DNA from: a virus
Virus record (IMG/VR): IMGVR_UViG_3300006616_000011
Location: 1 to 41,575 of that record
DNA: 41,575 bases
Strand: one strand, 5' to 3'
Shown: piece after piece, positions 1-41,575 of the stretch
Layout: each line of letters starts with the position of its first letter
Position numbering within the stretch: position 1 is the first letter of the stretch
Program-made: the position numbers and the translations under genes
Notes under the pieces: model-generated
The model's input: only the letters and a program-made list of their open reading frames with translations
Database searches by the model: none
What the model was told of the DNA's origin: nothing

Positions 1-2
1 AT

Positions 3-92
3 GTTCCTGTAATTGAATTTGGTATTGAAGACATTGTGCGTAGTGGTATCTGTGCAGAGTGGGTTAAAGTGTTTATGAAGGAAGGCTTATGA
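3..92 (+). CDS. C-terminal fragment of a phage protein, tentatively PhoH-like ATPase
   Basis: An open frame enters from the left edge and ends with TGA at 90-92, giving about 29 residues (VPVIEFGIEDIVRSGICAEW, then VKVFMKEGL). The pattern F-x3-D-I/V-V-R-S-x4-E-W resembles my memory of the C-terminal tail of phage PhoH-like ATPases, where an 'xDVVRSxxVxxW' segment closes the protein. No Walker motif lies inside the window, so this is only a suggestion. The stop overlaps the start of the next gene as ATGA, so the two are translationally coupled in one plus-strand operon. What else it could be cannot be decided from 29 residues. Confidence 0.5.
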   Translation, partial: VPVIEFGIEDIVRSGICAEWVKVFMKEGL

Positions 93-292
93 AGCTAGAA
101 AAAGAAGCTAAAGATTATGTTAACTCCAAACAGGATCACTTTGAAGAGATACTACTCTACGAGATACATAAGTTAAAAGTCCACATAAGTAAAAGCCTCT
201 GGGACAGTCCTGAACTAACTAAAGCTAAAGATTGTCTCACAGAGGCTTCACTGTGGGCTAAGGAATGTGCTAAGAGGCACGGTATTAAGTAG
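89..292 (+). CDS. Small helical protein resembling the Acb2/Tad1 hook domain (possible anti-defence)
   Basis: A 67-residue, probably all-helical protein. Its C-terminal helix, residues 48-66 (KDCLTEASLWAKECAKRHG), resembles the 'T-x-L-x-E-A-x-x-W-A' helix that ends Acb2-type proteins. Those phage proteins bind cyclic oligonucleotide signals and blunt CBASS or Thoeris defence. The segment before it (SPELTKAKD) matches the usual 'S-R-E-x-S-x-A' lead-in only loosely. The start ATG overlaps the upstream stop as ATGA, with GGAAGG-like bases about 8 nt upstream. It ends 3 bp from the convergent structural operon. The family call rests on a short motif recalled from memory; an unrelated small helical protein is the main alternative. 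Confidence 0.6.
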   Translation: MKLEKEAKDYVNSKQDHFEEILLYEIHKLKVHISKSLWDSPELTKAKDCLTEASLWAKECAKRHGIK

Positions 293-295
293 AAT

Positions 296-3200
296 CTAAT
301 AAACTAGCTTTGCTGATTCATCATATATTTCTTTAAGATACTCTGCGTATTCAATAAAGAGATCTATCTCAGCGAAGCTATAGTCTTCTATAGATCCAGT
401 AACGCCGTGCTGTTTCTTCATTATCTTAGCAGCTTCTCGGCGTATCTCTTTAGTACCACCTGCTCTATTAGCTTTAGTCGCTAAACGAAGGCGCATGGTA
501 GTTGCGCCACCATAACCCTCTTCCATCATCTCAGTAATCTCTTTCTTAGCAGTCTTCATAACTTGCTTAAGCATACGACGACGACCAGTTAAGTCTGCTG
601 ATTTGAATTGAGGGCTACTAATAAGTTGTTGTGTCTTTCTCTCTAGCGCAGGAGCGAGCATACCATTTAATGCTTTATCATACGCTGGTAGTCTACTGCG
701 CTCACTAGCTTGCCAAGGGAACATCTCAGCCATTGAATAGGCTTTCTCAGTTGCATTCCGACCTTGCTTCACTGTAATACCAAAGATACGAGCAAAAGGA
801 TTAGCATCATAGATCTCACCTTCACGAGTAGCAACACGAAGTTCTTCTCCTGTTATAGTGTCTGTCTTATCAATGAATGCCTCAAGAATGTTATCCACGT
901 ACTTTGTCGCAGATTGAGTAAAGACATTGATGCCTTCTGCTTGACGTACATCTTTAGCTGTGTCTGTACCCATAGCAAAACCAATAATCTTATTGAAAGC
1001 ATCTAATGGACGTGTAACACCAGAGATAAAATTACCGGCTACTTTATATGCAGCCTCTCCTGATGCACCACGTGCACCTTCATCAGAGTTAAGCATTACA
1101 TCTAAGATATTGTTAAGATCATTGCCAAACTGTACATCACGTGCAAGTTGCCCAACGCCTACTTGTGTAAGCATTTCTTGTCTTAGCTCAGCAGGTATTT
1201 CTTCACCATTGCGCCACATATTAAATATACGCCCTGATGCTAGGAACATTGAGAAAGGGAATGTGTTACGGGCATCTACAATAGTACCACCACCTACTTC
1301 AATCTCATTGTAAGCTAAACCTTTCTTACGTCTTTCTGTATCAAAGTCAGCCGCAGCATATATAGCTGTACTACCAACAGTCATACGAGCAAACGCTTCG
1401 CGTTCTGTAATGTCTGTGCCTTGCTGTTTAATAGTACGCTTCATAAACTTACCAAGTTGTTCTGGTGCCGCTAAAGGTGACCACTGATACGCTGTAGCAA
1501 GAACGTTATTAAAGAATCTACCAAAAGGTAATATAGTACCAAGACCAGGCGTGTTAGAGAAACCCTCTACAAGCTTAGCTGTTGTTTCAAGTAACTCACG
1601 ACCTACACCTTCTTGGTTTTTAGTATAATCTTTAGAGAAAACAGAACGTAATGTACCATCTAATGCGGCACCCAATACATCTTCATCAATGGCCAGAGTA
1701 TCTGATGTTAGTGCTTCCTTTAGTGTTACATTTTTATTAACACGTAGGTACTTATCTAACTCTGTCATAAACATCTGAGACTTAGTAAAGCTGTCTTGGA
1801 TACGTACACCTGTAATCTGGTTAGCTGCGGTAGTAAGAGCCTCAATGTTCTGAAAAACTTTACTGTTAGGATCAATGCCATAACGTTTAGAAGTACCCTC
1901 AACACCACCAGAAAGAGTTTCAAATAGTATCTTTTGAATGTCACTATTCTTATCTAAGAAACTCATATACTCATCATGCGTAGTAAACGGGTCTAATAAG
2001 TTACGAATCTTCTGTCCTTGTATAACAGTCAAGGCACGTGCTTGTCTAAAAGTTTCTTCTGAAGCCTTAGGGTTATACGCCATCTGACCTAACCCTTTAA
2101 GAGCTAGTGTAGAGGAGTTAAACAAATCAGCCATAGTTTGACCTGCATAGTATTGACCAAAACCTGCAATGTTCAAAGCAGTTGTAGCAGGGGATGAAAC
2201 AAGTAAACGTTTCCATATTGACTGACCATACTTATACTTGTCAGACTTCTTCATAGCACGTAGTTCTTTACCTACTGCCTCTTTAGCATCAATATCATCT
2301 ACAGTTGCATCAATCTTATCCTTAGATGCAACAATACCTGCGTCCAAAGTTTTACGTACCTGAGACATAACGTTCAGGGTTTTACCTGCTTCGTTTATTC
2401 TCTTGGCAAGCATATCTCCTACTTTAATTTTAGAACCTACTAACTCACCAAACTTAATACCTGAATACTTGACCATAAGCTCATTAATTTCGTCAAGTTC
2501 TTTTTGAGGTATAAACCGTACAACATTTGTTATAACATCTGATATGGTTTTATTACGATCAATACTATAACCTGAATCTTTAAATACCTTAACAAGGCCA
2601 CCCTTACCATCCTCACCTAACATTATATCTTTAATGAGTTGGGCTGGCATAGCATCTGCTGATAACTTACCCCCTCTTGCTACTTTATCATTCCAAGAAG
2701 AAACACTATCCATAATAGCTTTAGATGCTTTTTCTGTTTGTTCTTTATTAAGTGTGGGTGCCGCTTCTTCGATAACTGCATTAGATATTTTTTCTAAGCC
2801 AGAACGGGTGTCTTCTAAACCAGATGCACCACGGAATTTACCAAACCCTAACTGTGCTGCACCTGCAACACCACCAAGCAATGATGCAAAACCTGTTTGC
2901 ATAGCGCTGTAATCTGTTTGAGCACCTACTTCAAGCATAACATTCTGTGCCATTACATCTTGTAGTACAGCAGCTGACGCATCTAATGCTACAGTTTGTT
3001 TAAGAGCACGTTTAGATCCTGCTTGAAATAACTCTTTCTGTTTTTTAAGCATAGCATCTTTAGCTAAACCTACACGACCTTCTTTAGCTACACGCCTAGC
3101 TACTTCGTCGTATGCTTTATTTGCCATTCTAGCAGACATACCTTTTTCTACAGCCCTACGTGCGGCTTCTACACCAGCCTTCTCACCAGCTTTTTTAGCT

Positions 3201-3772
3201 GCAGCTCTACCTAAGCCACTCTGTGCCGCTTCCATACCAGCTTTTCTGACAGAATCACGAACAAGTTGTTTACCAGTAACGCTTAGTCCAGCCGCACCAG
3301 CACGAGCAATACCACCAGTAGCTATACCGATGTAGTTTGTAGGGTCAGTTGCTGCAGCAAATATGTAATCTTTTACACCGTCTACGGCACCCATTAGACC
3401 GTCATTAACAAACACATTACCTAACTGGTCATACAGTTGGTATGCTTTAGACGCCTTAGCTTTACGTGTTTCATTGGCCTTGCTAATAAATCTTGCCTCA
3501 CCTGCTGTAGACACAGTGTTAGCATTAAAGTAACGCATATGGTCTACAAAATCTTCAACAAGCTTATCATCATCAATATCTTGATAATCTACACCTTTAC
3601 GTTCAATCATGTAATCACGAATAGCTGTGGTGTACGCATAGTTCTTCTTAAGGTCGTCTTTCTTTAAAGTCACACCTTTATCTAGAGAAAACTCACTAGG
3701 TGTTTCTTCTTCCACAATAGAAGAACTTGACTTAAAAGCGTTTATTCGTGCTAAGCTATCTTCGTAACTCAT
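296..3772 (-). CDS. Large internal virion / ejection-type protein (1158 aa)
   Basis: The largest protein of the window and the last gene of the structural operon. It is mostly predicted helical, with a long Ala/Lys/Arg-rich stretch at about residues 160-275 and small-residue-rich segments (for example GFASLLGGVAGAAQLGFG near residue 300). Such content suits DNA-ejection proteins of short-tailed phages. I see no lysozyme or transglycosylase motif, unlike T7 gp16. The start is an ATG at 3770-3772 with AGAGGA about 7 nt upstream, 2 bp after the previous stop. Position after lysis genes and beside two other conserved virion proteins supports an internal or tail role. Function is inferred from size, composition and position. 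Confidence 0.7.
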   Translation of the reverse strand: MSYEDSLARINAFKSSSSIVEEETPSEFSLDKGVTLKKDDLKKNYAYTTAIRDYMIERKGVDYQDIDDDKLVEDFVDHMRYFNANTVSTAGEARFISKANETRKAKASKAYQLYDQLGNVFVNDGLMGAVDGVKDYIFAAATDPTNYIGIATGGIARAGAAGLSVTGKQLVRDSVRKAGMEAAQSGLGRAAAKKAGEKAGVEAARRAVEKGMSARMANKAYDEVARRVAKEGRVGLAKDAMLKKQKELFQAGSKRALKQTVALDASAAVLQDVMAQNVMLEVGAQTDYSAMQTGFASLLGGVAGAAQLGFGKFRGASGLEDTRSGLEKISNAVIEEAAPTLNKEQTEKASKAIMDSVSSWNDKVARGGKLSADAMPAQLIKDIMLGEDGKGGLVKVFKDSGYSIDRNKTISDVITNVVRFIPQKELDEINELMVKYSGIKFGELVGSKIKVGDMLAKRINEAGKTLNVMSQVRKTLDAGIVASKDKIDATVDDIDAKEAVGKELRAMKKSDKYKYGQSIWKRLLVSSPATTALNIAGFGQYYAGQTMADLFNSSTLALKGLGQMAYNPKASEETFRQARALTVIQGQKIRNLLDPFTTHDEYMSFLDKNSDIQKILFETLSGGVEGTSKRYGIDPNSKVFQNIEALTTAANQITGVRIQDSFTKSQMFMTELDKYLRVNKNVTLKEALTSDTLAIDEDVLGAALDGTLRSVFSKDYTKNQEGVGRELLETTAKLVEGFSNTPGLGTILPFGRFFNNVLATAYQWSPLAAPEQLGKFMKRTIKQQGTDITEREAFARMTVGSTAIYAAADFDTERRKKGLAYNEIEVGGGTIVDARNTFPFSMFLASGRIFNMWRNGEEIPAELRQEMLTQVGVGQLARDVQFGNDLNNILDVMLNSDEGARGASGEAAYKVAGNFISGVTRPLDAFNKIIGFAMGTDTAKDVRQAEGINVFTQSATKYVDNILEAFIDKTDTITGEELRVATREGEIYDANPFARIFGITVKQGRNATEKAYSMAEMFPWQASERSRLPAYDKALNGMLAPALERKTQQLISSPQFKSADLTGRRRMLKQVMKTAKKEITEMMEEGYGGATTMRLRLATKANRAGGTKEIRREAAKIMKKQHGVTGSIEDYSFAEIDLFIEYAEYLKEIYDESAKLVY

Positions 3773-3774
3773 GT

Positions 3775-5121
3775 TTATTCCTCTACAGGTTTAGGTGTTC
3801 CGTCTATATTGTGGGTTTTACCATATCTTTTCACCCATTCTTTGTAAAGATATACCTTATACTTACGTCCACTAACAGCCTTAGTTTCATATCTGAAAGC
3901 ATCTTTAGCAGGGCGTGGCTCTACAATAATAGGCTCCCCTGTTTCAGGATCGTATTTACCTTCATATTTAGCGTCCCAATCTAACTGTGCTCTAACCTCA
4001 GTTACATCCTCCATGCCCATTCCTTTAGGTCTAGCCTCTACACTCTCTATTGACGGGACTTCCGGTTCAGTTGGCTCTTCTGGCTTTAGCTCTGGCTCTG
4101 GCTTTTCTGCGGTTGTAGGTTTGTCAATCACTGTATCGGGTAGTTCTATAGAGTATTCCTCTTTGAGTTTATCTATATAACCTTCACCCATTATGGATGT
4201 AATAGTTTGTACTGCAAGTTTGTTTTCAAAGAACTTACCGGTATGATATACATCAGCATAGTAGTCTATAAGAGGTTTAGTAGCAGCTATTTGCAGGTCT
4301 TTAATGGCTTGTGCTTCTGCCTCGTTTGAAGCCGCAATCTGTTCCTCAGTCGTCATACCATCTTTAGCAGCACCCTTAATCGCTGCTTTAATGTATCTTT
4401 CTGCTTCATCCGTTTTAAGAGCGTCTGAAGCAACCTTAGTGATCTTCTTAGAGAAGTCAAAAGCTTTATCTGTATCAAACATATTACGCTCAGTAAACAT
4501 CATAGTAGCACCAGGAATAAGAGATTCATATTCATCCTGTCTAGCTAGTCTATTGATTTCAGCTACAGTCATACCTGCACCAAAGTCTTGTTTAGCAAGC
4601 TGTTCCTTAGCACGTTCTCTAGAACCAAAGCCAAATAACTGACCTACAAGGCTTGTATCATCTTGTGGAGCAACGTAGTCTTCCCCAAGGCTTGCACCAT
4701 AGGTTTGTTTAGCATATTCTTCTAGGCTCATATCCATGTATTTTTTATCTACAGGAGGTATACTAGGCATATTAACTATAGCTTCAATGTCGTCCTGACC
4801 TAGCTTACCATTCTGTCCAGGTGCATTAGCCGCTTCTTGTAGTTTCTCATACAACTCTTGAATAGTACCCATACCAGATGCCATAGCTTGACGTACCATA
4901 GCTTTGCTGTTAGGCATGTTTGCTAATAATGCTTCAGCTTGACTGCCATACTGTGCCGCTTGTCTAGCTCTAGCGTTACGCTCACGGATAACAGATTGGT
5001 TACGCTCAGCTGCTTCTTCCTGTTGTATTTTATATTTCTTAGCTTCGTCACCGCGTTCTTCAATACCTTCCGTAACTTCATTTAAGAAATTACCAGCGAA
5101 CAACTTCCAATCAAATGCCAT
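3775..5121 (-). CDS. Conserved virion-associated protein, helical (448 aa)
   Basis: A 448-residue mostly hydrophilic protein. The first 60 residues are strongly charged and helical, likely coiled coil. Residues about 325-360 form a Pro/Glu/Lys/Thr-rich linker (repeats of E-P-E), and the C-terminus is basic and aromatic. There is no signal peptide or membrane segment. It lies 3 bp from its upstream neighbour and 2 bp from the 1158-residue protein downstream, so the three are cotranscribed and probably work together in the virion. No catalytic motif is recognised. An internal core or tail-associated role is inferred from context only. Confidence 0.65.
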   Translation of the reverse strand: MAFDWKLFAGNFLNEVTEGIEERGDEAKKYKIQQEEAAERNQSVIRERNARARQAAQYGSQAEALLANMPNSKAMVRQAMASGMGTIQELYEKLQEAANAPGQNGKLGQDDIEAIVNMPSIPPVDKKYMDMSLEEYAKQTYGASLGEDYVAPQDDTSLVGQLFGFGSRERAKEQLAKQDFGAGMTVAEINRLARQDEYESLIPGATMMFTERNMFDTDKAFDFSKKITKVASDALKTDEAERYIKAAIKGAAKDGMTTEEQIAASNEAEAQAIKDLQIAATKPLIDYYADVYHTGKFFENKLAVQTITSIMGEGYIDKLKEEYSIELPDTVIDKPTTAEKPEPELKPEEPTEPEVPSIESVEARPKGMGMEDVTEVRAQLDWDAKYEGKYDPETGEPIIVEPRPAKDAFRYETKAVSGRKYKVYLYKEWVKRYGKTHNIDGTPKPVEE

Positions 5122-5124
5122 ATC

Positions 5125-5652
5125 TTAACCCTTTGCCATTAAACCCATAGGTTTATCCTGTGCCATATCTTCCATAGGCTCTTCTTGTTCTACCATCTCA
5201 CTAATCATTTGTTGACCAGGATCAGACATATCATTACCTGCTTCGTTTAGATACTTCATAGCAAGTAACCGGAAGCGTTCCATTTCTTTTTCTTCTGCAC
5301 GTTTGGTTGGATCTCCACCTTCGTCTTTAACTGTGATACCCATAGATCCTAGAGCTTGTTTAAGGAATGTGTGCATAATAGGTGCAACAAGTAATCCTGT
5401 ATCAATCGTGTGTAATCCTCTTACAACACCTTGCATGTAGGTACTTTCTACAAGAGGTGCTAGAGGTACACCTGCGTCACACAAAGCACCTAAGTCATCA
5501 AGTACTTCCTGATCAGCAAGACGCTCTATATAATATACAGTAGCCTCCTCCACGGTGGACATCTGTGAGGGTTGTTCCCACGGGTTGTTACGTGGCTCAG
5601 TCGTTAGTGACTGTCCAGGGATAGGGCCATCAAATGCTGTAGCTATTGCCAT
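5125..5652 (-). CDS. Conserved phage structural-region protein (175 aa)
   Basis: The N-terminus MAIATAFDGPIPGQSLTTEP is a pattern I recall from hypothetical proteins next to virion genes in marine phages. The middle (residues about 35-110) is helical, and the C-terminus is acidic and Met-rich (EEPMEDMAQDKPMGLMAKG). It has no signal peptide and no membrane segment. It sits between the holin candidate and two large virion proteins with gaps of a few bases. A virion or assembly role is inferred from the neighbourhood; no activity is proposed. Confidence 0.65.
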   Translation of the reverse strand: MAIATAFDGPIPGQSLTTEPRNNPWEQPSQMSTVEEATVYYIERLADQEVLDDLGALCDAGVPLAPLVESTYMQGVVRGLHTIDTGLLVAPIMHTFLKQALGSMGITVKDEGGDPTKRAEEKEMERFRLLAMKYLNEAGNDMSDPGQQMISEMVEQEEPMEDMAQDKPMGLMAKG

Positions 5653-5661
5653 AATATTACC

Positions 5662-6084
5662 TTACTTAGTGAAACCTGCGCCAAAGTAGAGGCCTACGAT
5701 AGCTGAAACGATGTGTGTGTCTAGAGGTGTGATAACGAAGCCTCGTGCAGCTTGCCATTGTACTGTACCGTCACCACCAAATAGCCAGTTAAATAAACCG
5801 CCATGTACTTCTGTGTAGCCTACGATAACGCTTACGTCAGGATACCATACAGCTACCATCTTTGGCAAGACAATAATAGCAAAGACTGCAGATAAAGCTA
5901 TAATCCTACGTGTCCATGCAAAGTGTATATCTTTACTACCATGCTCTCTGGCTTCGTTGACTGCACCTATTAATGCTTTTTGTTGCTCAGCTTTATTCTT
6001 AGCATTCTGTCCTATTAAAGACATAACTCCACCTAGTACGGTAGAGAAAAGCATTGTGATTAATTCTAATGGAAGTCCGAACAT
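5662..6084 (-). CDS. Holin candidate with three membrane segments
   Basis: A 140-residue membrane protein. Hydrophobic segments are visible at about residues 3-24, 59-82 and 115-138, separated by a charged helix (NAKNKAEQQKALIGAVNEAR) and a short loop with FGGDG. Three-segment proteins of this size directly after an endolysin are typically holins, which form the membrane lesion that releases the endolysin. The start overlaps the stop of the endolysin gene as TAATG (6082-6086), so the two are coupled. Proteins of the gene-transfer-agent holin type have a similar layout. An antiholin or other inner-membrane role is possible. Confidence 0.65.
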   Translation of the reverse strand: MFGLPLELITMLFSTVLGGVMSLIGQNAKNKAEQQKALIGAVNEAREHGSKDIHFAWTRRIIALSAVFAIIVLPKMVAVWYPDVSVIVGYTEVHGGLFNWLFGGDGTVQWQAARGFVITPLDTHIVSAIVGLYFGAGFTK

Positions 6085-7010
6085 TATCTAGCTAACTTTC
6101 TATATCTATTAGTCCAGCCTTTACCATGCTTATTCCATGTAGCAGATGGATTACTATATCCTTTAGTACCAAACTCAAGTTCATTTAAATAAGCATCTTT
6201 AAATTCTTCTTTAGTGAAGTTTGCATTAGCCATAGCTGCACGAGTATTTGGACCCATTATACCGTCAGGGGTAAGTCCTAGTAGGTTTTGCATAGCACGA
6301 ACTCCGCGTGACTCACCCATGAAGGTAGCATGTAATACTATCTCTTGTAACTCATTAGGTAATAAATCTATAGAAAACCTATCGTAGTATTCCTCTCCTG
6401 CAATCTGTTTAGCCTCAGACTTAGTTAGGGCTTTCATCTCCTCTACAGTAGGCTCTCTGCCTAACTTCTTAGCGAGTGTAGGTGCAGATATACCATGGTT
6501 AGTACCTATAAACTTACCATTATAATAATTACCTTTATCGTCTTTATCTGTAGAGTATCCGCCCTCAGCTTTAAATACAGAGGCTATAAGTCTATCTTTA
6601 CTAAAAGGTTTTGAATCCTGTGTCGCCTCAGCAAACGCCATCGGTCTTCCTTTAGGCTTACTCATTAATCCTGTATATTCTTCCTCAGGTGTATAAGCTA
6701 CACTAGTAGACATACCTAAGACTTCTCTTAATGCATCATCCTCTGATACAGGCTTATCTTTATTGCGAGAACCACTAATATCAAACGCTGGGCCATCATA
6801 CACTGAGATACCAGACTTAGAATCGTTAGAATCATCTTTAGGCAGATCTGCCCCAGAGTCAGAGAACCAACTAGCTACCCTATCAAAGAAACCATTATCT
6901 AATTCTTCTGCAACAGGCGTTGACTTAGGTTTAGATCCTAGTCCAAAGGAACCTCCTTTAGGTCTTAGCTTCGGGCGTACTGTAATGCCCTTTGTGTTGT
7001 AATCAGCCAT
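6084..7010 (-). CDS. GH108-type endolysin (N-acetylmuramidase) with peptidoglycan-binding C-terminus
   Basis: A 308-residue protein. Residues 138-230 match the GH108 muramidase pattern: a KAEGGYS motif with likely catalytic Glu149, then an Asp-rich loop and NHGIS at 171-175. Residues about 234-305 resemble the PG_binding_3 domain that usually follows, with LLGLTPDGIMGPNTRAA at 243-259. It would cleave the glycan backbone at lysis or entry. I start it at ATG 7008-7010, which has AAAGGT 7 nt upstream; a longer frame to 7211 only overlaps the preceding gene. The first 137 residues are a low-complexity extension, odd for a plain endolysin. The gene overlaps the holin candidate by TAATG. Confidence 0.85.
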   Translation of the reverse strand: MADYNTKGITVRPKLRPKGGSFGLGSKPKSTPVAEELDNGFFDRVASWFSDSGADLPKDDSNDSKSGISVYDGPAFDISGSRNKDKPVSEDDALREVLGMSTSVAYTPEEEYTGLMSKPKGRPMAFAEATQDSKPFSKDRLIASVFKAEGGYSTDKDDKGNYYNGKFIGTNHGISAPTLAKKLGREPTVEEMKALTKSEAKQIAGEEYYDRFSIDLLPNELQEIVLHATFMGESRGVRAMQNLLGLTPDGIMGPNTRAAMANANFTKEEFKDAYLNELEFGTKGYSNPSATWNKHGKGWTNRYRKLAR

Positions 7011-7023
7011 GTTTATACCTTTA

Positions 7024-9078
7024 TCACTTATTAAATATACGGTCTGCAGCGTTAGTGGCAATAGCACCAAGGAACTTACCAGCAGCAGCACTAAGGAAAC
7101 TACCACTAGTATCTTCCGGTGTAGCTTTAATCTTAGCGATTGCAATATTACCATCAATCTCTTTACCATTCTCTGCAGATTGCCATGCCCATGCAAGAAG
7201 ATCTCTTTCACGCTGGACTATGTTGTTATATGCTGTCATAGTCAGGTTGTTTCCTGCTAATACCGCGTCACGGTTAGCTTGGTTCTGTGCAGCATTTTCT
7301 GCTGTAGTAATGTTCTGGAACCATTGTGCATTAGCTTGTGCAACTACAAGATGGTTCTGTGCATTGAATTGATCACGAGCATTCTGTTGTACTGCATTAA
7401 ACTGTGCTAGTGCGTTAGCCTCACCTGCATTGAAACGTTGCATACCATTAGCTTGATCTACATTAAACTGTGCTATCTGAGAAGAAAGAGAAGCAAAGAA
7501 CTGATTAGTTTGATTTTCAGATGTAGCATTAAACTGTGCCGCGGCATTTACAGCGGCTTGATCACTAAGCATAGCATTCACGGCTTGTTGTGTTTTAAAT
7601 ACGGAAGTCTGTTGTTCATTCTCTAAGTTCTGCATATCCATGTTAAGGAATGCATTAGCTACTTGTACTGCAGACTGTTGACGGTTGCTAAGGTTAGCCA
7701 TATCAAGTTGGGACATAGAAGCCGCGTCAGCCATAACTTTAGCATTTACTGCGCTAAGGTTAGCTAAGTCTACCGTTTGTGCCATACGAGCATTCTCTAA
7801 AGCAATCTGTTGCTCAGAAGTAAAGTTCATGTTAGCAATATCAGATATCTTAGATGCGTTAGCTACACGAGATTGAAACTCTTGTGTAAACTCTAAGTTA
7901 AGAAACTCAGCACGTTTCTCTGCAGCAAACATAGCAGACTGTTGCCTGTTACTTAAGTTCTGCATCTCAAATGTAGCAGATGTTTGTGCATCTTGTACTG
8001 CTATAGGCAGTGCTGATTCCATTGCCGCTTGGATAGCTGCTTGACCTGCCATAGAAGAAGCTGACAAACCACGTGCCGCCATCTGTGAAGCTGCAGCTCT
8101 CATAGCACCAGCCGCCCATGCAGGAGGCTCACTACCTTCAAACTGTTCCATCAAACCAGAAAGCTGACCTTGTACTGTAGCATCTGTAGATGGTGCACCT
8201 GTAGCTGCTTCAAAGTTAGTCTCTGTTTTGACACGTTCCATGTCCACAGTAGTACCTTCAATTAGCTCACCTTCTTCTACCTTACGTGGTGCAGGAGCTA
8301 CAACTTTCTGTGCTTCATTAATTTGTTCTACTGTAAGTCCTAGAGAAGCAAGTTCACCAGGTTTCATAGTAGCCGCTTCTGCTAAGGCTTCTGCGCTGGG
8401 CTTACCTGTAGATGCTGTAAGTTTACTAATAGTATCTTCTACAGCAGGTGTAACTGTTTCTGCGTCCATAGTGGCAGCAGGTGTGATAGTAGGTGTTGTT
8501 ACGGGTGTAGCTGTTTCAGCAGTAGTAGCTGTAGCCTCTGTTATACCACCAACTTGTCCTGTACCTTCAGCGACAGTTCCCTCTGCCTTAGCTTCATCTG
8601 TAGGTGTAGCAACTTCTGCTGTCTGAACCATACTAGAAGGATCTTCTATTGCTTTAGCAGTCATCTCTGTAGGAGTATTATCTGCTTGTAAGTTCTGCAT
8701 AGCAGTAGCTAAAGAAGCTTCTGCATTTGTTAGAGCAACCTGCGCTGCATCTACAGAAGCTTTGGCTCCTTGATCATCAGGAGATGCTGCTAATGCTTGT
8801 TGTGCCGCAAGTAAAGCATTACGTTTTTCTGCTACAGTACCTTGAGCGCTGTCTACTTTAGATGACAATCCACCCTCAGCAAAGCCTTGCTTAGTAACCA
8901 TACCACCGTATGCCATACCGATGCGATTCTGTGCTGCCTCTGCCATTTTACCGACACGTGCCGCAGCCCCTGGTTGGGACGCTAAGTAACGAGCCTGTTC
9001 GTCAGATTGCATACCTTGCATCTCAGGTATAATTTTACCTAGTTGTTCAGGTGTAAATCCTGCAAAACGTTTAGCCAT
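7024..9078 (-). CDS. Large Gln/Ala/Asn-rich internal virion protein (684 aa)
   Basis: It begins MAKRFAGFTPEQLGKIIPEM, an opening I recall from conserved marine-phage virion proteins. Residues about 85-290 are Thr/Ala/Pro-rich and probably disordered. Residues about 340-640 are helical with imperfect repeats (LSNRQQSA occurs twice; QFNA recurs at short intervals), suggesting a long coiled coil. The C-terminus has a small hydrophobic helix (SFLSAAAGKFLGAIATNAAD). It lies just upstream of the endolysin with a 13-bp gap. The composition fits an ejected or tail-tube-associated protein. No enzyme motif is visible. Confidence 0.7.
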   Translation of the reverse strand: MAKRFAGFTPEQLGKIIPEMQGMQSDEQARYLASQPGAAARVGKMAEAAQNRIGMAYGGMVTKQGFAEGGLSSKVDSAQGTVAEKRNALLAAQQALAASPDDQGAKASVDAAQVALTNAEASLATAMQNLQADNTPTEMTAKAIEDPSSMVQTAEVATPTDEAKAEGTVAEGTGQVGGITEATATTAETATPVTTPTITPAATMDAETVTPAVEDTISKLTASTGKPSAEALAEAATMKPGELASLGLTVEQINEAQKVVAPAPRKVEEGELIEGTTVDMERVKTETNFEAATGAPSTDATVQGQLSGLMEQFEGSEPPAWAAGAMRAAASQMAARGLSASSMAGQAAIQAAMESALPIAVQDAQTSATFEMQNLSNRQQSAMFAAEKRAEFLNLEFTQEFQSRVANASKISDIANMNFTSEQQIALENARMAQTVDLANLSAVNAKVMADAASMSQLDMANLSNRQQSAVQVANAFLNMDMQNLENEQQTSVFKTQQAVNAMLSDQAAVNAAAQFNATSENQTNQFFASLSSQIAQFNVDQANGMQRFNAGEANALAQFNAVQQNARDQFNAQNHLVVAQANAQWFQNITTAENAAQNQANRDAVLAGNNLTMTAYNNIVQRERDLLAWAWQSAENGKEIDGNIAIAKIKATPEDTSGSFLSAAAGKFLGAIATNAADRIFNK

Positions 9079-9093
9079 GAAAGTAAGTCCTTA

Positions 9094-9348
9094 TTAATTA
9101 CCTAGCTTCATCCAAATCGCACCAGCGATAAAGGTGAAGACAGCAATGGTTGTTATCTTAATGAATGTATTCCAGATGCTTTGACGTGTTTGACGCCATG
9201 TATCAAGTAAGCTACGTATCTCACGCATATCAATAGCAGCAGACTCATCACTCAAACCTAGCTCTAGTAGTACCTTTTGAGCACCACGCTTAGCTGCTCT
9301 GTCTAGCATAGCTTCTAATTCTTCTAATGTCAAGGTAGTGTTGCTCAT
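9094..9348 (-). CDS. Small tail-anchored membrane protein, DUF6127-like
   Basis: An 84-residue protein with an amphipathic helical N-terminal part (residues 8-50: LEELEAMLDRAAKRGAQKVL, then LELGLSDESA) and one C-terminal membrane segment at about residues 60-80 (KITTIAVFTFIAGAIWM). The arrangement 'E-R-A-A-x-R-G-A-x-x-x-L-x-x-L-G-L' followed by a helix and a terminal membrane segment recalls DUF6127-type small phage proteins, sometimes labelled holin. It lies 15 bp from the large virion protein. It could assist lysis or anchor another protein; which one is not visible. Confidence 0.6.
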   Translation of the reverse strand: MSNTTLTLEELEAMLDRAAKRGAQKVLLELGLSDESAAIDMREIRSLLDTWRQTRQSIWNTFIKITTIAVFTFIAGAIWMKLGN

Positions 9349-9357
9349 TGTAGTAGC

Positions 9358-9714
9358 CTATTGTAAATCTTTTATAAACTTAAAGCAGTCCGTTTGTTGT
9401 AATATGTAAGTCTTTATATAACACTCTTGATTGTTTATGCTTTTTAGAAGGCGGTGTCTTCCGTCTAGTAGCCTATACCTCTTGTTAAGAGGGTTTTTCA
9501 TACCTTCACACACTATAGCAGGTAAAGATATATTTGCGTTTATATAACGAGGGTTGTCTAAAGTTATTCCATCTAAAGGTTTATACGCGATGTGTTCTAT
9601 AGAGACCTTATGTATTTCGTATTTCTGTGCCTTAGCGTAGTTGTAAAGATCTTGACAGTCTATGTAAGTGTTTACGTCTAGGACAGACCAAGACCCGTCC
9701 ATAATGTGTATCAA
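9358..9714 (-). CDS. ParB/sulfiredoxin-like domain protein
   Basis: A 118-residue protein with a clear ParB-like core at residues 79-89 (RYRLLDGRHRL, with DGRHR at 84-88), preceded by a target-choice-like segment around 49-72 (GITLDNPRYINANI). This fold binds nucleotides in ParB (CTPase) and can act as a nuclease or kinase in other families. There is no DNA-binding HTH domain. The frame can start at TTG 9712-9714, which overlaps the upstream stop as TTGA, or at ATG 9700-9702; the coupling favours the first. It forms a pair with the oxygenase-like gene upstream. Substrate unknown. Confidence 0.65.
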   Translation of the reverse strand: MIHIMDGSWSVLDVNTYIDCQDLYNYAKAQKYEIHKVSIEHIAYKPLDGITLDNPRYINANISLPAIVCEGMKNPLNKRYRLLDGRHRLLKSINNQECYIKTYILQQTDCFKFIKDLQ

Positions 9715-10253
9715 CTTATTTGGTATCCTATGCTTATTCTATCTGTGTTGCTTCCTACGCAGTGCCATAAGTAAGGCGGTTTGTCTGTAATATCGAATAG
9801 TCTAAAAGTAAAACCAGCGCTATCGTAATCTGTAGTAATAACATCATTTTGTAAGTACCTAAAGAATGATTTGTTTGCTTCTTTTGTCCAAGTAATATAA
9901 AGGCGTTTACAAGGTACGTCACTGTTAGTATGCCAACCCATGTAACCTGTAGGTGGGTAGTGAAAGAAGCCACTAGGTTTAACAGAACAACCAGGAAAAG
10001 CTTCTTGTATTATATGGTTTAACTTAGGGGCTATGCGAAGATTATCAAAGCTTACAAGATTACCCTGTGTTGATATTGGCGTGTTATCCTTTTTATATTC
10101 TTCTAAGGCTTCTTCTGTAAGGTGCCTTTCCCAATCTTGTTCCGTATAAGCACCTACTCTTCTTGTATTACCCAGTATTTGTGTCAAATAACGCATTACT
10201 ATACTTTGTATAGCGTCTGTATGCGCTGGGCTTAGTTCTATTCTAAGGCTCAT
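9711..10253 (-). CDS. 2-oxoglutarate/Fe(II) oxygenase-like protein with HxN instead of HxD
   Basis: A 180-residue protein whose second half has the double-stranded beta-helix pattern of 2OG-Fe(II) oxygenases. It shows GWHTN at 106-110 (metal ligand His108; Asn110 where Asp is usual), a basic strand KRLYITW at 116-122, and the distal pair His164 (LWHCV) and Arg172 (DRIS), which would bind iron and 2-oxoglutarate. I recall similar proteins with an HTN motif in cyanophages, so the Asn may be a family trait. It overlaps both neighbours (TAATG upstream, TTGA downstream). It may modify a virion protein, nucleic acid or small molecule; no substrate is visible. The Asn substitution may mean halogenase-like or lost activity. 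Confidence 0.6.
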   Translation of the reverse strand: MSLRIELSPAHTDAIQSIVMRYLTQILGNTRRVGAYTEQDWERHLTEEALEEYKKDNTPISTQGNLVSFDNLRIAPKLNHIIQEAFPGCSVKPSGFFHYPPTGYMGWHTNSDVPCKRLYITWTKEANKSFFRYLQNDVITTDYDSAGFTFRLFDITDKPPYLWHCVGSNTDRISIGYQIS

Positions 10254-10747
10254 TAGGCTAGTGCTGTACGATACTTTTCATTGTAGTCTACAAAAAGTTC
10301 GTTAGGACCTGTTGCAAGTGTTTCAGTAAATGTAGTAGCTGTAGAATAGTCTACAGAACTAGGCATATTGCGTAATGTTTCTTTGTCTACCTCCATATCA
10401 GCAACTACGGATGTGAGACCTTTAGCAAGTGCTCTAGTCTGTAAACTATCCAGCGTAGTAAGAAGCTCTGTACGGCAAGAACGGTAAACGTCTTTCCACC
10501 AAAGATCAACTAAAGACATATCCCATACTAGTGCTGTAGGGTTGTCCATATCATCAAAGGTAATTTTATCCACATGAGTTAGCATAGCTAAATTCTCTGT
10601 GTCTGAGTCCGTAGGTGCAGCTTTAGTTAAGGTAGATGCTCCTGTAGGAATTACCCCTTCTGCGATAAGCTCCTCTACAGTTTGATCTGTATTAACAAAG
10701 CCTAGCTTAGGGGTTCCAATAGTTCTGTTGAAGAAAATGTTGTTCAT
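10253..10747 (-). CDS. Hypothetical tail-region protein, possible fibre assembly factor (164 aa)
   Basis: A 164-residue soluble acidic protein with no signal or membrane segment. The middle contains aromatic-rich MSLVDLWWKDVYRSCRTELL (residues about 97-116) followed by helical sequence. It lies directly after a 596-residue fibre-like gene and overlaps the oxygenase-like gene as TAATG. Its place behind a fibre gene suggests a chaperone or attachment role, but it lacks the WPTKP ending of the other two small chaperone-like proteins. I do not recognise the family. Confidence 0.55.
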   Translation of the reverse strand: MNNIFFNRTIGTPKLGFVNTDQTVEELIAEGVIPTGASTLTKAAPTDSDTENLAMLTHVDKITFDDMDNPTALVWDMSLVDLWWKDVYRSCRTELLTTLDSLQTRALAKGLTSVVADMEVDKETLRNMPSSVDYSTATTFTETLATGPNELFVDYNEKYRTALA

Positions 10748-10759
10748 AGATATGCGCCT

Positions 10760-12550
10760 TTAGTAGATTACTACAGCGATGTATGTAGGGTCAACTGCTT
10801 GAACACCCCACGCACCAGCCGTGTTGTTATCATTACCGCCAAAGTGTATAAACTGAGGGTATGTTTTTGTAGCCTTGATAGTTATTGTGCTTGCTGTACG
10901 ATTAGATACAAAAGCATTATATAGATTTGCAGCTGTATTGATCGCTGGAGTTTGAGATAATGTACCTATATCTGTTGTCCCTACTGTAACACAATAATCT
11001 CCACTAGAACCTCTTACACCACTAGCAAGAGTTAGATTATAACTACCTGTAGCTGTTTTAGAAAGCGTTACATTTTGGCTAGAGATAACGCCACCTGTAG
11101 AGCCATTGAAAGCAATAAACCCACGAGCTGCACCATTAACACCATTCATATTAGTTAATGCAGAACCGTTAATAGCAGGTAACGAGCCTGTAAGATTAGA
11201 TGCATTAATAGTTCCTGACAAACTAGATGCAGTTAAAGCACCTGTAGTTACAGTACCTAGTGTTACGTTGTCGTTAGGCTGTACAGCAGAATCAGCTAAA
11301 CTACCCTGTGCTGTAGTAGCCTTACCGTCTAAAGCTGTCTGTAACCCGTCTACATTAGAAATAATGTGATTGTGGCTATCATCAGCTATAGCAGTAGTAA
11401 TAGAAGCATTAGCAGATCCATCAAAAGAAACAGAGCCGGTTACATCGCCTGTAAGTGCAATAGTTCTAGCTGTATCTAATACAGTAGCACTAGAAGCATT
11501 ACCTACAAAAGATGTAGCATAAAGAGGATCAATACCTGTAGACCATCTATCGTTTGCTTCATCCCAATAGAATTTTTTATTAGTAGCTGTACCACGTTCT
11601 ACTTCAATACCAGAATCAGCAGATGGTGTACCTGCTTCATCAGAGTTAAGTATGATAAATGTATTAGTAGTACTAACATCCTGACTACTAACAGAAGTAG
11701 TAGTACCTTGCACAGTAAGATCACCTGTAATAACTAGAGAGCCTAGTGTTGGATTACCACTAGCATCAATAGCAACTGTACCATTACTAATTGTAATACC
11801 AGTACCACCTGAGAAATGTGCTCTTGTTTCCGCTGCAGTAGGACCATTATAGGTAATAACACCAGCAGAGTAAGTTAAGCTACCGTCACCACCTGAATCT
11901 GTTACTGAGATAGCAGCTTTAGCATCTGCAGTAGCACGTGCTGTAGTGTAGTATAAGTTAGTAGGACCTTCAGCTACAGTATTTGTATTGCCTTGTGTAA
12001 AGCCCATAACACCTGTAAGGCTGTTATAAGAAAGACTACCTGTAGCAGATATAGAATTACGTGCTCTTGCAGTAGTATGAAATAGGTTTGTAGTACCTTC
12101 AGTAAGTTCATCAGAGGTATGATTTGATATGTCTGAAACTTGACCGGTAACATCACCGGTAACATCTCCCGTTAAGTCTCCTGTTATATCTCCAGTTATA
12201 CCACCTGTAACCATAAGGGTACCGCCTACGGTAGCATTAGCTGATACGGTAAGTGCATCTGTATCTACAGTACCATCAAACCATGCGTTCTTATATTGCA
12301 CAGAAGCTGTACCTAAATCTAGAGTGTTAGTCGTTTTAGGAGTAAGTGCTGTACCTGACACAACAAGATCTTGCGCTGGGCCTACTTTAGTAATAGGTGC
12401 ACCTTCACCTGCAGTACCATCATGAGCGTGGCCTGTTGAAGCATTGAATCCTGCCTCTAAAGCATTATATTCAGCATCAAAGTCATCTGCATCAATAACG
12501 TTACCGTTAGCAATGTTGTTTGCTGTATCCTGACGTGTGTAACCTGCCAT
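10760..12550 (-). CDS. Tail fibre-like protein with beta-repeat modules (596 aa)
   Basis: It starts MAGYTRQDTANNIANGNVID, a phage fibre opening. It contains short tandem GD[IVL]TGD repeats (residues about 118-135) and two EGxTNLYYTTARA-type repeats (about 150-220). A WDEANDRWS segment follows near residue 325, and the C-terminal domain is Gly/Ser/Thr-rich. The repeat type is shared with the 471-residue protein at 23941-25356. There are no membrane segments. It probably forms a trimeric fibre or fibre stalk that touches the host. It lies between the connector genes and the 164-residue protein. Confidence 0.7.
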   Translation of the reverse strand: MAGYTRQDTANNIANGNVIDADDFDAEYNALEAGFNASTGHAHDGTAGEGAPITKVGPAQDLVVSGTALTPKTTNTLDLGTASVQYKNAWFDGTVDTDALTVSANATVGGTLMVTGGITGDITGDLTGDVTGDVTGQVSDISNHTSDELTEGTTNLFHTTARARNSISATGSLSYNSLTGVMGFTQGNTNTVAEGPTNLYYTTARATADAKAAISVTDSGGDGSLTYSAGVITYNGPTAAETRAHFSGGTGITISNGTVAIDASGNPTLGSLVITGDLTVQGTTTSVSSQDVSTTNTFIILNSDEAGTPSADSGIEVERGTATNKKFYWDEANDRWSTGIDPLYATSFVGNASSATVLDTARTIALTGDVTGSVSFDGSANASITTAIADDSHNHIISNVDGLQTALDGKATTAQGSLADSAVQPNDNVTLGTVTTGALTASSLSGTINASNLTGSLPAINGSALTNMNGVNGAARGFIAFNGSTGGVISSQNVTLSKTATGSYNLTLASGVRGSSGDYCVTVGTTDIGTLSQTPAINTAANLYNAFVSNRTASTITIKATKTYPQFIHFGGNDNNTAGAWGVQAVDPTYIAVVIY

Positions 12551-12560
12551 ATCTTAGTCC

Positions 12561-14099
12561 TTACTGTCTATCGTTCTGTCTAAACTCTAGCAGGGCTGTG
12601 TCTAGAGTGAATGTGGGGTTTGTAGAAAAATCTTCAATACGAAGAGCTATAGTTTTACCAGAACCAATAATGTTTGTGTTGTAGATTTTATCTAGCTCAC
12701 CACCATAAGTTGCTGTGTTAAATACTGCATTAGAATCACCGAAAAGAAAAACGGCATTACCTGTGCTTTCGATACTCTGTGTAGTAGGTTGTATCACGCC
12801 TGTATTACTAGAAGCATTAAAGTCATACTTAATATTTAAATCCAGAGACATATTACCTGTAGGCTCTGCATATAACGTCAGCTTATAGAATGATTTACGC
12901 ATCTGAGGATCTGATATAGGCATATAAGGCGATTCATATATAGCTTCAATAGATGCACCATCAAAGCTTGACCCTGTATCCATCCTGTATACATAACCGT
13001 CTGTGTTAGCAAACGCAACAGATTCAGTTGTACCTGAGTATCGACTATCTGCTACATATGCTTTAATGCCTACAGTCTCAGACCAACTTATTCCAGCAGC
13101 ACCTTGAGATATAAACTTAGTAGCAACTAACCCTTTTGCTGCGGCTTGTTGTTCTGATTCAATATAAGCAAAAATGCGATATTGAGCTTTCTCTCGCATA
13201 AGTATAGAACAGAATATAGGTGTGCTACCAAGGAAAGTAGACGCATCTTTAGCAATGGGATCGGAAGCAACATCTAATCCAAAGTCACCAATACGATCAG
13301 TAGCACTTAAAAGACGGATACCATCAGAGGCAAGGTACATGATGTCACCGCCAAACTCCTGAACCGTATCGCTATTAATGCAACCCATACGATCTGTAAT
13401 AGGTGATATTTGAAAGTCTGCGGCAGTGTTTCCTGTAAGGCGCTTGATAGTGTCACTTGTAAAGATAATAAGCTGATCACGAAAGACTGCTAAACCTGTA
13501 ATCTCATTTGCTACATTAATAGAACCAGCACCATTAGCAGCACTAAAGTCATCAACAGTAACCGGAGCAGTAAAGTAAAGATTATTACCTTTAGAATAAA
13601 AAGCGGTGTCTTTAAATACAGCAACACACTCAGCACCTAATACATCTGTACTACCTGTTATAGCAGTAAGGCTATTACCAGATGTATTGTATGAAGCTGG
13701 ATAATTTACACCATCAACAAAAAGAACTTTGTCGTTACCATCTAGATTATATAACACATGTTTAGTTTTACCACCTAGTAAAGGTCTAGCACCCATAGAT
13801 GTCCATGCAGTGCCTGTGCCGTAATAATACTCTGTAACGTTGGATGTATTCTTTCTAGATACAACAATACGACCTGAACTTATAACTTTGAGTGCAAGCA
13901 TAGGACCAGAACCAGGTACGGTTGTAGTACTAAACTTTTCATAACCTTTAATTTTACTATAGCCACCTTCTTTAGTAGCCTCAAAGTTCTGCAGAATAGT
14001 AGCAGAACCTACAGCATTAGTACCCTGTTGTAGAGGGCTGAGATTAGAGATGAGACCACCTTTAAACTCAATAGGAAATGTCTGCCACTGTGTAGCCAT
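12561..14099 (-). CDS. Tail hub / head-tail stabilisation protein, P22 gp10-like (512 aa)
   Basis: A 512-residue beta-rich protein. It opens with FPIEFKGGLISNLSPLQQG (residues 8-26) and a repeating pattern of short strands with GY, Asp-Gly and VFKD elements. I recognise this as the beta-propeller-like tail protein of P22-like and related podoviruses, which seals the connector. The WQTFPIEFKGGLISNLSP opening is a familiar one in marine podoviruses. It overlaps the gp4-like gene as TAATG at 14097-14101, so the two connector proteins are coupled. A T7 gp12-like nozzle protein is the alternative and would have a similar position. Confidence 0.65.
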   Translation of the reverse strand: MATQWQTFPIEFKGGLISNLSPLQQGTNAVGSATILQNFEATKEGGYSKIKGYEKFSTTTVPGSGPMLALKVISSGRIVVSRKNTSNVTEYYYGTGTAWTSMGARPLLGGKTKHVLYNLDGNDKVLFVDGVNYPASYNTSGNSLTAITGSTDVLGAECVAVFKDTAFYSKGNNLYFTAPVTVDDFSAANGAGSINVANEITGLAVFRDQLIIFTSDTIKRLTGNTAADFQISPITDRMGCINSDTVQEFGGDIMYLASDGIRLLSATDRIGDFGLDVASDPIAKDASTFLGSTPIFCSILMREKAQYRIFAYIESEQQAAAKGLVATKFISQGAAGISWSETVGIKAYVADSRYSGTTESVAFANTDGYVYRMDTGSSFDGASIEAIYESPYMPISDPQMRKSFYKLTLYAEPTGNMSLDLNIKYDFNASSNTGVIQPTTQSIESTGNAVFLFGDSNAVFNTATYGGELDKIYNTNIIGSGKTIALRIEDFSTNPTFTLDTALLEFRQNDRQ

Positions 14100-14788
14100 T
14101 AGTAGTGTACTCTCGTATCTCGCAAATATGTAGTGCGATTAATGTGTAAGCTACGTAATTGTTTAATACCTTGCTCAAACTTTTGTAGTGCCAATCCTGC
14201 AGCTTGCATATCCCCTCTAAACTGATATACGTAGTACATAGCGCCATCAACAATAGTATAACGATATTGTTCTGGTAACAAAGGTACATCGCTATATAGT
14301 TCTAAATCGTATCCTGTACGGAAATATTCATACACTACTTCGTACTCTTTATCAGGTGGTGGAGAAAATATAAGTTCTCTGCTTGGTGTACGCACAACAT
14401 ATTGTGGTGTAGTGCGGTTACTTGATGAAGAGTTATACTCATAATCAGCGAACTTGTCAAGCCATTCTTCATAAGTTAAAGGTTTTAACTTGATTGTTTC
14501 TACATTAAAGGCTTCATTACGCTTAATACGGAAGGTATTCATGTTAATAGTCTTACTGTCGTAAGGCATACTATAGCGTACCTCACCCTCAGATAAGACT
14601 TCTGTTTCTTCCACATGATTCCAAGGCCACTCAAATTCTTCTTGATTAATGTGTCTAATAGCAGAATTAACAGAATCTTTAGCAAAGCTATAATAACCTG
14701 TAGCTGTAGGGAAGTTAGCATTGGTAAGTTCTACTTCGTTAAGACGTCTATTAATATCATTAACTAGGCTAATATAATCATATGCCAT
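14099..14788 (-). CDS. Head-to-tail adaptor, T7 gp11 / P22 gp4-like (229 aa)
   Basis: A 229-residue protein beginning MAYDYISLVNDINRRLNEVE, then helix, a beta section (FSPPPDKEYEVVYEYFRTGY near residues 140-160) and two C-terminal helices with LLPEQYRYTIVDGAMYYVYQ. This helix-strand-helix arrangement with the 'P-x-x-Y/F-x-x-A/I-I-x-x-G-A-x-x-Y' helix is characteristic of connector adaptors that form a ring under the portal. It is coupled to the gp10-like gene and follows a 105-residue conserved structural gene by 2 bp. Confidence 0.7.
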   Translation of the reverse strand: MAYDYISLVNDINRRLNEVELTNANFPTATGYYSFAKDSVNSAIRHINQEEFEWPWNHVEETEVLSEGEVRYSMPYDSKTINMNTFRIKRNEAFNVETIKLKPLTYEEWLDKFADYEYNSSSSNRTTPQYVVRTPSRELIFSPPPDKEYEVVYEYFRTGYDLELYSDVPLLPEQYRYTIVDGAMYYVYQFRGDMQAAGLALQKFEQGIKQLRSLHINRTTYLRDTRVHY

Positions 14789-14790
14789 TC

Positions 14791-15108
14791 TTATTTCTCC
14801 CTCACACGTAGGAATATACTACGCTCATACTGTAAACCACCTGCTGTAGTAATACGGCACGTAATAGTATATCTTTTGTTGTTAGTTCCTAGAGAAAGAC
14901 GAATAGTACTTACAGTGGATGTAATAGTACTGCTTACAAACTGCAGTCCATTAACCGTGTCTGCATCATCTACTTCTACTTTTGTACCGTCTGCATCTGT
15001 AATATACCAAGTTACAGCAGAAATGGTGTCTGTATTAAGAAACCTAGACCAATCTACACTGTAGTCTACAATCTCATCTTTATCTTTATCGGGCCATTTA
15101 TATGCCAT
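14791..15108 (-). CDS. Conserved small structural protein (105 aa)
   Basis: It begins MAYKWPDKDKDEIVDYSVDW, a pattern I recall from many phage structural operons, where the domain forms an Ig-like beta fold. The body alternates strands (SAVTWYITDADG, RYTITCRITTAGG). AAGGAA lies 8 nt before the ATG. It is placed next to the adaptor and could be a fibre attachment or decoration protein. The exact role is unknown. Confidence 0.65.
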   Translation of the reverse strand: MAYKWPDKDKDEIVDYSVDWSRFLNTDTISAVTWYITDADGTKVEVDDADTVNGLQFVSSTITSTVSTIRLSLGTNNKRYTITCRITTAGGLQYERSIFLRVREK

Positions 15109-15119
15109 TAGTATATTCC

Positions 15120-15803
15120 TTATGCTGCAATACGTACAACCCTATCTATATTAGTTGCTTCAATTATTACTGTTTTACTTCGTGAATCTGAAGGTATGTG
15201 AATAGTATTGTTTTGATTAGTCTCTGTAATAAACACTACATGATTTTTTCTATAATCATCTTTTCGACTTTCGTAGTCGAACTTTGTAGCTACTACAGAT
15301 AAGTTACCAGAGAATATGTTTAGTGCTGTAGATACAGGATTTACTACTGCTGTAATCCGTATAGTAATTGTACCAATGGCTACACTAGATTCAACACCTG
15401 TTGGTAAAACAACAGCCTTGGCTTGTACGTTAGTACCTGTAGCACCAACTAGAGTTAGCGCTGGGCTAGTGATGCTTGTGTTAGCATCTGCCAATACTGT
15501 AGTTGTACCGATATTGCTTGAAGAGTCAACCCCAGAAGGCACTACATTAGCGTTTGCAACTACTATTGTTGTCCCTACTGAGCCTGTAGTATTTACTGAG
15601 TTACTAAGTGTAACACTCTCGGCAGTGACGACTACAGAGCCGATGCTACCAGTAACTGTAACACCTGTCAAGCCTGTATTAGCTTCTCCTACAACAATTA
15701 TGCTTCCTACACTAGCTGTAGTTGAAACACTCTGTGCAATAAGACGTGTCTCTAGTGTTGTAGAGAAGGGTCCTGATGCAAAAGGAGAGATACCAAAGAA
15801 CAT
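15120..15803 (-). CDS. Beta-repeat virion protein (227 aa)
   Basis: Residues 30-152 consist of about five imperfect repeats of roughly 26 residues built on the pattern T-G-S-[IV]-G-[ST]-x-x-V-x-A-x-A-N-V (for example TGSIGSVVVTAESV and TGSVGTTIVVANANV). The C-terminal part (155-227) is a separate domain with HVVFITETNQNNTIHIPSDS. The N-terminus MFFGISPFASGPFS is found in similar fibre or tail proteins in my memory. A beta-solenoid shaft or tail-surface protein is likely. It lies 10 bp from a tail-fibre-assembly-like gene. Confidence 0.6.
   Translation of the reverse strand: MFFGISPFASGPFSTTLETRLIAQSVSTTASVGSIIVVGEANTGLTGVTVTGSIGSVVVTAESVTLSNSVNTTGSVGTTIVVANANVVPSGVDSSSNIGTTTVLADANTSITSPALTLVGATGTNVQAKAVVLPTGVESSVAIGTITIRITAVVNPVSTALNIFSGNLSVVATKFDYESRKDDYRKNHVVFITETNQNNTIHIPSDSRSKTVIIEATNIDRVVRIAA
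15348..15716 (-). repeat. In-gene array of about 26-residue beta repeats
   Basis: About five diverged copies, about 78 nt each, of the T-G-S-[IV]-G-x-x-x-V-x-A-x-A-N repeat lie inside the 227-residue protein. The DNA copies are only loosely similar, while the protein pattern is kept. Confidence 0.6.
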
Positions 15804-15812
15804 GTTTTATCC

Positions 15813-16232
15813 TTATGTTGGTTTAGTAGGCCATGTAACTGTGTTAGGGAAACCAGATTGCTCTGGTAAGTTAAGCAAGTCAGTACGATACTGTGTCCAC
15901 TCTGCTTGTTTAGCATCTGTTAGTTCAGCCCAGCGTAGAGGGTTAGTTACTATAGGGTCTACTTCTTCTACCAATCTCTGGTCACGTTCTGCTCTTAAAC
16001 CAGCCGCTAGTTCTGCATCTAGCTCTGCTTGAGTAGGTGCTACATACGCTGCATAGTCTGAACCGATAAGCCCAAGCAATACACTGTTGTCTACAGTATT
16101 ATCTGTATCATCAGGCATTAATGCATAAGGTATCCAGCCGTGTTCTGGATGGTTAATTTCTACTTCAAATGCAGTATTGTCTGCGTTTAGTGATTGTGCG
16201 TTACGCACTTCTGTTATTGTTACTGTTGGCAT
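15813..16232 (-). CDS. Tail fibre assembly chaperone-like protein (139 aa)
   Basis: A 139-residue protein. The second half shows the pattern of tail-fibre assembly proteins: LRAERDQRLVEEVDPI at about 80-95, then W-T-x-Y-R-T-D-L-L-N-L-P-E-Q and the ending VTWPTKPT. Such proteins help trimerise or fold fibres and are normally encoded next to their client. It lies 15 bp after the 873-residue fibre gene, its probable partner. A second, shorter copy of the same type is at 18908-19120. Confidence 0.75.
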   Translation of the reverse strand: MPTVTITEVRNAQSLNADNTAFEVEINHPEHGWIPYALMPDDTDNTVDNSVLLGLIGSDYAAYVAPTQAELDAELAAGLRAERDQRLVEEVDPIVTNPLRWAELTDAKQAEWTQYRTDLLNLPEQSGFPNTVTWPTKPT

Positions 16233-16247
16233 TAACGCCTCCTATTG

Positions 16248-18869
16248 TTAAGATATTCTGACCCAGAGGTGTAACTGACGAGACGATGATTTCCCAGCCC
16301 CACCCTCAGACATAGCCCTCCAAGTACCGCCTCTGTTAAAACTAACAAATGTACCGTTAGTAACTGTCGGGACCCAAGAGGATGAGCTACTAGAGTTATA
16401 GTGAAATAAACTTAAACTACCACCAGTACGATTGGACATAACTTTCGAATAGCCAAGTGCAGAACCTGCAACTGTACTTCCAATGGAATAACCAGCGCCA
16501 TTTGTGGCGTAACCTATTAAATAAGTACCCACAGCACCATAATCTGTACTACCGCCAACACCTGTTAGGTTAGAGCCATCGCCGTAATAAACAGCAGTTG
16601 AAGATGTAGTTCTGATACTTCCAACTTCACCACCACCATTAGTATGTTCAAACATTAGAGCCTTATAAGAAGTACCGACTTCTCCTACAAAGTTTGCGTG
16701 ACCATTAGCAGTGCTACTTCCATTGTATACTTGCCTACCGAGATGATTGATGCGTAGACGTTCTGCGTTAGATGTATGGAATTCCATATGTGTGCCTGAG
16801 TCTTCTGTACGAAGTTTCAAAGCTCCATCAGAGTGAATTTCCGCAGGGTTAGTAGAAGATGTGCTTCTAAAGAATATCTTCCTAGATGTATCAGCCGAAC
16901 CATCAAGGCGCAAAACTTCAGCATCACCGTGAAGATGTAGCTTAGGACTCGAGCTAGGAGAACTCGTCCCAATGCCCAACGACTCAGCACTAGCATCCCA
17001 AAAGAACTTAGCAGTCGTGCCTGTATCTTCGTAGAAACTGATGTCGCCGTTGTCTGCTATAGTTAAGCGTTTGTAAGGGCCGTGAGTAAATATATCCCAG
17101 TTACCGCTATCCCAATTAATATAACCAGTTTTGCTATTTGTTGTATCTGTAAGGGTAAAAAAAGTTCCTGATGCTTTGCTTTGTGAGTAACTACCGCCCA
17201 CAGTCAGCCCATCCACTACGGCTGTGCCAGTTATATCAACACCTGTTGAGGTGGTTTCAATCTTCTTTACGTTGTCATAACGTAGATTTACAGCACCATC
17301 TTTAACAGCACCTATATAAACTTCACCCGACGCACTACCAATCTCAACGTAATTATCATCTTGTAGGTACATGTTGCCTGTAGTATTGCGAACGAATGAA
17401 TGTGTGCCACTATGGAACACACGTAGGTCTCCACCCGACCCATATATAGATTGATTATTGTCGCCAAATGACAAGTTACCAGTAACAGCTATGCCTGACG
17501 AGTTGATGACCATACGGTTAGCAGATGAAACGCGGAAGTTCATGCTATCATCACTGTGGTCATACTGGATAGCACCACGAAGAGCTACGTTACTATCCGC
17601 GAAAGCATAAGTACCTACACCAGTGCTTGAAGACCCAAGTGTAATCCCTGTATCTCCATTGTTGTCAATAAATACCTCATCTGCGGCTGTATTTGTACTA
17701 GAACCAGAAGAACCACCTGTCCCTCGAATAGAAAGTTTATTATTAACACCTGAATAAACTGTAGTCCCAATACCAACTCGGCCTGTTGAGTCGATACGCA
17801 TGGCTTCTGCGCCATCAACTTTGATTATTGCTGATGAACCAGAAGAGGCATTAGCTCTGTCTGCTTCTAAGATTAAGGAACCATTAGACTGACGAATGTA
17901 AGAAGTGCCTCCACTATCCTTTAAAGCTAAATCTGCGAATTGGTCTGTGCTTTCAAACAAAGCAACTTGGTCTGCTGTTCCTGAATTTACAGTCAGCCCA
18001 TCAGCAGTCACTGTGCCACCAACATCCAGATTACCTGTAAGTGTACCACCTGCTAGTGGTAACTTAGTAGCTATGCTATTAGTCACAGTTGTAGCAAAGT
18101 TAGGGTCATCACCTAGAGCTGCGGCTAACTCATTAAGGGTATCAAGTGTACCAGGTGCAGAGTCAACAATATTAGCTACGGCTGTATCAGCATAACCTGT
18201 ATAGTAAGAACCATGTTGCCCGTCTAATGTGTCAGCATTAATGTTTAATGCATCAATGTCAGACTTAGTTTGATCTGCGGTAGCATTAGCTTCTATTGCG
18301 TTTAATTTAGTATGGTCTGCATCTGTAAAGACGTTACTGTCAGTAGCAGACTCAACAAGTGTCCTGATCTCTGCTGCTGTTTGGTCAGCAGTAGCACTAG
18401 CTTCAATAGCGTTAAGCTTAGTGTGATCCGCATCTGTAAAGACGTTACTGTCTGTTGCGGCTTCTACAGCTGCTCTTATCTCTGCATTAGTTTGATCACC
18501 TGTAGCGCCTGACTCAATACCGTCTAGCTTAGTACCGTCTGCAGCAATGTCTCTGCCATCTACTGTGCCAGATACAGCTATATTGTTATTAACAGTTAAG
18601 TCATCAAATGTACCAGAAGCTACATCAAAAGCATTATATGCTACAACTTCTATAACATCATTTACTGCTGCACCTGTTGTTAGTACAACATCTGAACCAT
18701 TTGTAGCCGTAAAATCGGAGCTATGTAATTTGATACCATTTAAGTAGACGTCTAAAAAGTTTGGCGTATATCCACTCGTAGGAAAGCTAGTTTGACCAGC
18801 AGTCGCTATAAAGCTATCCCGTGTTTGAGTAGCTTGAGGTACTAGTATGTTTCCTATGTAACCTGACAT
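16248..18869 (-). CDS. Long tail fibre (873 aa)
   Basis: The N-terminal domain (residues 1-90; MSGYIGNILVPQATQTRDSF, then GxTSFPTSGYTPNFLDVYLNG) is a common fibre attachment domain. Residues about 100-215 hold three copies of a module containing TDADHTKLNAIEA-[SN]-ATADQT. The middle has alternating 'GNLDVGGTVTADGLTV' and 'GIGTTVYSG' strands, with MRIDSTGRVGIGT-type signatures of trimeric beta shafts, and the C-terminus is Ser/Gly-rich. It is probably a receptor-binding fibre. It is followed by the 139-residue chaperone-like gene. Confidence 0.8.
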   Translation of the reverse strand: MSGYIGNILVPQATQTRDSFIATAGQTSFPTSGYTPNFLDVYLNGIKLHSSDFTATNGSDVVLTTGAAVNDVIEVVAYNAFDVASGTFDDLTVNNNIAVSGTVDGRDIAADGTKLDGIESGATGDQTNAEIRAAVEAATDSNVFTDADHTKLNAIEASATADQTAAEIRTLVESATDSNVFTDADHTKLNAIEANATADQTKSDIDALNINADTLDGQHGSYYTGYADTAVANIVDSAPGTLDTLNELAAALGDDPNFATTVTNSIATKLPLAGGTLTGNLDVGGTVTADGLTVNSGTADQVALFESTDQFADLALKDSGGTSYIRQSNGSLILEADRANASSGSSAIIKVDGAEAMRIDSTGRVGIGTTVYSGVNNKLSIRGTGGSSGSSTNTAADEVFIDNNGDTGITLGSSSTGVGTYAFADSNVALRGAIQYDHSDDSMNFRVSSANRMVINSSGIAVTGNLSFGDNNQSIYGSGGDLRVFHSGTHSFVRNTTGNMYLQDDNYVEIGSASGEVYIGAVKDGAVNLRYDNVKKIETTSTGVDITGTAVVDGLTVGGSYSQSKASGTFFTLTDTTNSKTGYINWDSGNWDIFTHGPYKRLTIADNGDISFYEDTGTTAKFFWDASAESLGIGTSSPSSSPKLHLHGDAEVLRLDGSADTSRKIFFRSTSSTNPAEIHSDGALKLRTEDSGTHMEFHTSNAERLRINHLGRQVYNGSSTANGHANFVGEVGTSYKALMFEHTNGGGEVGSIRTTSSTAVYYGDGSNLTGVGGSTDYGAVGTYLIGYATNGAGYSIGSTVAGSALGYSKVMSNRTGGSLSLFHYNSSSSSSWVPTVTNGTFVSFNRGGTWRAMSEGGAGKSSSRQLHLWVRIS

Positions 18870-18907
18870 TTATTTATCCTATTGTTTCTTCGTTCCATTT
18901 GTAAATA

Positions 18908-19120
18908 TTAAGGTTTAGTAGGCCACACAACATCGTCAATAGAATCATATACATCTGTAATATCCCGTAACGCTTGACGATATGTGATTTGTTCAGATGT
19001 CATTTCAGGATTATCTTTCAATGCCCACCAATCAGTTTCTTTTATTTTGATATCTCGTTGTCTGCGTAATTCTTGTCTTACTGTTCTTGTTTCGGGGTCT
19101 GGATATATAACGACTGTCAT
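18908..19120 (-). CDS. Short tail fibre assembly chaperone-like protein (70 aa)
   Basis: A 70-residue protein whose layout L-R-R-Q-R-D-x-K-I-K-E-T-D-W-W-A-L followed by YRQALRDITDVYDSIDDVVW and ending PTKP is the core of tail-fibre assembly proteins, without the longer N-terminal part seen in the 139-residue version. It lies between the collagen-like fibre and the 873-residue fibre and may serve either. It has no signal or membrane segment. It starts MTVVIYPDPETRTVRQEL. Confidence 0.75.
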   Translation of the reverse strand: MTVVIYPDPETRTVRQELRRQRDIKIKETDWWALKDNPEMTSEQITYRQALRDITDVYDSIDDVVWPTKP

Positions 19121-19139
19121 TTAAATTATTCCTTAAAGT

Positions 19140-21029
19140 TTATGGGGATGTTGCTAAAAGTACTATTTTACCATCTATACCATCTCTGCTACTACTTGTA
19201 CCACCATTACCAGCAGTGCCTCTATCAGAATCACTAGAATTGCCTGGGGTCGAACTTGACCCTGCTGTCGTTGAACCTGAACTTACAGGTGATGAGTTTT
19301 TGAAGTAACCAGAACCACCACCGCCGCCGCCTACATTACCGCCGCCACCGCCCCAGTATCCGCCGCCACCGCCGCCTAACCAACTGTGTGAAGAACCACT
19401 ATTTGCCGCAATACCACCAGTTAAAGCGCTACCACTACCAGCGCTGTTGTATGGAGAACCAGCACCACCGCCAGTTGGAGTACCACCATTACCGCCTTGA
19501 GATGATCCCGCTGGTGAACTCTGGCCATATGAACCTCCACCAGCACCACCATGTGCACCAAAATTAGTATCAGAACCGCCACCGCCACCACCAGCTATTA
19601 ACAAAGCATTTCCTTGAGTAACACTTGTACCAGAAAATATTCCAGTATATCCTCCACCTTCAGTACCAGAAACAGGAAGACTCGCTAGACCACCTGCTAT
19701 ATAAGTTGCGGCACTAGATATACTTTGCCCTCTAATACCACCTTCTCCAACTCGGAAGACATAATTTGTACCTTCTACAAAAGTTATAGTGCCAGAGGTA
19801 TAACCACCACCACCTCCTGGTCCTTGATTTGAGTTTGAATTCGCACCTTGTGTATAAGCAAATCCACAAGCTCCTCCACCGCCCCACATTTTAATTTCAA
19901 CTGCTTGGGCGCTTGGACCTCCTACAACAGTATATTCTTTATGTACTTGTAATTTTAGGTCTGATTTTCCATCCCACTCTATAACATTTCCACCACTGTC
20001 AGTAAGAGTAAGTACTAATGCTACTGTTTCGGCTAAACCTATCCAATCAGTGCCATTATAAAAAAGTACTTGTTTATCTGTTGTATTGTAATATGTATGA
20101 CCTGTAGATGGACTAGAAGGATTAGAAGATGCATTAGGCAATCTCATCTTAGCGTTAAAGGCTACATTACCAGTAAAAGTACCACCACCGAAGGGGTTAC
20201 CACTAGGACCTGTTGCACCCTGTGGTCCTGTAGCGCCCTGTGAACCTGTTGCGCCAGTATTACCGGTAGGGCCTTGTGGTCCAGTCGCTCCTTGTGGTCC
20301 AGTAGCGCCCTGTGAACCTGTTGCGCCAGTAGCACCATCATCACCGTCAGCCCCTGCTGCGCCTGTTGCACCCTGCGGTCCTTGAGGACCAGTATTTCCG
20401 ATAGGTCCCTGTGGTCCTGTAGCACCAGTAGCACCGTCATTACCGTCTGCACCTGCAACCCCTTGAGGACCAGTATTGCCGATAGGTCCCTGTGGACCAG
20501 TAGCACCCGTTGCTCCATCATTACCGTCTACACCTGCAGCACCCGTCGCACCTTGTGGTCCAGTCGCACCTGTAGCTCCTGTTTCCCCTTGAATACCTTG
20601 AGGTCCTTGTACCCCGTCAGCACCGTCAGCCCCTACTGCCCCTGTTGCTCCTTGCGGTCCAGTAGCACCCTGTAAACCAGTGTTGCCAATAGGTCCTTGC
20701 GCTCCTGTAGCACCAGTAGGTCCTTGTAATGCAGCATTAGTTATAGTTGCTTTTTTCCATGTTGTAGAAGTAGCGTCATAAACAGGTATTATATCAGAAC
20801 TTGTTAAACTTGTCTCAGTAGATAAGCCTGTTAATGCATCAGGTAATGCAGTACTAGTTACGTCAGCCCCTGATGCAACAGAGTTTAGCTTTACATGATC
20901 TGCATCAGTAAAAGTATTACTATTCGAAGCATTCTCTACAAGCGCTTTAATTTCTGCTGCTGTTTGGTCGTCTGTAGCAGTAGCCTGTACAGTATTAACC
21001 AGATTAGCTAAGTCTCTTGATCTACTCAT
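19140..21029 (-). CDS. Collagen-like tail fibre with Gly-rich C-terminal domain (629 aa)
   Basis: The N-terminus (residues 16-58) shares the [12 protein letters not shown]...[10 protein letters not shown] module with other fibres here. Residues 103-278 are about 58 Gly-X-Y triplets of the phage collagen type ([17 protein letters not shown]). After a short linker ([15 protein letters not shown]), residues about 370-629 form a Gly-rich domain with [13 protein letters not shown] and [20 protein letters not shown], which matches Gly-rich phage domains. It would form a long flexible trimeric fibre with a Gly-rich tip. It lies between the polyglycine adhesin and a small chaperone-like gene. Confidence 0.8.
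20196..20723 (-). repeat. Collagen-like Gly-X-Y repeat tract
   Basis: About 58 consecutive Gly-X-Y triplets lie inside the 629-residue fibre. Longer units of about 45-60 nt (coding [19 protein letters not shown]) recur almost exactly three times, giving direct DNA repeats likely to vary in number by slippage or recombination. Confidence 0.85.
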
Positions 21030-21063
21030 TGTATCTTAACTTCCGTTTTAATTTTATCATTTG

Positions 21064-21969
21064 TTACGTTGCACCGTATATAGTCCCACTATTATTCAAC
21101 GTTCTTGAAGTTCCTGATATAGCCGCACCGCCAGAACCCCCTACTCTTACATTATTACTCGAACCTGCTGGTCTGTAATACCCATTACCACCTTGTGCGC
21201 CCCAGCCGCCACCTCCGCCGCCAGAACCATAAGAGCCATAGCTGTCGCCACCGCCATCAGCACCATTACCACCATTGTTTCCTGCGCTACCGCCAGAGCC
21301 TCCATTCGGGCCAAGCCCTGATCCACCAGAACCACCAGAGCCTGGGAGTATTCGACCACCGCCACCAGCAACACCACCATAAAAAGTTGTAGCGCCGCCA
21401 CCACCGCCAGCACCGCCACCAGTAGCTCCATTGGCTGGGCTAGTGCCACCAACTTGACCTATAGCACCTCCATTAGAGCCTCCGCCGCCAGCACCGCCGC
21501 CGCCTCCGCCGTTTCTGCCACCTCCGCCGCCTCCGCCGCCTCCAGCAATAAATGCCCCAGAACTGTTTGTAATAGTTACACCCGAAGATGTCACATTAAT
21601 AGCGGGGCCACCAGATTGTCCAGTACTGCCACCCTTACCAATAATATATCCTTCGTTAATTATCGTACAAGGTATATTAATTATCATCCCTGCTGTGAGT
21701 CTATTATCTGACCAAATATACACCCCACTAGAAATTCTTAGCGTTCCCCCAGAAGATATGTAGTTTGAAACTGTCATTTCTTGCACACTGCTACTTATAA
21801 CAGTTTCTGAAGACTTCCCATAACCCTGTGACATAGATATTTGTCCAGATGCATCATCAAACAAGTCACGAACAGCACTATCACCCAAACCAATCTGAGC
21901 CGTACCGCTATTACCAAGCTCGACGTTAACGTCGTTAAGACTTATCTGCCCACTGGATTGTAATGCCAT
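21064..21969 (-). CDS. Polyglycine adhesin-like tail protein (301 aa)
   Basis: The N-terminus MALQSSGQISLNDVNVELGN is a known opening of phage tail-tip proteins. The first 135 residues form a beta domain, and residues about 140-300 are dominated by Gly runs (a run of nine Gly near 145) separated by Asn/Ser/Ala. This composition is like the polyglycine-II sandwich of T-even type gp38 adhesins, which bind host receptors; whether the fold is the same is an inference. It is one of two Gly-rich proteins here. It probably sits at the distal tip of a neighbouring fibre. Confidence 0.7.
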   Translation of the reverse strand: MALQSSGQISLNDVNVELGNSGTAQIGLGDSAVRDLFDDASGQISMSQGYGKSSETVISSSVQEMTVSNYISSGGTLRISSGVYIWSDNRLTAGMIINIPCTIINEGYIIGKGGSTGQSGGPAINVTSSGVTITNSSGAFIAGGGGGGGGGRNGGGGGGAGGGGSNGGAIGQVGGTSPANGATGGGAGGGGGATTFYGGVAGGGGRILPGSGGSGGSGLGPNGGSGGSAGNNGGNGADGGGDSYGSYGSGGGGGGWGAQGGNGYYRPAGSSNNVRVGGSGGAAISGTSRTLNNSGTIYGAT

Positions 21970-21974
21970 CTAAC

Positions 21975-23624
21975 TTACCTTGCCTTCAATTCTTCTATTT
22001 CAGCTTTCAGTTCTTTGATTGCTTCAATCATTAATCCATGAAGTTGATCGTATTGCACTGTCTTGTATTCAGTCTTATCGTCTTCACCCATTTTAAGAGG
22101 CAATGTTGTTTCTGATACTGCGCTTGGCATTACCTTCTCAACTTCTTGGGCAATAACACCAGCAGACTTTTTGCCATCTGCTTTATATTCAAATGTGTAA
22201 CCATTTAGCTGTGATACTTTATCTAAAGCATTGTCAATCTTCACGATGTCTTTCTTAAGACGCTCATCTGAAGTAGTTGTAGAGTAAGCAACAACGTTAC
22301 CATCAACGTGTAAGTCACCATCGTTTTCAAGACGCATATCTTCGTTGCCATCAAGATACCATTTGTGTGTAGTTGACCCAACAAGGTAGTAATCGTTAGT
22401 ATCACGACCGATTTGGGTAACAAGACCACGTAAATCCGCATCTACACTGAAAGTTGTACCCGATAGTCCAAGGCCAGAACCAGCGCTGTAAGTTGTGTTA
22501 GTATCTGTGTAAGATGTAATGTATCCTGCACCGTTAGTCAACTGGTTGTTGTTAGTGATGTAGTTAGCGTTAGTTGCTATAGTATCTAACTTAGTACCAT
22601 CAGCAGAAACATCACGCCCATCCACTGTACCTGTAACTGCTATGTTACCTGTAACTGAAATTCCACTTGATGTTGTGGCTAGTTTGGTTGCGTTGTTGTG
22701 ATAAAGTGTTACTGCACCATCAGCCGTTCCTAGCATAACACTTTCAGTTCCAGTTGCGTTTTTTACGCTTAGGGCGTCTGTTTGAATAAACAACGTGCCA
22801 GTATCGTTATCAAGGAAAGCGTTGTTGCCATTATGGAATAGCGACATGTCAGACCCAGCACCGAACTTAGCTTTGACGTTATCATTATACAAGACATCAC
22901 CTGTCATTGTACCACCAGCTTTTGGTAGCTTAGTGCCTAGTGCTGTTGTGAGAGTAGAGTTATAGTTAGCGTCATCATTAATAGCCGCCGCTAACTCATT
23001 CAAATCATTGAGTGTGCTAGGTGCGCCACCAATAAGCGTTGTAATCTTATCTACTACATAAGCTGTTGTAGCTATTTTAGTGCTATCATCACTCTCTGCT
23101 TGTGTTGTTGCTGTAGATAAACGAGCCGCTGGGATTGTTCCTGTAAGATTAGTTGCTGGAACATCAATGCCCAAACCCTCAATGTCAGATTTGGTTTGAT
23201 CTGCCGTAGCGGCTGTTTCTATTCCATCTAATTTTGTATGGTCTGCATCTGTAAAGTTATTCTGGGAAAGCTCACCATCTTGTATTGAATAAGTAGTATT
23301 TGTATCTGTTGAAGTAATCGTACCATCTGCCGCAATCGTTATATTTGTTCCAGCAGTTAAGGCGGCTACCACATTTGCAGTATCCGTTACGTCTGCGCTT
23401 GCTTCAATACCGTCTAGCTTTGTGTGGTCAGCATCAGTAAAATTATTCTGTGATAACTCACCATCTTGTATGGAATACGTTGTATCAGTAAATACAGCAT
23501 TAGCAGGAACATCTGTAAGAACTTGACTGTCCTCTACTTTATCAGATACTTTACTATCTACTTCAGTTTTACTATAACCGTCTACTTGGGTAACACCGCC
23601 GTTACCACCAATATAACCGCCCAT
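21975..23624 (-). CDS. Tail fibre with S74 intramolecular chaperone domain (549 aa)
   Basis: Residues 1-450 are a fibre with two TDADHTKLDGIE modules and a beta shaft (GTLFIQTDALSVKN, GNIAVTGTVDGRDVS). Residues 452-549 are a Peptidase_S74 domain: SDERLKKDI at 452-460 with the likely Ser452/Lys457 dyad, then GYTFEYKADGKKSAGVIAQE at 474-493, and a C-terminal coiled coil. This domain trimerises, folds the shaft and then cuts itself off. All key residues look present. It is 5 bp from the adhesin gene and overlaps the next upstream gene as TAATG. Confidence 0.85.
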   Translation of the reverse strand: MGGYIGGNGGVTQVDGYSKTEVDSKVSDKVEDSQVLTDVPANAVFTDTTYSIQDGELSQNNFTDADHTKLDGIEASADVTDTANVVAALTAGTNITIAADGTITSTDTNTTYSIQDGELSQNNFTDADHTKLDGIETAATADQTKSDIEGLGIDVPATNLTGTIPAARLSTATTQAESDDSTKIATTAYVVDKITTLIGGAPSTLNDLNELAAAINDDANYNSTLTTALGTKLPKAGGTMTGDVLYNDNVKAKFGAGSDMSLFHNGNNAFLDNDTGTLFIQTDALSVKNATGTESVMLGTADGAVTLYHNNATKLATTSSGISVTGNIAVTGTVDGRDVSADGTKLDTIATNANYITNNNQLTNGAGYITSYTDTNTTYSAGSGLGLSGTTFSVDADLRGLVTQIGRDTNDYYLVGSTTHKWYLDGNEDMRLENDGDLHVDGNVVAYSTTTSDERLKKDIVKIDNALDKVSQLNGYTFEYKADGKKSAGVIAQEVEKVMPSAVSETTLPLKMGEDDKTEYKTVQYDQLHGLMIEAIKELKAEIEELKAR

Positions 23625-23932
23625 TATGTCTGCTCCAGTACACTCACAATAACATCACACGAAGAAGCTGTATCACTTGTTACAACTACAGTATCAGCTG
23701 CCTCTAGTATAATTTTACCATCTAATACAGATAAAGCAGATCCTGATGGTATGGGTATGCCTTTAGCTAAGTAAACACCTGCAGTTTGCACGTCTACGTT
23801 AATAGCTCCTGTTGTTTTATTTGCTAGGTTACAACCAATCATAACGGATGTAGTTGCACTTGGTACTGTGTACGTAGTAGTAGCACTTGTACCAACATCT
23901 GCACTTGTGTAGTTCTTAAATGTATTTGCCAT
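23624..23932 (-). CDS. Small beta-rich structural protein (102 aa)
   Basis: A 102-residue protein beginning MANTFKNYTSADVGTSATTT, with alternating strands and ending VIVSVLEQT. I recall proteins of this size and opening among phage tail or baseplate genes. It lies between two fibre genes, overlapping the S74 fibre as TAATG. It may be an attachment or decoration protein. No motif is diagnostic. Confidence 0.6.
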   Translation of the reverse strand: MANTFKNYTSADVGTSATTTYTVPSATTSVMIGCNLANKTTGAINVDVQTAGVYLAKGIPIPSGSALSVLDGKIILEAADTVVVTSDTASSCDVIVSVLEQT

Positions 23933-23940
23933 TGTTTATA

Positions 23941-25356
23941 TCACCCCAATGCTATGCTTAATGCTAATGCACTTGCTTCTGCAGTAGCTAATATGGTGGC
24001 TTTGTCATCGCCTTCTAATGTTGCAGCATCTAGAGAACCTAAGTTTGATACGAAGGATGATGTCACCCTTGCGTCTATTGCTGAGTTTGCTCTTGCTGTA
24101 GTATAGTATAAGTTTGTACCCTCTGACAAGTCTGAAGTTGACTTAGCTGTAAATGCTGAGTTAAATCTCGCCTGTGTGTAATAGAGGTTTGTACCTTCTG
24201 ATAAGTTAGTTGTACTCTTACCACTAAAAGCTGTGTTAAATCTACTGTCTGTATAGTAAAGGTTAGTACCTTCAGATAGATTAGTTGTACTCTTAGCCGT
24301 GAATGCTGAGTCAAACCTTGCTTGGGTGTAGTATAGGTTACTACCCTCTGATAAATCATCTGTACTCTTTGTAGCTAACCTTGTATCAAAATCTGTGTTA
24401 GCACGAGTGCTTGTATAGTAGAGGTTAGTACCTTCCGATAAATCAGTAGTACTCTTAGCTGTAAATGCAGTATTAAACCTACCCTGTGTATAATATAGAT
24501 TAGTACCTTCTGTTAAGTTAGTAGTACTCTTTGCAGAAAAATCAGTATCAAACCTAGCAGATGTGAAATATAGATTAGTACCTTCAGAGAGATCAGTAGT
24601 ACTCTTAGCTGTAAACGCAGAGTTAAATCTAGTCTGAGTATAATATAGGTTAGAACCCTCAGCTAAATCTCCAGTGTCATGATTGCTTATAGATGAAACT
24701 GTTCCAGTGACATTGCCTACAAGGTTAGTCGCTAGAGACTTGTTCATAGCCCATCTGTCATTGGATGAGTCATAAGTAAATGTAGCGTTAGCACCGTCTA
24801 CTGTAAGCCCAGCGCCATTGGCTGCACCTGCATTAGCTGCACCCTCAGCTACTGTAATGTTTAGATCCGATACAGCTAGATTAGTTGAGTTTACTGTTGT
24901 AGTAGTACCATCTACCTGTAAATTACCTGCAACTATAAGAGTACCAGTATCGTCACCATGTGCAGCAGGATCAATCGTAAATGAGGCTGGGCCTCTGATG
25001 TAACCTGTTGTAACTATGTTGCCTGTACTTAGTGCATCATTAGCGTCTAAGTAAACAGCCTTATCTGCAGGGAGTGTAATGAACACATCCTTAGTACCTG
25101 CACTGAAACTAACAGCACTGTCGCTATTGCTACTCTCTAGTATAGTTGTTCTTGTTAGTACACCTGAATTATATGTACCTAGTCCTACTTCCCATTCGTC
25201 TGCATCACGATTGGAAATAGCGTAATATGTAGTATCACTGTTGGCAAGGGCAGAGCTAAAAGACTCAAAGCCTGTAACAGCGCCACCCAACGTAACAGCA
25301 CCAGTGCCAGTAGTTGTAGCGGTTTCTTTTACTCTATCCTTGACAACGAGAGCCAT
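23941..25356 (-). CDS. Repeat-rich tail fibre-like protein (471 aa)
   Basis: Residues 1-130 are a conserved fibre N-terminal domain (ALVVKDRVKETATTTGTGAV, then YYAISNRDADEWEVGLGTY). Residues 150-215 include DGTTTTVNSTNLAVSDLNI and SNDRWAMNK. Residues about 230-432 hold eight copies of a roughly 25-residue repeat on the pattern [DN]-L-[ST]-E-G-[ST]-N-L-Y-Y-T-x-x-R-[FA]-[ND]. The same repeat type occurs in marine T4-like phage fibres. It is likely a trimeric shaft, with the first domain attaching to the tail. Confidence 0.75.
   Translation of the reverse strand: MALVVKDRVKETATTTGTGAVTLGGAVTGFESFSSALANSDTTYYAISNRDADEWEVGLGTYNSGVLTRTTILESSNSDSAVSFSAGTKDVFITLPADKAVYLDANDALSTGNIVTTGYIRGPASFTIDPAAHGDDTGTLIVAGNLQVDGTTTTVNSTNLAVSDLNITVAEGAANAGAANGAGLTVDGANATFTYDSSNDRWAMNKSLATNLVGNVTGTVSSISNHDTGDLAEGSNLYYTQTRFNSAFTAKSTTDLSEGTNLYFTSARFDTDFSAKSTTNLTEGTNLYYTQGRFNTAFTAKSTTDLSEGTNLYYTSTRANTDFDTRLATKSTDDLSEGSNLYYTQARFDSAFTAKSTTNLSEGTNLYYTDSRFNTAFSGKSTTNLSEGTNLYYTQARFNSAFTAKSTSDLSEGTNLYYTTARANSAIDARVTSSFVSNLGSLDAATLEGDDKATILATAEASALALSIALG
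24061..24669 (-). repeat. Eightfold NLYYT repeat array
   Basis: Eight tandem repeats of about 75 nt (one about 87 nt) code for DLSEGTNLYYTQARFNSAFT-type units. Copies are similar in DNA as well as protein, which would allow copy-number change by recombination. Confidence 0.8.
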
Positions 25357-25367
25357 AATGTTGCTCC

Positions 25368-25805
25368 TTAAGCGATACGAATGATTGCGTTAGATGCGTC
25401 TGCTGTTGGGAATTGTACAACATAGTCACCGTTTGTTGATGTCTTAGTACCACCAAAATCAATCACTGCTATAGCTTTATTAGCTTGTGATGTGTTGTAG
25501 ATTATACAACCGTCTGCAGCAACAGTAGCAGAAGACCAAGTAGTATCAGCAAAGTCAACAGTTGCAGTTGAACCTGATAATGCAATAGTTGCACCCGTTA
25601 AAATGTTACCACCTGAAGTGTAATTAGTACCAGTAGTCTCATCTGAGTTACCTGTTACTGTGCTATAATTAGTAGTAGATGCATTATAAGTACCTGTCGG
25701 TGAACTTTTAATAAGTGCTATCTTTAGTATGTCTGTATCTAGATCGTGAACACCACCAAGTAACTCTTGCTTGAAGCTGTTGCACATCGCCGTTGTAATA
25801 GCCAT
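25368..25805 (-). CDS. Conserved structural protein (145 aa)
   Basis: It begins MAITTAMCNSFKQELLGGVH and ends with a beta strand rich in Ile (ASNAIIRIA). This N-terminus plus 'D-I-L-K-I-A-L-I' and 'G-x-N-Y-T-S-G-G-x-x-L-T-G-A-T-I' is found in many phage genomes near capsid and tail genes, so a minor head or tail protein is probable. It follows the coat gene after a hairpin. It has no signal or membrane segment. Confidence 0.65.
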   Translation of the reverse strand: MAITTAMCNSFKQELLGGVHDLDTDILKIALIKSSPTGTYNASTTNYSTVTGNSDETTGTNYTSGGNILTGATIALSGSTATVDFADTTWSSATVAADGCIIYNTSQANKAIAVIDFGGTKTSTNGDYVVQFPTADASNAIIRIA

Positions 25806-25835
25806 TGGTTATGTCCTTTATGTTTTAAACGGAAA

Positions 25836-25858
25836 GGGGCTAACAAGAAGCCAGCCCC
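25836..25858 (-). terminator. Hairpin after the coat protein gene, terminator or attenuator
   Basis: In minus-strand sense the arms GGGGCT and AGCCCC enclose an 11-nt loop, with AAAG before and TTT after that may extend the stem. It lies 12 bp after the coat gene end. The T-run is weak (TTTCCGTTT), so partial termination or 3' end protection is more likely than full stop. It would give capsid mRNA more copies than the fibre genes. Confidence 0.5.
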
Positions 25859-25870
25859 CCTCTTTATTTA

Positions 25871-26926
25871 TTAAGCAGCGTTGTAACGTGTTGTTAACAA
25901 TGCTTCTGGACGCAGGATCTTGCGGCCATATAGATGCATGCCGCGCACGATGTCTGCAAAGCTATCTGGATCACGGTAGTTTTCCACTTTGTTGATTTGC
26001 TCAGCAGAAGCAACAGCATCGTCCTGACCAGCTACGATAACACCGTAGTTAGCGTTTTGCGCTGTTGTACCTGAGGTTCCTGCACCGGTTCCCTTAGCTG
26101 GTAAGTTGTTAGAAATGTATACACGGAATCCATGAACATTATTTAACACCAAACCGTTTTGTAGGCCAGCACCGCCGAAGTCACCATTTAACATACGTGA
26201 GTCTTCGTCTTTTAGCATCTCTACAAATACCGGGTCAAGTACTACCCAACGACCTCTTGCATCTACATTAGCAACGTCCATCTTACGAGCCATACGTGCA
26301 AGTACAGTCAAAGGTGATACAGTTGTTGCAGATAAAGCAGTTGCTCCTGGTAGACGTGGTGCCAATGGCACAGAGTCACCTGCAGTAGCAGTGCTTGAGA
26401 TAGTCAAGTTACCGAAGTCAGTTGCGTCTAGCAAGTTAGCTGTAAGCATCTCACCTGTTAAGTTACCAGCAGTATCGTGCTGTGCATCACCAGAAGTAGT
26501 AGTGATGTATTCACCTGCAGATGTGTGACCTGATAAGTAACCTAAACAATCGGCATCCATAGCGTCTGCCATTTTGTATGCTGCACGGTCAGCAGCCAAG
26601 CTAACGTAGTCAACATTTGCAAACTGGTCTTCAATGTCATCCATTTTGAATGCGAAGTAGTTAGCTTTGTCGATAGTTAACGAGAAGTCTTCATCATTAA
26701 GCTTCTCAACTGAGATGCCTGTATGACGTTGCAAAGAGTTAACAGTTACGTCTGGCTCTTTTTGAATGCGAACTGTGTCGCCTTGGTTAGCAATCTCACC
26801 AAAGTAAGAGTTGTTTGTGATTGCGTTAGTAACAGCAGATTTGCGAAGAGCAATCTGTGCTTGTTTAGAATAGATAACCGGAGACCAGTTACCATCAAAA
26901 CCGCCTGATGCGGATGAAATAGCCAT
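25871..26926 (-). CDS. Major capsid (coat) protein, P22 coat-like family
   Basis: A 351-residue protein. Features seen are NWSPVIYSKQAQIALRKSAV (residues 13-32), KANYFAFKMDDIEDQFANVD (about 86-105), a long hairpin or insertion near 130-175, RWVVLDPVFVEMLKDEDSRM (about 225-244) and a C-terminal SFADIVRGMHLYGRKILRPE. The 'D..V...A...MA..MD' helix and 'WVV..P' strand are the HK97-fold pattern of P22-type coat proteins. AAAGGA lies 7 nt upstream of the ATG. It follows the scaffold gene after a 238-bp leader and precedes a hairpin, as expected of the most expressed gene. Confidence 0.85.
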   Translation of the reverse strand: MAISSASGGFDGNWSPVIYSKQAQIALRKSAVTNAITNNSYFGEIANQGDTVRIQKEPDVTVNSLQRHTGISVEKLNDEDFSLTIDKANYFAFKMDDIEDQFANVDYVSLAADRAAYKMADAMDADCLGYLSGHTSAGEYITTTSGDAQHDTAGNLTGEMLTANLLDATDFGNLTISSTATAGDSVPLAPRLPGATALSATTVSPLTVLARMARKMDVANVDARGRWVVLDPVFVEMLKDEDSRMLNGDFGGAGLQNGLVLNNVHGFRVYISNNLPAKGTGAGTSGTTAQNANYGVIVAGQDDAVASAEQINKVENYRDPDSFADIVRGMHLYGRKILRPEALLTTRYNAA

Positions 26927-27164
26927 GATAAAATCCTTTCAAAGATATGTGGCGTGGAAGTATACACTGCATATCCACTGAAAAGAGGCTCTTCTTATTA
27001 GGGTAGTCAGCTTTGCTTTGAGGATCGCCATCCTTTAAGCGCTGGGCCTATAATCGGAGGTAGTTCTTTATTGTGGTTTAGTGCTTTTTATAAGCATGTA
27101 CACGCAGTTAATGCCTGACAATGTACATGCCCTTAGTTTTATCTATGAAGATGTCCGTGTCAAG
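26927..27164 (-). promoter_or_regulatory. Structured leader between scaffold and coat genes
   Basis: No gene is seen in these 238 bp. In minus-strand sense, TTGACA follows the scaffold stop by 1 nt, but no good -10 box stands 16-18 nt away. A perfect 9-bp inverted repeat (TGTACATGC/GCATGTACA, arms 27094-27102 and 27122-27130, 19-nt loop) is followed by a 5-bp hairpin (TGCTT/AAGCA). A TATACT about 45 nt before the coat start could be a -10 box but has no -35 partner. The element could terminate, protect or process the transcript so that coat protein is made separately. Confidence 0.5.
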
Positions 27165-28100
27165 TCATTTCTTAGACATATCATAAATAAACTTACCAGA
27201 ACGTTGGGCTTCTTTAATTTCGTCCATACGTTTCTCGTATTCTTTAATACTCATATTGTGTACCTGTGATTCACGTAGGTAACGTGTTGAGTCGTCTGCA
27301 TCCAGAGCAGGACGCCCTTTAGCTTTAACAGATGAAGCTGCTGCTTTATCCGTATTTTTCTTAGGTTTAGCTGTAATACCTTTATCGCTTTTGTAAAGAT
27401 CAATAACACGTGCTACAGACTGAGCATCTTCACTATTCTCATATAAGGCATCTTGTACAACTTTAGGTTGCTTTTTTGCCCATGTATGAAAGTCTTCACC
27501 TGCACGTAGTTCTTCGAAGTCAGGATGTAGTGATAATATTTCTGCTTCTGCTTTTTCACGTTTAGCTGTAGCTCGTAAAGCTTCAATCTCTTTTAAACGA
27601 CCATCAAGTTCGTCAGCACGTTCACTAGCTTTCTTATCAGCAATAGCCTCTACAATACCTGCAACGTCTGGGAATTTCTTAGCCCACGCTTCTACTTCAT
27701 CAGGAGATTTAGGAAGTACAAGCTCATTGTTTGCAGCAGACTTGAGTTGGTTCTCTAGCTTTTCTAGCTTAGATTTAAACTCTTTGTCTTTCTCTTGCAT
27801 ATGCTTACGAATATCAGAGTAGCGTTGTTTAAACGTCTTTTCTTCAGCACTTAGTTCAATCTCTTCTTGTGCTTCAGCTTTGGGTTCTTCTTTTTGTTCG
27901 GGACTACTTTCTGCCTGAACTGGGGGTTCCACAGGCTCTGGGCTACTGGGTTCCTCAATGACAGCTTCTTCTTCTTTTTCTGTTTCATCTTGAGTAATAC
28001 CTGCATCTTTTAATAGTGCTTGTAGTTCCTCTTCATCTCGCTTGATACGTGATGCATTACGTTGGTGGGACGCAGAGTCCGTACTAATAGTTTCCGACAT
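27165..28100 (-). CDS. Capsid scaffolding protein (311 aa)
   Basis: A 311-residue highly charged protein. Residues about 20-95 are acidic and Pro/Glu-rich, residues 95-135 are a likely coiled coil (KHMQEKDKEFKSKLEKLENQ), and 'FPDVAGIVEAIADKKASERAD' is followed by another helix. The C-terminus is helical and basic (SIKEYEKRMDEIKEAQRSGK). This composition directly before the coat gene, with the 456-residue protein before it, is typical of scaffolds, which direct coat assembly and leave before packaging. The basic C-terminal helix would bind coat protein. Confidence 0.75.
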   Translation of the reverse strand: MSETISTDSASHQRNASRIKRDEEELQALLKDAGITQDETEKEEEAVIEEPSSPEPVEPPVQAESSPEQKEEPKAEAQEEIELSAEEKTFKQRYSDIRKHMQEKDKEFKSKLEKLENQLKSAANNELVLPKSPDEVEAWAKKFPDVAGIVEAIADKKASERADELDGRLKEIEALRATAKREKAEAEILSLHPDFEELRAGEDFHTWAKKQPKVVQDALYENSEDAQSVARVIDLYKSDKGITAKPKKNTDKAAASSVKAKGRPALDADDSTRYLRESQVHNMSIKEYEKRMDEIKEAQRSGKFIYDMSKK

Positions 28101-28168
28101 TTTATTTTCCTTATGTTGGGGCCAGCCTTAGCTGGGTAGCCTTATAGTTATATGGTAGTCTTGTAGTA

Positions 28169-29539
28169 TTATTTCTTTTTCTTAGAAGCGAGACCGCCTT
28201 TAGAGAAACCCATTTGTCCTCCACGAGCAGAAGATTCGAGACTTCGTTTAATTCTAGCGCCTTCTTTTTTAATGTCGCTAACTTCTTTTGCTGTAGCAAG
28301 GTTTTTTCTTGCATCCGCTGCTACTGCTTTTGTACCAGCATCTGCTTTTGATGCAGCAGTACTAAATGCAGAACGTCTATTTTTATCTCTTTCTTTAGAA
28401 GCTTTAGAAATAGTTGTTGGAGCAACTGGACTTGTAGTATCTGTAGATGTGGACGAATCAAATATCTCTTCTGCAGCATCTAGCGCTGAGTCAAGTCCAG
28501 GAGTATTAGAAGTATCTGTATTAGGTACGTAAGGGCTAAGTCCCTTTCCTACTATTTCTTGATTATATACAGATTCTGAGGCAAGATCAGGGCTATATGT
28601 TGATGTAGCTTCTAGAGAGTCTACCTCTCCTGGTATAACAGCTTCTTCCTCAACAATCTCTTCTTCTTCTTCTTTTTTACCAAAGAGTTTTTCAAAGAAA
28701 CCAGGCTCATCCGCATTCATAACTCCTTGAAGATCTGTGTAGTAAGCTTTCTGCTTTTCATCTAATTGCCCGTCTTCTAAACGTCTTTCAAGTTCTTTGT
28801 TAATTAATGATGATTGATGCCACATAGCAACTTTAAGTGCAATACCCATAAGAGGATTAAGCATGGCCATACCCGAAGTTATAGTTGATGCTTTAGTACC
28901 CTTCTGCTCTTCAACTAGATCACGTAATTCTGCAGCAGTTAGCTCTTTATAGTTTATAGCTTCAGGTGCATTTACTGGTGAAGGATCTCTGTCCCGTTTT
29001 TTAACGGGTGCAGTTTCTTCAGCTATAACAGGTTGAGAGGCTTTATCTGTGTAGCCTTCAGGTATAGCACTCATAGGCATGCCATTAAAGAACATGATAG
29101 TAATCTCATCACCAGCAGCGTTTACGTATGTTTTATATTCCATACCGCTAACACGCTGTCCTAATACTGAAGTTGCCCCTTCTACTAAACCACCTTCATC
29201 GTAGCCTCGCATATAACCGCCTTTATTCATTTCAGGCTGTGCTTCATCAACCATCTGTAACTCAGAAATATCAAAGGGTAGTTCGTCACCCATAGGTTCA
29301 CCACCAATACGACCATTAGCTTCCATATCGTTGAAACCCATCTTAGCTTCTTTACGCAAGTCTTCGAAGAACTTAACACCATAATAGCGAACTACATCAG
29401 CAGGAACAACATATTCACCTTCACTCAGTTGTGCAGGAATATCATCACGCACTTCTTCTGGTAAAGATCCTGTTGGTATTTCATTACCTGATACTGGGTC
29501 TATATCTTCACCCAAAGCTGCTTTCATTTGTTCATTCAT
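28169..29539 (-). CDS. Conserved virion-morphogenesis protein (456 aa)
   Basis: Residues 27-54 contain PEEVRDDIPAQLSEGEYVVP, then ADVVRYYGVKFFEDLRKEAK, and residues 75-85 GRIGGEPMGDE; I recall these from conserved proteins in marine phage head operons. Glycine motifs GGYMRGYDEGGLV follow. The C-terminal half is low-complexity, with an acidic run (KKEEEEEIVEEEA) and a basic, Ala-rich tail ending GGLASKKKK. It lies between the small helical protein after the portal and the scaffold. It may be a head protein or assembly factor. No enzyme motif is visible. Confidence 0.65.
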   Translation of the reverse strand: MNEQMKAALGEDIDPVSGNEIPTGSLPEEVRDDIPAQLSEGEYVVPADVVRYYGVKFFEDLRKEAKMGFNDMEANGRIGGEPMGDELPFDISELQMVDEAQPEMNKGGYMRGYDEGGLVEGATSVLGQRVSGMEYKTYVNAAGDEITIMFFNGMPMSAIPEGYTDKASQPVIAEETAPVKKRDRDPSPVNAPEAINYKELTAAELRDLVEEQKGTKASTITSGMAMLNPLMGIALKVAMWHQSSLINKELERRLEDGQLDEKQKAYYTDLQGVMNADEPGFFEKLFGKKEEEEEIVEEEAVIPGEVDSLEATSTYSPDLASESVYNQEIVGKGLSPYVPNTDTSNTPGLDSALDAAEEIFDSSTSTDTTSPVAPTTISKASKERDKNRRSAFSTAASKADAGTKAVAADARKNLATAKEVSDIKKEGARIKRSLESSARGGQMGFSKGGLASKKKK

Positions 29540-29720
29540 TTACTTTATCCCTCAAGTACTTTAGTTGTCTCATTGCTTTTATAGCGCCTTGATGTCTATA
29601 TAATTCTGCAGTATCGGAAAGGTTCTCCATACTTTTATGCGTACCAGAAATACGATCATCAAGTTCCTTAACAAACGCTTCCCATATATGTATGTTGTTA
29701 ACAAGTAATTTAAGCGACAT
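29532..29720 (-). CDS. Small helical protein after portal (62 aa)
   Basis: I start it at ATG 29718-29720 inside the end of the portal gene, with AAGGG about 10 nt upstream; a longer version from 29741 adds only portal-overlapping residues. The 62 residues are two helices (LLVNNIHIWEAFVKELDDRI; LYRHQGAIKAMRQLKYLRDK). Small proteins with the 'Y-R-x-Q-G-x-x-x-A-x-R-x-L-x-x-L-R-D' helix often follow portal genes in podoviruses. It overlaps the 456-residue gene by 8 bp. Function unknown. Confidence 0.6.
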   Translation of the reverse strand: MSLKLLVNNIHIWEAFVKELDDRISGTHKSMENLSDTAELYRHQGAIKAMRQLKYLRDKVNE

Positions 29721-31839
29721 TACCACTAAACCCTTGTTCACCCGGTACAGGAGCAGTACCTGTGCCTATCTGACCACCGCCACCGCCTGACGTATCCTGT
29801 ACACCACCCTGAGGCGCCTGTGGAGCTTGTTCCTGACCTGCAGGTGCTGGTACACCCTCTGGAGCCATAGGAGGCGTTACAGGTGCTTGAAAGCCTTTTA
29901 GGATCTCAGCTTGTATGGCAGCGTCTTGCATAGAGTTAGTAACCTTATCAGGATCAAGATCCATAGACTTAGCAATCTCACGAATAATATAATCCATCTT
30001 AGCAAAAGGAGCTAATACTGGATTTTGTGCAACTTGTAAGAACTGCATTAAGCGCTGGGATCTTACCTCGTTAGCCATTAAACTCTCTGTACCAGATGCA
30101 TGTACTTCTAAATCACCACGAATCTGATCATCAAAGTCAAACTGCATGTTAAATGCAAAGAATGATTTACCTAAAGGACGAATCAGATAATCATCAACAT
30201 TCTTAACTACCGTCCGAATAGAACCATTAGCAGCAGACATAAGCATAGAAATACCAGAGGCTGTGCGACCCACTCCAGAAACTCCGGTTTGTCCATGAGC
30301 AAAGCTAGGGAATCCAGTACTTTCATCTGCTAAAACTCTAGCCTTATCAAATAGTTGTATGTTTTCTTGTGCTACGTTAGGGAACTTTGTGCCGAAGATG
30401 GCCTGTCCTGGTGCACCCCCCTGACGCCTGAACACCTTGCCAGGGTACACAGATAAGTCTTGGCCTGGGACAAGGTTAGTTTCATCTACTTCAATGATAA
30501 GATTACCAGATAATGCAGCATTGTCAATAGCCATACGCATAAAACCGTTCATCAAGGTCTGCGTATCATCCATGTTTTCAGCAATACCAATACCAAAGAA
30601 GCTATATGGATTATGCTCGTAAGGTGTAGCATAGTAAGGAATACGTGTAGGCTTGAATGGGTTTAATACAAATCGTAGTACTTCACCGTTACAAATCCAT
30701 ACATTACAGTTTACTTCGTCTAAGTCCTTGAAAGAACTAGGAATATCTACACCATGATCTTCTAATACTTTTGTATCAACGTAACCCCAAAACTCTAATA
30801 CTTCCCAACGTTCAGATGTTGGCTGGGTATCATCGTCTTCCATAGACATTTCCCAGTACTTCTGTATATAGTTAGGACCTTTGTCTATAGCCATACTTAA
30901 AGCATCTTTCATAAAGTATGGACGACTTTTAAGAGCCCGTATTTGTGTACGTGACATCTTATGTCTTTCAACGACATACTCTGCATCATTCATAGATGTA
31001 GCTTCAGGGTCAGGATAGAAATCCCACACAGAAACATGACTACACTCTGGTACAGTTTTAACTATAGGATCGTATTCACCTGAGTCATCCCAATTAGGAT
31101 ACTCTTTATCTACAGCAAATGGCCCTTTCATGACACCTGTACCAAGTAGTGACATTTCAAATGCCATAGACCTTAAGTGTACAGAAGCACCAGACTCTTG
31201 TAGCTGGTCGTGTATCTTCTTTTCCATCTTCTTAGCTGCAACCATAGCAGGATGAAATGTAACAGTTGTAGGTGTAGTCCCGTCGCCTTCAATAATCTTA
31301 TCAGATACAGGTTCTAACTTTTCAGATAAAGGTCCCAAACGATTAGAAAGATCCATAAGGGTCTCGCCTGGTTTTAACTTTGTATCACCATCAATCAAGT
31401 AAGGCTTTGAATAAGACTGCTGAGTAACAGACTTAAGAGCCTCTCCAGCTGCTGAAGCTTTAGGGTCTACATTAATATGTACTGACTCTGCTACTCCATC
31501 AGGTAATACAGATGGGTTTACAGAAAGAGGAAACTTATTATTACCAAATAATACATCTACAATCTGGCCATACGCAGCGAGTGTCTTAGTCTTAGTAACT
31601 TTAACAAATACACGAGACTTCTCTGTGTCTGTAAACTGTACGTCTTTACCATACAAACCACGATAGTTGCGATAGGCTTTTAGCCACCTCTCTTCGTCAG
31701 CATTACGTGCGTCTTCTGAACGTCTATAACGTTCCTCCACGAAAGCTACTACGCTAGATTTCTCTTCAAAGATGCTATCCGTACTGTCTTCTGCAGCTAC
31801 GACTTCATCTGTTTCAAACATTTCTTCTTGTTCTGCCAT
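29710..31839 (-). CDS. Portal protein, P22-like (709 aa)
   Basis: A 709-residue protein. Recognisable parts are a helical clip-to-stem N-terminus with EERYRRSEDARNADEERWLK (residues 35-54), VWDFYPDPEA (271-280), a beta section, and PYYATPYEHNPYSFFGIGIA then ENMDDTQTLMNGFMRMAIDN (401-440), a hallmark of P22-type portals. The last about 65 residues are Pro/Gln/Gly-rich. It forms the dodecameric DNA-entry ring. It lies 3 bp after the large terminase gene, the usual order, and its length matches P22-type portals. Confidence 0.85.
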   Translation of the reverse strand: MAEQEEMFETDEVVAAEDSTDSIFEEKSSVVAFVEERYRRSEDARNADEERWLKAYRNYRGLYGKDVQFTDTEKSRVFVKVTKTKTLAAYGQIVDVLFGNNKFPLSVNPSVLPDGVAESVHINVDPKASAAGEALKSVTQQSYSKPYLIDGDTKLKPGETLMDLSNRLGPLSEKLEPVSDKIIEGDGTTPTTVTFHPAMVAAKKMEKKIHDQLQESGASVHLRSMAFEMSLLGTGVMKGPFAVDKEYPNWDDSGEYDPIVKTVPECSHVSVWDFYPDPEATSMNDAEYVVERHKMSRTQIRALKSRPYFMKDALSMAIDKGPNYIQKYWEMSMEDDDTQPTSERWEVLEFWGYVDTKVLEDHGVDIPSSFKDLDEVNCNVWICNGEVLRFVLNPFKPTRIPYYATPYEHNPYSFFGIGIAENMDDTQTLMNGFMRMAIDNAALSGNLIIEVDETNLVPGQDLSVYPGKVFRRQGGAPGQAIFGTKFPNVAQENIQLFDKARVLADESTGFPSFAHGQTGVSGVGRTASGISMLMSAANGSIRTVVKNVDDYLIRPLGKSFFAFNMQFDFDDQIRGDLEVHASGTESLMANEVRSQRLMQFLQVAQNPVLAPFAKMDYIIREIAKSMDLDPDKVTNSMQDAAIQAEILKGFQAPVTPPMAPEGVPAPAGQEQAPQAPQGGVQDTSGGGGGQIGTGTAPVPGEQGFSGNVA

Positions 31840-31842
31840 TAT

Positions 31843-33444
31843 TTAATACCCGAAGTTAGGATCACTAGCTTGAAAACCTGTGCGTTGTGTCTCAGGGTTA
31901 AAGTCCCATAAGCTACTGCGTGGTCTGGTCATAATACCGTAGCGTAAAGCGTCATACAAGTGATCTTCTGCATGTGTGTCTACATCCTCTGGATTCTTTT
32001 TATCTAAAGGGATGCTAGGTATTTGTGCAATAGTGTTAGTACAGTTGTCCATAAACACTAGTCTAGGCTTTTCAGTAAATTCATCTACTTGTAAACGCCT
32101 ATGTATTTCGTTTTTTCCTGCGACACGTGAGCCTCTTGATCTGTCAGAGGGACGCCATCTACATCCCTTCATATTCATCTGCTCTGCCAAGCTAGGCCCA
32201 GTGTCGCCTCGGTTGTGCCATAAAGAGCTATCCAGCACACCGTATCTTATAGTACCGTCTTTTCTCTCTGCATCTAATATCATATCGGCTAGATCAGAAG
32301 CAGTAACTTTAGAAACATACATTTCACGATATACAACAAGTTGTTCGTCAGGTGCTACAGCAAACCAAAGAACACCAGTGTAACTACCATAACCGTAATC
32401 GCAAGCCCTAAACCTTGGCCAAGAGTCAGGTATCTCGAATTGCTCCATGATGTGTATAGTTCGATCAAACTCCGGAAAAGCTGCACCTTCATTAATGTCC
32501 CAGTTACCTTCAAGTAACTGTTTACGCTGATGCTCCGGCAACGAGAGTAGCATCGCTTCATAATCACCAGCTTCTGCCAAATAAGGATTATCAAAGAGCG
32601 AAGCCGGTATAAAGCGCCTTTTAAAAAGAGGCTGACCTTCTTTACTATGACCTTTAGGGAAAGTAATGGTTTCACCACTTTCAATATCAGTTGCCCAAAA
32701 CGACTTACCTGTTTTTGCAGGGTCGATAAACATTTTTTTAACCCAAGCATGTCCACTTCCTCCGGGGTTTGTTGTTGCTCTCATGTAAAGACCTAGATCA
32801 GAAGCATGAGCAGATCTCAAACGTGATCTCATATAGTTCCAAGCGTAGGGACTAGACCATTGAGTAAGTTCGTCAAATCCAATCCAGTTAAAAGCCTGTC
32901 CCTGATACCTGGTAACATCGGTATCTTTATCGAGATACGACATCCACAGACGCCCACCCTGTGGAGAAGTCCATTGAGATTTACGTTCAGACCATTTAAT
33001 ACCGGGTATAGCACGTGGATATAGTTCCTGACTCTTCTGTATTAATTCTCTTAATTCTTCTGTAGTATGACGTACAAGTAGACCACTAAAATTAGGATCA
33101 TTTAACCCATGAAGAGGGTCTGCAAGCATGGCATATGATTTTCCACCACCGGCTGCTCCGCCATATAGTACTTCGCGTTCTGATGCGCTAAGGAAGTATG
33201 TCTGAGGCCCAGCGTTGGGCTTGAACACAACGTCCATAGCCTCTTCCACATTATAAGGTTCAGCTTTTACTTGCGCTGGTACCGTTTGTCTGTCTTCACT
33301 TTTAACGGTAACGCTTATCTCTTCTTGTATCTGCGTAGGCTCCAACTCCTTGCGTTTCGAGTTTTTCGATTTCCGCAATGGTTTCTTCGAGCCAGTTGGC
33401 AAGCTTACGTTTAATTGTAGCTGCTCTTTTACGTTTTTGCTCAA
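31843..33444 (-). CDS. terL: Terminase large subunit
   Basis: The ATPase-nuclease motor that packages DNA. In numbering from TTG 33442-33444: Walker A GGAAGGGKS at 95-103, Walker B NWIGFDEL at 186-193 (Asp191, Glu192), coupling motif ATTNPGG at 223-229, and nuclease aspartates Asp349 (RACDYGYGS), Asp405 (GVLDSS) and Asp494/Asp498 (DHLYDALRYG). The domain is complete. The true start is unclear: a TAG lies two codons before this TTG and its Shine-Dalgarno site is poor. Other options are ATA 33328-33330 (GGAG about 9 nt upstream), GTG 33247-33249 and ATG 33235-33237, all before Walker A. It overlaps the gene at 33302-33724 by up to 143 bp. Confidence 0.88.
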   Translation of the reverse strand: MSKNVKEQLQLNVSLPTGSKKPLRKSKNSKRKELEPTQIQEEISVTVKSEDRQTVPAQVKAEPYNVEEAMDVVFKPNAGPQTYFLSASEREVLYGGAAGGGKSYAMLADPLHGLNDPNFSGLLVRHTTEELRELIQKSQELYPRAIPGIKWSERKSQWTSPQGGRLWMSYLDKDTDVTRYQGQAFNWIGFDELTQWSSPYAWNYMRSRLRSAHASDLGLYMRATTNPGGSGHAWVKKMFIDPAKTGKSFWATDIESGETITFPKGHSKEGQPLFKRRFIPASLFDNPYLAEAGDYEAMLLSLPEHQRKQLLEGNWDINEGAAFPEFDRTIHIMEQFEIPDSWPRFRACDYGYGSYTGVLWFAVAPDEQLVVYREMYVSKVTASDLADMILDAERKDGTIRYGVLDSSLWHNRGDTGPSLAEQMNMKGCRWRPSDRSRGSRVAGKNEIHRRLQVDEFTEKPRLVFMDNCTNTIAQIPSIPLDKKNPEDVDTHAEDHLYDALRYGIMTRPRSSLWDFNPETQRTGFQASDPNFGY

Positions 33445-33724
33445 TCTCTACTCTTTTCTTTAACCCTTGCCAGGATATGTACCTGTCTGTTTCTTTGCTT
33501 AACCAGTTAGCTACTGCCCTGTAACTATACTGCTTAAGATGTCGCTTTGCAAGTTCTAAAGCTTCAAGTTCTAAACTAATAGGTATAAGTAGTTTATCAT
33601 TATCTGGATCAACTTTGTAACCAAAAGGTACTACACCACTAAGACGAACAATTACGTGCCAATCTTTGCTATGAGGGCTTACAGGCTTAGGTAATTCCCA
33701 GAAGCCTAAATCTCTTTGAGGTAT
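33302..33724 (-). CDS. HTH-like packaging-region protein with an apparent ATA start (140 aa)
   Basis: Between the terminase genes a frame of 140 codons stays open and reads like a real protein: DLGFWELPKPVSPHSKDW, then VIVRLSGVVPFGYKVDPDND, a helix LELEALELAKRHLKQYSYRA, an HTH-like SYRAVANWLSKETDRYIS with WQGLKKRVE, and a basic coiled coil. I recall similar proteins beside terminases in marine phages, so it may bind DNA for packaging. It has no ATG, GTG or TTG start. It begins at ATA 33722-33724, exactly where the TAATG junction seen at seven other gene pairs would put ATG, with AGAAGG upstream. ATA start, a mutation or a sequencing change are all possible. Confidence 0.65.
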   Translation of the reverse strand: MPQRDLGFWELPKPVSPHSKDWHVIVRLSGVVPFGYKVDPDNDKLLIPISLELEALELAKRHLKQYSYRAVANWLSKETDRYISWQGLKKRVEIEQKRKRAATIKRKLANWLEETIAEIEKLETQGVGAYADTRRDKRYR

Positions 33725-34092
33725 TATTCGTTTGAACCTTCTTTTGGAGGCAGATAAAATACACCGCCACCAGACGATACTTCTACTTTATCCGTTTTAC
33801 CAAGCCCTGCACGGTCAAGTAAATCTTTTGCTGCAACCATCTTTTCTTTGATGCCTAGTTCTGTAGGATCAGATAGTGCACCTACCATAGCCATAGCTGC
33901 TTTAGGTGCAGTTTGTGCAAAGTAAGTACGTGTCTTCTTTCCTATTTCTTCTTGCAGTGCTTCTACAATAGCTGTAGTGCTAGACTCAGGTGCGTAACCT
34001 GCAAGTTTCTTAGCAGCCACAGCATCACCATTAGCCTCATCAAAGAGTATATCTAAGAAACGCTGTTGTTTTTCTGTTAAGTTACGTGCCAT
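33724..34092 (-). CDS. terS: Terminase small subunit
   Basis: A 122-residue protein starting MARNLTEKQQRFLDILFDEA, with AKKLAGYAPESSTTAIVEAL next, which is the helix-turn-helix opening of many small terminases. Residues about 75-105 are helical (DPTELGIKEKMVAAKDLLDR), and the last part (VSSGGGVFYLPPKEGSNE) is a flexible tail that in other phages contacts the large subunit. It would bind the packaging site and start DNA cutting. It is followed, with stop-start overlap, by the HTH-like gene and then terL. Confidence 0.8.
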   Translation of the reverse strand: MARNLTEKQQRFLDILFDEANGDAVAAKKLAGYAPESSTTAIVEALQEEIGKKTRTYFAQTAPKAAMAMVGALSDPTELGIKEKMVAAKDLLDRAGLGKTDKVEVSSGGGVFYLPPKEGSNE

Positions 34093-34101
34093 ATTATTTC
34101 C

Positions 34102-34554
34102 TTACAGTGGTTTATCCACAAGAGAATCATATGCTTTCCATATGTCATCTATTTCAGTTTGGTATTTATCCAGCTTATCGCCCAGACTATCCGTAATTCC
34201 AGTAGATCTCTCAACTTGACTACGTAAGTCAAGCAACTCTTTCTGTTGTTCCAAGATCGTTTGCATTTGCGTACTAATCGTTGACAACCGTGTGTTAAGA
34301 CCTCTAACGTCATTATCTGCTACTGCCTGTTCTATCGTTTGAATGCGTGAACTTAATTCACCAGCTTTGCTGTCAAAAGAATTTGATTTAGAAACAACAG
34401 TCTCTATACCTGATTCTACTGCGTAGAACCTTTGTAGTGTGTCATATCCATAATATATACCGCCACTAAGAGATCCTAGTATTGGCAGGGCAGCAGCTAT
34501 GTACCACCCTTTAAAAGTAAACCCACCAACTTTAACTTCTGTATCTTCTATCAT
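34102..34554 (-). CDS. Membrane-anchored coiled-coil protein (150 aa)
   Basis: One membrane segment at about residues 17-38 (WYIAAALPILGSLSGGIYYG) follows a short N-terminus with VKVGGFTFKG. Residues 55-135 form a long coiled coil (ELSSRIQTIEQAVADNDVRG, MQTILEQQKELLDLRSQVER). This topology, an N-terminal anchor with an external coiled coil, fits an inner-membrane spanin or other envelope-spanning protein, but the usual holin and endolysin neighbours lie far away at 5.6-7 kb. A lipoprotein at 35942 may be its partner. It lies 9 bp from the small terminase gene. I recall similar proteins in marine phages. Confidence 0.55.
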   Translation of the reverse strand: MIEDTEVKVGGFTFKGWYIAAALPILGSLSGGIYYGYDTLQRFYAVESGIETVVSKSNSFDSKAGELSSRIQTIEQAVADNDVRGLNTRLSTISTQMQTILEQQKELLDLRSQVERSTGITDSLGDKLDKYQTEIDDIWKAYDSLVDKPL

Positions 34555-34562
34555 AATAGTTC

Positions 34563-35411
34563 CTACATATTAGAGGAAGCTGATCCATGTTGCATTATGT
34601 AAGCTCCTGCGCCGTACACATCGTCTGCATCTTTCATGTCGTCAGTAAGATAGCCATTCCAACCAGTTCCGTATCCTGAATCATCCCAAGATATTACAAA
34701 CTCGTCTACTGCTTGCGTATATGTAATAGCTGTGTATGTTCCAACCATTATGTTATTACTAGCAGCGTAGTTATCTATACTACTTGTCAACTCCGTATTA
34801 TTAGCTGCAGCCATAAATGCACCTGCTTGCTGGGCGTATTCTGCTACTGCATCAAGTGCGTTATTATAATCTGCAACTTCATTAGCGTCAAGGCTATATT
34901 CATCTGTAGCAATCATTTCTTGTAATGCAACCTGTTCTGGCTTTGTATCTGCTTCTGCAGCAGAGTCAGCAACAGATGTAGCAGTCATTAGTACAGAAGT
35001 AGCATCACCAAGTACGTCAACAGCTAGAGTTAAATTATTCATAGCCGCAGTATGCTCTTGAATAAACAACTGATTCGCATTCTCTGCTGTAGCATAGTCA
35101 TGGTTCATAACTTTACTTCTAGCATCTTCGTAAGCTACAAGCATTGCTGTAGTTACTTTAGCACCGTCTAATGCTCCATCAACAATAACACCACCAACTT
35201 CAGCATACCCTATTGCACCAATACCTAAGTTCAGAGATAGTTGTAACCGATTGTCTATAACGTTAATAGAATCAATCAGTGACTGTATCTTCTGATCTCC
35301 CGTCTGGCTGTAGTCGGGTGGTGGTAGCGACTCTGCGAGTAGACCTGAACCGCTCACTAATAGAGCGAGTGTCCCTGCTGTTGTTAGTAATGTTTGCTTC
35401 ATTGATTTCAT
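34563..35411 (-). CDS. Exported protein of unknown function (282 aa)
   Basis: It has a standard signal peptide (residues 1-26: MKSMKQTLLTTAGTLALLVS then GSGLLAES, cleavage after ALLAES-like Ala/Ser), so it would be secreted or periplasmic. The mature part is mostly helical and Ala/Asp/Asn-rich (TAAMNNLTLAVDVLGDATSV, EYSLDANEVADYNNALDAVA) with no recognised motif. The start ATG at 35409-35411 has AGAGGA 8 nt upstream and overlaps the end of the preceding exported-protein gene by 140 bp in another frame. It might interact with the envelope or host surface. Whether it is a virion component is unknown. Confidence 0.65.
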   Translation of the reverse strand: MKSMKQTLLTTAGTLALLVSGSGLLAESLPPPDYSQTGDQKIQSLIDSINVIDNRLQLSLNLGIGAIGYAEVGGVIVDGALDGAKVTTAMLVAYEDARSKVMNHDYATAENANQLFIQEHTAAMNNLTLAVDVLGDATSVLMTATSVADSAAEADTKPEQVALQEMIATDEYSLDANEVADYNNALDAVAEYAQQAGAFMAAANNTELTSSIDNYAASNNIMVGTYTAITYTQAVDEFVISWDDSGYGTGWNGYLTDDMKDADDVYGAGAYIMQHGSASSNM

Positions 35412-36045
35412 CTGTTAAATCCTCTCCAATCCTTAATAAGCTATCCCAAAACTCTTTGTCTTCTTCATACCCCACTATAAACGCTTGAGGATTTTCTCTG
35501 TACTTATCTACTGCATCCTTACCCATCAATAACTTACCAGTTAATACATCAATGATAGGACAGGGTGTACTAGCTAAAATCATAGCCTTAAAAACATTAG
35601 GATCACCACAGATTGTGGATATCCCGGAAACTTGTAAACCAAGACCTCCTATCTGTTGAGGAGTCCCTAAAAGTCTAGCATTCTTACGCCTGTTACAGTA
35701 TTCATCCTGAACCATTGCACCCTGCGAAATACCAAACAAACTTACCTGAAAGCCCAACGTTGTAGGCATTAAACAAGAATCGTTTCCACCGCCACCCATA
35801 ACTGTAGGTGCTATACTAGACATTACAGGAGCTTTTTCACCAGCTCCCGTTGCATTGTAATTATTAGTCTCACTTGTAGAAGTGTTATTACTGTCTACAG
35901 TTGAGTCTTGGTAGTTATTACTGAAATCACCAGTTACATCGTTACTTTGTACACTTGTCGCCAAGAACATCTGTAAGATCAGCGTCCATGCACATAAGTT
36001 GTAGTGCTGCAGCCTCTTGACCGATGAGTGATAATGTTTGTGCAT
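35272..36045 (-). CDS. Exported Cys-containing protein of a marine-phage family (257 aa)
   Basis: The N-terminus carries a signal-like hydrophobic stretch (residues 18-34: LCAWTLILQMFLATSVQ). The mature start (NDVTGDFSNNYQDSTVDSNN) is Asn/Ser/Thr-rich, followed by a domain with CLMPTTLGFQVSLFGISQGA, YCNRRKNARLLG and CPIIDVLTGKLLMGKDAVDK, where Cys residues near 91, 117, 145 and 162 could form disulfides. I recall this family, with the same NNN-rich opening and YCNRRKNARLLG-like motif, from cyanophages and pelagiphages, function unknown. ATG 36043-36045 has GGA 7 nt upstream. It overlaps both neighbours by about 100 and 140 bp. Confidence 0.7.
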   Translation of the reverse strand: MHKHYHSSVKRLQHYNLCAWTLILQMFLATSVQSNDVTGDFSNNYQDSTVDSNNTSTSETNNYNATGAGEKAPVMSSIAPTVMGGGGNDSCLMPTTLGFQVSLFGISQGAMVQDEYCNRRKNARLLGTPQQIGGLGLQVSGISTICGDPNVFKAMILASTPCPIIDVLTGKLLMGKDAVDKYRENPQAFIVGYEEDKEFWDSLLRIGEDLTDEINEANITNNSRDTRSISERFRSTRRVATTTRLQPDGRSEDTVTD

Positions 36046-36169
36046 CTAAATTCCGTTGACATTTCTTATTATCAGGAGGACAAGAGAGCGGCATTACAAG
36101 TGATTGAGTACTACATGCAGTAGTTATACTTAGCAAAAATACAAATGCAAGCAATATATTAGTCTTTAT
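35942..36169 (-). CDS. Small lipoprotein candidate
   Basis: The frame runs open from GTG 36191-36193, but the better start is the ATA at 36167-36169, which gives (M)KTNILLAFVFLLSITTACS, an ideal signal with lipobox ITTAC (Cys at residue 18 of this version) and AGGT about 6 nt upstream. The GTG version has no Shine-Dalgarno site. The mature part (STQSLVMPLSCPPDNKKC, then QTLSLIGQEAAALQLMCM) has five further Cys. It could be an outer-membrane spanin or a surface protein. It overlaps the DUF1127-like gene by 11 bp at the ATA start and the 257-residue gene by 104 bp. Confidence 0.5.
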   Translation of the reverse strand: MKTNILLAFVFLLSITTACSTQSLVMPLSCPPDNKKCQRNLDAQTLSLIGQEAAALQLMCMDADLTDVLGDKCTK

Positions 36170-36326
36170 TATAGTACCTGTGTATAAGATCACCGCGAGT
36201 AACGCCTATATCCTGTAATTCTCTGTCTGTTAGGTTTTGTAGTAAGTATAAGTCTGCGCTTGCTTGTCTAGACTTGATGATTGATTTGTTTACGCCTGAA
36301 ATAGCTGAAAATACTTTTTTTAACAT
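36159..36326 (-). CDS. DUF1127-like microprotein (55 aa)
   Basis: A 55-residue frame with a good Shine-Dalgarno site (AGGAAAG, about 5 nt before the ATG at 36324-36326). Residues 30-46 (QNLTDRELQDIGVTRGD) match the DUF1127 signature 'L-T/S-D-R-E-L-x-D-I-G-[IV]-x-R-x-[DE]-I/L', and the start MLKKVFSAISG is basic and amphipathic. DUF1127 proteins are small bacterial proteins, some of which bind RNA or tune phosphate and stress responses. Such a gene within a phage structural operon suggests modulation of host RNA or metabolism. It is too short for many ORF filters. It overlaps the lipoprotein gene at the end. Confidence 0.72.
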   Translation of the reverse strand: MLKKVFSAISGVNKSIIKSRQASADLYLLQNLTDRELQDIGVTRGDLIHRYYNKD

Positions 36327-36426
36327 TGTTCTTTCCTATGATATGCCCAGCGATATTGCTGAACATGCATAGTTATACATATGTTAAAACTAATTACTTC
36401 AGATATTTTTGCATACCCGTTAGTCG

Positions 36427-36786
36427 TTATACACCTGAAAAAGTCTCTGTAACAGTAAGAATAGTATCTACATGAGATGCTACAGATGGTGTTACTTGTA
36501 TTTTGTCTCCAGGGGATAATACAATCTCAATGTCTGAGAAGGTAATAAACTCACCTGCACCAAGGTTTTTACCTTCTAAGAAGTGTGACGTATACGTATC
36601 AGCTGCTACATACCACTCAATCTCAATATTTGTATTACCTGTAGAGTTATGTACGTGCAGATAACTAAGCTCAGCCGTACAATTAGGTGGGCATGTATAT
36701 ACATCCTCTGTAGTAGTACCAGAGTTATGACCATACAAGGAACGTCTACGAGCCGGTCTACCCTGATGATTGAGCGTAATAGCCAT
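36427..36786 (-). CDS. Beta-rich structural protein (119 aa)
   Basis: A 119-residue protein starting MAITLNHQGRPARRRSLYGH and rich in strands (AELSYLHVHNSTGNTNIEIE, GEFITFSDIEIVLSPGDKIQ). It resembles small marine-phage proteins I recall with the same 'H-N-S-T-G-N-T-x-I-x-I-E-W' pattern, probably a jelly-roll head or tail decoration. It overlaps the preceding gene as TAATG at 36784-36788. It has no signal peptide. The 100 bp downstream, to the DUF1127-like gene, hold no further frame. Confidence 0.6.
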   Translation of the reverse strand: MAITLNHQGRPARRRSLYGHNSGTTTEDVYTCPPNCTAELSYLHVHNSTGNTNIEIEWYVAADTYTSHFLEGKNLGAGEFITFSDIEIVLSPGDKIQVTPSVASHVDTILTVTETFSGV

Positions 36787-37079
36787 TACTCATCTACCCA
36801 CGCTTCATTTTCTGGTGTGTTAGGGTCATCCTTGATGAAATGACCTTTAGCTGTACGAGCCCGTTTCTTACCTTCTGGTGCTTTAGCTTTTTTCTTAGGC
36901 TTAGGTGTAGCCTCTGCTTCAGCACAGATGTAATTAACATTCTCATCTTTACTTTGAACATTGCCATAGTTATCTTCACCTGCTGATTGATTACCTGCAG
37001 AATCCCATACATAACCATGTTCATCTACACGGTAGCCTTTAGCTTCTAATGCTTCTTTGTATTTATGGTAGTACTTCAT
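36786..37079 (-). CDS. Hydrophilic conserved protein (97 aa)
   Basis: A 97-residue protein. The first half is neutral (KYKEALEAKGYRVDEHGYVW, then DSAGN), and the second half is basic and Pro/Lys-rich, with ARTAKGHFIKDDPNTPENEA near the end. The 'ARTAKGHF-x-x-D-D-P-x-T-P-E-N-E-A' tail recurs in marine phage proteins in my memory. It overlaps genes at both ends as TAATG. A DNA-associated or assembly role may be guessed from the basic stretch only. Confidence 0.6.
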   Translation of the reverse strand: MKYYHKYKEALEAKGYRVDEHGYVWDSAGNQSAGEDNYGNVQSKDENVNYICAEAEATPKPKKKAKAPEGKKRARTAKGHFIKDDPNTPENEAWVDE

Positions 37080-37270
37080 TACTTACCTTTCATTGGACGT
37101 GCCGCTGGGTTTGATGCACCACAGTTAAAACCGCCTTTGTTAAAACCTCTACGTTTCTTAGCCATTCCACCATATGCCATTTTAGATTTGCTTTTTTGAC
37201 AACCCTCTTTAGCACACTTAGCTGGACTAGGACAGTCCGGACAAGCCTTAAAGTTAGGTACTTTTTTCAT
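37079..37270 (-). CDS. Small Cys/Lys-rich zinc-ribbon-like protein (63 aa)
   Basis: I start it at ATG 37268-37270, which overlaps the previous stop as ATGA and has GGGAGA about 9 nt upstream; a longer frame to 37303 is less likely. Cys10, Cys13, Cys19 and Cys24 form a CPDC...C...C cluster that could bind zinc. The rest is Lys/Gly-rich (KMAYGGMAKKRRGFNKGGF). It is one of six small basic proteins at the start of the structural operon. Its role is unknown; a DNA- or RNA-binding part is an inference. Confidence 0.6.
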   Translation of the reverse strand: MKKVPNFKACPDCPSPAKCAKEGCQKSKSKMAYGGMAKKRRGFNKGGFNCGASNPAARPMKGK

Positions 37271-37548
37271 GTTCTTGTTCTCCCTGATGCTGTTGTAGAC
37301 CAAGCAACTTTAGCTGGTCCTGTTTTCTTTGCTGCTTCTTTTTTACTTATTTTAGAAGCTACTGCTTTTGGCCTACAGGCAGGGTAGTCCCTACCGTCAC
37401 CTTTTTGTCTTCCACAAGGTTTCCCTGTTTTAACATCTGTCCATTTCTCGCCAAACCATTTACCTAAACCACCTCTAGAGTAGCCACGGGCTTCTGGTAA
37501 TACATGGAGAGATCTAGCTTTTTTTGACTTTGTTGGCTTTTGTGCCAC
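37267..37548 (-). CDS. Small basic protein with GLGKWFGEKW motif, DUF5872-like (93 aa)
   Basis: The best start is GTG 37546-37548, which has a strong GGGGAGGT about 7 nt upstream inside the preceding gene; the frame is open to 37599. The centre reads GLGKWFGEKWTDVKTGKPCG, then DGRDYPACRP, a small motif I recall from DUF5872-like proteins of phages and large DNA viruses, with two Cys that might bind metal. The C-terminus is Lys/Ala-rich. It overlaps the previous gene by 35 bp. Confidence 0.65.
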   Translation of the reverse strand: MAQKPTKSKKARSLHVLPEARGYSRGGLGKWFGEKWTDVKTGKPCGRQKGDGRDYPACRPKAVASKISKKEAAKKTGPAKVAWSTTASGRTRT

Positions 37549-37690
37549 TATATTTACCTCCCCGTGCTTTATATGTCTTAGTAAGCCACGCAGAAGCATA
37601 AGCGCTGGGCCATACTTTAAACTTTCTCTTAGCTTCAGCTTTAACTTTGTTATAAAGCTTCATATTTGTAGGTTTTGGTGATGCAGCCAT
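37514..37690 (-). CDS. Small basic protein (58 aa)
   Basis: Start ATG 37688-37690 forms a TAATG junction with the previous gene and has AAGG about 10 nt upstream, better than the in-frame GTG at 37694-37696. The sequence contains KLYNKVKAEAKRKFKVWPSA and YASAWLTKTYKARGG, a pattern common in short phage proteins near head genes. It is basic and helical, with no membrane segment. It is paired with the DUF5872-like protein that begins inside it. Confidence 0.6.
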   Translation of the reverse strand: MAASPKPTNMKLYNKVKAEAKRKFKVWPSAYASAWLTKTYKARGGKYSGTKANKVKKS

Positions 37691-37986
37691 TACCACTTGA
37701 CCTTATTTGCCCAGTAAGCTGCACTCATCTTACCCTTTTTGATGTTCTTAGCATGTCTAGCTTTAAATGAAGCACGTTTCTTCTTCATCTTATCAGATTC
37801 ACCTGCTTTAGGCTTACCTGCAGTGCTTGCACCCTTCTCACCAAACTTAATATACTTGTACTTACCACCCTCAGAAGCCATTACGTGATGTGATTTACCG
37901 CTATCATCATTTAACCGTTGAGGTTTATTGACGCCTTTTAACCCAGCGCTCTTCATTTTAGTTTTGACACGTTCAGGTATAGCCAT
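37690..37986 (-). CDS. Conserved basic phage protein with a C-terminal AAYWANKVKW motif (98 aa)
   Basis: A 98-residue very basic protein. The second half shows SHHVMASEGGKYKYIKFGEK and KKKRASFKARHAKNIKKGKM, ending SAAYWANKVKW. I recall this ending in many marine podovirus and siphovirus proteins. Its role is not known; the position in the structural operon suggests a virion or packaging-associated protein. It has no enzymatic motif. It begins 1 bp after the HNH-like gene. Confidence 0.65.
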   Translation of the reverse strand: MAIPERVKTKMKSAGLKGVNKPQRLNDDSGKSHHVMASEGGKYKYIKFGEKGASTAGKPKAGESDKMKKKRASFKARHAKNIKKGKMSAAYWANKVKW

Positions 37987-37987
37987 A

Positions 37988-38242
37988 TTATTTTTTCTTT
38001 CCTGCTTTAGCGTTACGAGGGAAACTACGATTCTTAGCTTTTGTCGTTACAGCTAAGTTTTTACGAGCATTATTTCTAGGGTTGCCATCTTTATGATGTA
38101 CATCCTTGCCATCGCCCTTCTTAACGGCACCACCCTGAGATAGTTTAGCACGAGCGCTGTTACGCGATGCTCTCTTCTTTAGCTGAGCAGGTTTGCCTTG
38201 GTAATTAGCATATTCTTTTTTGTAATTTCTAGCCACAGTCAC
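37988..38242 (-). CDS. Small HNH-like protein (84 aa)
   Basis: An 84-residue Lys/Arg-rich protein with a compact HNH motif: VHHKDGNPRNNARKNL at residues 48-63, where His49/His50, Asn58 and Asn62 match the catalytic layout 'H-H-x-D-G-N-x-x-N-N'. HNH nucleases near packaging genes often help terminase cutting; free-standing HNH genes may also be homing. Beyond the motif there is only a basic tail. It overlaps the first gene of the operon by 14 bp, so it is cotranscribed, not an obvious insertion. Confidence 0.65.
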   Translation of the reverse strand: MTVARNYKKEYANYQGKPAQLKKRASRNSARAKLSQGGAVKKGDGKDVHHKDGNPRNNARKNLAVTTKAKNRSFPRNAKAGKKK

Positions 38243-38486
38243 GCTTTCTGTCTGGATCTAACACGTCTCTACGATCTAGCATACCTTCTAAGTACATGGC
38301 TCTTTCAATATGATCTAATGTATATCGAATACCAGTATCTGCCTCTATAGCAGCACGAATGTAAAATACATCACTGCGAGGTATATGTATTCGGCTTATC
38401 TTATTAGAATTGCCTTCTGCTAAAGCAGAGTAAAACTCTTCAAGTACGTTATCGGATGCGTATAGTTGTATACGGCTACGTGTCAT
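38229..38486 (-). CDS. First gene of the structural operon, unknown function (85 aa)
   Basis: I choose ATG 38484-38486, with AGGT about 8 nt upstream, over TTG 38490-38492. The 85 residues contain helices (LEEFYSALAEGNSNKISRIH; IRYTLDHIERAMYLEGMLDR) and an Arg-rich end. It is the first gene after the promoter at 38639-38667 and overlaps the HNH-like gene by 14 bp. Similar short proteins are present in marine phages in my memory, but I cannot name a family. Confidence 0.6.
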   Translation of the reverse strand: MTRSRIQLYASDNVLEEFYSALAEGNSNKISRIHIPRSDVFYIRAAIEADTGIRYTLDHIERAMYLEGMLDRRDVLDPDRKRDCG

Positions 38487-38574
38487 TGTCAATACCTATA
38501 ATGTAAAAATAGGGTACGTGTCGCAAACTACGTGTGAGGAGAGGAGACAAGAGGAGAGAGTTACACATTAAGTT

Positions 38575-38728
38575 TGTAACACGTACCAGTAGTGTAACAC
38601 TTATTATTTATACAGAGTTATGTGTGTTACATACGAATATGTTAGTACACAACCAGTATGTTGTCAACACCATAGTTTAACTTTATGTGTTAAAACTCTT
38701 CCTATGTCCAGTATCCTATATGTAACAC
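38575..38728 (-). repeat. Short repeats TGTAACAC in the operon leader and promoter
   Basis: The octamer TGTAACAC occurs at 38575-38582, 38593-38600 and 38721-38728, and inverted as GTGTTACA at 38624-38631. Two copies are 18 bp apart in the leader. They may bind a regulator or act in the mRNA. They are AT-rich, so chance similarity cannot be excluded. Confidence 0.4.
38639..38667 (-). promoter_or_regulatory. Sigma70-type promoter of the structural operon
   Basis: On the minus strand, TTGACA (38662-38667 on plus, 6/6) and TAACAT (38639-38644, 4/6) are separated by 17 bp. The -35 hexamer lies 5 bp from the palindrome at 38672-38684. Transcription would begin near 38632, leaving a leader of about 145 nt before the first ATG. 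A second, weaker candidate (TTGCGA, 17 bp, CATTAT) is at 38498-38526. Confidence 0.6.
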
Positions 38729-38794
38729 TTACTATATAGTTTAACTATTTCTTATTTATTACTTGTTTAAGTAAAAACTTAAGAGTTTAACTCT
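38672..38794. promoter_or_regulatory. Three 13-bp palindromic operator-like sites
   Basis: Sites at 38672-38684 (ATAGTTTAACTTT), 38736-38748 (ATAGTTTAACTAT, perfect) and 38782-38794 (AGAGTTTAACTCT, perfect) share the core AGTTTAACT with a single central T. Centres are 64 and 46 bp apart. They lie just upstream of the -35 box of the structural promoter, a place for an activator, though a repressor is equally possible. A further inverted repeat, TTAAGT with loop AAAA and ACTTAA (38767-38782), overlaps the last site. Confidence 0.55.
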
Positions 38795-39420
38795 GTTTGC
38801 TCCTGCTCCGCAGTTATACATATAGAATAACCCGTGTCAATCCGGAAAATGCATATATCTGTAAGAAAGTTCCGTTATATTCGATAATACTTATAATGTG
38901 TGATATTTATGCACCACTAATGTGTGTCTGTCTGTATACATGCCTGGGTAAAGGCCGTTTCAAAATTCACTTCTGTGTGTTTGTACATATACAAGTAACG
39001 GTATACCCCCCACTGGCTCTCGCCCCGTACCCCTTCGACCTATCTACTATCATAATTCATGGTTAAATATGGTGTAAGTTACTGTAATTGTTATACTTTT
39101 ATACTGATATATGATCAGTTATAGCTAAAAAGAGGTGTAAAAATATGCAGTTTTAAAGATGTGCACAATAAATAGGCAAAGGATGCACAAACAAAAAAGA
39201 CACCCCATAACCAATAATCATTGAAAGCATACCACCCCAAAAAAAGCTTATACTATATAATACCAAAAAAAGTTTTTTACACCAAACTCAACCAATAGCT
39301 AAAAATACAAAGAAAAAACATAATGAAAACACAGACTTACAAGAAAGTTTATGAAATAGTAACTTTTTTCTTGCAATCTGTTTTGGTACATGCCACCTTA
39401 AGAACATCGAAAGCGACAAG

Positions 39421-39529
39421 TTAACAGCGACGAGGCAAACGCCCTAGACTCAAATTAACAGCGTCCTAGACGATCAAGCCGGATAAGAGACCTGCAACAG
39501 AATATGAATAACTGAATTGAATAACTGAA
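39421..39529 (+). repeat. Short direct repeats upstream of the plus-strand genes
   Basis: TTAACAGCG occurs at 39421-39429 and 39455-39463, each near a CCTAGAC (39443-39449 and 39465-39471). GAATAACTGAA occurs at 39506-39516 and 39519-39529, period 13, with a partial third copy. Their function is unknown; they could be iterons or protein-binding sites. Confidence 0.45.
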
Positions 39530-39809
39530 TACCGAATAAAAAAAATAACTTGACTTAATTAGGAGAATATGACCAGATAAAGACACTAAATAAAAGAATA
39601 AAACAGACCTTAGCTAATGGATTTTAGCAGTCGACAGAATGAGCCGAGTAATGACCGGCATAGTGAAGAAACCTTATTCGAGCGTGGTATGACAAAACCT
39701 AAACTCGATTGAACATAGGCAGATAGCACATAAGAACCTAGGCAGATCGGGTTTCTAGAATGGTGACTTGAATCAATCCATCAGCAGTGCTTGCGGTGAA
39801 TGTAGCTTG

Positions 39810-39852
39810 GATAGGCCCAGGACAGATGTGTCCAGGATAATTGTGGCCTATC
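39810..39852 (+). ncRNA. Structured RNA element before the first plus-strand gene
   Basis: The outer arms GATAGGCC (39810-39817) and GGCCTATC (39845-39852) pair perfectly over 8 bp. Inside, GGACA and TGTCC (39820-39824, 39829-39833) pair over 5 bp with loop GATG. The remaining loop is asymmetric (AGGATAATTGT). The element ends 32 nt before the ATG at 39885. It could be a leader structure, a terminator remnant (no T run) or part of a small RNA. Confidence 0.5.
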
Positions 39853-39884
39853 TTACTTTATGTTCAAACTATGGAGAGTGAAAA

Positions 39885-40151
39885 ATGAAACGTAATATTA
39901 AAAAAGCATATGACGCATTAAATAAAATAGGTGCACCTACTCGTGAGGGTGGCTATTATGGCGAGGATAGTTTTCGGATAAGTGCCGAAGACAACGAGCA
40001 TGAAACATGGGCGGATTATTACCAAATGACTGATGGCGATGAAACCGGCTTCACGTGTGGTGTAAGCGATAAAATTAATGATATACTTGACGCTAACGGC
40101 CTTTATGCCGAATGGATAGATGCCGGTTCCTTGGCGGTAGTTGAAGTTTAA
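39885..40151 (+). CDS. Small acidic phage protein (88 aa)
   Basis: An 88-residue acidic protein: MKRNIKKAYDALNKIGAPTR, then EDSFRISAEDNEHETWADYY and a C-terminal NDILDANGLYAEWIDAGSL. It has no membrane segment. GGAGAG lies about 8 nt before the ATG in the leader ATGGAGAGTGAAA, the same leader found at 41035. Similar short proteins with 'S-A-E-D-N' and 'G-L-Y-A-E-W' I recall in phage early regions. It may act on the host, but nothing shows how. Confidence 0.65.
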   Translation: MKRNIKKAYDALNKIGAPTREGGYYGEDSFRISAEDNEHETWADYYQMTDGDETGFTCGVSDKINDILDANGLYAEWIDAGSLAVVEV

Positions 40152-40152
40152 C

Positions 40153-40181
40153 TTGACATTAGCACTTGAAAGGGTGCTAAT
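40153..40181 (+). promoter_or_regulatory. Promoter with an embedded CIRCE-like inverted repeat
   Basis: TTGACA (40153-40158, 6/6) and GCTAAT (40176-40181, 4/6) are 17 bp apart. The arms ATTAGCAC (40158-40165) and GTGCTAAT (40174-40181) form a perfect 8-bp inverted repeat with an 8-bp loop, covering the spacer and the -10 box. The arms match the half sites of the CIRCE operator of HrcA (TTAGCACTC/GAGTGCTAA), but the spacing is 5 bp shorter. A repressor would block the promoter. Confidence 0.55.
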
Positions 40182-40210
40182 TGCAGGAGAAACTTAATTA
40201 GGAGATTGAG

Positions 40211-40978
40211 ATGAAACTTAAATTATTAGGCGTTGGTACAAACGCAAAAACTATTAAAGGCGATGGCGACGAGTATCTAACGGCCATTATGTATATGACC
40301 CCATGGAAAGTTATGATTGATGGTAAGATGTTTAACTCTTGCCCTATGGCGGAAGAGGCCGGCTGCGTAGAACCTTGCTTAAATACTGCCGGACGTGGTG
40401 CGATGAATGTTGTGCAATCTGCCAGACAAAGAAAAGCTGAATGGTTTTACAGAGACCGCGATGCATTCATGGAACAACTACGCCAAGACATTACAAGTTT
40501 TGAAAAGTATTGCACCAAACGAGGCATTCAACCGGTTGTGCGTCTTAATGGTACAACTGACATTCGTTGGGAAAGCATAAAGATTGCCGGATATACTACG
40601 ATTTTTGAGTTATTCCCTAATGTACAGTTTTATGACTACACTAAAATATCCAACCGTAAAACTAAGCATATTGCCAATTACCATTTGACTTGGAGTTACA
40701 GTGGTGCGAAGCAATCCTATGCTGATAAACTTGACAGTGCTATCAAGGCGGGTATGAATGTCGCGGTTGTATTTCGTGAACCTGTCGAGATCAAGGGTAA
40801 TGCATGGCGTAAGTTACCGGTGGTTGATGGTGACGCTGATGATTTACGAATACTCGACCCAAAGGGTGGACATGCGGTTGCATTGTATGCCAAGGGCAAG
40901 GCCAAGAAAGATAAAAGCGGTTTTGTAGTTGATATAGTTGAAGCTGAATGGTCACGAAAGTTGGCTGAATATGCTTGA
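40211..40978 (+). CDS. GP88-family protein with three conserved cysteines (255 aa)
   Basis: A 255-residue protein of the phage 'gene product 88' type. It contains SCPMAEEAGCVEPCLNTAGR (residues 43-62) with Cys44, Cys52 and Cys56, then a helix with SARQRKAEWFYRDRDAFMEQ, PVVRLNGTTDIRWE at about 114-127 and a C-terminal GHAVALYAKGKAKKDKSGFV. The CX7CX3C cluster followed by alternating strands and helices suggests a metal-binding TIM-barrel-like fold, somewhat like radical SAM proteins, but the spacing is not the classical CX3CX2C. Function is unknown. AGGAGA lies 7 nt before the ATG, behind the promoter at 40153-40181. Confidence 0.75.
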   Translation: MKLKLLGVGTNAKTIKGDGDEYLTAIMYMTPWKVMIDGKMFNSCPMAEEAGCVEPCLNTAGRGAMNVVQSARQRKAEWFYRDRDAFMEQLRQDITSFEKYCTKRGIQPVVRLNGTTDIRWESIKIAGYTTIFELFPNVQFYDYTKISNRKTKHIANYHLTWSYSGAKQSYADKLDSAIKAGMNVAVVFREPVEIKGNAWRKLPVVDGDADDLRILDPKGGHAVALYAKGKAKKDKSGFVVDIVEAEWSRKLAEYA

Positions 40979-41045
40979 TGAAAAAATAATACTTGCAATA
41001 ATATTAATAGCATTAGTAATATACATGTATAACAATGGAGAGTGA
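40971..41045 (+). CDS. 24-residue membrane microprotein
   Basis: ATG 40971-40973 opens a 24-codon frame: MLDEKIILAIILIALVIYMY, ending NNGE. Residues 5-20 are an unbroken hydrophobic helix, enough to cross the membrane. The start overlaps the end of the GP88 gene by 8 bp, and the end runs through the ribosome site of the next gene, so it is coupled to both. Its own Shine-Dalgarno site is weak. Small membrane peptides of phages can modulate host envelope proteins or lysis, but this is a guess. It may also be a chance frame. Confidence 0.45.
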   Translation: MLDEKIILAIILIALVIYMYNNGE

Positions 41046-41046
41046 A

Positions 41047-41364
41047 ATGGATTGGTCAACGTATATAACTGACTTGGATATTCCTAACGATTGGGCTTAT
41101 GATGGCTATCACCACGCCGTATTACCTAGCTATCTTATTGAAGATGCTGACATTGTTGTTTACATAGATAGCCATGATAAGAACGAGCGTTTACGCAACT
41201 CTAAAGAGTGGAACACTTGCGCCACCATAGATAATTTAAACCCTAGGTTTACAGTGTTTAATAGTGATTATGCCACTGGTAATACGCTTGACATTCCAGA
41301 GGAATTACTAGCAACTAATGATTTTAATGAAGTACTAAAGTTTGCAAAGGAGAGAAGCAAATGA
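41047..41364 (+). CDS. Small acidic protein of unknown function (105 aa)
   Basis: I start it at ATG 41047, behind GGAGAG in the same ATGGAGAGTGAAA leader as the 39885 gene, rather than at ATG 41035 inside that leader. The sequence begins MDWSTYITDLDIPNDWAYDG and includes DADIVVYIDSHDKNERLRNS and FTVFNSDYATGNTLDIPEEL. It has no membrane segment or known motif. It ends overlapping the methyltransferase start as ATGA, so the two are coupled. Confidence 0.65.
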   Translation: MDWSTYITDLDIPNDWAYDGYHHAVLPSYLIEDADIVVYIDSHDKNERLRNSKEWNTCATIDNLNPRFTVFNSDYATGNTLDIPEELLATNDFNEVLKFAKERSK

Positions 41365-41575
41365 GAATACGAACAAAACTTTCGCTATGCGATGGCTTAA
41401 GCGGTAGCCAGATTGCAGGAGAACGCATTGGATTAATTGCTGATACATATATCGCTAGTGAGATAGATCCATTCGCTATTAAAATTACACAAAAGAATTA
41501 CCCTAATACTATACAAGTGGGTGATATGAATAATTGGCGTGATTGGGACATTGATTGGCATAGTGTTGACCTAGT
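41361..41575 (+). CDS. Start of a C5 cytosine DNA methyltransferase (cut by window edge)
   Basis: The first 71 residues are present: MRIRTKLSLCDGLSGSQIAG shows a motif I variant (LCDGLSG where DLFxGxGG is usual), YIASEIDPFAIKITQKNYPN is motif II with the acidic SAM-binding Glu/Asp, and TIQVGDMNNW is motif III-like. The variant resembles phage Dcm-like enzymes I recall with LFDGMSCG. The catalytic PCQ motif lies beyond the edge. It would methylate cytosine in phage DNA, likely to avoid host restriction. Confidence 0.75.
   Translation, partial: MRIRTKLSLCDGLSGSQIAGERIGLIADTYIASEIDPFAIKITQKNYPNTIQVGDMNNWRDWDIDWHSVDL

Follow-up and report, generated by a model that had tools for sequence, protein, structure and literature searches.

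A Frame without a Canonical Start between terS and terL

How might a phage gene be translated when its reading frame contains none of the canonical start codons? The question is raised by the packaging region of a 41.6-kb virus record, the whole of which was analyzed and is referred to here as the window. The record belongs to a marine podovirus of the HMO-2011 type, and its nearest isolate over the terS–terL module, within the phage collection searched, is Roseobacter phage CRP-207. The order on the minus strand is terS (33724-34092), the startless frame, terL (31843-33444), and the portal gene. The product of terS (122 amino acids; stop codon TAA at 33726-33724) matches terminase small subunits (PHROG_2538, E 4e-5) and the Pfam family Terminase_2 (1.4e-4), and TerS of CRP-207 is 81% identical to it. 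The product of terL, the terminase large subunit, matches Terminase_6N of Pfam (4e-9) and PHROG_979 (7e-59).

A preliminary description of the window had reported that seven gene pairs of the operon join as TAATG, that the junction after terS reads TAATA (33726-33722, minus strand), and that the frame beyond it (33302-33724, minus strand) runs for 140 open codons with no ATG, GTG, or TTG. Our inspection of the sequence bore this out exactly. The frame occupies the operon gap at 33445-33723, and of all frames of at least 60 codons on the strand of the window that bears the genes it alone lacks any canonical start. Two other stretches of the operon, 36046-36426 and 26927-27164, have no assigned gene.

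The 3' end of the frame overlaps terL by about 143 nt (33302-33444), and the start codon of terL, TTG in the window and ATG in HMO-2011, lies inside it. The notion that TerL itself has no start, or is made by a +1 frameshift from the upstream frame, was rejected on two grounds: 219 of 225 relatives have TTG or ATG at a single homologous site, and the TerL frame is, in 97% of cases, blocked six codons upstream.

The Startless Frame Is a Conserved Gene

Searches with tblastn using the frame as query gave matches in 13 phage records, and hundreds of relatives were found in IMG/VR, which disposes of the idea, left open by the preliminary description in case homologues were lacking, that the frame had arisen by chance. 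The protein is under strong purifying selection: between relatives of the ATA class defined below, dN/dS was about 0.1 across codons 2-90, and in 77 disjoint pairs the value for codons 2-12 by themselves was 0.095. Moreover, 19 columns were invariant in an alignment of 47 diverse members of the family. The frame is thus a real, conserved gene that did not arise by chance, and neither an error nor decay into a pseudogene explains it: both are excluded by the number of relatives, by the presence of the same state in the isolate CRP-207, and by the selection result. In CRP-207 the conserved frame comprises 139 codons when counted from the ATA codon discussed below; the corresponding gene product, gp62 (UAW58952.1; L001:2756-2914), is annotated as a protein of 52 amino acids beginning at an internal ATG. 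We also note that a lysine codon of the frame, codon 78 (about 33494-33496 in the window), is invariably AAA (152/152), although AAG is common elsewhere.

An AUA Codon on the terS Stop Is the Probable Start

To locate the start we extracted 307 distinct junctions between terS and the downstream frame. In 187 of them no ATG or GTG is present near the N-terminus, and every one of these 187, hereafter the ATA class, has an in-frame ATA on the terS stop, overlapping TAA in 167 cases and TAG in 20. CRP-207 is a member of this class. The remaining 120 junctions have an ATG (103), an ATG further downstream past an inserted stretch or gene (14), or a GTG (3). When loci that had been fetched with a DNA pattern containing the upstream motif described below were excluded, the ATA class accounted for 129 of 249 junctions.

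In the window the ATA that overlaps the terS stop is at 33727-33725, the two codons sharing bases as ATAA. The following codon, also ATA in the window (33724-33722), is free to vary among the relatives, where ATA, AGT, GTA, GCT, AAA, and others are found; it is therefore not the start but merely codon 2. Judged from the junctions of the relatives, the start is most likely the ATA at 33727-33725, which would give a gene of 141 codons (33302-33727). The proposal in the preliminary description that ATA works as a start is thus supported as to the codon and corrected as to its place: the finding that a phage lineage conserves a non-canonical start is right in substance but shifted by one codon, and the interpretation as a whole is partly supported.

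The 187 members of the ATA class are related to one another, and their number is not a count of 187 independent events. The trees require two or three switches of state; in a clade test a single origin of the ATA was not rejected (p-AU 0.31), and we make no claim of independent origins. It should also be noted that, because terS usually ends GAA-TAA, the TerS C-terminus by itself accounts in part for an ATA at this point; two members with an ATG start carry the same ATA at the terS stop. A divergent pair of loci (L616 and L617) has an ATA at the terS stop and a whole frame devoid of canonical starts, and may represent a separate origin.

Could translation begin at another codon, such as the second ATA (or an ATT in its place), a TTG at +17, or an ATG near codon 85? 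Such a TTG is present in 29 of the 187 members and an ATG at +257 in 88, and the annotated gp62 begins at the ATG near codon 85. None of these alternatives is conserved, however; the second codon is ATA, GTA, AGT, GCT, or AAA, and the frame in the window offers no canonical codon at all. In addition, codons 2-12 are under purifying selection and the relatives with an ATG begin at the same N-terminus. We therefore consider initiation at another codon improbable.

The Putative Initiation Region Is Frozen

The sequence before the ATA, inside the 3' end of terS, is strongly constrained. A Shine–Dalgarno-like element, AAAGAAGG (33737-33744 on the minus strand in the window), lies exactly 9 nt before the ATA in all 187 members of the class, and the spacing holds in 129 of 129 when only loci found by protein search are counted and those fetched by DNA pattern are left out. 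The preliminary description had recorded an AGAAGG upstream of the frame; this is present and proves to be part of the family-invariant element, positioned with respect to the ATA at 33727-33725. The duplex predicted for the element of the window with the anti-Shine–Dalgarno sequence has an energy of -6.5 kcal/mol, stronger than for most genes of the window, and the mean predicted pairing was -7.1 kcal/mol in the ATA class as against -3.5 kcal/mol outside it.

The codons of terS in this region are frozen at synonymous positions. Where TerS ends in glutamate, that residue is encoded by GAA in 155 of 155 cases; the asparagine codon at -2 is AAC in 161 of 162, and the glutamate and lysine codons of the element, at -5 and -6, are GAA and AAA in 162 of 162 cases each. 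Nearly all other two-fold columns of terS show a second codon at a frequency of 4-50%; the exception is the AAA at codon -41 (135/135), which, like the lysine codon noted above, is invariant despite AAG being common elsewhere. Where the last residue of TerS is not glutamate in the ATA class, the third base of its codon is nevertheless A (CAA, GTA, or TTA), whereas among CRP-2-like relatives outside the class the last codon is mostly GAG (56/73). As for the stop codon, TGA is absent from terS in the ATA class, although it terminates 7 of the 41 genes of the window itself and is commoner there than TAG (3). A change of TAA to TGA in terS would create ATGA.

A second way to reach the frame would be ribosomal frameshifting from terS, as the preliminary description had suggested; a -1 shift would yield a fusion of TerS with the helix-turn-helix (HTH) protein. 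The gene is indeed in the -1 frame of terS, which stays open over about 20 upstream codons in the window and in many relatives; a Shine–Dalgarno-like sequence precedes the junction, and A_AAA is present in 96 of the 187 members. In 80 of the 187, however, stops block the -1 frame at the AAA codon or beyond it, and the frame opens at -16, -7, or -4; in 26 of these 80, no more than one to three codons remain open ahead of the terS stop. Nor is there a common slippery site: the base preceding AAA varies (A in 96, T in 61, C in 18, and G in 12), as does the last codon of terS (GAA, CAA, GTA, or TTA). No folded element was found at the junction, where folding of single sequences showed no excess (mean z 0.36) and the consensus structure was weak (-1.5 kcal/mol, compared with -0.1 kcal/mol for shuffled columns). 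Moreover, the relatives with an ATG begin the same protein separately, which argues against a fusion with TerS. Frameshifting is thus strongly disfavored, and we rate it marginally below initiation at another codon. Finally, only one base separates this junction from the operon's seven TAATG junctions, yet the probability that it stems from an error of sequencing or of the consensus, or that a point mutation has silenced the gene, is negligible: the same state is common to 187 distinct sequences from many samples and to a cultured isolate, and the frame is under purifying selection.

The Product Resembles a Domain Fused to TerL in Relatives

What does the gene encode? The window protein had no significant match in Pfam, in PHROGs, or among the sequences of the PDB. 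A clue came from CRP-3, CRP-212, CRP-235, and CRP-738, phages that are also of the HMO-2011 type, in which no separate ORF is annotated and TerL has an N-terminal extension. Alignment with hhalign of the ORF family to the N-terminus of the fused TerL proteins gave a probability of 98.2 (E 5.2e-14, 62 columns), as compared with a probability of 0.1 for a control alignment of the ORF profile to TerS, and a direct BLASTP comparison of one ORF with one fused domain gave an E value of 3e-8. The ORF thus appears to correspond to an N-terminal domain of TerL, of DNA-binding-like character, that is detached in the lineage of the window. From this homology and from its position, the product would be a separate packaging protein.

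The AlphaFold model of the product (mean pLDDT 78.6) has a beta hairpin, two helices, and a long helix, and together with the alignments is consistent with an HTH-like domain at about residues 30-91 followed by a long helix; the earlier guess of an HTH plus a coiled coil is thus plausible. Weak matches to HTH domains of the recombinase type suggest putative DNA binding: one fused relative matches PF07508 (found in serine integrases), at 0.008; two of five fused relatives match HTH_32, the better at 2e-4; and two members match the integrase family PHROG_95, the better at 4e-4. Foldseek returned no confident match in the PDB, the top hits including several large serine integrases at E about 1.

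The arrangement of the domain varies. In a Rhizobium phage it lies within a 227-residue ORF upstream of the annotated TerL. One metagenomic contig (L173, reverse strand) has the AUA-start ORF and TerL in a single frame of 623 residues; an indel within the overlap seems to have joined them, and the result could be a real fusion or an assembly error.

A Model for Initiation at AUAA and Its Relation to Known Systems

We propose that translation of this conserved gene between terS and terL very probably begins at an AUA sharing bases with the terS stop (AUAA), a stop/start overlap in which AUA would replace the AUG of the familiar AUGA. Ribosomes finishing terS, or 30S subunits bound at AAAGAAGG, would place the initiator tRNA on the AUA, where the C-A mismatch at the third position would make initiation weak and probably sensitive to IF3. 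Little of the protein would then be made, and its synthesis would be coupled to that of TerS. The product, a DNA-binding-like domain that relatives carry fused to TerL, would here act as a separate packaging protein. By this scheme the phage would use AUA for stoichiometry; that AUAA is a throttle, a termination-coupled, IF3-sensitive start setting the amount of the detached domain relative to TerS and TerL, is a proposal to which we give even odds.

Non-canonical AUA starts are rare and known mostly from single bacterial genes, and we found no phage example in the open-access literature searched. Conserved AUA starts are functional in Staphylococcus aureus, where AUA and AUU starts work at about 10-30% of the level of AUG (PMC13009471). 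The S. aureus genes infC and ccpN (PMC13009471) resemble the present case in having an AUA start, a strong upstream Shine–Dalgarno sequence, conservation across species, and a history of under-annotation, but they are bacterial rather than phage genes. In Streptomyces, the GTC start of sigR is repressed by IF3 and sets the ratio of the operon partners (PMC5472188). This would be a parallel in that a conserved non-canonical start holds down the level of one protein with respect to its operon partner; codon and protein differ, however, and dependence on IF3 has been demonstrated for sigR, whereas for the phage ORF it is our inference.

Among phages, a close counterpart is phage1322_53 (AFV50590.1) of Puniceispirillum phage HMO-2011, an ortholog that likewise stands as an ORF of its own between terS and terL; it is 43% identical to that of the window but has an ATG start overlapping terS and is annotated as a hypothetical protein. 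The homologous domain of CRP-3, CRP-212, CRP-235, and CRP-738 occupies the same position, between TerS and the TerL ATPase, but as an in-frame fusion to TerL with a canonical start; in the window it is a separate gene, apparently with an AUA start. The homology to TerL offers a first functional lead for an ORF that has so far been called hypothetical and that standard gene finders miss or shorten, even in the isolate CRP-207.

The putative AUA start is conserved across diverse marine phages, while sister lineages retain ATG, so that the ATA and ATG lineages offer a natural comparison between the two forms of one gene. Meanwhile, the fused domain of CRP-738, CRP-212, CRP-235, and CRP-3 and the split domain of the window's subgroup form a natural pair of their own.
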